NCBI GenBank assembly: GCA_026713545.1
Contig: JAPOOG010000082.1
Location: 1 to 64,000 of the forward strand
DNA from: Bryobacterales bacterium
GTDB taxonomy: Bacteria > Acidobacteriota > Terriglobia > Bryobacterales > UBA6623
Direction of reading: 5' to 3'
DNA: 64,000 nucleotides
The position numbers and the translations under genes are program-made. The notes below the pieces were generated by a model, which saw nothing but the letters and a program-made list of their open reading frames with translations, was not told the DNA's origin and did not search any database. Shown here in pieces: positions 1 to 64,000 of this stretch. The first letter of the stretch is position 1; every line of letters starts with the position of its first letter.

Positions 1-158
1 CACTCGAAAAAAAGCCGTGATTCGCGAAAACCATTGGTGATGGCCTGGTTCGCTCCAGAAAGAAATGTCTGACGGCCGGTGAACCGTAAAGCCCGTGTTG
101 CTGGCGCGGGCGGCTCGCGCCTCGTCCTGACGGTCCTCTCAGGCACTTCGTCTCGCCA

Positions 159-179
159 CGTGGTGAGAATGGCAGGCTA
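159..179. repeat. Dispersed 3'-end motif, copy 1
   Basis: A ggtgagaatggcaggct string that covers the stop codon of the Crp/Fnr gene. Related strings occur near 13835, 16811, 57785 and 60450. Read in the direction of the adjacent gene it is close to AGCCTGCATTCTCACCACC. Function unknown. The rest of bases 1-176 shows no gene. Confidence 0.5.
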
Positions 180-851
180 GTTGTTCAACAGCACCTGCCG
201 CAAGTGGTGCGGGTCGAATTCCATCCCGGAACGGTCGTATGTCAACAGACCGTTGCGACGCAACTGACTCATGTGCTGGGTAATGATCTCCCGCGAGGTG
301 CCCACGTGCCTTGCGAGAAGCTCGTGCGTCACCGGCTTGAGACGAATCTTGCTCCCATTGAGCGGCTCGCCGAACGAATCCGCAAGGCGCAGGACCGCCT
401 TGACCAAACGTTGTGGAATCTGATCCGTGGCAAGGCTCTCGACGCGGTCCTCGGTATCGCGCAGCTTGCGAGCCATCATTCCCAGCAAGGAGGGCCCGAG
501 CGCCGGCAAGCGCTTCGTGATTTCGTACAGATCGGATGCGGTCCACTCCATGATCGAAGAGTCATCCTGCGCGACCGCCATCTCGCCCCGACAGGACTGA
601 ACGAGCAGGCAGGATTCGCCGAAGAAGGTGTCGCGGCCACAGAAGTCGAGCACCGTCTCTCGGCCGGAATGAGAGATGCGGCTGACTTTCACCATCCCGT
701 CGACAACAAGGTACAGGCTGCGAGCCAAGTCTTCGGGAGAGTAGATGATTTCTTCCTTCGAGAAAACCTGCGGTTTACGGTGAGGCAGGATGTCGAGCGG
801 GTCTTCCCAGTCGGGCCAGACAGCGATGGGTTGAACGGCCCCCAGCGGCAT
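177..851 (-). CDS. Crp/Fnr family transcriptional regulator
   Basis: A 224-residue regulator with the Crp/Fnr layout. Residues about 25-110 form a cyclic-nucleotide-binding-type beta barrel (GMVKVSRISHSGRE and a GESCLL segment). A C-terminal winged helix follows, with recognition helix TSREIITQHMSQLRR near residue 185. It lacks the N-terminal cysteine cluster of FNR, so oxygen sensing through an iron-sulfur cluster is unlikely, and the ligand is unknown. The ATG at 851 is chosen because GGAGG lies about nine bases upstream; a TTG 42 bases earlier has no such support. It is transcribed alone, in the same direction as the sigma/anti-sigma pair upstream of it. Confidence 0.9.
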   Translation of the reverse strand: MPLGAVQPIAVWPDWEDPLDILPHRKPQVFSKEEIIYSPEDLARSLYLVVDGMVKVSRISHSGRETVLDFCGRDTFFGESCLLVQSCRGEMAVAQDDSSIMEWTASDLYEITKRLPALGPSLLGMMARKLRDTEDRVESLATDQIPQRLVKAVLRLADSFGEPLNGSKIRLKPVTHELLARHVGTSREIITQHMSQLRRNGLLTYDRSGMEFDPHHLRQVLLNN

Positions 852-1076
852 AGAGAGTAACCTCCGTTTCGAGTGCTCTTCCGGATTCGGCAATGGTCGA
901 GCGTGTAAGCGGGTCCCAGCAACAGGAACCGTCCCCGTAGGGTTCCTCCAACACCTTTAGACCCGGTCCCCTCGAAGTTGGTTACGTTGAAGTGTGTGGA
1001 TCGGGTTCGCGGAACGGGGAGTCGACTCCCCAGGGTCGCCGCCCAGGGGAGGCTTGCCGCCAGATTTGCAGATCAG

Positions 1077-1328
1077 CTAGCGGTTCCAGTGTTTTTCGAG
1101 GGTCGCCATGAGCCTGTCGTGGACATCGCTCGGAAGCGGGTGGCATTCGACGTTCTGGAAGATTTCGACCGTCATCTTCGTTTCGTCGAACTCCACCCAG
1201 CAGTCCGGGCAGTTGGTCAGATGGGCTTCGAGCCGGGCGCGCAAGTCCGGCGCCATCGCCCCATCGACATAGTCCGACACGTGCTCAAGGAAATCCCTAC
1301 ACGTGATTTTCTTCTTGCCGGTCATCAT
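1077..1328 (-). CDS. Zinc-finger anti-sigma factor
   Basis: An 83-residue protein with the HxxxCxxC signature of the zinc-binding anti-sigma domain (HLTNCPDC, near residue 36) and a further upstream Cys (TCRDFLEHVSDYVDG). No membrane helix follows, so it should be a soluble, RsrA/ChrR-like anti-sigma factor that binds the ECF sigma encoded directly upstream. Its start overlaps the end of the sigma gene by 32 bases, which points to translational coupling and fixed stoichiometry. The inducing signal cannot be read from sequence. Two consecutive ATGs are available; the first is used. Confidence 0.88.
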   Translation of the reverse strand: MMTGKKKITCRDFLEHVSDYVDGAMAPDLRARLEAHLTNCPDCWVEFDETKMTVEIFQNVECHPLPSDVHDRLMATLEKHWNR

Positions 1329-1923
1329 TCTTCAGGAACCTTCGCAACTTCTGCCTGAGCTGCAACCGAGCCCGCAGCAGGCGGGATTTCACGGCCGCGA
1401 GCGACAGGTTCAACATCTCCGCCGTTTCCTCAGTCGACAGACCCTCCACATCGCGCAATACGAACACCGGGCGATAGATTTCCGACAGGCTGTCAATCGC
1501 CTGCGTCAAGCTTTCCCGCAACTCCGTGCGGCTCAGGCTCTCCTCCGGGCTTTCGGTTTCCGCAGGCAGCTCCCGTTGGATGGCGCCGTCACTGGTTTCC
1601 AGCTCCTGGTCAAGCGAGACCGTCACACGGTTCTTGCCGCGCCTCATCCGCATCAGCGCTTCGTTGACCGCGACCCGCACGATCCAGGTGTAGAACTTCG
1701 CATTCCCCTCGAACTGCCCGAGGCGGGAGTACGCCTTCAGGAACGTGTCCTGCAACACGTCTTCGGCGTCCTGATCGTTCTTGGTGATGTGGCGCGCCAC
1801 ACGGAAGACGCGTTGCGCGTATCGGTTCACCAACTCCGTGAACGCACCCTTGTCTCCCTGCTTGGCCTCGGTTGCCAAGGCGATGTCGTCGAACGCAAGG
1901 GGCTGGCTGGAGGTATTCGTCAT
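1297..1923 (-). CDS. ECF RNA polymerase sigma factor (RpoE-like)
   Basis: A sigma-70 family protein of about 208 residues with the two ECF domains. Region 2 (FTELVNRYAQRVFRVARHI, then DAEDVLQDTFLKAY and FYTWIVRVAVNEA) binds the -10 element and core polymerase. Region 4 (DSLSEIYRPVFVLRDVEG, then AEMLNLSLAAVKSRL) contains the -35 helix-turn-helix. The zinc-finger anti-sigma factor is encoded next and overlaps it, the usual arrangement. Starts at 1923, 1929 (ATG) and 1941 (TTG) are possible; none has a clear ribosome site. The divergent gene begins about 120 bases away, so the intergenic space could hold a shared control region. Confidence 0.92.
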   Translation of the reverse strand: MTNTSSQPLAFDDIALATEAKQGDKGAFTELVNRYAQRVFRVARHITKNDQDAEDVLQDTFLKAYSRLGQFEGNAKFYTWIVRVAVNEALMRMRRGKNRVTVSLDQELETSDGAIQRELPAETESPEESLSRTELRESLTQAIDSLSEIYRPVFVLRDVEGLSTEETAEMLNLSLAAVKSRLLRARLQLRQKLRRFLKNDDRQEENHV

Positions 1924-2042
1924 GGGCATCCCGGACAGCAAACCGTCCCCGGCGTTCTCTCATTGTCCAGGTCCATTTCTCCTCGCGCAAGCCTAACAAG
2001 CAGTCTGTTATCATGACCACCTTTTTGCGGACAGCGACAAGG

Positions 2043-3086
2043 ATGAGACATTCCAAGGAAGAGCTTCTGTCCAAACCGACGCGACCATTCCCCATCGACG
2101 GCTCCACGTCCGCGTCGGCCATCCTCGAAAAGATGCGCTATATCGGCTTCCAGGGCCGTCAACTGGGCTGTGCGTTCGACGTGTGGAAGCAGATGCTGGC
2201 CGACCCCGAATGCACCATCCTGATGGGCATGTCGGGAGCGATGGTGCCCGCCGGCATGCGCGAGGCGGTCAAGTTCCTGATCGAGAATCGCCTGATTGAC
2301 GTTCTCGTCTCGACCGGCGCCAATTTCTTCCACGATGTCCACGAGAGCAAGGGGTTTCATCATTACCTGGGCGATCCGGAGATGGACGACGAGAACCTCG
2401 GCGACCAGATGGTCGACCGGATGTACGACATCCTCGCGGACGAGGTCCGTTTCCGGGAGCACGATCTTTGGATCGGCAGCTTCGCGGCCCGTCTGGATCA
2501 GGCTCGCCCCTACACTACGCGCGAGTTCCTCTACCTGCTGGGCCGGGAAGTGGGTAAGGATTGCCGTCAGGACGGCATCGTCACCACCGCGGCCAAGGTC
2601 GGCCTGCCGCTTTTCTGCCCGGCGATCGGTGACAGCTCGATCGGCATCGGCGTCGCCGAGAGCCGACACCGGGGCGAGAACCGCCTGATGTTCGACGTGA
2701 TGGGGGATGTCCTCGAGATCACCAACGTCGTCGCCGACTCGAAAGCGACCGGGGTCATCTATTTCGGCGGCGGCACACCGAAGAACTACGTCCAACAGAC
2801 GGAAGTCGTGGCCATCTTGATGAACCGGAGCAAGTCGGGCCACCGCTATGGGATTCAGGTCGTTACCGATGCTCCACACTGGGGCGGTCTGTCCGGCTGC
2901 ACCTTCGAGGAATCGCAGAGTTGGGGCAAGCTGGCGAAAGGCGCCCAAATGGTGAACTGCCACTGCGACGCGACGATCGGGATGCCGCTACTGGTCAGCG
3001 CGCTCTCGGAACAGAAAGAGTTGATCGCGAACCGCAAGCCCCCCACTTACGACATGGGGCCCGTGCTCAGGATGCAGCCGTGCTAG
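2043..3086 (+). CDS. Deoxyhypusine synthase family protein
   Basis: A 347-residue member of the deoxyhypusine synthase family, an NAD-dependent fold that moves the aminobutyl group of spermidine. The lysine that carries the enzyme-imine intermediate in the eukaryotic enzyme is kept (ESQSWGKL, Lys about 296), followed by the family segment CDATIGMPLL. Earlier family blocks such as MGMSGAMVPAGM and STGANFFHD are intact. Bacteria have no eIF5A, so the substrate is probably another polyamine acceptor; some bacterial relatives are linked to homospermidine formation. An ATG at 2013 is an alternative start. Neither start has a good ribosome site. The gene is divergent from the ECF sigma gene. Confidence 0.88.
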   Translation: MRHSKEELLSKPTRPFPIDGSTSASAILEKMRYIGFQGRQLGCAFDVWKQMLADPECTILMGMSGAMVPAGMREAVKFLIENRLIDVLVSTGANFFHDVHESKGFHHYLGDPEMDDENLGDQMVDRMYDILADEVRFREHDLWIGSFAARLDQARPYTTREFLYLLGREVGKDCRQDGIVTTAAKVGLPLFCPAIGDSSIGIGVAESRHRGENRLMFDVMGDVLEITNVVADSKATGVIYFGGGTPKNYVQQTEVVAILMNRSKSGHRYGIQVVTDAPHWGGLSGCTFEESQSWGKLAKGAQMVNCHCDATIGMPLLVSALSEQKELIANRKPPTYDMGPVLRMQPC

Positions 3087-3216
3087 GCTTCACCGCGGGC
3101 CGGCGCCATCTGTCGACGGGCTGCCGCTATTCGATCAGCGGGCTCTCCGCAAAGCAAGCTGTCTGTCGCCGCGGCGATGCCTTGTCGGGGCGGGGCCGGT
3201 GGGCGAAAATGAACTC

Positions 3217-4698
3217 ATGGCGATTCCCCCGCAGCGATCGAAGTTCTTCTTTCTGCTTTCCTGCCTGATCTTTCCTCCGCTGGGTTTCGTTCTGTTGTGG
3301 CTGCGGTCGAAGGAAGGAGTGTTGCGCAAGCTGACTTTCTCGGCGGGGTTGGCGGGGCTTTTCGCGGCGCAACTGTTCCTGTTCTACGGCCTGCGCATCG
3401 AGTTGGCCGGCAACGGCCTTGCGCCGATCTTCACCTTCCATGATCCCGATTCGCACTTCGACGCCATCGAAGCGGCGCGCTCGGGCGGGGATGAAGGGAC
3501 GGTGCGGGCTGCGAGCCGCCCGCCGGCCGGGCCGGGCAACGCCTCGTGGACCGACTACCGAGGACCGAACCGCGACGGCGAGTACACCGCAAGCGCGATT
3601 CGGACAGACTGGCCTTCCGACGGATTGCCCGAGATCTGGCGGCAGAAGTTGGGCGGCGGATATGCGTCCGTCGTTGTCGCCGAAGGGAAGGTTTTCACCA
3701 TCGAGCAGCGCCGTGACGAAGAGGTCGCGGCGGCCTACGACTTCAACACGGGCGAGGAGTTGTGGAAAAACGGCTGGAAAGCTCATTTCAGGGAATCGAT
3801 GGGCGGACCCGGACCGCGGGCGACCCCGACTTGGCACGACGGCAAAGTCTACGCTTTGGGAGGCACGGGAGAACTGCGCGCCCTGCAAGCGGCGACGGGC
3901 GAAGTGATCTGGCGCAAGAACATCCTTTCGGATAACGGAGCGAAGAACCTGACCTGGGCGATGTCGGGCGCACCACTCGTTCTGGATGACAAGCTGATCG
4001 TGCTGCCGGGCGGGACCCGGGGCAAGTCGATCGTCGCCTACGACAAGGAAACCGGAGCCCCGATCTGGAATTCGCTGAACGACAAGCAGGCCTACACGTC
4101 GCCGATGCTGGCGACACTGGCCGGCCGCCGGCAGATCGTGCTGGTCAGCGCGCCGCGCCTGTTGGCCGTCGACCCGGAGGACGGCTCGCTGCTATGGGAC
4201 TACCCTTGGAAGACATCCTACGACGCAAACTGTTCGCAGCCCTTGATCGTCGACGACGAGCACGTATTCGTCTCGTCGGGGTATGGCACGGGCGCCGCAC
4301 TCGTGAAGATCGTTGCCGACGGCGACGGCCTGCGCGCCGAGCAGGTCTGGAAGAACAACACCATGAAAAACAAGTTCAACAGCTCGGTTCTTCACGAAGG
4401 CATTGTCTACGGCCTGGACGAAGCCATTCTCGCGGCGGTGGATGTTCGCAGCGGCGAGCGCAAATGGAAAGGCGGGCGGTACGGTTATGGACAGGTGTTG
4501 CTGGCCGACGGCCACTTGATCGTGCTCACCGAGGCAGGAGACGTCGTGCTTGTGAAGGCCACCCCCGAAAGCCATCAGGAAGTAGCGCGGTTTTCCGCCA
4601 TCAAGGGCAAGACCTGGAATACGCATGCGATCGCGGGGGGACGGCTGATCGTTCGCAACCAAACCGAGATGGCCTGTTACAACTTGTCGAGAACCTGA
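3217..4698 (+). CDS. PQQ-like beta-propeller repeat protein, membrane anchored
   Basis: About 493 residues. Two hydrophobic stretches near the N terminus (residues about 6-24 and 36-57) anchor it in the inner membrane. A linker and a periplasmic eight-bladed-type propeller follow, with WDYRG-like entry (SWTDYRGPNRDG) and repeated W/A motifs such as TGEELWKNGWK, TGEVIWRKN, TGAPIWNS and DGSLLWDYPW. Proteins of this shape are usually annotated as PQQ-binding-like or BamB-like. No alcohol-dehydrogenase catalytic set is evident, so a binding or scaffold role is as likely as catalysis. A GTG at 3199 in the same frame is a possible earlier start. A similar exported cytochrome gene follows. Confidence 0.85.
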   Translation: MAIPPQRSKFFFLLSCLIFPPLGFVLLWLRSKEGVLRKLTFSAGLAGLFAAQLFLFYGLRIELAGNGLAPIFTFHDPDSHFDAIEAARSGGDEGTVRAASRPPAGPGNASWTDYRGPNRDGEYTASAIRTDWPSDGLPEIWRQKLGGGYASVVVAEGKVFTIEQRRDEEVAAAYDFNTGEELWKNGWKAHFRESMGGPGPRATPTWHDGKVYALGGTGELRALQAATGEVIWRKNILSDNGAKNLTWAMSGAPLVLDDKLIVLPGGTRGKSIVAYDKETGAPIWNSLNDKQAYTSPMLATLAGRRQIVLVSAPRLLAVDPEDGSLLWDYPWKTSYDANCSQPLIVDDEHVFVSSGYGTGAALVKIVADGDGLRAEQVWKNNTMKNKFNSSVLHEGIVYGLDEAILAAVDVRSGERKWKGGRYGYGQVLLADGHLIVLTEAGDVVLVKATPESHQEVARFSAIKGKTWNTHAIAGGRLIVRNQTEMACYNLSRT

Positions 4699-4775
4699 CC
4701 CAGGCCCGCCCGCCACGTCCCACTCCACGGTGAGGCGGTAAACTTGAGACTTCATCTCCTTTGGGAAGGACTACC

Positions 4776-7607
4776 TTGAAGCGTCTTTGGTTATTGGCTA
4801 CCGCGGCCGTGCTCTGTCTTCTCGCTACGGTTTGTTCACGCGAGCCGGTCTACGAAGGCCCCTTCCATGCGCCGCCGGGATTCGTTGTCGAGCCGCTGCT
4901 GCCGGAAGGGCAAACCGAGACGCTCATCCAGTTGACCTTCGACAGCTTGGGACGGCCTGTCGTCTCCCGCGAACAGGGAAACCCGACCATCCTGTTCGAC
5001 AAGGACCATGACGGCATCTATGAGGCGGAACAGGCCTTCAGCGACAAGATCGAGATGCTGCACGGCATGTGGTTCGACGGCCGCACGCTCTACGCCATCG
5101 GCAGGGAAGTCGAGAACCAGCAAGCCGGACTGTACAAGCTCGAAGACAACAATGGGGACGACAGGGCGGATACGTTCGAGAAGCTGCACGACTTTACCGG
5201 AAGCATCGGCGAGCATGGGCCGCACGACATTCGCCGCGGGCCGGACGGGCACCTGTCGGTCATGTTGGGGAACCACGCTTACCTTCCCGAGGAACTGATC
5301 AACCCCTGGTCGCCCCTGCGGAACTACAAGGAATCGCAACTTCTTGACCGTTATATGGATGCGCGCGGGCATGCTGTCGGCATCAAGGCGCCGGGAGGGA
5401 CAGTATCGGGCCTGCGGCTCGACCGCATGCGGTACTCACTGCTTGCAGGCGGTTTCCGCAATGCGTTCAACCACGCCTACAACCGCGAAGGCGAGCTGTT
5501 TACGTTCGACAGCGACATGGAGTGGGACGTCAACATGCCGTGGTACCGCGAGGTGCGCTCGGTGCACGTCATTTCCGGCGGGGACTACGGTTGGCGCACG
5601 GGGTCGGGCAAGTTTCCGCCCTACTATCTCGACAGCCTGCCGCCGCTGCGTGACCTGGGACGAGGGTCACCGGTCGGCGTCGAGTTCTATCACCACCACG
5701 CCTATCCCGGTGAGTACTTTGACGCCTTCCTGCAGGCCGATTGGTCGCGCGGCCGGATCGTGTCGATGCGCCTGGCGCGTGATGGCGCGACGTACCGGCT
5801 GGTGGAGAATGCCACCAACTTCGTTTACGGCGAGCCGTTGAACGTGACGGACCTCGAAGTGGGTCCGGACGGCATGGTCTACTTCACCACGGGTGGCCGC
5901 GGGACGGCCGGCGGCTTCTACCGTGTCGCGTACAAGGGCCATCGAGCCAATACTGCGTGGCCGAAGACGAAGGGCGTCTGGTCCGCTATCCGCCAGCCGC
6001 AACCGCTGTCGAGTTGGGGCTGGGCGGCCGTCGAAAAGACAAGGGAAGCCCTGGGCGAGCGCTGGGACGAGGATCTACAAAGGATCGCCCTGAGTCCTTC
6101 GCATCGAGCACATGACCGCATCCAGGCCTTGATGCTCTTCCAGCAGCATGGGGCAAAAGCGCGTGCGGATTTGCTGCGGGCTCTCAGCCGGGACTCCGAT
6201 CCGCGGGTGCGGGCGGCGGCCATGTACGTTGTGGGGCAGCATGGCAGCGACCGCGCCAAGGCTATCGCCGCCGCGGGCCTGAAGGATGCCGATCCACTCG
6301 TCAAGAGGCGCGCGGCGGAGGCCGTGGTTCGGATGAGGCTGTCGCCGGAGGAGACGAGCTTCGCGCCAGTCGACGATCTGTACGCGATGCTCAGCGACGA
6401 GGACCGATGGGTGCGCTACGCAGGCCGCGTCGCTCTCGAGCGCACTCCCCGTGCCGAATGGTCGCGACGAGTGATCGAGGAAGAAGACCTCGCGGCCGCC
6501 GCGGAAGGGCTGGTCGCTCTGACCCGGACCGCGGCGCAGGAATCGGAACTGACAGACGCCGTTGATCGAGCACTGGAGCTGTTGGGGCGTGAGAATCTCT
6601 CGGCCGACGACGAGCTGCGGCTGCTGAGGGCTTTCCATCTGGCGTGTCTGGAGAGGAGCGAGGGATGCGCACCGGAGATCCGCTCGCAGGCCTCACGACT
6701 CGCGCTCTCTCGATTTCCCGCCGAAGACGAGCGGCTCAATCGCGAGTACGCCCGCACGATGGCTTACGCCGGCGACCCGCCGGCGATCCCAGCCATTTTC
6801 GACGCCATGCCCGAGGGTGATGAGAATCAGCCATTGCAAATCCACTATGTGTACTGCCTGCGGGAGATAAAACAGGGCTGGACGAGCAGCCAGAAACAGA
6901 GGCTACTTTCGTGGTTTCGCACAGCGCGCCGCTGGCGAGGCGGGGCAAGCTTCCCCGGGTTCATCAATCGGCTGTTCGATTCTTCGCTCGACTTCTTCAA
7001 TGAGCAAGAGAAGGAGATGGCCTACCGGGAGATTCCCGACTTCGCGCCGGTGGAGGACCTGGACGATGCAGGGCTCCGTCGCAGGGGAGGATACGTTCGA
7101 GCACGGGTCTTCGCCCGCCAGAAGGGATCTAGCGCACTTACTGAGCAGGAAATCTTCGACCACACGTTGCTGAGCCCGATGATCGGACGAGCCGAGGCGC
7201 AACGCGGACGGGAAATCTATGAGAAGGAATGTTCGCGCTGCCACCGGTTTGGCGACGAGGGAAAAGACTATGGACCCGACTTGACGACGCTGGCGAATCG
7301 CTTCCATCGCCGAGATACGCTCGAGGCGATCCTCTGGCCGTCGCGGATCATCTCCGACCAGTATCAGTCCTACATCATCGAGACGACGAGCAATGATATT
7401 CTCGACGGCCTGATCCTTTCAGAAGACGAGGACAAGATCACGATGATGCTGCCGGAAGAGGAGCGCCCGGTGGCGATTCCGAAAGGGCAGATTCGCAACC
7501 GGAGGGTTTCTAGTGTTTCCGCAATGCCGGAAGGCTTGCTGGACCCGTACGACCTGAACCAGATTGCCGACTTGCTGGCGTACATGCAGCTATCGCCCGC
7601 CGAATGA
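4776..7607 (+). CDS. PVC-type haem-binding beta-propeller cytochrome c lipoprotein
   Basis: A 943-residue exported protein in three parts. The N-terminal half is a propeller of the membrane-bound dehydrogenase type (PPGFVVEPLL, HGPHDIRRGPDG, GGDYGWRTG). The middle has HEAT-like alpha repeats (about residues 440-700). The C-terminal PVC-type cytochrome c domain has one CxxCH haem site (CSRCHRFGDEGKDYGPDL). The start is taken as TTG at 4776 because GGGAAGGA ends five bases upstream and translation then opens with a signal peptide ending in Cys20. The lipobox (LATVC) is imperfect. Likely a periplasmic electron-transfer dehydrogenase; substrate unknown. Nine bases separate it from ubiD. Confidence 0.87.
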   Translation: MKRLWLLATAAVLCLLATVCSREPVYEGPFHAPPGFVVEPLLPEGQTETLIQLTFDSLGRPVVSREQGNPTILFDKDHDGIYEAEQAFSDKIEMLHGMWFDGRTLYAIGREVENQQAGLYKLEDNNGDDRADTFEKLHDFTGSIGEHGPHDIRRGPDGHLSVMLGNHAYLPEELINPWSPLRNYKESQLLDRYMDARGHAVGIKAPGGTVSGLRLDRMRYSLLAGGFRNAFNHAYNREGELFTFDSDMEWDVNMPWYREVRSVHVISGGDYGWRTGSGKFPPYYLDSLPPLRDLGRGSPVGVEFYHHHAYPGEYFDAFLQADWSRGRIVSMRLARDGATYRLVENATNFVYGEPLNVTDLEVGPDGMVYFTTGGRGTAGGFYRVAYKGHRANTAWPKTKGVWSAIRQPQPLSSWGWAAVEKTREALGERWDEDLQRIALSPSHRAHDRIQALMLFQQHGAKARADLLRALSRDSDPRVRAAAMYVVGQHGSDRAKAIAAAGLKDADPLVKRRAAEAVVRMRLSPEETSFAPVDDLYAMLSDEDRWVRYAGRVALERTPRAEWSRRVIEEEDLAAAAEGLVALTRTAAQESELTDAVDRALELLGRENLSADDELRLLRAFHLACLERSEGCAPEIRSQASRLALSRFPAEDERLNREYARTMAYAGDPPAIPAIFDAMPEGDENQPLQIHYVYCLREIKQGWTSSQKQRLLSWFRTARRWRGGASFPGFINRLFDSSLDFFNEQEKEMAYREIPDFAPVEDLDDAGLRRRGGYVRARVFARQKGSSALTEQEIFDHTLLSPMIGRAEAQRGREIYEKECSRCHRFGDEGKDYGPDLTTLANRFHRRDTLEAILWPSRIISDQYQSYIIETTSNDILDGLILSEDEDKITMMLPEEERPVAIPKGQIRNRRVSSVSAMPEGLLDPYDLNQIADLLAYMQLSPAE

Positions 7608-7617
7608 ATATTGAGCA

Positions 7618-9072
7618 ATGGCCTATAACGACCTTCGTGAATTCATTCGAGCGCTGGAAAAAAACGGCGAGCTCAAACGAGTCGCCGTTGAAGTCGATCC
7701 CGTACTCGAGATCACCGAGATCGCCGACCGGGCGGTCAAACGGGGCGGTCCGGCGCTGCTGTTCGAAAACCCCAAAGGTTACGACATCCCCGTACTGATC
7801 AATTCGTTCGCGAGCATGCGGAAGATGGAGGTGGCCCTGCAGGTCGATTCGGTGGAGACGATCGCCGGACGTATTTCCGAGTACCTGGAACTCAAGACGC
7901 CGCAGGGCCTGATCGGCAAACTGAGCATGCTGCCCAAGCTCGCGGAGATGGGGGCCTTTTTCCCCAAGCAAGTCAAGAGCGGGCCGGTCAAGGAAGTGAT
8001 TCGGAAGGAAGAGTTCTCTCTGTTCGACTATCCGGTCCTGAAATGTTGGCCCCAGGACGGCGGCCGCTTCATCACGCTGCCGATGGTGTTTTCGAAAAAC
8101 CCGGTGACGGGAAAACGCAACGTCGGGATGTACCGTCTTCAGATCTATGACGACCGCACGACGGGTATGCACTGGCAGACCCACAAGCAAGGGGCCGAGC
8201 ACTACCGCCGCCGGCGGGCCGCAGGGGAGGAAGAGCACATGGAGGTGGCCGTGGCTATCGGGGCGGACCCCGCCACCATGTATTCAGCGATTCTGCCGCT
8301 GCCGCCCGACCTGGACGAGATGCTTTTCGCGGGGTTCTTGCGCTCGAAGCCGGTGGAGTTGGTCAAGTGCGAGACCGTAGACATCGAAGTCCCCGCAAAC
8401 GCCGAGATCGTACTCGAAGGATATGTGACGCTCGGCGAGCTGAAGACCGAAGGTCCGTTCGGCGACCATACCGGCTTCTATTCACTGGAAGACGAATTCC
8501 CGGTCTTCCATGTCACCTGCGTCAGCCAACGCAAGGACCCGATTTACGCAACGACGATCGTGGGGCCGCCGCCCATGGAGGACTTCTACATGGGCAAGAC
8601 GATCGAGCGCGTATTTTTACCCTTGATGCGATTGCAGCTTCCCGAGATCACCGACATGTGCATGCCGGCCGAAGGCATATTTCACAACTTGATGCTGGTG
8701 TCGATCCGGAAGTCGTACCCGCTGCACGCACGCAAGGTGATGAGCGCCATCTGGGGATTGGGGCAAGCCATGTTCACCAAGTGCATCATCGTGGTCGACC
8801 ATGACGTGGACGTCCAGAACGTCAGCGAGGTGGCCTGGAAGGCGCTCAACAACATCGACCCCGAACGGGACATCCAATTCACGCTGGGACCGATCGATCA
8901 ACTCGATCATTCAAGCCGTCTGCCCAACTACGGGTCGAAGATGGGCATCGACGCCACAAGAAAGTGGCCCGAAGAAGGATTTACGCGACCCTGGCCCGAC
9001 CTGATCGAGATGGATGCCGACGTAAAGAAACGAGTCGACGCCATCTGGAAACAACTGGGGATCGAATCATAG
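7618..9072 (+). CDS. UbiD family decarboxylase
   Basis: A 484-residue full-length UbiD protein, a prenylated-FMN and Mn-dependent aromatic or acrylic acid (de)carboxylase. Family blocks are intact: NDLREFIRALEKNGEL at the start, FENPKG, the GPFGDHTGFYS flavin/metal loop and TTIVGPPPMEDFYMGKTIE with its conserved acidic residues. In many bacteria this enzyme decarboxylates 4-hydroxy-3-polyprenylbenzoate in quinone synthesis, or a menaquinone precursor. The gene alone does not decide between these and a catabolic role. No UbiX partner, which makes the cofactor, lies in this window. It starts just after the cytochrome gene and may share its transcript. Confidence 0.92.
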   Translation: MAYNDLREFIRALEKNGELKRVAVEVDPVLEITEIADRAVKRGGPALLFENPKGYDIPVLINSFASMRKMEVALQVDSVETIAGRISEYLELKTPQGLIGKLSMLPKLAEMGAFFPKQVKSGPVKEVIRKEEFSLFDYPVLKCWPQDGGRFITLPMVFSKNPVTGKRNVGMYRLQIYDDRTTGMHWQTHKQGAEHYRRRRAAGEEEHMEVAVAIGADPATMYSAILPLPPDLDEMLFAGFLRSKPVELVKCETVDIEVPANAEIVLEGYVTLGELKTEGPFGDHTGFYSLEDEFPVFHVTCVSQRKDPIYATTIVGPPPMEDFYMGKTIERVFLPLMRLQLPEITDMCMPAEGIFHNLMLVSIRKSYPLHARKVMSAIWGLGQAMFTKCIIVVDHDVDVQNVSEVAWKALNNIDPERDIQFTLGPIDQLDHSSRLPNYGSKMGIDATRKWPEEGFTRPWPDLIEMDADVKKRVDAIWKQLGIES

Positions 9073-9165
9073 CGGGCGTCTCTCTGACGGGTCGATGCCG
9101 AGACGCAACGGAACACGCGTCCATGCCCGGTCTTGCCCTATCATGGTCTTGAGGCTGGTTTCCCC

Positions 9166-10248
9166 ATGAGCCAAGTCAGACAGCAGTTCTCATGGAAGTT
9201 TTTCGGCGCGATCGTGGCCATCGGCGTGCTGCTCGCCTGGGTATCGAGATTCTGCGAACCTGCACAGGCGCAAAACGTCAGAACCGGACCGGCGATCGGC
9301 GAGAGCATCCCTGCCTTTTCGGTCACCGATCACACCGGAAAAACCCGGACGTTCGAATCGTTGCGCGGACCCAACGGCCTGCTGCTCCTGTTCCACCGCT
9401 CGGCGGATTGGTGACCGTTCTGCAAAGGGCAACTGGTCGAGTTGGCCGAGCAGAAAGAGGAGTTCGAATTGAAGGGGTTGAACGTCGCCGCCGTGAGCTA
9501 CGACTCGCCGGCCGTACTCAAGCACTTTGCCGACCGCGCTGGAGTCGACTATCCCTTGCTGGCGGACACCGATTCGGAATTGATCCGGGCTTTCGGCATC
9601 CTTAACGACAGGATCCCGGCGGACCATCGTTTCTACGGAATCCCGAACCCCGGATACTACGTCATCGACGAGAACGGCATTGTTCAATCGAAGTACTTCG
9701 AAGAACGCTACCAGGACCGTTTCACGTCGGCGAGCATCCTCGTCCGTGAGTTCGATGACCCCGGCGAGGTGCAGGGAGAAGCTGAAACGCCGCACCTGCG
9801 GGCGAGTTGGTCGGCGAGCAACCACGAAGTTCTGGGCGGGAACCGGGTCTCGCTCATCTTGCAGGTTGCGATGAAGCCCAAGATGCACGTATACGCCCCG
9901 GATGTTACGGGTTATCTACCCGTAGACTGGAAAATGACGTCCTCGGCCGGCTGGCGGGACTTGCCGGCCGAGTTCCCCGAATCCAAACTGCTGCACCTGC
10001 CGGCGATCGACGAGATCGTGCCCGTCTATGAGGGCCGGTTTCGAGTCGTTCGCGATCTTGAAGTCGGCGCAAACAAACAGCTTCGACCTCTCGTAAGCGC
10101 AGACGGAACGATCGCCGTCGAAGGCGTGTTTCACTACCAGGCCTGCGACGACAAGGTCTGCTACCTGCCGCAGCAGATCCCTCTGAAGTGGACCTTTGGC
10201 GTGAAGGCCTACGACCGTCAACGGGCTCCTGAAAGCCTGCGCCGATAG
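9166..10248 (+). CDS. Redoxin (UxxC) fused to DsbD-alpha-like domain; probable selenoprotein
   Basis: One reading frame of 360 residues interrupted by a single TGA at 9412-9414. A membrane or signal helix (about 10-30) precedes an AhpC/TSA-type redoxin domain, then a C-terminal DsbD-alpha-like domain (residues about 215-345) with its cysteine pair C327/C332 (YQACDDKVCYLP). Codon 83 is TGA within FHRSADW-TGA-PFCKGQL. Relatives have Cys here (SADWCPFC), so the TGA replaces a catalytic cysteine, with Cys86 as partner. Homology continues unbroken after it, and a SECIS-like hairpin follows. Likely role: periplasmic thiol redox or peroxide handling. The alternative is a recent nonsense mutation of TGC or TGT. 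Confidence 0.8.
9412..9455 (+). promoter_or_regulatory. Candidate bacterial SECIS element
   Basis: Directly after the in-frame TGA the RNA can fold in two stacked stems. TTCTGC at 9418-9423 pairs with GCAGAA at 9450-9455. GGCAACT at 9428-9434 pairs with AGTTG(G)CC at 9440-9447, with one bulged G. The apical loop is GGTCG at 9435-9439, beginning 21 bases after the TGA. The E. coli fdhF element has a GGUCU loop at nearly the same distance, as I recall it. GGU in the loop is the usual SelB contact. Pairing was done by eye. Confidence 0.7.
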
Positions 10249-10386
10249 AGTTCAGTTTTTCCTCCGCCCGCGTGCGGATGATACAAGCAAGAAACATCCG
10301 GTCCGGCGTCAAGGCCGCTCGATCAGAAGGGAGTTTCAGTTCAGATCTTTCGCACGCCGGCGAGCACCCGGCAGGAACTCGCGAAG

Positions 10387-13300
10387 ATGCGCGGCAATCG
10401 TATCATGATGAGCGGCATGACGGGCCGACTTCTACTCCGTCGTTCTCTCGCCCATTACAGCGGCATTCATCTGGCCGTTGCCCTCGGCGTCGCTGTCGGG
10501 ACGGCTGTTCTGGCGGGCGCCTTGTTGGTGGGAGAATCGGTGCGGGGAAGTCTGCGCGATCTGACACTCGACCGCCTCGGCGACATCGACCATGCCCTGG
10601 TCTCGGACCGCTACTTCCGTGAAGAGTTGGCGGAAGATCTGGCGGAAGCGACCAACTTCGCTTACGCGTTCGAACGGGCGGCGCCGGCGGTGTTGATTCG
10701 CGGCAGTCTCGAAGCCACAGAATCGGGGGCGCGGGCATCGCGGGTGAATATCCACGGGATTGACGAGCGTTTCGCGGAATTCTACACCAGGGCTACGACT
10801 CTGCCGGAAGGGCGCGCGGTCGTGGTCAATCAATCGCTGGCGAAGGAATTGGAGGTGGAGGCAGACGCGAGCGTCTTGTTGCGGTTTCAGACCGACACGC
10901 TGGTTCCGAGCGAGTTCGTCATGGGCCGCAAGTCGCAGAACGTCCGCACGCTGCGGCTCACGGTGGCGGCGGTTCTGCCGGATGAAGGCATGGGGCGTTT
11001 CGGGCTGTCGCCGAGCCAGCAGCTTCCATTCAATGTTTTCCTGCCAATGGATGCGTTGCAACGCGCACTCGATCAGCGGGGTCGAGCCAATGCCTTGTTT
11101 GTATCCGGCTCGTCAGAGGAAGGGGAGAGCGCTTCACTGGACGCTGTGCTTCGCGATTCGCTGCGGTTGGATGATCTGAATCTGAGCTTGAGCACCGTGG
11201 AAGACAACCGCGCTCTGGCCTTGCAGACCGACCGGATTGTGCTGGATGTCCCGCTCGCCGAGGCGGCGATGCGCGCAGCTAAAAAAGCAGGGCTGGACAT
11301 GGTTCCGGTATTGACTTATCTGGCGAACACGATGCAAGCCGAAGGCGCGGAAGTTTCCTATTCCACCGTGACCGCCGTTGATACTGCGCAGGCATCGGTA
11401 ACAGAGCGGCTGCGCTTGACATCGGGCGAACCGGCGCTGGCCCTCAGCGGCGACGAGATTCTCATCAATGACTGGACTGCCCGCGAACTGCAAGCTTCCA
11501 GCGGCGATCGCGTCACTCTCTCGTATTACGTGATTGCCGCGAACGGCGGACTCGAGACGGAGAGACACTCGTTCACTCTCAAGGGCGTTGTCCGCCTCGA
11601 TGGTCTTGCGGCTGACCGCGATCTGGCGCCGCTGTACGAAGGCATGAGCGATGCGGAAACGATGGGTGACTGGGACCCGCCGTTTCCGGTCGATCTGGCG
11701 CGCATCAGGCCGGTTGACGAGGAGTATTGGGAGCGTTATCGGACGGCCCCCAAGGCCTTCGTTGCACTCGACACGGCCAGGGAGCTATGGACCAGCCGAT
11801 TCGGGCAACTGACTTCGCTGCGGCTCGTCCCGCGCGAGGGCCAATCGCTCGACGAAGCCGCCGCGGATTTTACGAAAGCGCTCCGGGAAGAGCTGGACCC
11901 GCCCGCCTACGGCATGGCGTTTGCGCCGGTCAAGGCCCAAGGCCTGGCGGCATCGGCCGGTGCGACGGATTTTTCCGGACTCTTCATCGGGTTCAGTATT
12001 TTCCTGATCGCCTCGGCGGCGATGCTGGTGGCGTTGTTGTTCCGGCTCGGAGTGGAGCGGCGCTCGCGGGAAGTCGGGTTACTGCTGTCGACGGGCCGAA
12101 CGCCGAAGCAGGTTCGCTGCTTTCTGTTGGCTGAGGGATCTGTTGTTTCACTGGTCGGCATTCTGGCCGGCTTGCCGGGCGCGGTCGGCTACGGCGCACT
12201 GATGGTGCACGGGTTGAGGACCTGGTGGAGCGCAGCGGTCGGCGGCTCGTTCCTGCAACTGCACGTTTCGGCGGCGAGCCTAGCCGGCGGCGGGATCGGG
12301 GCTCTCGTGATGATGGTGCTGTCGATCTGGCTGGCGGTGCGGCGACTTGTTCGCTTCAGCCCACGATCACTGCTGGCGGGAGCGCTGGAGGAGGACCGCC
12401 TCGGCGCGGCGCATGGCGACCCGGGAAGGCGCTCGCGGCGGCTGGCCTATGGGACCGGCGGTGTGGCGTTGACGCTGACCGGACTCTCGCTGGCAGGGGT
12501 CATATCGCAGCTTGCGGGCTTCGGGGGCGGCGCGCTGCTTCTCATCGCGGCCTTGGCCCGCTTCCGAGCCTCGTTGGTGAGTCCGCCCACCGACCCGATT
12601 TTGGGGAAAGGCCGCGGTCCGATGGTCCGGCTGGGCGCCCGCAACGGCGCGCGTTACCCCACGCGCAGCGTTCTCTCCGCCGCGCTGGTCGCGAGCGCAA
12701 CGTTCTTGATCGTGACGGTGGCGGTGAACCGTCACGACGTGACGAAGCAGGAGCCGTCGTTCGATTCAGGCGACGGCGGATTCCGGTTTGTGGCGGAATC
12801 GGATCTGCCGTTGTTTCAAGACCAGTTGGCCGAGCAGGAGCAGCTCGACGGGGCGATGATCTTTCCGCTGCGAAGCAAGCCTGGCGAGGATGCGAGCTGT
12901 CTCAATCTGTACAAGCCGTCACGCCCGACATTGCTGGGAGCACCGCCCGAACTGGTCGAGCGGGGCGGGTTCGCGTTCCAGGAGACTCTTTCCGCCTCGC
13001 CGCAGGAAGAGGCGAATCCCTGGCTGATACTCGGCCGGGACTTCGAGGACGGCTCGATTCCGGTCTTCGGCGATATGAACTCGGTGATGTGGATCCTGCA
13101 TCTCGGCTTGGGGCAGGAACTCGAGATGAAAGACGACCAGGGACGACTGCGGAAACTGGTGGTCGCCGGACTGCTGCCACGAAGCCTGTTTCAATCGCAG
13201 CTCATCATGTCGGAGAAGAACTTTCTCGACATGTTCCCCGGTCACAGCGGCTACAACTTCTTTCTGGTGGAGACGGATGACGGAGCGGCGGGCGCGAAGC

Positions 13301-13761
13301 TCGAGGAACAATTGGGCGACACCGGTTTCGACGCGGGCCGCACGGCGGACCGCCTTGCGGGCTACCTAGTCGTCGAGAACACCTACCTGAGCACGTTTCA
13401 GACTCTGGGGGGGCTGGGGCTGTTGCTGGGGACGCTGGGCTTGGCGGTCGTGATGGTGCGTAATGTCCTGGAGCGGCGGGCGGAATTGGCCTTGCTGCAA
13501 GCCGTTGGTTTCAATCAGCCGTCGATCTTTTGGCTGGTGCTGGCCGAGAACGCGTTCATACTGGTTTTCGGCCTTCTCATAGGAGCTTTCACGGCCTTGT
13601 TGGCTGTCCTTCCCTACCTACTGAGCGGCTTGACCGAGCCGCCGGTCGTGAGCCTGTTGTTCACCCTTCTGCTGATTCTCGTTCTTGGGCTGTCCGCGGG
13701 CGCGGTGACGGTCGTATCGAGTTTGCGAACGCCGCTGACGCCGGCGCTGCGCGGTCAATAG
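10387..13761 (+). CDS. FtsX-like permease family protein (large, duplicated)
   Basis: A 1124-residue inner-membrane protein with the MacB/FtsX architecture. One N-terminal membrane helix (about residues 24-44) is followed by a large periplasmic domain. A first FtsX-like helix block lies near 530-660 (SIFLIASAAMLVALLFRLGVERRSREVGLLLSTG), further helices near 690-720, a second periplasmic segment, and a last FtsX block near 1000-1120 (VMVRNVLERRAELALLQAVGF). Proteins of this type are permeases of lipoprotein- or macrolide-exporting ABC systems. The ATPase partner is not adjacent. Starts at 10405, 10408 and 10417 are also possible. Substrate unknown. Confidence 0.88.
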   Translation: MRGNRIMMSGMTGRLLLRRSLAHYSGIHLAVALGVAVGTAVLAGALLVGESVRGSLRDLTLDRLGDIDHALVSDRYFREELAEDLAEATNFAYAFERAAPAVLIRGSLEATESGARASRVNIHGIDERFAEFYTRATTLPEGRAVVVNQSLAKELEVEADASVLLRFQTDTLVPSEFVMGRKSQNVRTLRLTVAAVLPDEGMGRFGLSPSQQLPFNVFLPMDALQRALDQRGRANALFVSGSSEEGESASLDAVLRDSLRLDDLNLSLSTVEDNRALALQTDRIVLDVPLAEAAMRAAKKAGLDMVPVLTYLANTMQAEGAEVSYSTVTAVDTAQASVTERLRLTSGEPALALSGDEILINDWTARELQASSGDRVTLSYYVIAANGGLETERHSFTLKGVVRLDGLAADRDLAPLYEGMSDAETMGDWDPPFPVDLARIRPVDEEYWERYRTAPKAFVALDTARELWTSRFGQLTSLRLVPREGQSLDEAAADFTKALREELDPPAYGMAFAPVKAQGLAASAGATDFSGLFIGFSIFLIASAAMLVALLFRLGVERRSREVGLLLSTGRTPKQVRCFLLAEGSVVSLVGILAGLPGAVGYGALMVHGLRTWWSAAVGGSFLQLHVSAASLAGGGIGALVMMVLSIWLAVRRLVRFSPRSLLAGALEEDRLGAAHGDPGRRSRRLAYGTGGVALTLTGLSLAGVISQLAGFGGGALLLIAALARFRASLVSPPTDPILGKGRGPMVRLGARNGARYPTRSVLSAALVASATFLIVTVAVNRHDVTKQEPSFDSGDGGFRFVAESDLPLFQDQLAEQEQLDGAMIFPLRSKPGEDASCLNLYKPSRPTLLGAPPELVERGGFAFQETLSASPQEEANPWLILGRDFEDGSIPVFGDMNSVMWILHLGLGQELEMKDDQGRLRKLVVAGLLPRSLFQSQLIMSEKNFLDMFPGHSGYNFFLVETDDGAAGAKLEEQLGDTGFDAGRTADRLAGYLVVENTYLSTFQTLGGLGLLLGTLGLAVVMVRNVLERRAELALLQAVGFNQPSIFWLVLAENAFILVFGLLIGAFTALLAVLPYLLSGLTEPPVVSLLFTLLLILVLGLSAGAVTVVSSLRTPLTPALRGQ

Positions 13762-13834
13762 ACAGAGAACTCCGAGATCAAGACGACCCCGCAGCGGTGG
13801 CAGGCTCGACTGGCTCTACCTGCTGCGGTCGTCA

Positions 13835-13854
13835 GATGGTGGGAATGCAGGCTA
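13835..13854. repeat. Dispersed 3'-end motif, copy 2
   Basis: The string gatggtgggaatgcaggcta overlaps the stop codon of the alcohol dehydrogenase gene, just as copy 1 overlaps the stop of the Crp/Fnr gene. It is preceded by gtca, as is the copy near 57785. Confidence 0.5.
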
Positions 13855-14955
13855 ATTCATTTGCACCACTGCGCGGACGAGCGAGCCCTTGGCCATGTCG
13901 GCAAAGCCGTCGTTGATCTCGTCGAGGGAGATGCGCCGGGTGATGAGTTCGTCGAGCATGAGGCGGCCGTCGAGGTAGAGTCGGGCGAGCAGCGGGAAGT
14001 CGCGCCGCGGCCGGCCGCCGCCGTAGCTTGATCGGACGATGCGGCGTTCCCCCATCATCGAGCCCCAGCGAATGTGAACCTCGCTGGTGACATCCGTTTT
14101 GCCGAGCAGGATGACGTTGGCGCCGGGCCGCGAGACATCGAATGACAACTGGAGCGTGTTGTCGATGCCGGCGGCTTCGATGACATGGTCGGCGCCGCGG
14201 CCCCGGGTGAGGCCTTGCACGACCGAGGGAACGTCATCACGCCCGGCCAACGCCGTGTGGGTCGCGCCGAAGGCGGTTGCCATCACCAGTTTTTCCTGGT
14301 GGATATCCACCGCCACAATGGGTTCCGCTCCGGCCAGCCTGGCTCCCTGAATGGCGTTCAGCCCGACGGCGCCACACCCGATCACGACCACGGACGTCCC
14401 GGGTCGGGTGCACGCCACTCGCAAAACGGCGCCAACTCCCGTCATGACGCCGCAGCCGATCAGGCAAGCACGATCGAAGGGAATCTCCGACGGCACGGGA
14501 ATGGCGCTGCTCTCGTCGACGACGCAGTATTCGGCGTGCGAGCAGACCATCGAGAAGTGATAGAGCGTTTCGCCGCCAATGCGGAGCCGCGACGTTCCGT
14601 CCATGAGAAACCCCGCCGGCACGTGTCGTGAGAAGGGCTCGCAGAGAATGGGCAGGTCTTGGTCGCAATAGAAGCAATGCCCGCAGTTGGGATTCCAGGA
14701 GCAGACGGCGTGGTCGCCGGGCTTGACCAAAGTGACGGCGTCACCGACATCCTCGACGACGCCCGAGGCTTCGTGTCCCAGTACAATCGGCAGCGGGAAG
14801 CGCAGCGAGCCGTGAATGACCTCGAAATCGGTGTGGCAGAGGCCGCTGGCGTGGTTGCGGACCAGGACATCGTTGGACTTGAGGCCCGTCATCTCGACAT
14901 CGTGGATCTCGAGATGGGCTTCGACTTTGCTAAGTACAGCCGCTTTGAATTCCAT
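13852..14955 (-). CDS. Zinc-dependent alcohol dehydrogenase (class III-like MDR)
   Basis: A 367-residue medium-chain dehydrogenase. Catalytic zinc ligands are visible as Cys40 (SGLCHTD) and His61-Glu62 (GHEASG). The structural zinc set is C91, C94, C97 and C105. The NAD-binding Rossmann motif is GCGAVGLNAIQGA near residue 193. It oxidises an alcohol or a thiol-adduct to an aldehyde; the exact substrate is not determined, though the length and motifs resemble the S-hydroxymethylglutathione/mycothiol or aryl-alcohol groups. The ATG at 14955 is preferred over far upstream codons that would run into cysK. It lies 65 bases after cysK on the same strand. Confidence 0.9.
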   Translation of the reverse strand: MEFKAAVLSKVEAHLEIHDVEMTGLKSNDVLVRNHASGLCHTDFEVIHGSLRFPLPIVLGHEASGVVEDVGDAVTLVKPGDHAVCSWNPNCGHCFYCDQDLPILCEPFSRHVPAGFLMDGTSRLRIGGETLYHFSMVCSHAEYCVVDESSAIPVPSEIPFDRACLIGCGVMTGVGAVLRVACTRPGTSVVVIGCGAVGLNAIQGARLAGAEPIVAVDIHQEKLVMATAFGATHTALAGRDDVPSVVQGLTRGRGADHVIEAAGIDNTLQLSFDVSRPGANVILLGKTDVTSEVHIRWGSMMGERRIVRSSYGGGRPRRDFPLLARLYLDGRLMLDELITRRISLDEINDGFADMAKGSLVRAVVQMN

Positions 14956-15020
14956 TGGACGGCTCCGAATTCGTGAAGGCGTAATCTTCCGGCTTGCGCT
15001 TGTCTCTGCTAGCCAGCCTG

Positions 15021-15974
<954 letters not shown>

Positions 15975-15999
15975 CGACGCGTACCTTCTTCCCTGATTG

Positions 16000-16434
16000 T
16001 CAGATCTGCCAGCTCACAGCCTGGCGAGTGCGTTTTTCTTTCCAGCGGGCCAGCAGGTCGGCGAAGGTGGTGTGGTCAATAACGCCGGATACCGCCGCGT
16101 CGACCTCACGCCACAGATCGTTGAAGGGCGAATCGGACGGCCGCGGATGATCGTCGCTGAGTCGCGTGGTTGCCAGGGGCCCTTCGATATGACGGATCAC
16201 ATCGCCTACCGTGATGTCTTCGGGAGACTTCGCCAGTGAGTAGCCGCCGCTCGCCCCGCGCCGCGAGTTCAGGAAACCACCCTGCTTGAGTTGAGACAGT
16301 ATCAACTCCAGGAACTTCTGCGGGATGCCTTGCTTGGCCGCGATGTCAGCGATCTTCACCGGCTCAGAAGCACCGCGAGAACAAAGCTCGAACACAGCCC
16401 GCAGCGCATATTCGCCCTTGACGGAAACGTCCAT
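16000..16434 (-). CDS. Rrf2 family regulator without cluster cysteines (CymR-like)
   Basis: A 144-residue Rrf2 protein. The winged helix is at residues 1-65 (SVKGEYALRAVFELCS, IADIAAKQGIPQKFLELILSQL, GFLNSRRGASGGYSLAKSPEDIT). The dimerisation helix ends the protein. The central loop has DDHPRPSDSPFND and no cysteine triad, so it cannot hold the 2Fe-2S cluster of IscR or NsrR. CymR of Bacillus and Staphylococcus also lacks it and represses sulfur genes in complex with CysK. Here cysK is the next gene downstream, so a CymR/CysK-type circuit is a reasonable inference. A string TAGTAAATTGATAGGGATT just before the start could be its own operator. Confidence 0.87.
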   Translation of the reverse strand: MDVSVKGEYALRAVFELCSRGASEPVKIADIAAKQGIPQKFLELILSQLKQGGFLNSRRGASGGYSLAKSPEDITVGDVIRHIEGPLATTRLSDDHPRPSDSPFNDLWREVDAAVSGVIDHTTFADLLARWKEKRTRQAVSWQI

Positions 16435-16546
16435 CGAATCCCTATCAATTTACTAGAGATTCAGAGTATGTCACGCTCCGGCAAGACGTCAACGACGGGA
16501 TCGCACTACGATAGAGTTTCGCGTCGGCCCATGGAGCAAGCCCATC

Positions 16547-16714
16547 GTGACCGATCTGTTACTGAACGCAGCTCTCTTCATTCTCATCCTGGTTTCGGGT
16601 TGGTTTGCCACTCGGTTCTACGTCAAGCTTGCCTACCATGAATGCGAGCATTGCGGCAGCCTGAACGTGAAACGGCGCTCGGAGTGCCGTGTTTGCCGTC
16701 ATCCATTGCCTTAG
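16547..16714 (+). CDS. Small membrane protein with zinc-ribbon tail
   Basis: A 55-residue frame starting at GTG 16547 with GGAG ten bases upstream. Residues 3-25 form one hydrophobic helix (LLLNAALFILILVSGWFATR). The tail has two CxxC pairs, CEHC and CRVC, in the spacing of a zinc ribbon (CEHCGSLNVKRRSECRVC). The ordered helix-ribbon design and the absence of a competing gene argue that it is real. No function is known to me. It is divergent from the Rrf2 gene. Confidence 0.6.
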   Translation: MTDLLLNAALFILILVSGWFATRFYVKLAYHECEHCGSLNVKRRSECRVCRHPLP

Positions 16715-16810
16715 ACTGCGCGTGCCGTTAGGCGCGTGAAGGCATGCCTGACACTGTATGGAGCACGGTGCAACAAAGCCCTGACAGTCTGATCGCGTAC
16801 TTCGGCTCTC

Positions 16811-16830
16811 AGGTGGTGAGAACGGCTGTT
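16811..16830. repeat. Dispersed 3'-end motif, variant copy 3
   Basis: The string aggtggtgagaacggctgtt lies in the otherwise empty space at 16715-16944. It is flanked by TTCGGC and GCCGAA, so it could be the head of a hairpin. I see no gene in this gap. Confidence 0.35.
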
Positions 16831-16944
16831 AAGCGCCGAAGGGCTGCGTTTGGCAGTTCGGGGCTGCCAAGTGGACAGGCCAAGATTAATCGATACTATG
16901 AAGCTCCATGCCAAAGCAGCATTGGCGAATAGCTCGTCAGGCCG

Positions 16945-17301
16945 CTAGAGGGGCACCAGAGCCAAGCTAATCCGAAGAGCTTGGTTGACCTCCTCCATCT
17001 TCGCTGCTGACAATGTACCGAGTTGCTTCACCAACCTCTTCTTGTCGACCGTCCGAATCTGATTGATAAGCACTACTGAATCAATAGCGAGGCCTGTCAG
17101 TGCTTTGGCGGATATCAAGACCTCCGTGGGATATAGAGGCTCATCAAACTTGGAACTGATGGCCGCCACGATGGTGACCGGGCTGAACTTGTTGCCGATA
17201 TCGTTTTGCAAAATAAGCGCCGGTCGTGTTATTCGGATCTCGGCACCAAGCGTCGGGTCAAAGTTGACCAGATAGATGTCCCCCCTCTTTGGTCGGATCA
17301 T
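16945..17301 (-). CDS. MazF/PemK-type endoribonuclease toxin
   Basis: A 118-residue toxin of the MazF/PemK family, which cleaves mRNA at short sequences. It opens with the family signature RPKRGDIYLVNFDPTLGAEIRITRPALILQND, where the Gly-Asp-Ile/Leu and Arg-Pro residues sit at the usual places, and continues with TIVAAISSK and INQIRTVDKKRL, which hold the conserved Thr/Ser and Arg. Its ATG overlaps the antitoxin stop by four bases (ATGA), the normal gene order with antitoxin first. The pair lies next to a mobC remnant, hinting at arrival on a mobilisable element. Confidence 0.93.
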   Translation of the reverse strand: MIRPKRGDIYLVNFDPTLGAEIRITRPALILQNDIGNKFSPVTIVAAISSKFDEPLYPTEVLISAKALTGLAIDSVVLINQIRTVDKKRLVKQLGTLSAAKMEEVNQALRISLALVPL

Positions 17302-17528
17302 GGGGACAAGTCAGGAAGGACGAACCATTCCTCAGCGATCTCCCGGTCACGCTCGGATCGAGCTGCCGCACCAAGCGCGAGCTGCTTTCGAAGGTTCGCT
17401 CTGCCCTGTTCGTTGACAAAGTGTCTCACGGCTTCGTCAATCAACCTTGATCGCTGGCCGCGAGGCGCCGCGCGATCCAGCATCCTGACCGTCTGTTCCG
17501 GAAGGGTAATGTTGAGCCGTCGGTTCAT
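17298..17528 (-). CDS. Ribbon-helix-helix antitoxin (MazE/NdoAI-like)
   Basis: A 76-residue antitoxin. Residues 1-45 form a ribbon-helix-helix DNA-binding fold (RRLNITLPEQTVRMLDRAA, then RSRLIDEAVRHFV). The acidic and aromatic tail (EEWFVLPDLSP) resembles the segment that blocks the MazF active site. The ATG at 17528 is supported by GGAGG a few bases upstream; an in-frame codon 39 bases earlier would fall inside the promoter. It should repress its own operon with the toxin as co-repressor. Confidence 0.88.
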   Translation of the reverse strand: MNRRLNITLPEQTVRMLDRAAPRGQRSRLIDEAVRHFVNEQGRANLRKQLALGAAARSERDREIAEEWFVLPDLSP

Positions 17529-17559
17529 TGGGGACCTCCACGTTATGTAGATCATAATG

Positions 17560-17580
17560 ATACACACTTATTATGTGTAT
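17560..17580 (-). promoter_or_regulatory. Candidate operator/promoter of the MazEF-type operon
   Basis: A perfect inverted repeat ATACACA-N7-TGTGTAT lies 32 bases before the antitoxin start. On the minus strand it falls between a possible -35 (TTCAAT) and -10 (TATCAT) separated by 16 bases, so a protein bound here would block polymerase. The central string ACTTATTATGT also occurs in the hicAB promoter. Confidence 0.5.
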
Positions 17581-17622
17581 TGAAATGCGGCCGCCTCCGA
17601 GACCTTCCCTCGCGCCTGAAAC

Positions 17623-17808
17623 TTAACCATCACTGCGCCTGCTACGCACCTTGAGTGCCTCCAGCTCATGCTCGATCGCGACCAGTGGCGCGATGACCTC
17701 GACAGCTGATTTGTAGGTGTTCGTCCAGGGTGCGATCTGGTTCAGGTTCGAGCCGATCCGCGCCATGACCTTCCTGCGACAGCTCCGACAACGATATGCC
17801 CGTTGCAC
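17623..17808 (-). pseudogene. MobC C-terminal remnant
   Basis: About 50 residues match the C-terminal end of plasmid mobilisation proteins of the MobC type, recognisable by ARIGSNLNQIAPWTNTYKS followed by VEVIAPLVAIEHELEAL. The conserved N-terminal ribbon-helix-helix and middle part are absent upstream in every frame I read. It is therefore a decayed fragment of a mobilisable plasmid or integrative element. The rest of 17581-17983 shows no intact gene. Confidence 0.65.
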
Positions 17809-17983
17809 GGTCTTTCCCGCGCCACTGCTCCAGTTTTACAGGTCTGAGCCGTGCGTTCGCGGTGCCGGCACGGCTCATGTTCCTGTCCGATGGTCCTTCG
17901 GCGCGGCTTCCTGAGTGCTCTTGATCAGGGTTCTGGATTGGGTCTCCGGCGGAGCGCCAGGAGTCCTGATAACCTGGGACGGT

Positions 17984-18469
17984 ATGCGGGTTTATGTTTT
18001 CCGGCACGGGATTGCCGAAGACGCCGCTCCGGGGCAGGACGACTCGACGCGACGATTGACGCCGAAGGGGATCGAGAAGCTGAACCGGATCCTCCAGACG
18101 GCTCGCGAGGCCGGCGTGCGGCCGGACATGATCTTGACCAGCCCCTACGTCCGCGCCGTGCAGACGGCTGAAGCGGCAAAGGAAGCGCTCGGCTTCGAGG
18201 GTGAATTGATCGAGACGGAGGTCCTGGTTCCTTATCAGAACCCATTCGATTTATGGCGTGAGATTCTGGTTCACAGCACCAGCGGCGAACTGATGGTCGT
18301 CGGACATAATCCGCTGTTGAGCGACTTTGTATGCTTTCTGACAGGCACGCCGTCCTATGGCATCGTGCTCAAGAAAGGGGCGATCGCGATGGTTGACGTA
18401 CTGCCGTCCTCGCCGCGACCGCAAGGCTCATTGGTCTGGCTGCTCACGGCGCGGATCGCCGGCGGCTGA
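17984..18469 (+). CDS. sixA: Phosphohistidine phosphatase SixA
   Basis: A 161-residue histidine phosphatase. The catalytic RHG motif is at residues 7-9 (VYVFRHGIAED), the phosphate-binding arginine is in LTSPYVRAVQTAE, and the second histidine is in VVGHNPLLSDF. Small members of this family remove phosphate from histidine in phosphorelay or phosphotransferase proteins. The ATG at 17984 places RHG at the normal position, so an upstream in-frame start was not used. It stands alone before the molybdenum hydroxylase operon. Confidence 0.9.
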   Translation: MRVYVFRHGIAEDAAPGQDDSTRRLTPKGIEKLNRILQTAREAGVRPDMILTSPYVRAVQTAEAAKEALGFEGELIETEVLVPYQNPFDLWREILVHSTSGELMVVGHNPLLSDFVCFLTGTPSYGIVLKKGAIAMVDVLPSSPRPQGSLVWLLTARIAGG

Positions 18470-18588
18470 GTACGAACTGCGGCCCGATGGCCGGCCACCC
18501 GGCTGAAACCGACATAGGAGGGCGCTGCTGCGTATAATCCTTCTTTGACGACGGGCGCCGAGTCGGCCGGGGTCGTCGTGGAGGAGCC

Positions 18589-19461
18589 GTGCAGTGGTTT
18601 GAGTATGCTCGACCCGGAACGGTCGATGAGGCAGTACGACTGCTTTCCGAACACGGTGAGAAGGCGTGTGTTCTCGCCGGCGGAACCGACATTCTGGTGC
18701 AGCTACGCGGCGGTTTTCGAGCCGCAGAGTGGGTGATCGACGTCAAGGAAATCCCTGCGTTGGATGAAATCGCCTGGGATGAGGCGTCAGGACTGACGAT
18801 CGGAGCAGCGGTTCCGTGCTACCGCATCTACGAGGACGAGGACGTCAAGAAGCTCTACCCAGGACTCATCGATGTCGCGTCGTTGATCGGCGGGACACAG
18901 ATCCAAGGCCGAGCCTCACTGGGCGGCAATCTTTGCAATGCGGCTCCCAGCGCTGATGCCGTGCCGATCATGATCGCGCTGGAAGCGAGTTGCCGCATCG
19001 CCGGTACGAACGGCGAGAGAACGGTCGCCGTGGAGGACTTCTGCACCGCCCCGGGCAAGAATGTCCTCGCTGCGGGCGAGTTGCTCGTTTCCCTGCATTT
19101 CCCCGCGCCGAAAGCGAATTCCGGTGCTCACTACCTACGGTTCATCCCCCGCAACGAGATGGACATCGCCGTCGCGGGAGCCGGCGTTTCGGTCGTGCTC
19201 GACAACGGGAACTTCACTTCGGCGCGAGTCGCCCTGGCGTCGGTCGCGCCGACATCGCTGTTCGTCAAACAGGCCGGTGACGCACTGGCAGGACAACCAG
19301 TAAGCGACGAGAGCATCCAACGAGCCGCCGATATCGCGAAGCAAGCGGCCAAGCCGATCGACGACATGAGAGGCACCGTGCGGTACCGCAAGCACCTCTG
19401 TGAAGTCTTGACGCGGCGCGCCTTGCATGTTGCGGTTGAGCGAGCCAGGAGGAACAACTGA
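18589..19461 (+). CDS. Molybdenum hydroxylase FAD subunit (CoxM-like)
   Basis: A 290-residue FAD-binding subunit of the xanthine dehydrogenase family. The flavin loops are AGGTDILVQLRGG near residue 30 and TIGAAVPC, followed by IGGTQIQGRASLGGNLCNAAPSAD. The C-terminal CO-dehydrogenase flavoprotein domain ends with DMRGTVRYRKHLCEVLTRRA. It passes electrons from the iron-sulfur subunit to its acceptor. The start is GTG at 18589 with GAGGAG three bases upstream. The stop overlaps the next start by one base, as expected for a heterotrimer made together. Confidence 0.93.
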   Translation: MQWFEYARPGTVDEAVRLLSEHGEKACVLAGGTDILVQLRGGFRAAEWVIDVKEIPALDEIAWDEASGLTIGAAVPCYRIYEDEDVKKLYPGLIDVASLIGGTQIQGRASLGGNLCNAAPSADAVPIMIALEASCRIAGTNGERTVAVEDFCTAPGKNVLAAGELLVSLHFPAPKANSGAHYLRFIPRNEMDIAVAGAGVSVVLDNGNFTSARVALASVAPTSLFVKQAGDALAGQPVSDESIQRAADIAKQAAKPIDDMRGTVRYRKHLCEVLTRRALHVAVERARRNN

Positions 19462-19943
19462 TGCCGCGGAGAGTTCACGTTCAAACAACGATCAACGGCG
19501 AAGAGATCGACTTCCTTTGCGAAGCTCGTCAGAGCCTGCTGGAAGTGCTGCGCGACGTGCTCGGGTTGACCGGCACCAAAGAAGGCTGCAATGACGGAAA
19601 CTGCGGAGCGTGCACGGTGATTTTCGACGGGCGGATCGTAACGGCTTGTCTCGTACTTGCCGTCGAGGCGGAAGGTAAGCAGATCACAACGGTCGAAGGC
19701 ATCGCCGTGGGCCGAGAACTGCACTCCATTCAACAATGCTTCCTCGAAGGCGCGGCATTACAGTGCGGTATCTGCACTCCGGGCTTCATCGTCGCAGCGA
19801 AAGCGTTGCTCGATCAGGACAACAACCCCTCGGAAGACAAGATCCGGCTTTGGCTGGCAAACAACCTGTGCCGTTGTACGGGGTACGACAAGATCGTGCG
19901 GTCGGTGCAGGCCGCCGCCGAGAGAATGCAGGAGGTGAGATGA
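19461..19943 (+). CDS. Molybdenum hydroxylase 2Fe-2S subunit (CoxS-like)
   Basis: A 160-residue subunit with two 2Fe-2S clusters. The plant-ferredoxin-type cluster uses C43, C48, C51 and C63 (EGCNDGNCGACTV). The second, in the helical domain, uses QCGICTPGF and NLCRCTGY. It links the molybdenum centre to the FAD subunit. It overlaps the preceding gene by one base and the following gene by four (ATGA), so translation of the three subunits is coupled. Confidence 0.95.
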   Translation: MPRRVHVQTTINGEEIDFLCEARQSLLEVLRDVLGLTGTKEGCNDGNCGACTVIFDGRIVTACLVLAVEAEGKQITTVEGIAVGRELHSIQQCFLEGAALQCGICTPGFIVAAKALLDQDNNPSEDKIRLWLANNLCRCTGYDKIVRSVQAAAERMQEVR

Positions 19944-22240
19944 GCGAGCAAAGCTATGAACCCAACATGGTCCTTTCGACCAAGGAGTTCGACGTCGTCG
20001 GGAAGCGTCCGTTGCGGCACGACGGAGTGGACAAGGTCACCGGGCGTGCGATCTATGGCGCCGACGTCAGCATGGCGGGCCTGATGCACGGCGCCGTGCT
20101 GCGCAGTCCTCACGCTCACGCCCGCATCAAGTCGATTGATACCAGCAAGGCCGAAGCCCATCCCGAAGTGCGCGCGGTGGTCACGTCGACGGACTTTGTG
20201 GACCCCGGCGACAAGGCGGTCGATCTCGGTGAGGGACTGACGCGGCTTTCCTACATCCGCAACAACGTGCTGGCCCTCGACAAGGTTCTCTATCGCGGCC
20301 ACGCGGTGGCGGCGGTAGCGGCGGCCAGCCTGCATGACGCGCTCGAGGCGCTGAAGCTCATCGAGGTGGAATACGACCTCCTGCCACCGGTTCTCACGGC
20401 GCCTGATGCGATGAAAGAGGACGCGCCGTTGCTGCACGAGAATCTTCGCATGACGGAGTTCGGCAGGCCGACGGACAAGGTAAGCAACGTTTCGGACCAT
20501 TTCCGCCATGAGAAAGGCGACATCGAACAAGGCTTCGCTGAAGCCGATCTCATCGTCGAGCGTGAATTCGATACGTCTACGGTTCACCAGGGATACATCG
20601 AGCCCCACAACACGACTGCTCTTTGGAACAACGACGACCGTATCCACATCTGGACCAGCACGCAAGGCCCCTTCACGATTCGCGACACGACGGCGGCCAT
20701 TCTCGACAAGCCGGTCTCGCAGGTCCGGGTGACACCAACGGAAATCGGCGGCGGGTTCGGCGGCAAGATCCCGGTGTACATCGATCCTGTCGCGGCGCTG
20801 CTGTCGAATAAGAGCGGGCACCCGGTAAAGATCGTGATGAGCCGTGCGGAGGTGCTGGAAGGGACCGGGCCGACGCCGGGCTCGCATTTGAAGATCAAGA
20901 TGGGCGTCAAGAGCGACGGCACCATGATGGCGGCGCAGGCATGGCTGGCTTACGAGGCGGGCGCCTATCCGGGCGCGATGGTCGTCCCCGGGGGCATGTG
21001 CGTCTTCGCGGCTTACGACATCCCGAACGTCACGATTGACGGCTACGACGTTGTCGTCAACAAGCCCAGCACCGCCGCTTACCGTGCGCCCGGCGCTACG
21101 AATGCGGCGTTTGCGACGGAGAGCGTTGTCAACGAAATCGCCGAGAAGCTCGGCATCGATCCCCTTGATCTGCGGCTGAAGAACGCCTCGAAAGAGGGGA
21201 CTCGCCGCGCCGACGGACCGAAGTTTCCACGGATCGGCTGCCTCGAAGTGATCGAGGCCATGAAGAACCACCCGCACTACAGCGCGCCGCTCGAGGGGCC
21301 AAACCGCGGCCGGGGCGTCGCGGTCGGGTTCTGGTTCAACGCCGGGCTGCCCTCGGCCTGCAATATCGCTGTCAACCCCGATGGGACGATCACGCTGGTT
21401 GAAGGCTCCCCCGATATCGGCGGCACGCGAACGTCCGTTGCGATGCAGGCTGCGGAAGTGCTCGGTCTGCCCGCCGAGAAGGTTAGCCCCAGTGTCGTCG
21501 ATACCGACTCTGTCGGCTTTACGGCCGTTACCGGAGGCAGCCGCGTTACGTTCTCAACGGGGCTGGCGGCCATCGAGGCGGCCCGGGACGTGCGCGAGCA
21601 GATGATCCAACGCGCGGCCAAGATCTGGGGCGTGGAGAGCGACGGTGTCGAGTTCAGGAAGGGTGTTTTCCACTTGAAGAACGGAACGGAAAATCGTATG
21701 ACGTTCTCGGAACTTGCTGCGCAGATTGCGACAACCGGCGACCCGATCGTCGGGCGTGCGGGCGTGAACCCACCGGGTGTGGGCGGTTCATTCTCTGGAA
21801 ACATCGTCGACGTTGAAGTAGACCCGGAAACCGGCAAGGTCACGATCCTGCGTTTCACGGCTTTCCAGGATGCCGGCAAGGCGATTCATCCCAGCTATGT
21901 CGAAGGCCAGATGCAGGGCGGCAGCGTGCAGGGCATCGGTTGGGCGCTCAACGAGGAGTATTTCATGAACGCCGAAGGCAAGATGATGAACTCGAGCCTG
22001 CTCGACTACCGCATGCCGACCAGCCTCGACTTGCCCATGATAGACACCGTCATCATCGAGGTGGCCAACCCCGGCCATCCTTTCGGTGCGCGCGGCGTGG
22101 GTGAAGCGAATATCGTCCCACCGCCGGCAGCCCTGGCGAATGCGATCAACAACGCCGTGGGCGTCGCCATGAACCGCTTGCCGATGAACCCCGTCGCCGT
22201 GATGGGAGCAATCTGGGAAAAGAACGGCGCAACCGATTGA
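19940..22240 (+). CDS. Molybdenum hydroxylase large (molybdopterin-binding) subunit
   Basis: A 766-residue catalytic subunit of the xanthine dehydrogenase family. It carries the cofactor loop GGGFGGK, the segment AYRAPGATNAAFATE and, near the C terminus, the conserved active-site region FGARGVGEANIVPPPAALANA, whose Glu is the catalytic base. The AYRAPGA loop differs from the AYRCSFR loop of true CO dehydrogenase, so an aldehyde, purine or aromatic substrate is more likely; which one cannot be told. The start at 19940 has GGAGGTGAG directly upstream. A MoaD-like gene follows after six bases. Confidence 0.93.
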   Translation: MSEQSYEPNMVLSTKEFDVVGKRPLRHDGVDKVTGRAIYGADVSMAGLMHGAVLRSPHAHARIKSIDTSKAEAHPEVRAVVTSTDFVDPGDKAVDLGEGLTRLSYIRNNVLALDKVLYRGHAVAAVAAASLHDALEALKLIEVEYDLLPPVLTAPDAMKEDAPLLHENLRMTEFGRPTDKVSNVSDHFRHEKGDIEQGFAEADLIVEREFDTSTVHQGYIEPHNTTALWNNDDRIHIWTSTQGPFTIRDTTAAILDKPVSQVRVTPTEIGGGFGGKIPVYIDPVAALLSNKSGHPVKIVMSRAEVLEGTGPTPGSHLKIKMGVKSDGTMMAAQAWLAYEAGAYPGAMVVPGGMCVFAAYDIPNVTIDGYDVVVNKPSTAAYRAPGATNAAFATESVVNEIAEKLGIDPLDLRLKNASKEGTRRADGPKFPRIGCLEVIEAMKNHPHYSAPLEGPNRGRGVAVGFWFNAGLPSACNIAVNPDGTITLVEGSPDIGGTRTSVAMQAAEVLGLPAEKVSPSVVDTDSVGFTAVTGGSRVTFSTGLAAIEAARDVREQMIQRAAKIWGVESDGVEFRKGVFHLKNGTENRMTFSELAAQIATTGDPIVGRAGVNPPGVGGSFSGNIVDVEVDPETGKVTILRFTAFQDAGKAIHPSYVEGQMQGGSVQGIGWALNEEYFMNAEGKMMNSSLLDYRMPTSLDLPMIDTVIIEVANPGHPFGARGVGEANIVPPPAALANAINNAVGVAMNRLPMNPVAVMGAIWEKNGATD

Positions 22241-22246
22241 ACCTCG

Positions 22247-22510
22247 ATGCCGATCGTATTCATCCCCGCGGCGATGAAGGAGTTGACCGCGGGAGCCGCG
22301 GAAATCCGCGTCGGCGGCTCCACCGTTCGAGAGGCTGTCGCTGAGTTGGAAGCCGCCTATCCGGGCATTCGAGACTGGCTCTTCGAAGACAACCGCCTCA
22401 AACCGAACATCGCGGTCGCGGTGGACGGGGTGGTCAGCCCGATCGGTTTGCTGCAGCACGTCGACGAGAATAGCGAGGTTCACTTCGTGGCTGCTATCAG
22501 CGGAGGCTGA
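22247..22510 (+). CDS. MoaD/ThiS family sulfur carrier
   Basis: An 87-residue beta-grasp protein ending in Gly-Gly (HFVAAISGG), the residue pair that is thiocarboxylated in MoaD and ThiS. Internal features LEAAYPGIRDWLFEDNRLKPNIAVAVDG match the MoaD-like group. Its place at the end of the molybdenum hydroxylase operon suggests a role in molybdopterin synthesis or cofactor sulfuration. A role as sulfur donor in another pathway cannot be excluded. Confidence 0.85.
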   Translation: MPIVFIPAAMKELTAGAAEIRVGGSTVREAVAELEAAYPGIRDWLFEDNRLKPNIAVAVDGVVSPIGLLQHVDENSEVHFVAAISGG

Positions 22511-22736
22511 GAGGGGTTCTCGGCTGCGAAGGCCGGACGGGGGGCGTATCGCCGGACTGGCTTTCCGCAGCGGTCAGGGATCAACCGTTCAAGCGCCTTG
22601 CTCGGAATTGCGGGAACACGGAGGCGAAATCCGCTGCCCCGGACTCAGAGGCTGCTTCGAGAGTCACCGTGAATCCGTTTGTCGGTTGGACGAAGCTCTG
22701 TACCTTCCCAAGCCAATCAGGGTATCCTCTTCCATC

Positions 22737-24638
22737 ATGCTCAGAATAACCGCCCTCTCGTTCGGACTTTCGATTCTATTGTTCGCGCTGCCGTTGCCTG
22801 CCGAGAAAGAGGAGACGGCTGAGGAGCACGCCGAGTGGATCAAGGCGAACTACACCAAGTATGAATACATGATCCCGATGCGAGACGGGATGAAGCTGTT
22901 CACTTCCGTCTACGCTCCGAAGGACGACACGCAGCCTTACCCGATCATGCTGTACCGGACGCCCTACAGCGTGAGGCCCTACGATATCAATGCCTACAAA
23001 AGCCGCATCGGTCCCTCACGTCAGCTCGCGAAAGACTTGTTCATCTTCGCCTATCAGGACGTGCGCGGCCGTATGGGCTCGGAAGGCGAGTTCATGAACG
23101 TGCGGCCTTACAAGGAGATCAAGAACGGGCCTGCAGACATCGATGAAACGACGGACACTTATGACACGATCGACTGGCTGGTGAAGAACATCCCCAACAA
23201 CAACGGCAAAGTCGGCCAATGGGGCATTTCCTATCCGGGTTTCTATACGGCGATGGGGGCCATCGACGCCCACCCGGCGCTCAAGGCCGCCTCTCCGCAG
23301 GCGCCGGTCGCCGATTGGTTTATCGGCGACGACTTTCACCACAACGGCGCCTTCTATCTGGCGCACGCGTTCCGGTTTTTCTGGCGCTTCGGGATGCCGA
23401 TCGACGAGCCGACGCGGGAAGCCCCGAAGCAGTTCGATTTCAAGACGCCTGACGGCTACGAGTTTTATCTCGACCTCGGTCCGCTGACCAATCTCAACGA
23501 GAAGTATTTCAAGAACAAGGTGCCGTTCTGGAACGAGATGATGAAGCACCCGAACTATGACGACTACTGGAAGGAACGCGACCTGCGGCGGGGACTGAAG
23601 GACATCAAACCCGCCGTCATGACCGTCGGGGGGGGGTTTGACGCTGAGGATCTATTCGGACCCCTCAAGGTGTACGAGTCGATCGAGGAGAACAGCCCCG
23701 GCGCGTATAACATCCTGGTGATGGGGCCTTGGTATCACGGGCAGTGGGCCAACCACGATGGCGACAAGATGGGACACGTGCCCTTCAACGCGAAGACTTC
23801 ACTCTTCTACCGCGAGAAAATCGAGTTACCGTTCTTCCGGCACTTCTTGAAAGACGCGAAAGAACTCGACCTGCCGGAAGCTTACGTTTTCGAATTGGGC
23901 ACGAACCAGTGGCGGCGCTACGAATCCTGGCCTCCCAAGCAGGTCACCGAGAAGACGCTGTATTTTCATCCTGGCGGCAAGTTGAGTTTCGAGGCGCCCT
24001 CGGAGAGCGGCTCTACGGCGTTCGATGAGTACGCCAGCGACCCGGCCAAGCCCGTTCCGTTCATCCCGAACATTGCGATCGGGATGACCCGCGAACACAT
24101 GCTCGATGACCAGCGCTTCGCCAGCTCAAGGACGGACGTGCTTGTCTACAAGACGGACGTGCTGGAAGAAGATATCACCATCGCCGGCCCCATCAAGCCG
24201 CGTCTTCACGTCTCGACGACCGGAACGGATTCGGATTGGGTGGTGAAGTTGATCGATGTCTATTCCAGCGATTTCCCGAACCCGAAGCCGAACCCGGAGC
24301 GTGTGCAAATGGGCGGCTATCAGCAGCTTGTTCGCGGGGAGGCGATGCGGGGTCGGTATCGCAACGGCTTCGAAAAGCCGGAGCCGTTCCAGCCCGGCAA
24401 AGTGACAAAAGTCGAGTATGTCATGCCCGATGCCTATCACACGTTCCGGCGCGGGCATCGGATCATGGTGCACGTCCAAAGCTCGTGGTTTCCGCTGGTC
24501 GACCGCAACCCCCAGAAGTTCGTCGATATCTACAACGCGAAGAAGAAAGACTTTCAAAAGGCGACCCAACGGGTGTATCGGTCGAAGCAGGCTCCGTCGG
24601 CGGTGCGGTTGACAGTGCTGCCACCGCGGAAACCTTGA
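22737..24638 (+). CDS. CocE/NonD family X-Pro dipeptidyl-peptidase-like hydrolase
   Basis: A 633-residue exported serine hydrolase. A signal peptide (residues 1-21, ending LPLPAE) precedes an alpha/beta-hydrolase domain opening YEYMIPMRDGMKLFTSVYAPK. The nucleophile is Ser165 in GQWGISYPGF, and the His of the triad is probably in GPWYHGQW. The C-terminal jelly-roll domain (about 420-620) is typical of CocE and X-Pro peptidases. Members are esterases, beta-lactam acylases or proline-specific peptidases; the substrate is not fixed. The ATG at 22737 was preferred because the upstream in-frame extension is not signal-like. Confidence 0.9.
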   Translation: MLRITALSFGLSILLFALPLPAEKEETAEEHAEWIKANYTKYEYMIPMRDGMKLFTSVYAPKDDTQPYPIMLYRTPYSVRPYDINAYKSRIGPSRQLAKDLFIFAYQDVRGRMGSEGEFMNVRPYKEIKNGPADIDETTDTYDTIDWLVKNIPNNNGKVGQWGISYPGFYTAMGAIDAHPALKAASPQAPVADWFIGDDFHHNGAFYLAHAFRFFWRFGMPIDEPTREAPKQFDFKTPDGYEFYLDLGPLTNLNEKYFKNKVPFWNEMMKHPNYDDYWKERDLRRGLKDIKPAVMTVGGGFDAEDLFGPLKVYESIEENSPGAYNILVMGPWYHGQWANHDGDKMGHVPFNAKTSLFYREKIELPFFRHFLKDAKELDLPEAYVFELGTNQWRRYESWPPKQVTEKTLYFHPGGKLSFEAPSESGSTAFDEYASDPAKPVPFIPNIAIGMTREHMLDDQRFASSRTDVLVYKTDVLEEDITIAGPIKPRLHVSTTGTDSDWVVKLIDVYSSDFPNPKPNPERVQMGGYQQLVRGEAMRGRYRNGFEKPEPFQPGKVTKVEYVMPDAYHTFRRGHRIMVHVQSSWFPLVDRNPQKFVDIYNAKKKDFQKATQRVYRSKQAPSAVRLTVLPPRKP

Positions 24639-24786
24639 ACATCGGGGCTGTCAGGGTTTGCAGGAAGGTTTTGCCCTTTTGCTCCGAATCGGATCATCAA
24701 GAGATGTTCCGCGGGATCGAGAAACTCGGCAACCCCGCTGAATCGCCGATCCATCCAGCTCGAAAACGCGAGAGCGGCCGATCCGC

Positions 24787-25914
24787 TCAGGCCACAGGCC
24801 GGCCCTCCACGGAAAACTGATTCGGGTTCCACGTCGCCACTCGCATCTCGTAATGAAAATCGGCGGATACCTGGGTGTAGTATGCGGTCACGATGCGGCC
24901 GTCATCGAGTTGCACGCTGCTCGGATAGCCACAATCCGGCCGCGGGCAATCGGCAATGCGTATCGGTGGGCTCCAAGTCAGCCCCTTGTCGTCGCTGAGT
25001 CGGACATCCACGCCGAAGTTGTTCCAGCAGCGGTTCCCGTAGCTCAGGAGGACTCGTCCGTCCGCGAGCGAAGTGAGATGTCCGGTGACCTGCATCGGCA
25101 GGCTGAGAGGCATTTTGCGCTGCCAAGTGCGCGCATCATCGGTCGAAGAGAAGAGCTCGAGGTGAACGTCGCGCTTCTCACGAAATTCGCGTGAAGCCGC
25201 GAGCCACCGCCCTCCACCCATGTGGTGGATGGCCGTTTCATTGCCAACCGGATTCAGCGGGGCCAATTCCGTCCAGTTTCGGCCGTCGTCGCGGCTGCGC
25301 ACCAGGTAGCCCTCTCGCATGTCGCCCTTGCTGAGGTATGCCCCCGTGCACAGAGAGCCGTCCGCAGCGGTTTGGATATCCCCGAACGGGATCAGGTCGT
25401 TGTCTCGGCCCACTGCCGTCGCGGGCGCCTCGATAAACTTCATACCCACAGACCAGGTTCGGCCTCCATCCGACGATCGGCATACCCAAGGCCGCAGCAC
25501 CCGGCTTTTCGGGCCACTCAACGTTCCCGCCGGAGCGCGGTCAGACCAGCCACTGCAAAGAACAACCAAGTCGCCGTTCTTCGCGAACCCGGCGGCACAG
25601 TTCATGCGGTTGGTGGTCGGCTCATGCTGCGCCGTACGGCTTCGAAAACGCCACGTCTTGCCGTTGTCTTCACTCGCCCAGCAATCGAGATCGCCTTCCC
25701 AAAGCCCGTGACAGGGCTGGTTGAAGATAAACACGACCAGCGTTCCATCAGGCATGCGCTTCAGATTCGGCCAAGCGCAAACCTTCTGGATCGCGGTGTG
25801 ACTGGCGACGCCCGAGGGGCTCCTCTCGGCGCCCCGGGCAGAAGAAGATGGCTGCGCCAAGAACGGCATTGCGAGAGAAGCCGTCCCGGTCCACAGCAGA
25901 TGGCGCCTGTTCAT
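24787..25914 (-). CDS. Sialidase/BNR-repeat family exported protein
   Basis: A 375-residue protein with a twin-arginine-like leader (NRRHLLWTGTASLAMPF). A six-bladed propeller follows with several Asp-box turns such as SEDNGKTWRF, SSDGGRTWSV, SRDDGRNWTE and SDDKGLTWSP. The fold is that of exo-sialidases. The catalytic Arg triad and Tyr/Glu pair were not traced fully, so activity on sialic acid is unproven; such proteins in soil bacteria often act on other glycans. The ATG at 25914 has GGGGAGGA upstream. It is divergent from the RRM gene. Confidence 0.82.
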   Translation of the reverse strand: MNRRHLLWTGTASLAMPFLAQPSSSARGAERSPSGVASHTAIQKVCAWPNLKRMPDGTLVVFIFNQPCHGLWEGDLDCWASEDNGKTWRFRSRTAQHEPTTNRMNCAAGFAKNGDLVVLCSGWSDRAPAGTLSGPKSRVLRPWVCRSSDGGRTWSVGMKFIEAPATAVGRDNDLIPFGDIQTAADGSLCTGAYLSKGDMREGYLVRSRDDGRNWTELAPLNPVGNETAIHHMGGGRWLAASREFREKRDVHLELFSSTDDARTWQRKMPLSLPMQVTGHLTSLADGRVLLSYGNRCWNNFGVDVRLSDDKGLTWSPPIRIADCPRPDCGYPSSVQLDDGRIVTAYYTQVSADFHYEMRVATWNPNQFSVEGRPVA

Positions 25915-26197
25915 TGTGTCCTCCCCTTCGTCAGCAGCAAACGGTTGAACCCAGTATATTTGGATCAAGTAGCTCACGGAATGTTTTTCGTTCTTTGTGA
26001 GAAGGTGCTGGCGCTTTCTCAAGTTTTTTGACTTCCATCTTCTAGTTTGGGACGATGAGGGGTGCCTTGAAGCGCCAGGCTCGTCTCGGCTGGATTCCGA
26101 AGCGCTGCAGAGCCGCTGCTCCCCTGTCTCTTCAACGTTGCTCCCTCCGGGGAGCGAATTTGATCTTTCAACGAAAAGGGAAGCACCTGGAATTCCG

Positions 26198-26563
26198 ATG
26201 AAGCTCTACGTAGGCAACCTACCGTACTCCGCGGCGGAGTCTGACCTCGAAGCCTTTTTTACCGAGCAGGGCGTTACGCTGGATTCTCTTTCTCTCATAC
26301 GCGACCGTTTCACGGGCAACTCGCGCGGCTTCGCGTTTGTCGAGATCTACGACGACGAGACTGCCCTGCAAGCGATCGAAAACTGCAACGGCAAAGATTG
26401 CCAGGGCCGGCCGCTGGTGATCAACGAGGCACGTCCCAAGACTCCCAATTTCAGCGGTGGAGAAGGTTTCGACCGCGGTCCCGGCGGAGGCGACCGGCCA
26501 GCTGGACGAGGCGGCAAGGGCAGCCGGCGCAATAAACGCGACCGGGGCCGTCAGCGCTGGTGA
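26198..26563 (+). CDS. RRM-domain RNA-binding protein
   Basis: A 121-residue protein with one RNA-recognition motif (residues 1-80). RNP2 is KLYVGNL and RNP1 is SRGFAFVEI, both with the aromatic residues that stack on RNA bases. The tail is rich in Gly and Arg (GGGDRPAGRGGKGSRRNKR), as in the cold-induced glycine-rich RNA-binding proteins of cyanobacteria and other bacteria. A small hairpin (GCTCCC/GGGAGC, 26140-26155) lies in the leader and may affect translation. Likely an RNA chaperone or mRNA-stability factor. Confidence 0.93.
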   Translation: MKLYVGNLPYSAAESDLEAFFTEQGVTLDSLSLIRDRFTGNSRGFAFVEIYDDETALQAIENCNGKDCQGRPLVINEARPKTPNFSGGEGFDRGPGGGDRPAGRGGKGSRRNKRDRGRQRW

Positions 26564-26601
26564 GCTAATGATCGGCTTTGCGGGGTTCGCGTCTCCCGGA
26601 T

Positions 26602-28770
26602 CTATTCCGAGTTCTTAGGGGCCTTCATCCCCAGGTTCCGTACCAGGAACGCCCACTCGTCCGCGGCTTCTTCGATTTGCTTTGAAGTAGGCTTGCCGCT
26701 CCCGTGCCCTGCGCGCGTCTCGATCCGCGCCAGCACGGCCTTGGGACAGTCCTGCGCCGCCTGCAATCTTGCGATGAATTTGAAGCTGTGCCCGGGCACG
26801 ACGCGGTCGTCGGTGTCGGCGGTCGTTACGAAGGTCGGCGGATAGCAGGTTCCCCGTTTGATGTTGTGGTAGGGCGAGTAGGCATGGAGAGCCTTGAACT
26901 CCTCCGGGTTGTCAGATGAACCGTAGTCGTCGGTCCAATAGCGGCCCGCCGTGAACTTGTGAAAGCGGAGCATGTCCATCACTCCGACAGCCGGGAGCGC
27001 CGCGGCAAACAGGTCCGGACGCTGCGTCAAAGCAGCGCCCACGAGAAGGCCTCCGTTGCTCCGACCCTGGATCGCAAGCTTCTCCTTGCGAGTGTAATTG
27101 TTGTCGATCAGCCATTCGGCCGCGGCGATGAAGTCGTCAAAGACGTTTTGCTTGGTCGTCTTCGTGCCGGCCTTGTGCCAAGCTTCACCATACTCCCCGC
27201 CACCGCGCAGATTCGCCACCGCGAGTACTCCACCCTGCTCCAACCACCAGACTCGCGAGGTGAGAAACCTCGGCGTCAGTGAAATGTCGAACCCGCCGTA
27301 GCCGTAGAGCAGCGTCGGATTACCGCCGTCAAGCGCAATCCCTTTCTTGTGCGACAGGAACATCGGGATGCGCGTGCCGTCCTTGCTGCGATAGAAGACT
27401 TGCTTGACGGCAAAGTGGTCGGGACGAAAGGTCACCTCGGGTTGGCGAAAGAGGGCGCTTTCTCCAGTGACCAGATCGTAGCGATAGATTGTCGGCGGCA
27501 AGGTGTAGCTCATCATCAGATAGAACGTCTCGGTGTCGGTCCGGCTTCCCTCGAAGCCATACGCAGTAGCGATCGTTGAGAAGTCAACGTCTCGCACGAA
27601 CGCGCCGTCCATCTTGTAGACCTTCACTGCCGTCCGGGCATCTTTGAGATACGTTGCGATGAAGAGGTTCCCGACCAGCGTCACCGCTTGAAGCGTATCC
27701 GCGCTCTCAGGGATGATTTCCCGCCAGTGTTCTTGAGCCGGTTGCCGCGTGTCGATCGCGATGACGCGGCGCCGGGACGCGTCCAGATTGGTCTGAAAGA
27801 ACAGCACTGGTCCGTCGTTGCCTACGAAGGTGTACTCGTTTTCGAAGTTATCGATCAGTTCCGTGGGCAAACCGTACGGCTCGGTGAGGTCACGATAGAC
27901 GATGCGGTGCCGCTCGTCGGTTCCCACCTGGATCTGAATGATGAGCAAACGCCCGTCCTCGGTAACTTGGGCAAAGAAACCCCAATCCGGATGATCCTCG
28001 CGCTGGTACACCAGCACATCGTCGGCTTGCGTGCTTCCAAGCCGGTGGTAATACAGCTTGTGATTGAGATTGAGGCTCTGGAACGCGGCGCCTTCTTTCG
28101 GCTTGTCGAAGCGGCTGTAGAAAACCCCCTCGCCGTCGCGCGTCCAGGCGGCTTCGCTGAACTTGACCCACTCGATTTGGTCCTCCAAGATCCGTCCCGA
28201 CTCGACTTCGATGATTCGCCAAGTCTGCCAGTCAGAACCCGACTGCGCTGTTCCATAAGCGACATGTCGGCCATCGGGACTGGGCACGAAACGAGTCAGC
28301 GCTACCGTCCCATCCTCCGACCATTCATTGGGATCGAGCAGTACCTGTGGCTCGCCGTCGAGCGAGTCCAGGAAATAGAGGACATATTGATTCTGCAGAC
28401 CATCGTTTTGAAGGAAGAAATATCGTCCGCCCGCTTTCTCGGGGGGGAGGTATTTTTTGAAGTTCCAAAGCTCGGTCAATCGTTCTCGAATTCCCTCGCG
28501 CTCGGCAATGGCGTCCAGGTAAGCGAACGTCACTTTGTTCTCGGCGGCAACCCACTCTTCCACCTCGCTCGATTCCCTTACGTCTTGCTCCAACCAACGG
28601 TAGGGATCAGCTACCTCCGTTCCGTGATAGACGTCGATGCGATCGACGCGCCGAGTGTCCGGGTAGGCCGGCCCTTGCCGCTGTGCCGCCAGGGGCAGCG
28701 TCGCCGCCGCGGCCACGACAAGAATCGCAAAAAGCTGGATTGGATTTGTGAAACAGAAAGGGGGTATCAA
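26602..28770 (-). CDS. Prolyl oligopeptidase family serine peptidase (S9A)
   Basis: A 722-residue exported peptidase. A signal peptide (ending ATLPLAAQ) leads into the N-terminal segment VDVYHGTEVADPYRWLE-type typical of S9A enzymes, a seven-bladed propeller, and the hydrolase domain from about residue 450. The nucleophile is Ser571 in IQGRSNGGLL; the triad Asp lies in TADTDDRV and the His in RAGHGSGKP. It cuts short proline-containing peptides. The start is TTG at 28770 with GAGGGAAG upstream. It is convergent with the RRM gene. Confidence 0.93.
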   Translation of the reverse strand: MIPPFCFTNPIQLFAILVVAAAATLPLAAQRQGPAYPDTRRVDRIDVYHGTEVADPYRWLEQDVRESSEVEEWVAAENKVTFAYLDAIAEREGIRERLTELWNFKKYLPPEKAGGRYFFLQNDGLQNQYVLYFLDSLDGEPQVLLDPNEWSEDGTVALTRFVPSPDGRHVAYGTAQSGSDWQTWRIIEVESGRILEDQIEWVKFSEAAWTRDGEGVFYSRFDKPKEGAAFQSLNLNHKLYYHRLGSTQADDVLVYQREDHPDWGFFAQVTEDGRLLIIQIQVGTDERHRIVYRDLTEPYGLPTELIDNFENEYTFVGNDGPVLFFQTNLDASRRRVIAIDTRQPAQEHWREIIPESADTLQAVTLVGNLFIATYLKDARTAVKVYKMDGAFVRDVDFSTIATAYGFEGSRTDTETFYLMMSYTLPPTIYRYDLVTGESALFRQPEVTFRPDHFAVKQVFYRSKDGTRIPMFLSHKKGIALDGGNPTLLYGYGGFDISLTPRFLTSRVWWLEQGGVLAVANLRGGGEYGEAWHKAGTKTTKQNVFDDFIAAAEWLIDNNYTRKEKLAIQGRSNGGLLVGAALTQRPDLFAAALPAVGVMDMLRFHKFTAGRYWTDDYGSSDNPEEFKALHAYSPYHNIKRGTCYPPTFVTTADTDDRVVPGHSFKFIARLQAAQDCPKAVLARIETRAGHGSGKPTSKQIEEAADEWAFLVRNLGMKAPKNSE

Positions 28771-28880
28771 GGGGCTTCCCTCGTGGGCGGCGGCGTCGAA
28801 AGGGACGAGGCCGCGGCAGTGAGCTTCGCCGTTGTCGAGATCAATTCTTAATGGCGCGCCGGTGGTTCAGTGGGCTGGTT

Positions 28881-29576
28881 CTAGTCGTCCCGGCCGCCCA
28901 GCAATCCGGCCTGCATCAGGAAGTAGAGTAGCGTCAGCAGCGAGCTGACCGCCGCCGCGACGTAGGTGAGGGCGGCGGCGTTGAGGACGCGGTCAACTCC
29001 TTCTCGCTCGTACGGAGAGATGATTCCGTGCGCGACCACGAGTTTTTTCGCGCGGGCGCTGGCATCGAACTCGACGGGCAGCGTGACGATCTGGAAGAGG
29101 ACCACCGCCGAGAAGAGGACAGCGCCGATCATAAACATGCCCATTGCCCCCAGAAAGAGTCCGGCGAACATGACGATGTAGCCGAGTGACGAGCCGATGT
29201 TGGCCGTCGGCACCAGCACAGACCGCAGCCACAACGGCTTGTAGTGCCGGGCGTGTTGAATGGCGTGACCGGCCTCGTGCGTAGCTACTCCGATGGCCGC
29301 GATCGAATTCGCGTCGTATACCGCCTCGGATAGCGCCAGGCTCCTGGTGGCCGGATTGTAGTGGTCCGAAAGAAATCCGTGGGCGCGGTTGATCTTCACA
29401 TGATGGAGGCCTTCGCGGTCGAGCATCGCCCGGGCTGCTTGGGCGCCCGTGTACCCGGTGGCGGCGCGGACCTTCGAATATTTGTTGAAGGCGGATTTCG
29501 TGCGAAAGCTCGCCCAGCCTGACAACGCCATGCCGGGGAGAAGAACAAAAAGGAGATAAAAGGGGTCGAAGAACAT
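28881..29576 (-). CDS. Membrane zinc metallopeptidase (YugP family)
   Basis: A 231-residue integral membrane protein with an N-terminal helix, the zinc motif HEAGH at residues 100-104 (GVATHEAGHAIQH), and further helices at about 117-160 and 205-225. This layout is that of the YugP/DUF2268-like neutral zinc peptidases. The role in the cell is not known; membrane protein quality control is a common suggestion. It lies 110 bases upstream of the prolyl oligopeptidase gene on the same strand. Confidence 0.88.
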   Translation of the reverse strand: MFFDPFYLLFVLLPGMALSGWASFRTKSAFNKYSKVRAATGYTGAQAARAMLDREGLHHVKINRAHGFLSDHYNPATRSLALSEAVYDANSIAAIGVATHEAGHAIQHARHYKPLWLRSVLVPTANIGSSLGYIVMFAGLFLGAMGMFMIGAVLFSAVVLFQIVTLPVEFDASARAKKLVVAHGIISPYEREGVDRVLNAAALTYVAAAVSSLLTLLYFLMQAGLLGGRDD

Positions 29577-29721
29577 TCCGAAGGCCTCCGCTTAAACCTC
29601 AAACACGCTCACATCTCATTCTAAAGGACGGCGGAGAAAAAGACCCGGCGTTACGATGAACTGACGTCTGCGGCCCTTCGCGGCCTCTGAGTCCCTGCTC
29701 GACTTGCACGTTGCGGCGTTA

Positions 29722-31389
29722 CTATTTCTTGCCGGCAAGTTGGTACTGAGTGAACGGCGATCGGGCTCCGGCGATGTTGACGTTGATGAGGTAAGGCTTG
29801 TCGCTCTTGAGGGCGCGGTCCAGCGCCGGGCGGACTTGGCCTGGGTGATCGACGTGCTCGCCCTCACCGCCGAAACCCTTCATCACGAGATCGTAGCGTG
29901 TGCGGAGCAGCTCACAGGCCACGGTATGCTCGTCGTCGTACGTTCCCTTTTGCAACTCGCGCTCGATGCCCCAGCCTCCGTCGTTTCCGACGATGATGAT
30001 GACCGGCAGGCCAAGTCGGACGGCCGTATCCATTTCGGCCGCGTAGAAACCGAGCGAGCCGTCGCCGCTGATGATGATGGCTCGAGAATTCGGCCGCAGG
30101 ATCTGTGCCGTAAGGCCGATCGGAAAGCACGCGCCCAACCCTGCCAGCGCGCCCAGCCGCAGCCAGTGCATCGGGCGGCGCGCGGGGATGCTGCAACGAC
30201 CCCAGTGGACGAAATCACCTCCATCCCAGCAGAGGGTGGCGTCCGCGGGAACCCAGGTCCGCATTTGCATGTAGAGGTGCAGTGGGTGCATCGGGTCGGA
30301 CGGTGCTGCTGCGATGGATTCCAACTCCTGCCGCCAGGCTTCGTCGGTCTTGTTGACCTTGGCCAGCCACTCGGATCGGTCCGGCGCTGCCCGGTCGCAT
30401 AGCGCATCATTGAGTGCCTGGAGCGCCAGCTTGACGTCCGAATAGATTCCCACTTCAAGGCGGCGATTGAGCCCCAGCTCCTCCGGATGGATGTCGACCT
30501 GGGCGAATTTGGCCTCCGGGGAGAAAAGCCGCGCGCCGCCGAGACGCAGCCGGTAGTCGAGTTTCTTTCCCAGCACAATGACCACGTCGGCTTCCTTGAA
30601 GGCTTTGGCGGCAGCGCGGCTCAACGTCGGATCGGCGTAGCCGAAGCACAGCGGATGGTCGTCGGAAACCACCCCCCGCGCCAGGCAGACCGTGAAGAGC
30701 GGCATTGAGGTCTTCTCGATGAAGGTCTGCAACTCGCTGCTCGCACCCGACCACCATGTGCCGCTTCCAGCGATGACGACGGGCCGCTCGGCCGTGTCGA
30801 TCAGGTCGATCAGACGGCTGATTTCGTTGGAATCGGGTCCTGGCTTTCGAACTTCGATCGGGCCGTCGGGGAGTGGGTAGTGGTTCTCCGCTTTCGTCGT
30901 GAGCAGGTCCACAGGGACGCTCAGGTGCGAGGCACCGTTGCGGCCCGAGAGTGATTCCAGGAAGGCCTTGTGGATGTGGAACGGAATCTGACCGGGTTCG
31001 GCTGGCATGGCCGCGTATTTGGTGATGGCTTGAACCATCCCCAGCTGTTCCATATCCTGGAAGGCGTAACGATCTCGCATTTTCGAGCTGCTCATGCCGC
31101 TCATCGCGAGGATCGGCGAACCTGTCGTGTGGGCTGTCGCGATGCCGCTGAGAGAATTCGTATGCCCGGGTGCGCCGGTGACCATCGAGACACCTGGTTG
31201 CCGCGTGATGCGGCCCCAACCATCCGCCATGTGAACGGCAGCCGATTCGTGCCGCGTGTCCGCGATCACGAGCCCCTCGCGCTCGGCAACGCGGAGGATC
31301 TCGTTCAGGTGATCACCCACCAAGGTGAAGATGTGGGAGACACCGAGTTTTTTGAGGCTGGCGATGAATAGTTCGGCTCCGTTGGGCAT
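29722..31389 (-). CDS. Thiamine-diphosphate enzyme, acetolactate synthase/oxalyl-CoA decarboxylase type
   Basis: A 555-residue enzyme with the three domains of the acetolactate-synthase superfamily. The N-terminal Pyr domain carries the catalytic Glu48 (DTRHESAAVHMADGWGR). The middle domain resembles a nucleotide-binding fold (RPVVIAGSGTWWSG). The C-terminal PP domain has the metal/TPP motif GDGSLGFYAAEMDTAVRLG ending with GNDGG. It decarboxylates a 2-keto acid or cleaves a 2-hydroxyacyl-CoA; the small subunit of true acetolactate synthase is absent, so branched-chain synthesis is less likely. ATG at 31389 has AGGA upstream. The next gene on this strand is the MFS transporter. Confidence 0.87.
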   Translation of the reverse strand: MPNGAELFIASLKKLGVSHIFTLVGDHLNEILRVAEREGLVIADTRHESAAVHMADGWGRITRQPGVSMVTGAPGHTNSLSGIATAHTTGSPILAMSGMSSSKMRDRYAFQDMEQLGMVQAITKYAAMPAEPGQIPFHIHKAFLESLSGRNGASHLSVPVDLLTTKAENHYPLPDGPIEVRKPGPDSNEISRLIDLIDTAERPVVIAGSGTWWSGASSELQTFIEKTSMPLFTVCLARGVVSDDHPLCFGYADPTLSRAAAKAFKEADVVIVLGKKLDYRLRLGGARLFSPEAKFAQVDIHPEELGLNRRLEVGIYSDVKLALQALNDALCDRAAPDRSEWLAKVNKTDEAWRQELESIAAAPSDPMHPLHLYMQMRTWVPADATLCWDGGDFVHWGRCSIPARRPMHWLRLGALAGLGACFPIGLTAQILRPNSRAIIISGDGSLGFYAAEMDTAVRLGLPVIIIVGNDGGWGIERELQKGTYDDEHTVACELLRTRYDLVMKGFGGEGEHVDHPGQVRPALDRALKSDKPYLINVNIAGARSPFTQYQLAGKK

Positions 31390-31595
31390 GTCGGTCCTGT
31401 GATACTTCGGGAGAATTAGGATGTGCGGGGAGTGCTGCTTTGCAGGTGGGGAACAGCGAATACAGCAATATAGCGCGTTTCCGAAGTCAAGCGGTCAACC
31501 ATCCGGTCCCGCCAACACAGGAGCCGTCGCCACAACGCCTCCACAGAAAAGCTCGAGGCGTCTGAACAGGACCGGTGAACGGATCGCTGTTTTCG

Positions 31596-32825
31596 TTAGC
31601 CGGCCTTTGCTTCCTTCGGCAGCTTCAGGGCCATCAAGAAGCCCAGCAAGGGTAGCGCTACCACGCCCCAAAACACGGCCTGTAAGCCTACATGGTCGGC
31701 AACCCATCCCAGCATCGGGATGAGCGTGATACCGGCCATTCCCCAGCCGAAACCCATCACCAGCGCACTCGCGGTGCCTGCTTGCTCCGGTACGAGCGCT
31801 TGCGCCATGACGATCATGACCGGATTCGTCAGCAACAGGATGAGTGTTCCCACGAAGAGACTGGCGAGAGACAACCATCCGGTCGTACCGAGGAAAAGCG
31901 CAAAAAACGGAAAGCAAGCCATCATCGAGATCAGAACGACGCGGCGGCCGCCGATGCGGTCCGCCAGGCTGCCTCCGGTCAACGAGGCGACCACCGAACT
32001 GACGAAGAAGATGGCCAGCCAGATACTCGCCCGTTGCAGTGTGAATCCTCGATCCTGATATAGATAGACCGTCAGAAACTGCGCAAGGCCTAAGTGCACG
32101 ACCGATCGCAAGACGACGAGCGCGTAGTGCAACAGGAGAGGTTTCCAGTGCCTTCGGAAGGGCTCCCATTCGAAGGATGTCTCGCCGTTTGTCCTTCCGT
32201 TGGCGGGCGCGGGCAGCATCCAGAGCAGAAACCCCGCAATGATGAGCGCCGGCAGAGCGGCTAACGGGAGTTGCTCGAGACCGACCCTTTCGGCCAAGGT
32301 CGAGAAGTAGATGGGCCCCAGCGAGAGGCCTACCATGCCTGCCGCGATGAAGATGGCCACCGTGAGTCCGCGCCGCGACTTTGCATGAGCGGCCGCTTGT
32401 GACGTGCTCTGGGGATGGAATGACGCGACCCCCATTCCACCGACCAGTGCAATCGCCAGGAGCATCGGATAGCCGTTCGCGACACCCAAGCTCGACAGGA
32501 AAACACCCGCCGTGGCGAGACCTAACACGACGAACAACCGAGAGTGGATGCGGTCTGACAGCAGCCCGAAGAAGAGCTGCATCACAGCCGAGCCGAACAT
32601 GAAAACACCACTGAGGACGCCGACCTGCGCCAGCGTGAGCGAATATTTGTCGGCGAGCAGCGGTTGCAGAGTGGCGACGGAACTGGCATAGAAGTCGACC
32701 GCAAGATGCCCGAGGCAGAGCAGCAGGAAGGGGCCTGTCAGGATGGCTGCCATCGTCGGAGCCGCCGCGGATGGAGCAGTCGTCGCAGGCGCCTGTACCG
32801 GGGGCTCTATCGTTGAGGTACTCAA
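31596..32825 (-). CDS. MFS transporter, fosmidomycin-resistance (Fsr)-like
   Basis: A 409-residue transporter with about twelve membrane helices. Segments CLGHLAVDFYASSVATLQPLL and GMGVASFHPQSTSQAA match the Fsr branch, where His and Pro in these places are kept, and the MFS loop GLLSDRIHSR follows helix 2. Fsr-like proteins export drugs or small acids in some bacteria. Because the gene is divergent from glucarate dehydratase across a palindrome-bearing gap, uptake or export of a sugar acid is a fair guess. The start is TTG at 32825; an ATG at 32753 would also keep all helices. Confidence 0.88.
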   Translation of the reverse strand: MSTSTIEPPVQAPATTAPSAAAPTMAAILTGPFLLLCLGHLAVDFYASSVATLQPLLADKYSLTLAQVGVLSGVFMFGSAVMQLFFGLLSDRIHSRLFVVLGLATAGVFLSSLGVANGYPMLLAIALVGGMGVASFHPQSTSQAAAHAKSRRGLTVAIFIAAGMVGLSLGPIYFSTLAERVGLEQLPLAALPALIIAGFLLWMLPAPANGRTNGETSFEWEPFRRHWKPLLLHYALVVLRSVVHLGLAQFLTVYLYQDRGFTLQRASIWLAIFFVSSVVASLTGGSLADRIGGRRVVLISMMACFPFFALFLGTTGWLSLASLFVGTLILLLTNPVMIVMAQALVPEQAGTASALVMGFGWGMAGITLIPMLGWVADHVGLQAVFWGVVALPLLGFLMALKLPKEAKAG

Positions 32826-32869
32826 GACGAACAGCTTTCGAAGAATGCTTCATGATAGCCAAGGGCTTC

Positions 32870-32917
32870 CCGAACCGCCGGTTCGGTATTCTTAGTGCTT
32901 CCTTCCGAACCGCCGGT
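32870..32917. promoter_or_regulatory. Candidate operator between MFS and glucarate dehydratase genes
   Basis: In the 109-base divergent gap, CCGAACCG-C-CGGTTCGG (32870-32886) is a perfect palindrome with one central base. A second copy of its left part, CCGAACCGCCGGT, follows at 32905-32917, one base short of 36 bases on. Dyad plus phased half-repeat is typical of a regulator site controlling both genes. No regulator gene is adjacent. Confidence 0.5.
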
Positions 32918-32934
32918 CACCCGGATTACGCGCC

Positions 32935-34239
32935 ATGAAAATCGTCGACATGAGGGTCCATTCCATCGCGATGGCAGACCCTCCCCTGCGGAGTTCCTAC
33001 GGATTGCACGCTCCCTACGCGCTGCGGAACGTGATTGAACTCGAAAGCGAAGACGGCCTCGTCGGTATCGCCGAGACCTATGGCGGCGAGAAGCCTGCGG
33101 CAGCACTTCGGGAAGCCCGCGAGCGGGTCGTAGGTGCCAATCCCTACCGCCTGACGGGTGACCTGCTCGGTTTCGTCGAGGGCGAAGGCGGCGGCCTCGA
33201 TCGCTCGCAGACCTACCACGTTCCCGGCGAGAATCCTCTCGACACGAGTAGCCGTACTTACGCCGCTATCGAGACGGCTTGTCTCGACCTGATCGGCCGC
33301 GCCGTTGGACAGCCCGTCTGCGACCTGATCGGCGGCCGCGTTCGCGACGAGGTTCCCTTTTCGGCGTATCCCTTCTACAAGCACGCCGGCGGCGGGGGCG
33401 AAGGTAATGACGCCCGCGAGGACAAGTACGGCGAGGCGCTGTCGCCGGAAACGCTCGTCCGCCAGGTAAAGCAGATGTTCGACGAGTACGGATTCGGTTC
33501 CGTCAAGTTCAAGGGCGGCGTCTTCGATCCGGAGGTCGAAGTCGAGACGATCCGCCAACTCCGCCAGGAGTTCGGCCCGAGCGTACCTCTGCGCATCGAC
33601 CCCAACAGCGCCTGGACCGTCGAGACCTCGATTAAAGTGGGCCGGGACTTGAAAGAGGAACTCTCCGGCGGAGGTTATCTGGAAGACCCGGCAATGGGGA
33701 TCGACGGCATGGCGGCGGTTCGCGCAGGCCTGCTGGCCGAAGACGTCGATACGCCGCTGGCGAGCAACGTCGCTGTGACGTCGTTCGAGCATATTCCCGA
33801 GTCGGTCAAGAAGGATGCAGTGCAGGTGATTCTGTGCGATCACCACTACTGGGGCGGCATGAGACAGGTGCAGTACCTCGGCAAGATCTGTCAGGTCTTC
33901 GGAATCAGGCTCTCGATGCACTCCAATAGCCATCTGGGAGTTTCGTTGATGGCGATGACGCATGCCGCCGCCGCCACGAAGCACCTTACCTATGCCTGTG
34001 ATACGCACTATCCGTGGCAGTCCGAGAAGGACGAGATCGTCGCCGGCGGACGCATCCCGATCATCAACGGCTGCGTCAAGATTCCCGACAAGCCGGGCCT
34101 GGGCGTCGACCTGGACTACGACCAGATCGCTCGCGGGAAGGCGCTGTTCGAGAAGTTGCCCTACCGGAAACGCGACGATCAGGCCGAAATGCGCAAGCAC
34201 GTCGATCCGAACTGGAAGCGTGTACTGCCGCGCTGGTAG
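32935..34239 (+). CDS. gudD: Glucarate dehydratase (enolase superfamily)
   Basis: A 434-residue enolase-superfamily enzyme that turns D-glucarate into 5-keto-4-deoxyglucarate. The catalytic KxK pair is K191/K193 (GSVKFKGG). Metal-binding acids follow in RIDPNSAW and YLEDP, and the His base is in SMHSNSHLGVSLMAM, the pattern of the glucarate dehydratase subgroup. The N-terminal capping domain (MKIVDMRVHSIAMADPPL) is complete. The gene for the next enzyme of the route lies 198 bases downstream. Some relatives act on idarate or galactarate as well. Confidence 0.9.
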   Translation: MKIVDMRVHSIAMADPPLRSSYGLHAPYALRNVIELESEDGLVGIAETYGGEKPAAALREARERVVGANPYRLTGDLLGFVEGEGGGLDRSQTYHVPGENPLDTSSRTYAAIETACLDLIGRAVGQPVCDLIGGRVRDEVPFSAYPFYKHAGGGGEGNDAREDKYGEALSPETLVRQVKQMFDEYGFGSVKFKGGVFDPEVEVETIRQLRQEFGPSVPLRIDPNSAWTVETSIKVGRDLKEELSGGGYLEDPAMGIDGMAAVRAGLLAEDVDTPLASNVAVTSFEHIPESVKKDAVQVILCDHHYWGGMRQVQYLGKICQVFGIRLSMHSNSHLGVSLMAMTHAAAATKHLTYACDTHYPWQSEKDEIVAGGRIPIINGCVKIPDKPGLGVDLDYDQIARGKALFEKLPYRKRDDQAEMRKHVDPNWKRVLPRW

Positions 34240-34437
34240 GAGCTGCCGGCGGCGCCTCAGCAAAGATCCTCAAGCATTGGGTGCGAGATGAGCTTCTATT
34301 GGTTGCGGCCGATGATCTCTGGTCGTGTCAGAGAAAGGCTCGGAGATACAAGGGGCTCCATAGCCTTCTATGTCATAGACACCTTTTCTTCGAACCGCTA
34401 AGCTAGACGGTTTGCTCAAGAAAGGGGCTTTCCCGCC

Positions 34438-35343
34438 ATGACTGCAGAGGAACTCAAAGGCCAACTTGGTGGCGTGATCACATTCCCGGTCACCATCTTC
34501 AAAGACGATCTTTCACTCGACATCGAGGGCTATCGTCAGAACGTTGCCGAGATGCTGAGGTTCCCGCTGTGCGCGGTCGTGGCGGCCGGTGGAACGGGCG
34601 AGATGTATTCGATGACTCCCGAAGAGCATTTTGAGGTCATCAAAGCCACGATCGATGAGGTCGGCGGCAAGACCCGAGTGCTCGCCGGGGTCGGGTTCAA
34701 CATGCCCCTCGCCACCGAAATGGCCAAGAAGGCCGAGGAGGCGGGCGCCGACGGTATCCTCTGTTTCCCGCCTTATTATCCGAATGCCGATCGCGAAGGT
34801 TTGCTCCACTACTACAAGGCGATCGGAGAGGCAACGAATCTCGGTCTCTTTGTCTACAGCCGTGACTGGGCGACGTTCTCCGCGACCGAAGTCTGGCGAC
34901 TCTGTGAAGCGATTCCGAACTTGATCGCCTGGAAAGAAGGCCAAGCGGACCTGCGCGCCTATCAACGCATCATGGAGCGCTGCGGAGATCGCCTGCACTG
35001 GATCGGCGGGATCGGTGACGACATGGTGCCGGGCTACTATTCGATCGGCATTCGAACCTACACGTCGAGTATTGCCGTGCTTGCCCCACGGCTCTCGCTG
35101 CAATTGCACGAACGCGCCTCGATGCTCGACCAGGCGAGCCTTGCTCGGCTGATGTCGAACTATGTGATTCCTCTCTACGCTCTGCGCGCCCGGCGCAAGG
35201 GCTATGAAGTGTCTGTGATGAAGAAGGCGATGGAGATCCTTGGTAAGCCTGCGGGACCGGTGCGGCCTCCGCTTCCAGAAGTGCGCCCTGAGGAAGTCAA
35301 GGAAATCGAAGCCTTGATGGAACGCTTCAAACCCGTCCTGTAG
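34438..35343 (+). CDS. kdgD: 5-dehydro-4-deoxyglucarate dehydratase
   Basis: A 301-residue member of the DapA/N-acetylneuraminate lyase superfamily. The Schiff-base lysine is Lys166 in LIAWKEGQAD, and the conserved tyrosine is in LFVYSRDWATF, both characteristic of KdgD. The enzyme decarboxylates and dehydrates 5-keto-4-deoxyglucarate to 2-oxoglutarate semialdehyde, the second step after glucarate dehydratase. GAAAGGGG lies upstream of the ATG. The aldehyde dehydrogenase of the last step is not in the window. Confidence 0.92.
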   Translation: MTAEELKGQLGGVITFPVTIFKDDLSLDIEGYRQNVAEMLRFPLCAVVAAGGTGEMYSMTPEEHFEVIKATIDEVGGKTRVLAGVGFNMPLATEMAKKAEEAGADGILCFPPYYPNADREGLLHYYKAIGEATNLGLFVYSRDWATFSATEVWRLCEAIPNLIAWKEGQADLRAYQRIMERCGDRLHWIGGIGDDMVPGYYSIGIRTYTSSIAVLAPRLSLQLHERASMLDQASLARLMSNYVIPLYALRARRKGYEVSVMKKAMEILGKPAGPVRPPLPEVRPEEVKEIEALMERFKPVL

Positions 35344-35492
35344 CCCTTGGCAAGCCGGCGGCCCGCCTACCTTGCGTTCGAGCGCCAAGAGAATCAGAAA
35401 GACCCGCTCTGGAATGGGTGGATACTCTCACATCCGTATCCGGTGAGCTGCCGGACCCGGTTCCCATCACTCCCTGGTGTAGAATGCCTGGC

Positions 35493-36437
35493 ATGCAGAT
35501 CCGTCTTCTCGTCTTAGCCCTGCTTGTGGTCCTTCCCCACCAAGCCGCTGAACCCATCAAAGTCGGCATCATCGGTACCGACACCTCGCACGTCCCGGCG
35601 TTTACGAGGATACTCAACGATCCCTCGCGCCCCGATCATGTGCCCGGCGCTCGCGTCGTAGCTGCTTATAAAGGCGGCAGCCCGGACGTTGAAAGCAGCC
35701 GCACGCGGGTCGACAAGTACGCGGCTCAACTCGAACAGGACTGGGGCGTCGAGATAGTCCCGGACATCCCGACTCTCTGTTCCAAAGTGGACGCCGTGCT
35801 GTTGGAGAGCGTCGACGGCCGCCGACACTTGGAGCAGGTGAAGCCGGTCTTCGAAGCCGGAAAGCCGGTCTTCATTGACAAGCCGCTCGCCGCGTCGCTC
35901 GAAGACGTTCGCGAGATCGCGCGGCTTGGCAAGATGCACGGCGTTCCATGGTTCAGCACGTCGAGCCTGCGCTATACCGATGCCGTTGCGGAGACTCAAG
36001 TGCAAGAACTCAAGGGCGCGATCACGTGGGGGCCTGCTTCGATCCACCCTACTCATCATCTGGATCTGTCGTGGTACGCCATTCACCCGATCGAGTTGCT
36101 CTACACGATCATGGGACCCGGTTGCGTCTCCGTACATCGCACGTTCACCGAAGAGGCTGACGTGATCGTGGGCCTCTGGAAGGATGGCCGTATTGGAACC
36201 GTGCGGGGAATCCGCGCGGGCAAGAGAGGCTACGGAGCCATCGCCTATGGAGAGGATGAGATCAAGCAGTCGACGAAAGCCGGCGGGGCGTATGGACGCA
36301 TGCTCGTTCGCGTCGTCGAGTTTTTCCGCACCGGTGAGCCCCCCGTGCCCAACGATGTCACTATCGAGATATTCGCCTTCATGGACGCCGCACTACGCAG
36401 TAAAGACCGCGGAGGTGCGGTAGTCAAACTTCGATAG
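35493..36437 (+). CDS. Exported Gfo/Idh/MocA family oxidoreductase
   Basis: About 314 residues. A signal peptide (MQIRLLVLALLVVLPHQAAE) precedes a Rossmann domain opening KVGIIGTDTSHVPAF, with the family segment KPVFIDKPLAAS, whose EKP-type motif reads DKP. Oxidoreductases of this type act on sugars or sugar-like compounds with NAD(P). Export is unusual for a soluble cofactor but is seen repeatedly in Acidobacteria and Planctomycetes. An ATG at 35484 is an alternative. It follows the glucarate genes on the same strand. Confidence 0.82.
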   Translation: MQIRLLVLALLVVLPHQAAEPIKVGIIGTDTSHVPAFTRILNDPSRPDHVPGARVVAAYKGGSPDVESSRTRVDKYAAQLEQDWGVEIVPDIPTLCSKVDAVLLESVDGRRHLEQVKPVFEAGKPVFIDKPLAASLEDVREIARLGKMHGVPWFSTSSLRYTDAVAETQVQELKGAITWGPASIHPTHHLDLSWYAIHPIELLYTIMGPGCVSVHRTFTEEADVIVGLWKDGRIGTVRGIRAGKRGYGAIAYGEDEIKQSTKAGGAYGRMLVRVVEFFRTGEPPVPNDVTIEIFAFMDAALRSKDRGGAVVKLR

Positions 36438-36628
36438 ACAGGCCTGCTGAAAACTGCCTGGAGCGGAAGATCCCAAGGAAAGACGGATACGTTCGAGTAA
36501 GTCCGTACGCCTGCAGGCGCAGCCCCGCGAAGAGAGGTTTGGGAACCCGCGCGCAGCCAGACCCGCCGTTCGATATGGATCAAACCAGCCCGACCGGTTG
36601 AACGGCTCAAGCTATCGAAGGTGGCCGC

Positions 36629-37042
36629 CTATTTTTTCTTCTTCTTGTAAACCTTGTGGCACGATCGGCAACCCGCGCCCACTGAACCCATTGCTGCTCG
36701 GAACGTGTTGCCATCCTTCGCTTTCGCGGCCGCAGTGCCCTGCTTGGATCCGTCGATCACCTTTTGGGCGCCCGGTGTCCAGGGATCTTCCTTCACACGG
36801 TTGCCCATCAGCAATAGCTGCGTGGTTTCACCCAGGATCGAGATGTGTTCCCGGGCGTGCTTCCAATCGTCATCGGTCTGCGGGCCGCCCGCCTTCATCA
36901 TCTCCGAGAGCTTCTTCATGCTCGGCCCCTGCACCACTTCCATGATGTCGTGTACCGAAGCCGTTTCTTCATAGATGTGGGCAGCATGGACAAGACCCGC
37001 GCACGCCAGCATAAAGACAAATTGAAAACCCCGTTTTTTCAT
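36629..37042 (-). CDS. Small exported cytochrome c (class II-like)
   Basis: A 137-residue protein with a signal peptide (ending GLVHAAH) and a helical domain. The haem site CRSCH is close to the C terminus (GAGCRSCHKVY followed by a lysine run), as in class II or cytochrome c-prime-like proteins. The four-helix pattern (HDIMEVVQGPSMKKLSEMMK, DDWKHAREHI) supports this. The haem ligand partner is unclear. It would carry electrons in the periplasm. The final lysine run is unusual. Confidence 0.87.
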   Translation of the reverse strand: MKKRGFQFVFMLACAGLVHAAHIYEETASVHDIMEVVQGPSMKKLSEMMKAGGPQTDDDWKHAREHISILGETTQLLLMGNRVKEDPWTPGAQKVIDGSKQGTAAAKAKDGNTFRAAMGSVGAGCRSCHKVYKKKKK

Positions 37043-37279
37043 GTCGAATTCGTATGCTCCTCGCTGCTCTTTGAAACGCCATTATAGACAAGCTGATTGC
37101 GGTCGGTATGTGTTCCCCAACCTCCCGTCCACCCCTTGGCCGCAAAGCCTTTCTGCTATTCTCTTGAAAGATTCAGACCCGATGTCTGTGGACGAACGGC
37201 GGCTTCTGCAGAGTTCTTCGTTGAGGCCTTTTCCCGCGCTGCCACCGAGCGGTCGAATCCAAACGTTAGAGGAATCAAT

Positions 37280-38029
37280 ATGTCGGGCCATTCCAAGTGG
37301 GCGACAATTAAACATAAGAAGGCCGCTCAGGATGCCAAGCGGGGCAAGGTCTTTACCCGCCTTATCCGGGAGATCCAAATCGCCTCTCGAGAGGGTGGTG
37401 GAGACCCTGACGCCAACCCGCGTCTCCGCACCGCCATCGCCGCCGCCAAAGGGCAAAGCATGCCTCAGGACAACATCAAGAAGGCCATCCTCCGCGGCAC
37501 CGGGCAGTTGGAAGGCGCCTCGTACGAAGAGATCATATTCGAGGGCTACGCACCGTCCGGCGTGGCCGTCATCGTCGAAGTCGTCACAGACAACCGCAAC
37601 CGAACCGTCAGCGAGCTGCGTTACCTTTTCTCAAAGAACGGAGGTAACCTCGGTGAGAACGGCTGCGTCGCATGGATGTTTAACAAGCAAAGCCTCGTCA
37701 TCGTGCCGATGGAAGGTACCGACGAGGAACAGCTCATGGACATTGCTCTCGGCGCCGGTGCCGAGGACCTCGTCGATGAAGGTGAGAACTGGCATGTCGT
37801 TTCACCTTGTGAAGCTCACAACGATGTCGTCAAGTCTATCGAAGAAGCCGGCGTAGCGACTTCTTCAGCGGAGGTCACCATGGTTCCGCAGAGCACAGTA
37901 CAGATCGAAGGCAAGAGCGCGACCACCGTGCTGCGCATGCTCGACCTCCTCGAAGACCACGACGATGTCCAGAACGTCTATTCGAACTTCGCCATTGACG
38001 ACAAGGAACTAAAAGCCCTTTCGGCTTAG
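37280..38029 (+). CDS. yebC: YebC/PmpR family protein
   Basis: A 249-residue YebC protein with the invariant N terminus SGHSKWATIKHKKAAQDAKRG. It has the usual three domains and the motif GYAPSGVAVIVEVVTDNRNRT. YebC proteins were long called transcription regulators, and recent work links them to ribosomes stalled on prolines. AGAGGA lies before the ATG at 37280. Its partner ruvC follows 43 bases downstream, a common order in many bacteria. Confidence 0.95.
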   Translation: MSGHSKWATIKHKKAAQDAKRGKVFTRLIREIQIASREGGGDPDANPRLRTAIAAAKGQSMPQDNIKKAILRGTGQLEGASYEEIIFEGYAPSGVAVIVEVVTDNRNRTVSELRYLFSKNGGNLGENGCVAWMFNKQSLVIVPMEGTDEEQLMDIALGAGAEDLVDEGENWHVVSPCEAHNDVVKSIEEAGVATSSAEVTMVPQSTVQIEGKSATTVLRMLDLLEDHDDVQNVYSNFAIDDKELKALSA

Positions 38030-38072
38030 ATTGCACATCTCTGCGGCCTCATTTCGAAGCTGTCTCAAAGCA

Positions 38073-38561
38073 ATGAGAATCGTAGGTATTGACTGTGGTT
38101 CGAAACGAACCGGCTACGGCGTCATCGAGACGGACGGACGTCGACACAGGCTTTTAACCTGTGGTGTGATCAGCACTTCAACGAAGCACGCCTTCGGAGA
38201 ACGTTTACGGGTTATTCACGACGGACTGCGGAACCTCTTGGAAGAGCATTCCCCGGATGAGATGGCCGTTGAGGGAGTGTTCGCTGCGGTCAATCCACGC
38301 TCAGCGCTACGTCTTGCTCATGTGCGCGGTGTGGCGCTGCTCGCCGCCGCGCAGTCAGGTCTACCCGTTGGCGAGTACTCACCGCTCGAGGTGAAGGGCA
38401 GTGTCGTCGGCTATGGCAAGGCCACCAAGGATCAAGTCCGCGTGATGGTGAGTTCTCTGCTAGGGTCGGACCAGGACGAGATCAACGGCTCTTTCGACGC
38501 CTCCGACGCCTTGGCCGTTGCGCTCTGTCACTCGATGCGAAGTGCCGGGGGAAAGGTGTGA
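38073..38561 (+). CDS. ruvC: Holliday junction resolvase RuvC
   Basis: A 162-residue endonuclease that cuts Holliday junctions. The catalytic acids are Asp7 (VGIDCGSKRTGYG), Glu67 (AVEGVFAAVNPRSA) and the Asp pair in FDASDALAVALCH. The length is normal. The ruvA and ruvB helicase genes are not in the window. The end overlaps the start of the following gene by four bases (GTGA). Confidence 0.95.
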   Translation: MRIVGIDCGSKRTGYGVIETDGRRHRLLTCGVISTSTKHAFGERLRVIHDGLRNLLEEHSPDEMAVEGVFAAVNPRSALRLAHVRGVALLAAAQSGLPVGEYSPLEVKGSVVGYGKATKDQVRVMVSSLLGSDQDEINGSFDASDALAVALCHSMRSAGGKV

Positions 38562-39223
38562 CGCACCGGAGACCGACGACGTGTGTGAACAGCGCCGGTC
38601 GAATCAATAGGTTTCTGCTCGGGACCTGCGTTCTGCTCGCATTAGCAGCTACAACTCATGCTCAGGAGACTCTCTTCTTCTCGCGTGATTTCCCAGGCAG
38701 CATACCCCCCTACTTCGAGGTGGAATTGACCTCCGATGGGAACGCGATCTACCGGGAAGAGCCTGACGAGGAAGACCCCTGGACTTTCACTCTACGCCCT
38801 CGGGAAACAAAAGTAATCTTTGAACTCGTCAAAAAACTCGATGGCCTGAGACGACCCATCAGAAACGACCGTAAAGTAGCATTCACAGGTGACAAGATCT
38901 TGCGGTACGACAGTGGCAACGGGCAAAGAGCGGAGGCCGCATATGTATATACGGAGGAACCAGACGCGAAAACTCTGGAGAGTTGGTTCTTACGAATGGC
39001 CGAATCGGCAAATCACCTGTTCGAACTTGAGCGTGTGGTGAGATTCGACCGGCTTGGTGTGAACAAGACGCTTCTCTATTTCCAAACTTCGTTCGACAAG
39101 AACCGTATTGTTGCCTCCCATCACTTCCTTCCAGTTTTGCGAAAGGTGGCAGGCGATCAGAGGTTCGTGCACATCGCACGAGCACGCGCGGCGGCATTGA
39201 TTGAGCGAATCGAAAGCGAGTAG
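38558..39223 (+). CDS. Exported protein of unknown function
   Basis: A 221-residue protein that I do not recognise. A signal peptide runs through about residue 36 (LLGTCVLLALAATTHAQ). The mature part has FSRDFPGSIPPYFEVEL and a charged C-terminal helix (HIARARAAALIERIESE). No enzyme motif is seen. The GTG start at 38558 lies within the last codons of ruvC, so the two are translationally coupled. It is convergent with parB, a fixed housekeeping location that suggests vertical inheritance. Confidence 0.72.
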   Translation: MTHRRPTTCVNSAGRINRFLLGTCVLLALAATTHAQETLFFSRDFPGSIPPYFEVELTSDGNAIYREEPDEEDPWTFTLRPRETKVIFELVKKLDGLRRPIRNDRKVAFTGDKILRYDSGNGQRAEAAYVYTEEPDAKTLESWFLRMAESANHLFELERVVRFDRLGVNKTLLYFQTSFDKNRIVASHHFLPVLRKVAGDQRFVHIARARAAALIERIESE

Positions 39224-39225
39224 GG

Positions 39226-40131
39226 TCACTCCTTACCTACAATTGTAGTATATATACGGTCGAGGTCGTCCGCAGAGTAGTATTCGATCTCGATCTTGCC
39301 CCCGTTACGTCCGCGTTCAACCAGACGCACTTTCGTGCTCAGGACTTCTTCCAAGCGCTCGAGAGCAGCCAGCACGTTGGGATCGAGAGGTTTGTCTTGC
39401 TTCGCACGCTTGCGAGGTTCGTTCAATTCTCTGGCGGTCCGCTCGACCTGTCGCACGGATAATCCCTGAGCGGCCGCCTTTTCGGCAAGTGCTCTCTGTT
39501 GTTCCACATCGTCAAGGCTCAATATGGCACGGGCATGGCCCATCGAAAGACGCCTCTCGGCCACGAGTTGCTGGATATCCTCCGGCAATCGTAGTAGACG
39601 CAGTTGATTCGTTACACTAGTGCGATCTTTGCCGGTACGTTCCGCCAGTTCCTCATGACTCAGGTCCAGATCGTGAGCCATGGTTCGCAAGGCCGTGGCC
39701 ACTTCGATCGGGTTGAGATCTTCACGTTGGATGTTCTCAACAAGTGCGACCTGCAAGAGGCGTTCGTCACTCACATCTTTGACAATGGCGGGTATTTCGT
39801 CTAGTCCTGCAAGGCGAGCGGCCCTTAGACGCCGCTCCCCAACAACCAACTGGAACCGATCTTGCTGCTGTCGAACAACAATCGGCTGGATCACGCCATC
39901 TACACGAATTGACTGCGCCAACTCTTCGATCGCTTGAGGGTCGAAGGCACGTCGCGGCTGCGTCGGGTTCACATTGATGTGACTCAGAGGAACAGATTGG
40001 ACGGCATCCCGCCTTGAGCGTCCTCGTGAGTCCGCCGGAGACTGAGACGGATGTCGCTTCGGTAGAAGTGCACCAAGGCCCCGACCTAGGGCCTTGCGAG
40101 ACTTGGTTTTTTGCGGCGGCGTTCTAACCAT
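39226..40131 (-). CDS. parB: Chromosome partitioning protein ParB
   Basis: A 301-residue ParB/Spo0J/Noc family CTPase. Family blocks are VNPTQPRRAFDPQAIEELAQSI, the CTP-binding GERRLRAARLAGL, and the central helix-turn-helix MSHEELAERTGKDRTSVTNQLRLL-like region. The C-terminal dimer domain is present. It loads on parS, and a parS site is found about 930 bases upstream. The gene follows parA after 59 bases. Confidence 0.95.
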   Translation of the reverse strand: MVRTPPQKTKSRKALGRGLGALLPKRHPSQSPADSRGRSRRDAVQSVPLSHINVNPTQPRRAFDPQAIEELAQSIRVDGVIQPIVVRQQQDRFQLVVGERRLRAARLAGLDEIPAIVKDVSDERLLQVALVENIQREDLNPIEVATALRTMAHDLDLSHEELAERTGKDRTSVTNQLRLLRLPEDIQQLVAERRLSMGHARAILSLDDVEQQRALAEKAAAQGLSVRQVERTARELNEPRKRAKQDKPLDPNVLAALERLEEVLSTKVRLVERGRNGGKIEIEYYSADDLDRIYTTIVGKE

Positions 40132-40190
40132 CTTTTGTTAACTCCTTCCATGTCAGGAACATATGGAGGTAACCTTACTCACGGGACCGC

Positions 40191-40973
40191 CTAGTGCGAT
40201 GGATGTTGCCCTCGGCGGAAAAGGAATTCCCGGGCTAACCCCAGATAGCTCTCTGCTCCGCGTGATCGGAGATCATATTGGATAATGGATCGGCCATGGC
40301 TGGGCGCTTCCGCCAAGCGAACGTTCCGTGGGATGACCGTGTCAAATACCTGCCCTTCAAAGAACTCCTGGAGGTCCGATGCGACTTGGCGTGCAAGTGT
40401 CGTGCGCTCGTCGAACATCGTCAAAAGAACCCCTTCGATCATCAGATCCGGGTTCCAGAACTCACGAACCCGGTCAATGGTGTCCAGGAGTGACGAGATG
40501 CCTTCGAGAGCAAAGTACTCGCACTGAATCGGAATGAGCACGGAATCCGCGGCGACAAGCGCATTGAGGGTTAGAAGATCGAGTGCCGGTGGGCAGTCGA
40601 GAAAGATGAAGTCATAGGCCGCAAGGGCATCCGCCAGTCTAGACCAGAGGATGAGCTCGCGGTCCGATAGGTCAACAAGCTCCAGATTGGCTCCGGCCAA
40701 GTTTCGCGAGGAAGGCAGCAGGTCGAGCTGCTCGATTTGAGTCTCTCGTTTGGCCGTATCGTATGGAAGTCCTTCGATCAGGACTTCGTAGAGTGTAAAT
40801 GGCTCGGATTCGGTCTGTTGAAAGCCGAGTCCGCTGCTGGCATTAGCCTGTGGGTCGCAATCTACGATAAGAACTCGGCAGTCGGCCGCAGCAAGCGCGG
40901 CCGAGAGATTAACAGCGGTGGTCGTTTTACCGACTCCACCCTTTTGGTTAGCGATTGCAATGATGCTTCCCAA
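40191..40973 (-). CDS. parA: Chromosome partitioning ATPase ParA
   Basis: A 260-residue Soj-type ATPase. The deviant Walker A box is KGGVGKTTTAVNLS at residues 11-24, with signature Lys11 and Lys16. Walker A-prime and B regions are VDCDPQANASSGLG and FIFLDCPPALDLLTLNAL. It lacks the N-terminal DNA-binding domain of plasmid ParA, as chromosomal ones do. The start is TTG at 40973. With ParB and parS it segregates the origin region. Confidence 0.95.
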   Translation of the reverse strand: MGSIIAIANQKGGVGKTTTAVNLSAALAAADCRVLIVDCDPQANASSGLGFQQTESEPFTLYEVLIEGLPYDTAKRETQIEQLDLLPSSRNLAGANLELVDLSDRELILWSRLADALAAYDFIFLDCPPALDLLTLNALVAADSVLIPIQCEYFALEGISSLLDTIDRVREFWNPDLMIEGVLLTMFDERTTLARQVASDLQEFFEGQVFDTVIPRNVRLAEAPSHGRSIIQYDLRSRGAESYLGLAREFLFRRGQHPSH

Positions 40974-41058
40974 GGAGCAGGTTCCCCGGCCTCCGGGACA
41001 TCACACTCTAGCACAGTGATACAGGGCCGCCAAAAAGAAGGAAGCAGGAAATGCGCGT

Positions 41059-41691
41059 CTACGTTTCACGTGGAACATGGATAGACCGCCCGACGAGAAC
41101 AACTCGCCGTTTGTCCCATGGGACTGCTTGTTCCCGCTCCCACACCAACTTTTTTCGCCTTTTCCATTGTGCGGCCTGGCGTTCACTCGTTATCGCGGCT
41201 ACTCGGTCGACACATAGGGCGATATCGTCCTCAATCTCTATTAATGCCACTCCTCGCCAGATCGCCCAATCGAATTTCCAGTCCACCGAATGAAAACGGC
41301 CTGCATGAACCTTTACACGTGCTTCATTTCTGGCTAACTCCTGCAGAAACGCAGCCTTTTTATGGACGGATTCTACAAGCGTAACCAGCAATGATGGTCG
41401 CGCTACCGAAACGGGAAACCCAGGGAATCCCGCGCCGGAACCAATATCGACCACCGTTCCTTCGTGAGGCAGCAGTTGTGCAAGAAACAGAGATTCACCG
41501 AAATGTCGTTCCACAATCTCGTCTAGTTCCCGCACGCTCGTCAGGTTGATACGAGAATTCCATCGCAAGAGCAGCTTGTAGTGGTTTCTTAATCGAATGA
41601 TCTGATTCGAGCAGAGCTCAACTTCAAGGGGAGAAAGTAAGGACTTCAAGAGAGCGTCGAACCGCTCTGCGTCAGAGTGTTGAGCGCCCAC
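41059..41691 (-). CDS. rsmG: 16S rRNA (guanine-527-N7)-methyltransferase RsmG
   Basis: A 210-residue SAM-dependent methyltransferase. The SAM motif is [20 protein letters not shown], followed by [16 protein letters not shown]. The start (GTG, 41691) overlaps the end of mnmG by 20 bases. The last codons (HVPRET) and stop overlap a parS site. Confidence 0.95.
41062..41077. promoter_or_regulatory. parS centromere site
   Basis: The 16 bases cgtttcacgtggaaca match the bacterial parS consensus (TGTTTCACGTGAAACA type), 14 of 16 positions against the fully palindromic form. It sits in the last codons of rsmG, just upstream of parA, a position reported in many chromosomes. Confidence 0.85.
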
Positions 41692-43555
41692 TGCTCAAAT
41701 GCAAATTCAGAATAGAGATCGCGGCTGGTGTGACGCCTGGAATGCGTGACGCTTGACCCAACGTCGCCGGCCGTATCCGCTCCATTTTTTCCACGATCTC
41801 ATTCGAGAGTCCCGCAATGCCTTCATAATGGAAGTCAGCAGGAATCTTCCTTTTTTCCGCTCGGCGAAGCTTCTCCATGCTCCGGAACTGCTGAGCTAGG
41901 TAACCCTCGTACTTGATCTCCGTTTCGATCGCCCTCCAATCCGCGTCGCGCAGGTTTGCCTTCGTGGTCATCTCCACGAACTTCTTTACATGGTCGACGC
42001 GCAACTCGGGTCGTTTCAACAACTGGACTAGCCGCGGCGGTCTCGGACCGCTCCCAACTACGACACCGAGATTGTCGTTTTGGCTCGGACAGTACTGGTT
42101 GAGAAACTCGCGGACACGCTCGCGTTCCTTCTGTACCCTGGTAAATCGCTCCCACCTCCGTCCTCGGATAAGTCCGCATCCATGGCCAATCGGAGTCAAT
42201 CGTTGGTCAGCGTTGTCGATCCGCAAATGAAGCCGAAACTCGGCCCGTGAGGTGAACATGCGGTACGGTTCGTCTGTGCCCTTCGTGACGAGGTCGTCGA
42301 TGAGAATACCAATGTATGCGTCTGTTCGACCGAGTACGACGGGCTCTTGATCCCGTAGCGCGCAGGCCGCGTTGATTCCGGCCATCAGGCCCTGCGCCGC
42401 CGCCTCCTCATAGCCAGTCGTGCCGTTGATCTGACCCGCCAGATACAGGCCTCGGATTCGTTTTGTCTCAAGAGTATGGCGGAGTTCAGTAGCGTCCACT
42501 GCGTCGTATTCAATTGCATATCCGGGGCGAATGATCTCGGCCCTTTCCAGTCCCGGGATCGATGCCACCATCGCACACTGCACGTCGATGGGCATGCTGG
42601 TAGACAATCCATTGACGTACACCTCATAGGTATCAAGCCCCTCGGGCTCCAGGAAGATTTGATGACGCGGCTTATCTGGGAATTTGACGACCTTGTCCTC
42701 AATCGACGGACAGTATCTAGGGCCGACGCCGTTGATCTGACCACTATAGAGAGGCGAGCGATTGATGTTCTCCCGCAATACGCAAAGCGTTTCGTCCGAC
42801 GTGAACGCAATGTGACACTCAATCTGTTCCCTCTCGATCCGTTCCGTCTGGAACGAGAATGGCGTCGGCTCGGAGTCCCCTCGCTGGGCTTCAAATCGCG
42901 TCCAGTCGATAGTACGACCATCCAAACGTGGTGGCGTACCTGTTTTTAGTCGGCTGCAACGAAAGCCCAGCGACCTGAGCACTTCACCGAGCATCACCGA
43001 CGGCGGCTCCCCGCTTCGTCCCGCGGGGAACGTTCGCTCACCGATGTGGACTAATCCGTTCAAGAAAGTCCCTGTAGTCACTATGACGGCAGACGCGCCG
43101 ATCGTGCGTCCGTCTCCCAGCTCAACACCGTGTATCTGACGCTGCCCGCCCTGCTTATCCAGCACCAGATCAACAACTTCCGCCTGCTTGATGGTCAAAT
43201 TCGTTTCGCTTTCAAGCAGGCGTCGGGACTCGATTCGATACCGCTTCTTGTCACATTGGGCCCGCGGCGACCATACGGCCGGACCGCGGCTTGTGTTGAG
43301 CAACCTGAACTGGATGCCAACTTTATCCGTCACTTCGCCCATGATGCCGCCCAACGCGTCGATCTCACGGACAAGATGCCCCTTTGCGATCCCGCCAACC
43401 GCCGGATTGCAGGACATCTGAGCAATCAGGTCAAGATTCAGCGTGACCAGCGCTGTCCGAAGCCCCATTCTCGCAGCAGCCATGGAAGCCTCGTTGCCGG
43501 CGTGCCCCGCCCCGATGACGACAACGTCGTAGGCTTCATGGAATGTTCGAGTCAT
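41672..43555 (-). CDS. mnmG: tRNA uridine-34 carboxymethylaminomethyl synthesis enzyme MnmG
   Basis: A 627-residue FAD protein. The dinucleotide motif is [21 protein letters not shown] at the N terminus. The GidA signatures [11 protein letters not shown] and [17 protein letters not shown] are intact. With MnmE it modifies wobble uridine in tRNA. The ATG at 43555 is used since the usual N terminus lies here. mnmG-rsmG-parA-parB is a conserved order often found near the replication origin; no cluster of DnaA boxes was recognised in the window. Confidence 0.96.
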
Positions 43556-43645
43556 GCTCGGACCAGAAAAGCCGCTTACCGTTGGCTTTCCTGTTATTCT
43601 ATGCGCTTGCCGCAGCTCCATGAATCATCGGAGCACTCCTGTTAT

Positions 43646-44917
43646 ATGAGAATCCTGGTCGTCGGTAGTGGTGGAAGAGAACACGCTCTGGTTTGGCGTC
43701 TTGCTCAATCCGCCGTCGTCGACCGCATCTTCTGCGCCCCGGGTAACGCCGGCATTGCCGTGGAGGCATCTTGCATTCCCATGGATATTGGTGCACCTGA
43801 CGAAATGGTCGCTTTGGCCCGCACATTGAGAGTTGACCTGACGGTGGTAGGTCCTGAAGCTCCTCTGGTGTCCGGTCTCGGTGACGCCTTTGCGGCTGAC
43901 GGTTTGCCGATCGTGGCCCCTAGTTCTTTCGCCGCCCAACTGGAGGGCAGCAAGATATTCGCTAAGCAGTTCTTGGTCGACCGGGGCATTCCGACAGCCG
44001 ACTTTGCGGTGGTGGAGTCCCTAGAAGACATCGATGCTCATCTTGACCGTTTTGAGTATCCAGTTGCTGTCAAAGCCGACGGTCTTGCTGCAGGCAAGGG
44101 CGTCATCATCGCCAATTCTCGGCAAGAGGCTGCCGAAACGGCCCGCAAGATGCTCGCCGGCGAGCTCGCTGGAGGCGCTGGGCGTCGCCTCGTGTTTGAA
44201 GAATTCCTGAACGGCGAAGAACTTAGCTTCATTCTGCTTTGCGACCGCCGGACATACTTTATTTTTCCACCCACCCAGGACCACAAGCGGGCTCTTGATA
44301 ACGATCAAGGGCCCAACACTGGTGGGATGGGCGCCTATTGCGACCCGCTCATCCTGCCAGTCGAGCTTCGAGATGCGATCATCGATCAAATTGTTGAGCC
44401 GACTCTTGCCGGTATGCGCGACCTCGGACACCCCTTCTGCGGTTTTCTTTACTGTGGTCTGATGATCACCAGCGAAGGACCAAAGGTTCTTGAGTTCAAC
44501 GTTAGGATGGGTGATCCCGAAACCCAGCCATTGATGCATCGGCTCGAGGGCGATTTCGCGGGCCTGCTCGCTACGGCGGCTAGCGGAAGCCTCGATGCGA
44601 GCCTCGTTCAATGGAGAGAAGGACCCACTGCCTGCGTTGTCCTCGCCTCGGAAGGCTATCCCGGCTCGTATCCAAAGGGCCGCCGTATTACCGGCATTCC
44701 AGAAGCCGAGACGCTCGGCGCAAAGGTTTTTCACGCTGGTACGTGCATTCAATGTGGACACTACGCGACCGCCGGGGGCAGGGTGCTGGGCATTACCGCC
44801 GGCGGTGCGACACTGGCGCAAGCATTAGATACCGCCTACAACGCCATCGAGAAGATTCACTTTGACGGCATGCACTTCCGAACGGACATAGGAAAAAAAG
44901 GCTTAGCACACCATTGA
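43646..44917 (+). CDS. purD: Phosphoribosylamine-glycine ligase
   Basis: A 423-residue ATP-grasp enzyme for the second step of purine synthesis. The N terminus RILVVGSGGREHALVWRL, the ATP loop VKADGLAAGKGV and the segment NTGGMGAY are as in other PurD proteins. GGAG lies about a dozen bases before the ATG. It is divergent from mnmG, with 90 bases between, and its last four bases overlap a possible TTG start of the next gene. Confidence 0.96.
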   Translation: MRILVVGSGGREHALVWRLAQSAVVDRIFCAPGNAGIAVEASCIPMDIGAPDEMVALARTLRVDLTVVGPEAPLVSGLGDAFAADGLPIVAPSSFAAQLEGSKIFAKQFLVDRGIPTADFAVVESLEDIDAHLDRFEYPVAVKADGLAAGKGVIIANSRQEAAETARKMLAGELAGGAGRRLVFEEFLNGEELSFILLCDRRTYFIFPPTQDHKRALDNDQGPNTGGMGAYCDPLILPVELRDAIIDQIVEPTLAGMRDLGHPFCGFLYCGLMITSEGPKVLEFNVRMGDPETQPLMHRLEGDFAGLLATAASGSLDASLVQWREGPTACVVLASEGYPGSYPKGRRITGIPEAETLGAKVFHAGTCIQCGHYATAGGRVLGITAGGATLAQALDTAYNAIEKIHFDGMHFRTDIGKKGLAHH

Positions 44918-44958
44918 AACTACGTTCGTCGGAAATAGGTCATGGAGACGCTTCTCTC

Positions 44959-45975
44959 ATGAAAGTCGGCCTTGTCGGTACAGGAGCCATCGCCCACAAG
45001 CACGGCGACAGTTATCAAGAGATCGACTACCAACTAGTCGCCGTTTCCAATCGCTCTGAACAGAAAGGCCGTGACTTCGCGACCAAGTACGGTGCCGAGT
45101 TCATCCCCGATTGGCGTGATCTTTGCGCTAGGTCCGACATTGACTTCGTGGATATCTGCGCCTTCCCCGACTCTCGCCTGGAGATGACGAAAGCCGCCGC
45201 AGCGAACGGCAAACATGTCCTTGTTCAGAAGCCCATCGCTCTCACACTCGAAGCGGCACAAGAAATGATCGAAGTTACTCGATCCGCGCACTTGGTTCTT
45301 GGCGTCGTGAGTCAGCACCGGTTCGATGACTCGATGCTGTTCCTGGCAAAGGCCGTGCGGGAGGGCCGCCTCGGCAGGATTCTACAAGCGGACAGCTACA
45401 CGAAATGGCATCGTCCTCAGCCATATTACGACCGTCCCGGCAAAGGCACCTGGGGTGTTGAGGGGGGTGGAGCGCTCATCAATCAGGCAATTCACGGTCT
45501 CGACCTGCTGCTTTACTTGGCGGGCCCTGTGAAGGAAGTTTTTGGCCAGTGGCAGATCGCTGCGTCGCACGAGATGGAATCCGAAGACCTTGTCAACGCT
45601 GTCATTCGTTATGAAAGCGGCGCTACCGGCGTCATCCAGGCCTCTACTGCGATTATCCCCGGATATCCCGAACGCATTGAGATCCACGGTACGAAGGGTT
45701 CGGCGATACTCACCGGTGATCAACTCACGGACTGGGATGTTGACGACGACACCAGTGACGATGTACCGCTTGTCGTAAGGGGCATGGACTCCGGCGCATC
45801 CGATCCGATGGCAATTTCACTGGAACCGATCAAGCGACAGTTCCTCGACTTTGGCAAAGCGATTGAAACCGGAAGTAAACCGCTCGTTGCAGGCGAAGAA
45901 GGCTACGCCGCACTCGAACTTACCCTCGGTATCTATGAATCCGCTCGGAACGGCCGAATGGTCACCTTGCACTAA
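44959..45975 (+). CDS. Gfo/Idh/MocA family oxidoreductase
   Basis: A 338-residue cytoplasmic dehydrogenase. The NAD(P) motif is VGLVGTGAIAHKHG, followed by the family segment GKHVLVQKPIAL, where the EKP motif reads QKP, and GGGALINQAIHGLDLL, containing the active-site His and Asp. The substrate is probably a sugar, inositol or sugar acid. The ATG at 44959 gives the normal N terminus; a TTG at 44914 would overlap purD. The 242 bases after it hold no gene I can support. Confidence 0.9.
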   Translation: MKVGLVGTGAIAHKHGDSYQEIDYQLVAVSNRSEQKGRDFATKYGAEFIPDWRDLCARSDIDFVDICAFPDSRLEMTKAAAANGKHVLVQKPIALTLEAAQEMIEVTRSAHLVLGVVSQHRFDDSMLFLAKAVREGRLGRILQADSYTKWHRPQPYYDRPGKGTWGVEGGGALINQAIHGLDLLLYLAGPVKEVFGQWQIAASHEMESEDLVNAVIRYESGATGVIQASTAIIPGYPERIEIHGTKGSAILTGDQLTDWDVDDDTSDDVPLVVRGMDSGASDPMAISLEPIKRQFLDFGKAIETGSKPLVAGEEGYAALELTLGIYESARNGRMVTLH

Positions 45976-46217
45976 CGCCCCCGCCTATGGATCTATCGTC
46001 TCGTAACACCTTTTCACAAGCAGGCGTCTCGGCCATGTAGAGTCTGATCCGACGCCATCCGATGAGGACTTGGTTTCATCGGTTCCGCTCTTGTTCACGG
46101 GTTCTTGCTGGAATCCGATGTTGGAGAGACGGTCGGCATCACGCTGCCGGTCCTGGTGACTGATCAAGAACAGCCTCAGCAAAGGTCAAATTACCTTCTG
46201 TGCGGCTGCACTCCAGC

Positions 46218-47774
46218 CTAGAGTACCGGACCGATGCGCCAGGGAATGAACTCACGGTGCCCGAGGGCTTCGGAGAAGGTTTTTCTTCCGGACGCAACGT
46301 CGAGGGCGAACTGATAAATCCGTTTTCCAGCCGTCGGAATGTCCTCCTTACCCTCTGCGATCGTGCCGCAATCAATATCCATGTCCCGGTTCATATGGCG
46401 TCCTGTCTGCGAGTTCGATGCGATTTTTACGACAGGCACTGTCGGGAAGCCGAATGCGCTGCCTCGGCCGGTTGTGAACAAGCAGACATTACACCCGCCG
46501 GCTGCCATACCGGTGACTGAAGTCGGGTCATAACCAGGGGTGTTCATAAAAACAAAGCCCGAGCTGGTAATCCTTTCGGCAAAGTCATAAACGGCTGTAA
46601 GATTCGACATGCCCGCTTTGGCGACGGCTCCGAGCGATTTTTCCGTGATATTTGTCAGCCCCCCCGCTTTGTTTCCGGGAGAAGGATTCGAATCGAAGCT
46701 GATTCCCAGCCCGAAGCCGGCGACATAGCGCTTGTACCACTCGATTTTTTCGAGTAGCCCTTCGCCGACCTCCCGGCTGACAGCTCGCCTTGTGAGCAGA
46801 TGTTCTGCGCCATATACTTCGGTCGTTTCAGCCAAACACACCGTTCCACCTTGCTTCACCAGCAGATCGGAAAAGTATCCGACGCTCGGATTCGATGTGA
46901 TTCCCGAAAACGCATCCGAGCCGCCGCACTCCAACGCCACCACCAGCTTCGAGGCCGGACACGGTACGCGCTGGCACCCGCCGACTTCGTCAATGATTTC
47001 TCGAACGGCTTTTACGCCGTCCATAACCACAGCCGTCGTTCCTCCGCTCTCCTGCAGCGTAAATCCCCGCCGCGGCGCACCGTTTTTGTCACGGTCCTCT
47101 TCCCTCGTGTAGTAGCCAATTTGGTTGACCTCGCACCCCAGGCCAATCATTACGGCCGCCGCTACATTCGGGTGATCGGCGAGGCCATCGAGGGTTCGGC
47201 GGAGCTGCTGCGTATCAGATCCCTCCGCTTGGCCACAGCCATCTACGTGGGGAAACGCGATCACGCCGTCGATTCCCGAACCGTCAAGCGATTCACCGGC
47301 GAACTGAGCCTCAACCTGCTCGGTTGCATACGCGGCGCAGTTGCTGGCGCCGACGATCGCGATAAAGTTACGTGTGCCGGCGCGGCCATCCGCCCGCGGG
47401 TATCCAAGGAAGGTGTCTGCGGCGAGGCGGGGCACGTCCTCTAAGTCGTTCAGGGTATTGGCAAACTCATACTTCTGCTCACCCACTTCAAATTCCAGGT
47501 TGTGTACGTGGACCAAGTCACCCGCTTCAATGTCGGCTGCTGCGCGACCGATCTCCTCGCCATATTTGAAGACCGTCTCACCTGCCCGGATCGTCTCCAC
47601 CGCCACCTTGTGGCCTGCTCCCACTGCTTGTCGGATTGGGATCTCGGCGCTCTCGAACTGAACGCTGGACCCTGCAGAGAGTGGAACCCGCGCCACGACC
47701 ACATTGTCCCTGAGGTTGAGCCGGATGAACGGATTGTCCGGCGGCAACAGGCTCTCAATTTTTACTACATCCAT
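46218..47774 (-). CDS. UxaA/GarD family altronate or galactarate dehydratase
   Basis: A 518-residue hydro-lyase. The short N-terminal SAF domain (KIESLLPPDNPFIRLNLRDNV, then VHVHNLEF) is followed by the large catalytic domain (GYPRADGRAGTRNFIAI, ALECGGSDAFSGI, FTTGRGSAFGFPTVPVVKIASN). The family dehydrates aldonic or aldaric acids such as altronate and galactarate, using iron. Sequence alone does not fix which. Its presence 12 kb from the glucarate genes fits a taste for plant-derived sugar acids. It ends close to 46218 with no overlap. Confidence 0.88.
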   Translation of the reverse strand: MDVVKIESLLPPDNPFIRLNLRDNVVVARVPLSAGSSVQFESAEIPIRQAVGAGHKVAVETIRAGETVFKYGEEIGRAAADIEAGDLVHVHNLEFEVGEQKYEFANTLNDLEDVPRLAADTFLGYPRADGRAGTRNFIAIVGASNCAAYATEQVEAQFAGESLDGSGIDGVIAFPHVDGCGQAEGSDTQQLRRTLDGLADHPNVAAAVMIGLGCEVNQIGYYTREEDRDKNGAPRRGFTLQESGGTTAVVMDGVKAVREIIDEVGGCQRVPCPASKLVVALECGGSDAFSGITSNPSVGYFSDLLVKQGGTVCLAETTEVYGAEHLLTRRAVSREVGEGLLEKIEWYKRYVAGFGLGISFDSNPSPGNKAGGLTNITEKSLGAVAKAGMSNLTAVYDFAERITSSGFVFMNTPGYDPTSVTGMAAGGCNVCLFTTGRGSAFGFPTVPVVKIASNSQTGRHMNRDMDIDCGTIAEGKEDIPTAGKRIYQFALDVASGRKTFSEALGHREFIPWRIGPVL

Positions 47775-47798
47775 AGTTTCAGATCAGGTTATCGGCTC

Positions 47799-48245
47799 CT
47801 AGGAGACAAGCACTCGACCCACTTGTTGCAACAGCTTCGCCTCATCGCCTGTGAAGTCACGCTCTCTGCGAGTCGCAATGCCCAACGCACCCACAGCTGT
47901 GGCGCCGGCTATCATGGGGACACAAATCGAGCCTTGTACGCCGGTCACGCGTGCACCGGGCCGCGCGTCGCCGCTCTGATCGGTCTGAAGATTGCACAGA
48001 TTGACCGGTTCTTGGCGCTGAACGGCCAACCCGGCGATCCCCTTGCCAACCGGAATGGTTCGGATCACGTCCAGCAAGGGTTCCGGGATGCCACCTGCCC
48101 AAGCCTCGAGGTGTAGCAGGCCGTCCGGACCCAACAAGTGAATCGTCCCTGTGTCGGCGTCGAAATGCGCGAGCACCAAGTCCATCACTTTGGCGCGATC
48201 ACCGGCGACCTTGCTGATCTTATCGAGCAACTCGCTATCGGACAT
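47799..48245 (-). CDS. GAF domain protein
   Basis: A 148-residue protein made almost wholly of one GAF domain (VLAHFDADTGTIHLLGPDG, IRTIPVGKGIAGLAVQRQEPVNLCNL, SICVPMIAGATAVGALGIA). Ligand unknown; stand-alone GAF proteins serve as small-molecule or redox sensors. It shares no output domain. The methionine-sulfoxide reductase cysteine set was not seen. ATG at 48281 is an alternative. It begins about 130 bases from the divergent ceramidase-like gene and runs towards the UxaA-type gene. Confidence 0.78.
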   Translation of the reverse strand: MSDSELLDKISKVAGDRAKVMDLVLAHFDADTGTIHLLGPDGLLHLEAWAGGIPEPLLDVIRTIPVGKGIAGLAVQRQEPVNLCNLQTDQSGDARPGARVTGVQGSICVPMIAGATAVGALGIATRRERDFTGDEAKLLQQVGRVLVS

Positions 48246-48378
48246 CCCTTCACCGCCCCACGTCAGCCCATATTCTCCCATAGCTTGAGTGAAAAGACGC
48301 GCATCCTCATGCTGCCGAATGCCTGGTTCGATGGTAAACTTTTGCTCGCCACGACTTTCACGTGCAAGAGGAGCCTCC

Positions 48379-49737
48379 GTGAGACCCAAGACCCTTTCGA
48401 GACCATGCCTCTTTTTGACTTTCATCTTTGTGTTGGCCACCACGAGTACGGCTGCCGAGAGTTGGAAAGCGGGAGTTGCTCGGGTTGACATCACACCGAA
48501 AGAGTCAATCTGGTTGGCTGGCTACGCCTCTCGCAAAAAGCCGTCCGAAGGTGTTCGGCAACGCCTTCATCTCAAAGCCCTCGCGCTCGAGGACAGCGCC
48601 GGTGTCGTTTCTGTTCTGGTTACTGCCGATCTTGGAGGCTTTCGCGCCGATGTGACAAAGCAGATCGTTCGGCGCGTGACCGCAACGCATGGGCTCGCCC
48701 GCGAGAGGTTTATCCTGAACGCGTCGCATACACACAGCGGGCCCATCACGACGGTCAACCGCTATTCGACCTATCCGCTGAATGACCAGCACAAAGAGGT
48801 TATATTGCGCTACCAGGCGCAGCTCATCGACAACGTTGTCAAGGTCATCGGCGAAGCGATCGACAATCGCGAGGCGGCAACACTCTCCTACCGTCTGGGT
48901 CTTGCCGGATTTGCCGTCAATCGCCGCCGGGTGGGGCATCCGGAATACCCGGGCCCGACCGACCACGACGTACCCGTGCTCGCCGTCAAGAAGACCGACG
49001 GATCACTGCTGGCGATCGCTTTCGGCTATGCCTGTCATGCCACTGTTCTGAGCGACTACCAGATCAACGGCGACTGGCCGGGCTATGCGCAGGAGGCAAT
49101 CGAGAAGCGCTATCCGGAGGTCGTGTCTCTGTTTGTCAACGGCTGCAGCGCCGACCAGAATCCATTGCCTCGTCGCAAGGTCGAACTGGCTCGGCGCTAT
49201 GGCGATACGATGGCCATCGCGGTGGATGACGTCCTCAAGCGCGAGATGAGACCCATCGGAGGACCCTTGCGCGCGGCCTTTGACGAAGTGGCGCTTCCTT
49301 TTCGCGTGCCGACGGAGGATGAGCTGACAGGGCGGTTGAACGACAAGAACCGGCGTGTTCGCGAACATGCCGAGCGGTTGCTCAAGATTCTGGTCGCCGG
49401 AGGAGAGTTGATGCAGGCGTATCCGTACCCGATTCACGTCTGGCAGTTCGGTGAGGATCTCACCTTCATCGGCTTGGCGGGCGAAGTCGTCGTCGACTAT
49501 TCGATCCGATTCAAACGAGCGTATGGCGCAAGAGATACGTGGGTGTCGGCTTACAACGATGATGTCTTCAGCTACGTTCCGAGTCTGCGGGTTCTCAAGG
49601 AAGGCGGCTATGAAGGGGGCGGAGCGATGCTCTTCGGCACGCTGCCCGGGCCGTTCCGTGCGGCCGTCGAGGAGACCCTCGTCGAGAAAGTGGACGAACT
49701 GGTAAAACGCGCCGGTGGGAGCCCCGACCAGGAATAA
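48379..49737 (+). CDS. Neutral/alkaline non-lysosomal ceramidase-like hydrolase
   Basis: A 452-residue exported protein with the N-terminal catalytic part of neutral ceramidase. It opens WKAGVARVDITPKESIWLAGYASRK, keeps a metal site in NASHTHSGP and a second in YACHATVLS, and ends before the C-terminal immunoglobulin-like domain of full-length enzymes (about 650 residues). GTG at 48379 is chosen since AGAGGAG lies five bases upstream and the reading then starts with a signal peptide ending in TSTAAES. Natural substrate uncertain. Confidence 0.87.
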   Translation: MRPKTLSRPCLFLTFIFVLATTSTAAESWKAGVARVDITPKESIWLAGYASRKKPSEGVRQRLHLKALALEDSAGVVSVLVTADLGGFRADVTKQIVRRVTATHGLARERFILNASHTHSGPITTVNRYSTYPLNDQHKEVILRYQAQLIDNVVKVIGEAIDNREAATLSYRLGLAGFAVNRRRVGHPEYPGPTDHDVPVLAVKKTDGSLLAIAFGYACHATVLSDYQINGDWPGYAQEAIEKRYPEVVSLFVNGCSADQNPLPRRKVELARRYGDTMAIAVDDVLKREMRPIGGPLRAAFDEVALPFRVPTEDELTGRLNDKNRRVREHAERLLKILVAGGELMQAYPYPIHVWQFGEDLTFIGLAGEVVVDYSIRFKRAYGARDTWVSAYNDDVFSYVPSLRVLKEGGYEGGGAMLFGTLPGPFRAAVEETLVEKVDELVKRAGGSPDQE

Positions 49738-49815
49738 GGGTTGTGCGGCGGAATCCAGTCGTCTGCGAAAAAGACACGGCTTGACCCAACTTGGCTGCGA
49801 GAGGGAGTGCTAGGG

Positions 49816-52407
49816 ATGAAGCATCCGCTGGTTGCGCCCCTGGGCGCCCTGGCAGTCGGCGTAGCCGTCTCGCAGCTAGCGGTCTTCTCTTTCGCTGAAA
49901 CCCTGCTATCAGTCCTGCTGTTGGGCGCCCTGGCCTTGCTGGGGCTGCGGACAGGTGCGTACCGAGCGGGTTTCGTAGCTTGCCTGTCGGGTTTTTTCGT
50001 CTGTGGCGTCATGCTGGGGTCGCGTCCGGACGTCCCCGATCCGCGGCGGGTAGACCGGGTCTGGATTGAAGGCCGCGACGAAGCCGACGACCCGGTGCGC
50101 CTGCGTGGTTGGATCCGTCGCCCGCCGGAATCGGTGGACTACGGCGACCGGTTCGTCCTCGAAGTCGAGACCGTCTTCAGCGGCTCTGTCGCCCACGGCG
50201 GCGTGCAGGTGATCGTCTACCGGGGTGCGGACGACCCCGCGCTGGATCTGGCCCGCGGAGCACGCGTCGAGTTCCTCGCCCGTCTTCGCAAGCCAAGGAA
50301 CTTTCAGAATCCGGGCAGCTTCGATTATGTAGATTACCTGGAATTGCGCCGCATTTTTCTGACGGCATCGGTTCGAGCGGGGACGCCGTTCCACAGCCTT
50401 GACGGTCGAGGCGGATCATTGTGGCTGTCGTTGGTCTGGAGCGCACGGAAGGCCGCCGAGCGGCGGCTCACAGGCCTGTTCGCCGATCACGAGAGTGACG
50501 AGAGAGTCGAAGGCATTCTCCGCGCCCTCCTGCTCGGTCAACGCACAGGCCTCAACCGGCAGACGCGCGAGGACTTTCAGAGGACCGGAGCCTATCATGC
50601 CCTGGTCATCTCCGGTTTGCATGTGGGCGCAATGGCCTTTGTGATTTTGTTCCTCCTGCGTTGGGCGATGGTTCCAGCGACGGCGCGGACCCTGATCACG
50701 ATCATGCTCATCGTCGCCTACGCGTTCTTTGTCGGAGCCGCGCTGCCTGTGATGCGCGCGGCGTGGATGTGCAGCGCCTACCTGGTGAGCACTCTGATCT
50801 ACCGGCACAGACGAGCGCTGAATATGATTGCGGGGACCGCCCTCGTATTCCTGTTGATCGATCCGGCTCTTCTTTTCGACGCAAGCTTTCAGATGTCTTT
50901 CCTGGCCGTGGCGCTGATCGCGGGTATCGGTGTGCCGCTGCTGGAAACCACCATCGAGCCGTACCGGAGGACATTGATCGACTTGTGGAACGAGGATCGC
51001 GACCTGCACCTGGACCCGCGAGTCGCACAGCTTCGGGTCGCTCTGCGGATGTGGCTCGAGCCGTTGCCCCTGCTGACACGCCTGCCCCGCCGGCTGATAG
51101 CAGGCGCCGTGGTCGGTTGCTTGCGGATTGTTGTTTGGATGGCGGCTCTCCTTGTCGTTTCCGCGGTCATCCAGGCCGGATTGACCTTGCCGATGGCGGC
51201 GCACTTCCAGCGTGTCTCCTGGGGTGGTGTATTGGCAAACCTCTGTGTCATGCCGCTCCTGCTGGTAACGTTGCCGCTTGGGATGCTGGCTTTGCTGACC
51301 AACTCCACGCTGCTGGGAACGTTGACGTGGTCATTCGCACAAGCGATTTCATCGATCGTCGGCGGGTTTGCGGCCGATCTGCCCGTCGATCTGAGAGCGC
51401 CGCCGCCGCCGTTTTGGCTCGCCGTTCTATTCGGCTTGGCTCTGATCGGGTTGTCGTTGAGTTTCTGCCGTGCCTTGCGGTGGCGAGTGGGTGCCTGGTC
51501 GCTGTTCGCGGCGAGCTTGACGCTCCTTGTGGTTCACCCGTTTAAGCCGCGTCTGATGCCGGACCATCTTGAGTTCACTGCGATCGATGTCGGTCAGGGT
51601 GAATCGCTCTTTCTGGCCTTGCCTGACGGACAGACGGTCTTGGTCGACGGCGGCGGGCTGCCCGACTTCGGTGGGACACGGACACTGGATATCGGCGATG
51701 CGGTGGTGTCACCGTATCTCTGGTCGCGGTCGATCCGCCGTCTCGACGTGTTGGCGATCACTCACTCCGACTCGGACCACTTCGCGGGCGTACCGGCGCT
51801 GCTCGAGAACTTTGCGATTGGCGAGATCTGGCTCTCCAGGACGGCCTTTGGAGATGAACACCGCGATTGGATCGATTCGGTCACCGCCCGCGGGATCGCG
51901 GTCAAATCGCTACAGCAAGGAGACCGTCTGTCGATAGGAAACGTCGTTTTCGATGTCCTGGGCCCGGCTCCTGAATCCGCTCTGGCCGGCCTTCGCGAAA
52001 ACAACCGCTCGCTCGTACTCAGCACGAGCTTCGGAGATCATCGTTTTCTGCTGACGGGGGACATCGAGGCCCGCGCCGAAGAGCGACTCCTCGACGGACC
52101 GCAATTGTGGGAGTCCGATGTCCTCAAGGTCGCCCACCACGGCAGCGCAACCTCGACGCGAGATGCGTTTCTCGATCGCGTGGCGCCAACGTTCGCGGTG
52201 GTTTCCGCGGGCTTTCGGAATCCCTTCGGTCATCCCCATCCGAGTGTGATCGAACGCTTGACCGAGCGAGGAATCCGCGTTCTCAGAACGGATCTGGAAG
52301 GGCTGGTCTCCATCTTGACGGATGGCCGCCGTCTTTCGGTCGAGACCTTTCGGCGGCAACGGGCGATCAGGAATCGCGCCGGGCCAGGGGTTCGTGAACT
52401 TCCCTAG
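49816..52407 (+). CDS. comEC: ComEC/Rec2 DNA uptake channel protein
   Basis: An 863-residue inner-membrane protein. N-terminal helices and an OB-like domain precede the competence domain (AYHALVISGLHVGAMAF, about residues 255-520) with roughly ten helices. The C-terminal metallo-beta-lactamase-like domain has ITHSDSDHFAG and LKVAHHGSATST, where ligand residues are kept. The protein carries single-stranded DNA across the membrane in natural transformation. The start at 49816 has GAGAGGGA nine bases upstream. It follows the ceramidase-like gene with 78 bases between. Confidence 0.94.
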   Translation: MKHPLVAPLGALAVGVAVSQLAVFSFAETLLSVLLLGALALLGLRTGAYRAGFVACLSGFFVCGVMLGSRPDVPDPRRVDRVWIEGRDEADDPVRLRGWIRRPPESVDYGDRFVLEVETVFSGSVAHGGVQVIVYRGADDPALDLARGARVEFLARLRKPRNFQNPGSFDYVDYLELRRIFLTASVRAGTPFHSLDGRGGSLWLSLVWSARKAAERRLTGLFADHESDERVEGILRALLLGQRTGLNRQTREDFQRTGAYHALVISGLHVGAMAFVILFLLRWAMVPATARTLITIMLIVAYAFFVGAALPVMRAAWMCSAYLVSTLIYRHRRALNMIAGTALVFLLIDPALLFDASFQMSFLAVALIAGIGVPLLETTIEPYRRTLIDLWNEDRDLHLDPRVAQLRVALRMWLEPLPLLTRLPRRLIAGAVVGCLRIVVWMAALLVVSAVIQAGLTLPMAAHFQRVSWGGVLANLCVMPLLLVTLPLGMLALLTNSTLLGTLTWSFAQAISSIVGGFAADLPVDLRAPPPPFWLAVLFGLALIGLSLSFCRALRWRVGAWSLFAASLTLLVVHPFKPRLMPDHLEFTAIDVGQGESLFLALPDGQTVLVDGGGLPDFGGTRTLDIGDAVVSPYLWSRSIRRLDVLAITHSDSDHFAGVPALLENFAIGEIWLSRTAFGDEHRDWIDSVTARGIAVKSLQQGDRLSIGNVVFDVLGPAPESALAGLRENNRSLVLSTSFGDHRFLLTGDIEARAEERLLDGPQLWESDVLKVAHHGSATSTRDAFLDRVAPTFAVVSAGFRNPFGHPHPSVIERLTERGIRVLRTDLEGLVSILTDGRRLSVETFRRQRAIRNRAGPGVRELP

Positions 52408-52587
52408 TGTCGATGAAGTACCGTGGAATCGGAGAGGCTGCACTCCCCGGCGCCTTTCTCGAACTCCGCTATCCCTGTTGCGCGGACGCTTCGAATCCTA
52501 CATATGTAGTCACGAGCGCCTGAAGCAGCGGGACCTCTCTCTTACGATCGCGCGGATGGAGGACGGTTCGCCGTTCACAAACGTCGG

Positions 52588-53877
52588 CTAAGGCAGGCTC
52601 AGGCTGTCTTGACCATCGGTGAGCCATGCGAGGTTGAATCGGGCGACGCTGAGGAAGCCGACATGAGTCCCGCGGTCTGAGGGCGTGCCGCGTTCGTAGA
52701 TGACATAGATCGTCCCGTCCGGATCGACGGCTACGTCGCTGTAGCCGCTGACTCCCGGTTCGAGCGGCTTCGAGACCGGCCATGATTCACCCTCGTCATA
52801 GCTGAGCCGGACGGTTACGTTCTGGCGCTTGAAATTGCCTTCGGGGTTGGCGGGGTCGCGCGGTTCGCTGCTGTCGGGGTTGATGAACAGGATGCGGTTC
52901 TTCTCGTGCTCGGGTTGCTTCGTCAGACGGATCATGCTGCCCATGCAGACGGGCTCGACCAACTCCTCGTGAAAAACGGGCGCCGACCAGCCTGTTGCGC
53001 CGTCGCTGCTGTAGGAGACCGCGCGGCGGTGTTCCGGTGACTCGTTGCGGATGTTCAGCATCACTCTGCCGTCGGTGAGTTGCACGGCCAGCGTTTCACT
53101 GGGGTTTTTCAAGTCGGGGTGGCGAACGACGACATCGCCGCGTTGCCACGTCTTGGCGTGATCGTCGCTATAGATGACCGACGCGATCGAAGGGCGATGA
53201 GCGTGTCCTCCCGTACCGTCGGAAAGCCAGACGGGAACGATGAGACGTCCGTTTTCCAGTTGCGTGCCGTGGCCGGGTCCCGTGGCGATGACTTTCCAGT
53301 CGTATTCGTCGTGGTATTGCTCGAATGTTGTGGTGATGTCGACCGGCTCGCTGAAGGTTTCGGCATCGTCGGTGCTGGTCATCGAGTAGCAGCGGGCGTA
53401 TTCGACGCAGAAAAGGAAGTGCATCTCGCCGGTCTGGTTGTCGACGATCGGGACGATGTTGTTGTAGGTGTCCTCGCCGGGCGAGTCGAGGTCTTGGGCG
53501 AGGGCGACGGGGTTGGCTTGAATCTCACCTTCGACATGGGCGATGTTGCGGGGCGCGTCCCACGTCTTGCCGCCGTCCGCACTGCGGCGCAGCAGGATAT
53601 GCTGCGTGCCCCAGTCGCCCTGGAAACTCTTGCGAGCTTCGGCGAAGACCATCACCGTGCCCTTCGAAGAGACGGCGATGGCGGGCACCCGGTAGTGGGC
53701 ATATCCGCCGGTTTCGGCTTCGAAGACGTCGACTTGTTCGAGAAACGGTGTGGTATCGACAGGCCCGTCGGCAATGCAGGAGAAGGTCAGGACGGCAAGC
53801 AGAGCGGTAACAACGACGGTGCCGTCGGGGAATGCGTGGCGGCTTGCGCCGGGGATTCGACGGGTAGAGAAGGCCAT
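52588..53877 (-). CDS. Exo-sialidase-like exported protein
   Basis: A 429-residue protein with an N-terminal hydrophobic segment ending TFSCIADG, a possible though imperfect lipobox. The propeller opens YAHYRVPAIAVSSKG, which resembles the FRIP motif holding a catalytic Arg in sialidases. Asp boxes SADGGKTW, STDDAETF and SDDHAKTW and a GYSDVAVDPDGTIYVIYERG segment follow; Tyr and Glu here are candidates for the catalytic pair. More sialidase-like than the paralogue at 24787. Action on other sugars cannot be ruled out. Confidence 0.86.
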   Translation of the reverse strand: MAFSTRRIPGASRHAFPDGTVVVTALLAVLTFSCIADGPVDTTPFLEQVDVFEAETGGYAHYRVPAIAVSSKGTVMVFAEARKSFQGDWGTQHILLRRSADGGKTWDAPRNIAHVEGEIQANPVALAQDLDSPGEDTYNNIVPIVDNQTGEMHFLFCVEYARCYSMTSTDDAETFSEPVDITTTFEQYHDEYDWKVIATGPGHGTQLENGRLIVPVWLSDGTGGHAHRPSIASVIYSDDHAKTWQRGDVVVRHPDLKNPSETLAVQLTDGRVMLNIRNESPEHRRAVSYSSDGATGWSAPVFHEELVEPVCMGSMIRLTKQPEHEKNRILFINPDSSEPRDPANPEGNFKRQNVTVRLSYDEGESWPVSKPLEPGVSGYSDVAVDPDGTIYVIYERGTPSDRGTHVGFLSVARFNLAWLTDGQDSLSLP

Positions 53878-53946
53878 GAGATCAGAACGTTACCACAGCG
53901 ACGGCAACGTGCTCACGCAAACCACTACGTGGCCGCCTCGGCTGAG

Positions 53947-54245
53947 TCAAACCGGGATCGTCTTGACGTTGCGCCGCCACGGTTCCGGATTGTCGAAGCG
54001 GAAGGTTCCTGCTTCGCACAGACCGGAAATGAAGGCGTAGGTCTCTCCGGCTCCGGCCCTGAGTTGAACGCCGATGACCGCCAGAAAGGTGTACGTTGCG
54101 GCAAAGGAGGTGCGCTTCTGCCGTCGATGAATGGGTGCTTTTCGGAGAGACTCTCCCATAGTGCGGCGGCTTTCTCGACAGGGTCGGTGTAGTAGCCGGT
54201 TTGCGGCCGATAGAGCGCCGCCTCCAAAAGGCCGGTGTGGAGTTC
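53947..54245 (-). pseudogene. Truncated, frameshifted Doc/Fic toxin
   Basis: Remnant of a death-on-curing toxin. One frame reads LHTGLLEAALYRPQTGYYTD and reaches ALWESLSEKHPFIDG; the second takes over with KRTSFAATYTFLAVIGVQL and GETYAFISGLCEAGTFRFDN. The shift falls inside the catalytic HPFxxGNKR motif. The N-terminal 25 or so residues are missing, replaced by the end of the bactofilin-like gene. No antitoxin gene is seen. Confidence 0.75.
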
Positions 54246-55221
54246 AGCGCGCCTCGGAGCGGCGGTTCAAGCGGCTGTCCATCCATCCCACCGCGGTGCC
54301 GAAGCCGCTGGTGACCGGCACGCCCAGGGCCATCAGAAAGAAGATCATGCCTGCGATCCATCCGACGATCGGGATCATTTGAATAATCGTGACGAGCACG
54401 GCTCCGAGAAACGCCGCCAGCATCACGTTGACTTGCGGCAGCAGTCCGTGGCCCACCCAGTAGCTGATGCCCGCGTAGCCCACCACCAGGGGCGCAAACA
54501 GGATCAGGGATAACGGAAGCCCAATCCCTGGAATCCACAAGGGGATGAAAATGCCGGCTAGGCTGAGCAGAAAAAAAGCCGTCAGCAGGCCGGCGCCCAC
54601 GCAGAAAGACATCAGCCCGCGGCTGGCGGCCGTGCGCGCCAGCACGTCCAACCGTTGCGGCCCGAGCACAGCAGCGCACGACAGGGCCAGCAATGGCTGA
54701 ATGATGAGCGCCGCGATCAGGAAAAAAACCAGAATCAGAACGGCGACTAAGCCGGCATCGAAAACGCCGGTGATCGGATCGAAAGTCGCAAATGGGCCCG
54801 AGACCCGGCCCTCCACCACCCCTCCCCCGACATCCGCGCCAGGTTCTATTTCTATAGCTCCCGCCAGCGCCACTGCGTCTCCGCCGACGGACGCGCCCGG
54901 TCCTAGTTCTATGGTTCCCCCCAGCGCCACAACGTCTCCGTCTGCAACTCCGGTCAAGCGAATTCCGCCGCCAACGGCCACGACATCCCCGTCAACCCGC
55001 CCGGAAACCGAGGTCCTGCCGCCGACAGTCACGGCATCTCCCCTCACCGTTCCCTCGACGCGAATCGAGCAGCCAAGACATACCGCGTCGTTGACGGATT
55101 CGCCCCGCTCAATGACGATGCCCTGGCCAAAGGAAACCCGGTCTTGGCGACCCTGCCCCCAGGCCGGCGTAATCATCACAATGCCGCCCACGGCGGACAA
55201 CAGTATTTGCGCGAACCGCAT
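54244..55221 (-). CDS. Bactofilin-like polymer-forming membrane protein
   Basis: A 325-residue protein. A signal or anchor helix (RFAQILLSAVGGIVMITPAW) leads to a right-handed beta-helix of short repeats with a GD(V/A)V turn (VRGDAVTVGG, VDGDVVAVGG, ADGDVVALGG, VGGDAVALAG), as in bactofilins. Five or so membrane helices follow (about 145-320). The polymer-forming domain is exported rather than cytoplasmic, which is a known variant in Acidobacteria. Function unknown. ATGs at 55239 and 55233 are also possible. Its end abuts the doc remnant. Confidence 0.83.
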   Translation of the reverse strand: MRFAQILLSAVGGIVMITPAWGQGRQDRVSFGQGIVIERGESVNDAVCLGCSIRVEGTVRGDAVTVGGRTSVSGRVDGDVVAVGGGIRLTGVADGDVVALGGTIELGPGASVGGDAVALAGAIEIEPGADVGGGVVEGRVSGPFATFDPITGVFDAGLVAVLILVFFLIAALIIQPLLALSCAAVLGPQRLDVLARTAASRGLMSFCVGAGLLTAFFLLSLAGIFIPLWIPGIGLPLSLILFAPLVVGYAGISYWVGHGLLPQVNVMLAAFLGAVLVTIIQMIPIVGWIAGMIFFLMALGVPVTSGFGTAVGWMDSRLNRRSEAR

Positions 55222-55295
55222 GTTAAACCCCATAGACAAGTTACGAACGCCGCACGGACAAGTTCCTCCGGCGCGTGTCGCAGCGCCTTGCGCGG

Positions 55296-56033
55296 CTACT
55301 TCTTGAGAGGCCGCAGTTCGATATTCCGAAAGAACACCTCCGCCCCTTCGGACTGAAACAGAATCTTGCCGCGCGCCGGACTTCCGCCCGTACCCTCATT
55401 CACCAAGGTTCCGTTCACCCAATACTTCACGGCGCCGCCATCGGTAATCATTTCAACGACGTTCCATTCTCCCAGTGGCTTCTCGACTTCACCCTCGGGA
55501 TCGCGGTACGCGGCGTAGTCTTTCCACGGTCCCTTGCCGAACCGGTTGAAACGCCCGCGGGTCTTGGTCTCGCCCTTGACCGTAAGTTCCGCGCCGCCCA
55601 CCACGAGGATGTCCCCCGTTCCCCCCTCGATCATCTGAAACTCGATCGACTTCGGCCACACCCGGTTCGGGCCGACAACGTGGAAAAGGATGCCGCTGTC
55701 TCTCGCCCGGCCCTTGCGTGGCGGATAGGTCGGAAGACCCCACTTGAATTCCGCCCTCAAATAATAGTTCTCATACTCCTCTTTGGTGATGAAATAACCG
55801 TACTCCTTGCCCGACACGTGCACTACGCCGTCTTGCACCCGGAACACTTGATCGGGGTCGTTGTTGAATCCCTTGTCCCGAAGGAAGGTGTCAAAGCGGC
55901 TGAGGTCGCGGCCGTTGAAAAGGTGGATCGGCTCGCCCAGTGGCGGTAGATCGGCAGCGGCGGCGCTGCCGCCGATCGCGGTTGCAGTGAGCAGGATGAG
56001 GCAGGCCCGTGCGGCCCACATGAAGAAGGGCAT
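55296..56033 (-). CDS. DUF1080 (3-keto-disaccharide hydrolase-like) exported protein
   Basis: A 245-residue protein with signal peptide (ending GSAAAADL) and one DUF1080 jelly-roll domain: IHLFNGRDLSRFDTFL at the start, NYYLRAEFKWG, ARDSGILFHV and SIEFQMIEGGTGDI in the middle, and GKILFQSEGAEVFFRNIELRPL at the end. The family binds or cleaves oxidised disaccharides and is common in sugar-degrading Bacteroidetes and Acidobacteria. The start at 56033 gives a clean signal peptide. Confidence 0.87.
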   Translation of the reverse strand: MPFFMWAARACLILLTATAIGGSAAAADLPPLGEPIHLFNGRDLSRFDTFLRDKGFNNDPDQVFRVQDGVVHVSGKEYGYFITKEEYENYYLRAEFKWGLPTYPPRKGRARDSGILFHVVGPNRVWPKSIEFQMIEGGTGDILVVGGAELTVKGETKTRGRFNRFGKGPWKDYAAYRDPEGEVEKPLGEWNVVEMITDGGAVKYWVNGTLVNEGTGGSPARGKILFQSEGAEVFFRNIELRPLKK

Positions 56034-56077
56034 GTGTAGATTATGGCGCGTTGGCGCTGCTCGACGCGACAAAGCGG

Positions 56078-56704
56078 CTACGGCTCCGCAGTAAGCTCCA
56101 TCCATTCCGCGATGCGTGACGGCAGGTCCTCCGCGGCCAGGTCCGAGATCACGGCCACCGCATCCGCTCCGGCCTTGAACACTTCATGCACATTCGCGCG
56201 CGTGATGCCCCCGATGGCAACCAGCGGCTTCTTGGTCAACGGCCGCAGCCGCGCCAGTTCCTGTACGCCGACCGTCGGATCGGGATTCAGTTTCGACGCC
56301 GTTGGGAAGATCGGGCCGAACGCGAGGTAATCCACGGGCTCCTGATCGCCAGAGCGGAGCTGCTGCTGATTGTGGGTGGAGAAACCGACCGCCAACTTCG
56401 TCCCCACCAGGCGTCGGACCGCTTCGGGCGGCAGGTCGTCTTGTCCGACGTGGACTCCGTCCGCGCCGGCCATCAGGGCGATGTCAGCACGGTCGTTGAT
56501 GACGTATTCGGTGCCGGCGCTTTCCAGGATGCGGCCGATGTTCTCCGCACGGGCCAGAGCGTCACGGGTATAAGGGCCTTTGTGGCGGAACTGCGCGATC
56601 CGGACTCCCGCGTCAGCGAGGGTCCGGGCCATGTCCTCCGGCTCGATCCCCCGCATCGCGAGCAGCTCAGCGTCGATGATGGGGTACAGGCGGGGCAGTC
56701 TCAT
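56078..56704 (-). CDS. thiE: Thiamine phosphate synthase
   Basis: A 208-residue TIM-barrel enzyme joining the thiazole and pyrimidine parts of thiamine. RIAQFRHKG holds the phosphate/pyrimidine contacts, INDRADIALMAGADGVHVGQDDLPP is the signature segment, and GPIFPTASK and AIGGITRANV form the thiazole phosphate site. The other thi genes are not nearby. It is encoded 45 bases upstream of the DUF1080 gene, same strand. Confidence 0.94.
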   Translation of the reverse strand: MRLPRLYPIIDAELLAMRGIEPEDMARTLADAGVRIAQFRHKGPYTRDALARAENIGRILESAGTEYVINDRADIALMAGADGVHVGQDDLPPEAVRRLVGTKLAVGFSTHNQQQLRSGDQEPVDYLAFGPIFPTASKLNPDPTVGVQELARLRPLTKKPLVAIGGITRANVHEVFKAGADAVAVISDLAAEDLPSRIAEWMELTAEP

Positions 56705-56776
56705 ACGATCGGCGGCCCGGCCGCCGCTATCCCTTCCGAGCGACGGGCAGCTACAGGGCCGCTTGTCCCGCGAAGG

Positions 56777-57742
56777 TTATACGTCCTCGTGCCGGCAGAA
56801 GCGGGCGTCGAGCGCCATCTTGTTCCCTTCAGACATCTCCCGCGAGAAGTTGTCCATTTCGTGGCGTGGCATGGGCTCGAAGTTCCTCGCGAGCCCCGTG
56901 TTGTGACGGATGTAATCCAGCTTCGGCATGCCGACAACCGCCGCCGCCACCGGCAGCGACAACGTGTAGCGCAGCAGCGGGTCGATCATGGACTTGCCCG
57001 GGGCCTTCCCCAGCAGACTCTCCTGGCCCGTCACCTTCATCGCCAGCACGCCGAGATTCTTTCGGCGCGCCACCGGCAGCGCAACCCGCTCGAAGCTGTT
57101 GGCGGGAACCGGCGGCAGGTTCTCCCCCGTGGTGCTGCGGCCCTGCAACGCGGCGTTGAGCGCCATTTGCGTACAGTCGAAATCATGGCGCTCCAGCGCG
57201 CTGGCGAGCGTCTTCGGGTCGACGTGGCTGGTCACCCCGATGAAGCGGGCGATCTTCTCGTCGCGCATGCGGTACAGCGCCTTGAGTATGCCCTTCTCGA
57301 CCGCCGCGAGGTCGTCTTCATACCAGAGGCTGTGGCAATGGAGCAGGTCGATGTGGTCGGTCTGCAATCGTTGCAGGCTTCGCTCGGTTTCGCGGAGCGC
57401 TTCGTCGAAGTCGCGCGTTTTGATCTTGGTCGCCAGGAAGACTTCCTGGCGGCGTCCCTGCAGCGCCTTGCCGACCCAGGTTTCGCTCTTGCCAGCGCCA
57501 TAGGCCTGCGCGGAATCGAAATAGCGCACTCCTCGATCCAGCGCGAGGTGGATCGCCTCGATCCCCGTCTGCTCGTCCTCGTACATCATCAGGCGGCTGC
57601 CGCAGCCCATCGCAAGCTGGGTGACCTCGACGCCGGTTTTGCCGAGCACGCGCGTCGGCAGCTTGCCGCTCGACGCCTGCACCGCCACGGTCGATGCCAC
57701 CGCGCCGCCGATAAAGCTCCTTCGAGAAAGTTTGTCCGTCAT
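56777..57742 (-). CDS. Aldo/keto reductase with twin-arginine leader
   Basis: A 321-residue NADP-dependent reductase. The leader KLSRRSFIGGAVASTVAV is a twin-arginine export signal, so it is probably carried folded with its cofactor to the periplasm. The barrel follows: LPTRVLGKTGVEV, the catalytic Asp and Tyr in RYFDSAQAYGAGKSE, Lys in LATKIK, His in HCHSLW. AGGAGG lies five bases before the ATG at 57742. It lies 72 bases upstream of thiE. Confidence 0.9.
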   Translation of the reverse strand: MTDKLSRRSFIGGAVASTVAVQASSGKLPTRVLGKTGVEVTQLAMGCGSRLMMYEDEQTGIEAIHLALDRGVRYFDSAQAYGAGKSETWVGKALQGRRQEVFLATKIKTRDFDEALRETERSLQRLQTDHIDLLHCHSLWYEDDLAAVEKGILKALYRMRDEKIARFIGVTSHVDPKTLASALERHDFDCTQMALNAALQGRSTTGENLPPVPANSFERVALPVARRKNLGVLAMKVTGQESLLGKAPGKSMIDPLLRYTLSLPVAAAVVGMPKLDYIRHNTGLARNFEPMPRHEMDNFSREMSEGNKMALDARFCRHEDV

Positions 57743-57784
57743 GAAGCCTCCTGGTGAGCCCATTTTAGCCTGCCTCGGCCGTCA

Positions 57785-57803
57785 GAGGTGAGAAATGCAG
57801 GCT
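57785..57803. repeat. Dispersed 3'-end motif, copy 4
   Basis: The string gaggtgagaaatgcaggct lies 107 bases beyond the nadA stop, in the same orientation as copies 1 and 2 and also preceded by gtca. Confidence 0.45.
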
Positions 57804-57909
57804 GGTCGGCAGAGACCCTGAACATGTGACCGTAGCGAGCGCTCAGAGGGTTTGTTTCGATTCAGAGGCCGGGTAAAAGCTGGCGTACCCGGAACTTTCC
57901 GGGGGCAGC

Positions 57910-58965
57910 CTACTGAATCGTCAGCATCCGCTGGATCGCCGCCTGCGCCTCTTCGCGCACTTGCGGCTCTACGGTCACTTCGATGCGGTCGTGTTTCAGC
58001 GAGTCCCGAAGCTTCTCCAGCGTATTCATCTTCATGTACTCGCACATGGCGTCGTGGGAGATCGGGTGGAAGGTCTTCTCGGGCACCAGCTTCCGCAGGC
58101 GGTAGAGCATGCCCGCCTCCGTCCCGACGACGAATTCCGACGCCGCGGAACTCCGCGCCCGGCGCAGCATCTGCTCGGTCGAGAGGAAGTAGGCGTTGCG
58201 GTATGGCGACGAGCCGTTCGTCGTCTTCGCCAGGCAGGATGTCGAGCAGCCGCACTCGGGGTGCAACAGCAACTCGGCGTCCGGATGCCGGTCGAACGAC
58301 TCTTCCAGCGCATGCTCGCCGATCTTGGCGTGCACGTGGCAGGCGCCGTCGTACAGATCGACCCGGTCGCGGTCGACCGTCGACTGCGCCAGCGCCACCG
58401 ACCCCAGGTACTTGTCCGGCAGGAACAGAATCCGCTTCCCCGGATGCGTATCCGCGGCGTGCTGCATCACCTGCGCCGCATTCCGCGAGGTGCAGATATA
58501 GTCGCTGATCGCCTTCGTTCTGGCGTCCGTGTTCACATACGAAATGACAACCGCCTCGGGGTTGCGCGCCAGCCAACCCTTGATTCGCTCGCGGTCGATC
58601 GAGGCCACCAACGAGCAACCCGGTTTGTCGGGCATGTAGACCTTCGCTCGATCCCCGACGATGGTCTTTGCGGTCTCGCCCATGAACCAAACGCCGCAAA
58701 AGTCCACCCGCTTGTCGGCCTGTCGCGCCACGTATTGGCTCAGGCCCAGCGAGTCGCCCACGGCCTGCGCCACTTCCTGCAGTTCGGGGTATTGATAGTT
58801 GTGCGCGACGATCAGCGAGCCTTTCTCGTCCGCCAGGGTCCGAACCTCTTTCCCCAGCTCGACGAGGTCCTTGACGTATTCGCTCGTATAGCGGCCTTCG
58901 TAGAGGTCCCCCGCGAAACGGTTGAAGTCCTCGTACCACGACTCGAAGCGGATTCCGTTTCGCAT
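57910..58965 (-). CDS. nadA: Quinolinate synthase A
   Basis: A 351-residue enzyme of NAD synthesis that condenses iminoaspartate with dihydroxyacetone phosphate. It needs a 4Fe-4S cluster; candidate ligands are the Cys in VDFCGVWFMGE, the HPECGCS segment and AMCEYMKMN. IVAHNYQYPELQ and the repeated TSRNAA region are normal. The ATG at 58965 avoids overlap with the IscA-like gene, 13 bases upstream. No nadB or nadC is in this window. Confidence 0.95.
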   Translation of the reverse strand: MRNGIRFESWYEDFNRFAGDLYEGRYTSEYVKDLVELGKEVRTLADEKGSLIVAHNYQYPELQEVAQAVGDSLGLSQYVARQADKRVDFCGVWFMGETAKTIVGDRAKVYMPDKPGCSLVASIDRERIKGWLARNPEAVVISYVNTDARTKAISDYICTSRNAAQVMQHAADTHPGKRILFLPDKYLGSVALAQSTVDRDRVDLYDGACHVHAKIGEHALEESFDRHPDAELLLHPECGCSTSCLAKTTNGSSPYRNAYFLSTEQMLRRARSSAASEFVVGTEAGMLYRLRKLVPEKTFHPISHDAMCEYMKMNTLEKLRDSLKHDRIEVTVEPQVREEAQAAIQRMLTIQ

Positions 58966-58978
58966 GGTCACCGGAAAA

Positions 58979-59299
58979 TCAGGCCATGAATGACTTGCCG
59001 CAACCACAACTCTTCGTGGCGTTGGGGTTGTGGAAAACGAAGGCCTGCTCCATCAAGGTGTTCCTGAAGTCGAGTGTGAGACCGTCCAGAAACGCGTAGC
59101 TCTTCGGATCGACCATCAAGGTGACGCCGTCCACCTCGAACACATTGTCGTTCGGGCGCGGCTTCGTCTCGAAGCGGAACTTGTAGCTGAGCCCCGAGCA
59201 TCCGCCGCCCGCAACCCCCAGCCGCAAACCGCCGTTCACCTCGTTCTGGACGAGCATTTGACGAATCTTCTCGACCGCGGCTGGAGTGACGTCGATCAT
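58979..59299 (-). CDS. Iron-sulfur cluster insertion protein, IscA/ErpA family
   Basis: A 106-residue A-type carrier. The three cluster cysteines are C34 (GGGCSGLSYKF), C98 and C100 (KSCGCGKSF). It hands iron-sulfur clusters to target proteins. The next gene, 13 bases on, encodes NadA, a 4Fe-4S enzyme, so NadA is a likely client. It is divergent from moaA, also a cluster enzyme. Confidence 0.93.
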   Translation of the reverse strand: MIDVTPAAVEKIRQMLVQNEVNGGLRLGVAGGGCSGLSYKFRFETKPRPNDNVFEVDGVTLMVDPKSYAFLDGLTLDFRNTLMEQAFVFHNPNATKSCGCGKSFMA

Positions 59300-59400
59300 C
59301 GGATCAGTGCTTCTGCTTCGACCTCATCATAACAAACGGCCCTGCCCGTCCAAGTGCTTCGGAGCGCGGCTACGCGCTCCCGGCCCGGGCACGGGATAGA

Positions 59401-60447
59401 ATGGGATTCGTGTCCGGCCCCTCATCGCAGACGCTGCTCCGTGATCGCCTCGACCGTCCGATCCAGGATCTGCGGATCTCCGTCACCGATCGCTGCAATT
59501 TCCGCTGCCTCTATTGCATGCCTCTCGCCGAGTACGACTGGATCGAACGCTCCGAGATCCTGAGCTATGAAGAAGTCGAGCGCCTGGCCCGCATCTTCGT
59601 CGACTTCGGCGTCACCAAGATTCGTCTCACCGGCGGTGAACCGCTCGTCCGGCGCGATCTCCATGATTTGGTGGCGCGCCTCTCCTCCCTGCCGCGCATC
59701 CGCGACCTTTGCCTCACCACCAATGGCGCCTTGCTCGCCGGCCAGGTGGACGCTCTCAAGCAAGCCGGCCTGCGCCGCATCAACGTCAGCATCGACAGCC
59801 TCAAGCCGGAGCGCTTCCGCGCGATTACGCAGCGCGGTGAGTTGGCTCCCGTCCTCGAAGGACTCTTTGCCGCCAAGCAAGCCGGCCTCGGGCCCATCAA
59901 GATCAACGCCGTGATCGAACGCGGCGTCAACGACGACGAGATCATCGACCTCGTCGAGTTCGCTCGCCGCCACGGCTTTGCGATGCGCTTCATCGAGTAC
60001 ATGGATGTCGGCAATGCCAACCAATGGCGCTCGGAGAAACTGGTTCCGAAGACCGAGATCCTCGATACCATCCGCCGGCATTACTCCTTCGAGGAACTGG
60101 GGCGCGACCAGGGCTCGGCCCCGTCCGTCGACTACCGCTTCGACGACGGCGCCGGTGACATCGGCGTGATCGCGTCCGTCTCCGAACCCTTCTGCGGGAC
60201 CTGTACGCGCGCCCGTCTCACCGCCAACGGCCGGCTCGTCACCTGCCTGTTCTCCGATACCGGCCACGACCTCAAGGTTCTGCTCCGGCAGGGTCAAACC
60301 GATGCCCGCATCGCCGGCTTCATCCGCTCCATCTGGTCGGTCCGCGACGACCGCTACTCCGAACAACGTTTTGAAGCCCTTCACTCCAGCCAGGGCTACC
60401 GCCCCGCGGACCACCAGAAAATCGAAATGATCAGTCTCGGCGGCTAG
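59401..60447 (+). CDS. moaA: GTP 3',8-cyclase (molybdenum cofactor synthesis)
   Basis: A 348-residue radical SAM enzyme that starts molybdopterin synthesis. The N-terminal cluster is C32, C36 and C39 (TDRCNFRCLYCMP). The C-terminal cluster uses SEPFCGTCTRARLTANGRL with a further Cys in VTCLF. The GTP site and the two terminal glycines (ISLGG) are intact. A GTG at 59410 is a possible second start. A small palindrome GGCGGCTAGCCGCC (60439-60452) spans the stop codon. Confidence 0.96.
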   Translation: MGFVSGPSSQTLLRDRLDRPIQDLRISVTDRCNFRCLYCMPLAEYDWIERSEILSYEEVERLARIFVDFGVTKIRLTGGEPLVRRDLHDLVARLSSLPRIRDLCLTTNGALLAGQVDALKQAGLRRINVSIDSLKPERFRAITQRGELAPVLEGLFAAKQAGLGPIKINAVIERGVNDDEIIDLVEFARRHGFAMRFIEYMDVGNANQWRSEKLVPKTEILDTIRRHYSFEELGRDQGSAPSVDYRFDDGAGDIGVIASVSEPFCGTCTRARLTANGRLVTCLFSDTGHDLKVLLRQGQTDARIAGFIRSIWSVRDDRYSEQRFEALHSSQGYRPADHQKIEMISLGG

Positions 60448-60449
60448 CC

Positions 60450-60470
60450 GCCCTGTTCTCACCACCTGCG
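60450..60470. repeat. Dispersed 3'-end motif, copy 5 (plus-strand orientation)
   Basis: The string gccctgttctcaccacctgcg follows the moaA stop by two bases. Its complement matches the core ggtggtgagaa of the other copies. Confidence 0.4.
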
Positions 60471-60542
60471 TCGGCCCTCGCGTCACGCATCACCGCCCCC
60501 ACGAACTCAAGGCGGCCCGATCAGCGGTTTCGGCTTTGGGCT

Positions 60543-60593
60543 CACGAATCATGAAACGCGAATCACTGCTCTGCACCACGAAACACGGCCTTT
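60543..60593. repeat. 51-bp direct repeat, left copy
   Basis: The sequence from cacgaatcatgaaacgcg to aaacacggccttt is repeated without change at 61365-61415, on either side of the hicAB pair. Spacing is 822 bases. It contains shorter internal echoes (cacgaa, acgcgaa). Confidence 0.85.
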
Positions 60594-60608
60594 GAATCGC
60601 TAAGACTC

Positions 60609-60637
60609 TTGATGCATGTGGTGTGTATACTTATTAT
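60609..60637 (+). promoter_or_regulatory. hicAB promoter with overlapping inverted repeat
   Basis: TTGATG (60609-60614) and TATTAT (60632-60637) are separated by 17 bases. The predicted start of transcription falls on the hicA ATG at 60644, so hicA would be leaderless. TGTGTA and TACACA flank the -10 as an inverted repeat and could be the HicB operator. Confidence 0.6.
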
Positions 60638-60643
60638 GTACAC

Positions 60644-60838
60644 ATGAGCAGCGCGGCGCTCATTCGGCGTCTCAAGCGTGACCGATGGGTTGTCGCGAAC
60701 GTTCGCGGAAGCCACCATAACTTCAAGCACCCGACGAAGCCGGGACGCGTGACCGTGCCGCATCCGAGAAAAAACTTGGCTGTCTGGTTACTCCGCCGCA
60801 TATACCGCCAGGCCGGCTGGGAATGGGGGGACAGGTAA
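60644..60838 (+). CDS. hicA: HicA-type toxin
   Basis: A 64-residue mRNA interferase with the double-stranded-RNA-binding-like fold. The catalytic histidine is in GSHHNFKHP, and the tail VTVPHPRKNLAVWLLRRIYRQAGW is typical. It overlaps hicB by one base. No ribosome site precedes the ATG; see the promoter entry for a leaderless reading. The module lies between two 51-bp repeats. Confidence 0.92.
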   Translation: MSSAALIRRLKRDRWVVANVRGSHHNFKHPTKPGRVTVPHPRKNLAVWLLRRIYRQAGWEWGDR

Positions 60839-61245
60839 TGCTCTTCCTTGCCAAGCTTCACCGCGAGACCGAGGGCGGCTACAGCGTCGAGGTCGTCGAT
60901 CTGCCGGGGTGCTTTTCGGCCGGCGATACTCTCCGCGAAGCCCTCCGGAACAGCGAAGAGGCGATCCTCTGTCACCTTGACGGCATGCTGGCCGACGGCG
61001 AGGCCATCCCGCAGCCGGACGCCGATGTGCGGGTCGCCGTCGCGCCGGATGAGATTCTCACGGCGATCCATGTCGACCTCGACAAGCTGGCGGTCTCGAA
61101 CAAGACCGTCCGGTTGAATGTGACGATCCCGGAGCGCGCTGTTGCGCTGATCGACCACGCCGCGAAACTCGCCGGCACGTCACGGTCCGGGTTCCTGACG
61201 CGGGCCGCGCTGACCTTCATCGAGCGTCACGGCAAGGCCGGATAA
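60838..61245 (+). CDS. hicB: HicB-type antitoxin
   Basis: A 135-residue antitoxin. The N-terminal partial RNase H-like domain binds the toxin (GGYSVEVVDLPGCFSAGDTLREALRNSEEAI). A C-terminal ribbon-helix-helix (RLNVTIPERAVALIDHAAKLAGTSRSGFL) binds DNA. The start at 60838 overlaps the hicA stop (TAATG); a frame opening 15 bases earlier is possible. A strong terminator follows. Confidence 0.93.
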   Translation: MLFLAKLHRETEGGYSVEVVDLPGCFSAGDTLREALRNSEEAILCHLDGMLADGEAIPQPDADVRVAVAPDEILTAIHVDLDKLAVSNKTVRLNVTIPERAVALIDHAAKLAGTSRSGFLTRAALTFIERHGKAG

Positions 61246-61286
61246 CGACGGCATCGAAAGCCCCCGTACGGCATCGCCTCCAGGTA

Positions 61287-61322
61287 CCGGACATGAGGGT
61301 TCCCTCCCGTCCGGCTTTTCCT
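61287..61322 (+). terminator. Terminator after hicB
   Basis: CCGGAC (61287-61292) pairs with GTCCGG (61309-61314) and GAGGG with CCCTC inside it, closing a TT loop, then CTTTTCC. About 40 bases beyond the hicB stop. Confidence 0.75.
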
Positions 61323-61364
61323 TGTTGAGCAACACCAAGCCACGATCAATGGTTTTTCACGAGA

Positions 61365-61415
61365 CACGAATCATGAAACGCGAATCACTGCTCTGCACCA
61401 CGAAACACGGCCTTT
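61365..61415. repeat. 51-bp direct repeat, right copy
   Basis: Identical to 60543-60593. The space from 61323 to 61669 otherwise holds only the groES leader. Confidence 0.85.
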
Positions 61416-61423
61416 CTCCGGTC

Positions 61424-61508
61424 TTGCGCATCCTCGTTCAGAATGTTCTATACTGGAAGTATCCCGGGCGGGGCACCCGCCGCGCCCTGTTTTTTGCCTG
61501 AGGCAAAA
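61424..61508 (+). promoter_or_regulatory. groES upstream region: weak promoter and palindrome
   Basis: TTGCGC (61424) and TATACT (61449) are 19 bases apart, a weak match to a sigma-70 promoter. TTTTGCC-TGA-GGCAAAA (61492-61508) is a perfect hairpin in the leader. No CIRCE element (TTAGCACTC type) is seen, so HrcA control is not supported. Confidence 0.35.
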
Positions 61509-61669
61509 GCTCAAGAGTAGACCAACCTGATTCGCATGTACGCGCGGTTCAAACCCGTGTAGACCTCTGCGCCGGATAGTTTCTGTCTGACTGAAGGCCG
61601 GAGAGATTTTGTTGGCGCGGTCGCCCGCCAAAGGCGCCGTGCGGTTGAAACACTGACTGGAGGACAAGT

Positions 61670-61984
61670 ATGCAGTTGAGACCTTTACACGATCGCATCC
61701 TCATCACGAGGGTCGAGCAAGCGGAGCCGAAGAAGGGATCGATCATCATCCCCGATTCCGCCAAAGAGAAGCCGTCGGAAGGCATCGTGGTCGCCGTCGG
61801 AGCCGGTAAGCGGCTCGACGACGGCACCGTGATCGCCCCGGACGTCAAGGCCGGAGATCACATCCTCTTCGGGAAGTACTCTGGTTCGGAAGTCACGGTT
61901 GACGACACCGAATATCTGATTCTGCGCGAGGACGAGATTCTCGCTGTCATCGAAGGCGGCGATAACGCCGAGAAAGCCGCATGA
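61670..61984 (+). CDS. groES: Co-chaperonin GroES
   Basis: A 104-residue co-chaperonin, with the usual start [14 protein letters not shown], the mobile loop region ([18 protein letters not shown]) and the end LAVIEG. GGAGGA lies seven bases before the ATG. It caps the GroEL ring. groEL follows 15 bases later. Confidence 0.97.
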
Positions 61985-61993
61985 GGGGAGTGA

Positions 61994-63625
<1,632 letters not shown>

Positions 63626-63740
63626 CGAGGAAGTCCTCAGACCGACAAGCTGGACAACGGATCGCCGCGTCAACTTGACTCGAATGTGAACCTTGCCAGC
63701 GAAGAAAAAAACTAGTTTCGAATTTGGTCACCTTCACGTC

Positions 63741-63772
63741 GGGGTCGGCTGTCAGCCGGCCCCGGCTTCTTC
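63741..63772 (+). terminator. Terminator after groEL
   Basis: GGGGTCGGCT (63741-63750) pairs with AGCCGGCCCC (63754-63763), one wobble pair, GTC loop, then ggcttcttc. The 375 bases from 63626 to the window end contain no other gene I can confirm. Confidence 0.65.
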
Positions 63773-63863
63773 TTTGGGAACCAGATCGAAAACTTGACTT
63801 GACAAGCTATCTTCCTCGTCAGGGCCAGCCGCTTGGACGAAACATCGAATCCGGATTGACGAG

Positions 63864-64000
63864 GTGGAACTCCCATCAGGAAAATTGATCCAGCAGATAA
63901 ATAAAATCTATCGAAAGAACCGGATCGACCTGCCTCTGGTGCCGAAATCGCCGAAATCGCCGAAATCGCCGAAATCGCTGCACACGTCGCACCGGATGTC
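63864..64000 (+). CDS. Possible start of a protein gene, running off the window
   Basis: An open frame from GTG 63864 (ELPSGKLIQQINKIYRKN) continues to the window end and contains PKS units written by the 9-base tandem repeat. No upstream homology or strong ribosome site is seen. It may be chance. Confidence 0.25.
   Translation, partial: MELPSGKLIQQINKIYRKNRIDLPLVPKSPKSPKSPKSLHTSHRM
63941..63976. repeat. Tandem repeat gccgaaatc x4
   Basis: Four exact copies of gccgaaatc. Unit length 9, so it keeps a reading frame (Pro-Lys-Ser). Too short and lacks spacers to be CRISPR. Confidence 0.9.

Follow-up and report, generated by a model that had tools for sequence, protein, structure and literature searches.

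The analysed window, a 64,000-nt stretch of contig JAPOOG010000082.1 from a Bryobacterales genome of the phylum Acidobacteriota, carries on its plus strand a frame (9166–10248) that is interrupted by a single internal stop, TGA at 9412–9414 (codon 83), after which 277 residues follow up to the TAG. Re-reading the frame bore out the original prediction that it is open save for this one TGA, that the TGA takes the place of the first Cys of the family motif (RSADW[U/C]PxC, where it is the first Cys of CxxC; the window protein itself reads SADW-U-PFC) and that family sequence, homologous in the relatives, continues behind it. The encoded fusion protein was modelled by AlphaFold2 with a pLDDT of 90.8 and a pTM of 0.84 (Table 1). 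Reading of its N-terminal helix (9166–9273) placed a putative signal peptide cleavage point near AQA-Q, and the protein is probably exported to the periplasm; the gene product is very probably a selenium-containing secreted redox protein, which standard gene finding would cut at residue 82.

Table 1. Features of the predicted selenoprotein gene, in window positions.
Feature	Position	Strand	Details
Predicted selenoprotein gene	9166–10248	+	360 aa followed by a TAG stop; signal peptide, then UxxC redoxin and DsbD-alpha domains
N-terminal hydrophobic helix, residues 4–29; signal peptide or anchor	9166–9273	+	sequence MSQVRQQFSWKFFGAIVAIGVLLAWVSRFCEPAQAQ; helix in model
AhpC/TSA (Prx-like) domain, residues 44–175	9295–9690	+	Pfam PF00578, E 2.9e-29
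TGA codon 83, predicted selenocysteine, first position of UPFC	9412–9414	+	TGA at this column in 25/30 relatives
Putative SECIS hairpin	9418–9455	+	conserved upper stem 9430–9434/9440–9444; apical loop GGUCG 9435–9439
Cys86, second residue of UxxC pair	9421–9423	+	invariant
C-terminal region folded alone, DsbD-alpha domain	9763–10245	+	PF11412 at residues 217–337
Redox pair C327/C332 in YQACDDKVC (codons 327–332)	10144–10161	+	invariant

Relatives were sought in 396 genomes of the phylum Acidobacteriota, 75 of which gave a match at E ≤1e-15. Alignment of close homologues, which the original prediction had named as a check, revealed a clear alternation at the column of residue 83, with TGA in 25 and Cys in 5 of the 30 full-length Acidobacteriota relatives (window included). 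The family motif is RSADW[U/C]PYCKxQL, with RSTDWU in L050 and L051, and the 28 aligned homologues share as invariant residues R78, S79, A80, W82, U/C83, C86, Q89 and L90 as well as Y324, Q325, C327 and C332. One relative (L043) contains two in-frame TGAs, the Sec site and the natural stop. Within flanks of 1.5–4 kb, neither the upstream UbiD gene, the downstream FtsX-like permease gene nor the gene at 4761–7607 recurs beside the relatives.

The genome to which the window belongs (5.6 Mb, 99% complete) encodes SelA (456.6 bits), full-length SelB (358 bits), SelD (324 bits) and tRNA-Sec (79 bits, anticodon tca), so that all four components which the original prediction had proposed to look for (selA, selB, selD and tRNA-Sec) were recovered. 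SelA was present in 21 of the 24 other TGA-bearing genomes versus 6 of 25 genomes without the TGA form (Fisher p ~1e-5, with kinship of the genomes not corrected for); the latter set comprised 5 Cys-only genomes (SelA in 2) and 20 genomes of the same order or class without a relative (SelA in 4). The three TGA-bearing genomes that lacked a SelA match are all fragmented drafts, and tRNA-Sec was found in all three and SelB in two. In the window's own order, SelA is absent from both sampled genomes, one of which has a relative, in the Cys form.

The predicted hairpin, with a GGUCG loop starting 21 bases past the TGA, was located as described: the loop at 9435–9439 opens on base 21 downstream of the TGA, 20 nt from the UGA. 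Published rules for bacterial SECIS elements specify a loop of 3–9 nt, a stem of 4–16 bp, a G in the first two loop positions, a distance of 16–37 nt from the UGA and an MFE of ≤ −7.5 (PMC13188914), and the window hairpin agrees with each of these rules (5-nt loop, G first, 20 nt, −19 kcal/mol). The fold of 9405–9460, with an MFE of −19 kcal/mol, lies at z = −1.9 relative to dinucleotide shuffles, which is modest for one sequence, and Rfam contains no SECIS family that would match; the signal beyond chance rests on comparison across relatives, not on the single-sequence fold. The QLVEL codons of each of the 23 aligned TGA-bearing relatives fold into a stem of six pairs capped by a loop of five bases, in most cases GGTCG or CGTGG; the window hairpin is missing the outermost of these six family pairs and has an extra outer stem (9418–9423/9450–9455). 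Across the 23 relatives, 137 of 138 stem pairs are formed, versus 109.3 ± 4.1 pairs and a maximum of 123 in 2000 draws of synonymous codons according to each gene's own usage. In 22 of the 23 rows, pairing reaches 99.2%, two pairs differ at both partners (GC/CG and GC/AU), and the covariation score of 0.160 was reached by none of 500 shuffles, slid versions all scoring far lower. The Cys forms of the same protein are a fair control: 21 Acidobacteriota Cys relatives form 4.4 of the six pairs versus 5.96 in the Sec forms (Mann–Whitney p 2e-8, a value inflated by relatedness). The hairpin is thus conserved in the TGA-bearing relatives, a point that the original prediction had put up for checking, with compensatory changes at two pairs.

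Together, these comparative data very strongly support the reading, which we hold to be nearly certain, that the UGA at 9412–9414 would be decoded as selenocysteine through tRNA-Sec, SelB and the downstream SECIS hairpin. The window does use TGA as a normal stop (8 of 27 long high-GC3 frames), as a pseudogene or a sequencing error at codon 83 would have it, but the identical TGA in 25 separate genomes, the conserved protein beyond it, the complete Sec machinery and a hairpin kept with compensatory changes make either explanation very improbable. Ordinary read-through or a code change to Trp, for which the open frame alone speaks, is scarcely credible in a genome with tRNA-Sec and SelA/B/D, at a column that holds Cys and never Trp in the relatives and in a window where long frames are still terminated by TGA. 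On this comparative evidence we rejected a pseudogene, a sequencing error and a change of code alike.

The redoxin domain has AhpE, Bcp and AhpC as its nearest solved folds (Z ~18), and a PF00578 domain carrying UxxC places it among the Prx-like thiol:disulfide oxidoreductases. Alignment with AhpE equates C86 with the peroxidatic Cys, U83 with the Thr of PxxxTxxC and Pro162 with the catalytic Arg (AhpE R116). The canonical peroxiredoxin PxxxTxxC site is therefore absent, the corresponding stretch being S79-A-D-W-U83-x-x-C86 with Thr replaced by Sec or Cys, and the canonical catalytic Arg is absent as well, its position being occupied by Pro in 27 of 28 homologues; we take this Pro to be the equivalent of the cis-Pro of thioredoxins and TlpA/ResA. 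Because both canonical catalytic residues are replaced (Thr by Sec, Arg by Pro), the site reads as a thioredoxin/TlpA-type UxxC on a Prx-like scaffold. The match to the model for SelL-related redox proteins (NF040769) was 51.2 bits, below its curated cut-off of 120 bits. The original description of a UxxC Prx-like redoxin thus stands as regards PF00578 and the scaffold, with the qualification that the catalytic residues of canonical peroxiredoxins are absent. Canonical peroxiredoxins (AhpE, Bcp/PrxQ and AhpC, including Sec forms with TxxU) share the fold with the window domain, whereas its Sec lies at the Thr position of TxxC and not at the peroxidatic position.

The domain might nevertheless be a true envelope peroxidase with Sec as the peroxide-reactive residue, an explanation that we regard as possible though rather unlikely and that overlaps with our preferred one, in which the substrate is left open. 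Membership of the AhpC/TSA family and the fold speak for it, as does an envelope peroxiredoxin in Caulobacter that receives electrons from ScsB (PMC5403849); replacement of both the PxxxTxxC motif and the catalytic Arg, by U83 and Pro162, speaks against it.

Fold searches with the whole-protein model returned only redoxins, and the C-terminal domain was therefore folded separately (pLDDT 91.3). Its eleven best PDB matches are all ScsB/DsbD alpha domains (Z 10.3–12.7; next fold 9.0), headed by the ScsB N-terminal domain (Z 12.7), and the close folds include the alpha-domain complexes 1vrs (with DsbD-gamma), 1z5y and 1jzd (with DsbC); the partner in 1z5y is presumably CcmG, in a disulfide-linked nDsbD–CcmG complex. 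PF11412 (now named DsbD_N) matches residues 217–337 at E 1.6e-7 to 8.3e-7 (31.8 bits versus a curated cut-off of 25 bits) and was found in 27 of 28 homologues. Pfam and fold matches alike thus uphold the DsbD-alpha-like assignment made originally. Relative to DsbD-alpha and the ScsB N-terminal domain (1jpe, 1vrs, 1z5y, 6c29), the window domain shares the immunoglobulin-like fold and a Cys pair, but it is only 12–15% identical and is joined to a redoxin instead of the DsbD membrane domain. According to Pfam, the DsbD_TM membrane domain is absent from the fusion protein, and the genome's sole DsbD_TM match lies elsewhere, in its one complete DsbD, which combines PF11412 and PF02683 with a thioredoxin domain; the CDDRVC pair of this DsbD is similar to that of the window domain and has the same CX4C spacing. 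Elsewhere in the phylum, frames of ~190–260 aa (for example G355:C19, G107:C41, G285:C120 and G373:C1) match only query residues ~204–358 and possibly encode stand-alone alpha-domain proteins.

The original prediction knew of no described example of a fusion to DsbD-alpha. That statement no longer holds: a protein in which Pfam11412 is joined to a Prx-like U/CxxC domain was reported in 2021 as a new fusion form in Global Ocean Sampling data (PMC9402790). In both cases a U/CxxC Prx-like domain and PF11412, with additional conserved Cys, lie in one chain, and on the published description we assign the window protein to the same kind by architecture. As far as the portion of that report available to us goes, the marine fusion comes from metagenomes and is presented without named hosts, SECIS elements or mechanism, whereas the window gene is set in Acidobacteriota genomes with SECIS covariation, decoding machinery and a Sec/Cys history. 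To that description the present analysis contributes a host phylum, evidence for the SECIS element, a history of Sec and Cys at the site and a reading of the active site, and a fusion briefly mentioned from marine metagenomes is now placed in many genomes of a soil-rich phylum. The 2026 catalogue tabulates UxxC selenoproteins of the Prx-like thiol:disulfide oxidoreductase and Redoxin families (PF00578/PF08534), which resemble the window protein in having an AhpC/TSA-Redoxin domain with UxxC; the entry gives domain and motif only, with no second domain named, and a redoxin/DsbD-alpha fusion is absent under its own name (PMC13188914). The catalogue's TsoB, a Rhodanese/DsbD fusion-like selenoprotein (NF045694), likewise has a DsbD-like part, but it combines this with a rhodanese domain instead of a redoxin and has a UxxxxU motif (PMC13188914).

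We suggest, as the probable explanation on the whole, that the protein is a two-domain envelope selenol/thiol oxidoreductase in which Sec83 is re-reduced in cis by the alpha domain. Sec83 would attack an oxidant or an oxidised substrate, be it peroxide, sulfenic acid or disulfide, and Cys86 would resolve the intermediate as a selenenylsulfide. This bond would be re-reduced by C327/C332 of the fused alpha domain, which would in turn be recharged by the genome's membrane DsbD. Electron transfer from DsbD-alpha to CcmG/TlpA is known, and the scheme would be its single-chain version. It is plausible that electrons pass from the alpha domain to the Sec site, and such a relay is supported by the joint conservation of UxxC and CX4C in 28 of 28 aligned fused homologues. 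The alpha-domain complexes named above and the ScsB–TlpA–PprX chain of Caulobacter (PMC5403849) are precedents for it. On the other side, the alpha domain that the host DsbD carries itself leaves no obvious need for another to supply electrons, and no gene neighbourhood is conserved beside the relatives.

The alpha domain could instead be something other than the reductant of the Sec site: it might act in trans, it might serve in docking or in recognising the substrate, or both domains might be separate shuttles for envelope proteins. Alphaproteobacteria and Opitutae have Cys relatives (159–206 aa) that consist of the redoxin domain with no alpha domain attached, so the redoxin is able to work alone, and other small frames of the phylum contain the stand-alone alpha-domain matches described above. 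Set against these observations are the retention of both redox pairs together in 28 of 28 fused homologues and the presence, among the closest folds, of alpha domains crystallised disulfide-linked to thioredoxin-type partners (1vrs, 1z5y, 1jzd), and we judge this alternative somewhat improbable. The more specific proposal within the cis-reduction scheme, that DsbD-alpha is a dedicated in-chain reductant passing cytoplasmic electrons from the DsbD membrane domain through the fused alpha domain to Sec83, would make the protein a self-reducing selenoenzyme; we give this an even chance. We are not aware of a test on any Sec site that carries its own DsbD-alpha reductant, and the protein offers a test case for the electron supply of an envelope selenoprotein. 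If the proposal is true, one chain would replace an envelope pathway of the ScsB–TlpA–PprX type, the electron chain in Caulobacter that leads from ScsB through TlpA to the envelope peroxiredoxin PprX (PMC5403849).

The maximum-likelihood tree, built from 44 fused proteins with the Sec/Cys site masked, implied at least 6 changes between Sec and Cys, most likely 9. On this tree the window protein groups with a Sec form of a different family (L035; support 100/98). The natural Sec/Cys pairs provide a route to asking what Sec gains over Cys. Two genomes (L042 in G394 and L037 in G385) retain SelA, SelB and tRNA-Sec with the gene in its Cys form, so Sec can be lost here without loss of the machinery. 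Many genomes of a single genus contain a subfamily on a long branch that reads RSAVWU and is extended at the N-terminus (L062 in G184 and similar; family f49), and these genomes often have a further TGA-bearing copy. The scan of contigs beyond the phylum read TGA as Cys and was able to return Cys forms only; among plasmids, no full-length relative was found. One protein from a MAG labelled Bifidobacterium breve (L084) is nested among the Acidobacteriota Cys forms, and this MAG is probably mislabelled or contaminated.

The genome of the window also holds a second selenoprotein candidate of ~168 aa (L022:1435–1938; G000:C55:4936–5316, minus strand), which consists of a signal peptide and a peroxiredoxin with FTGGU (TxxU type) and belongs to an already known selenoprotein family. 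Within the window, three neighbouring plus-strand genes at 18589–22240 resemble, on by-eye reading, the FAD, 2Fe-2S and large subunits of a molybdenum hydroxylase of the CO-dehydrogenase/xanthine-dehydrogenase type.
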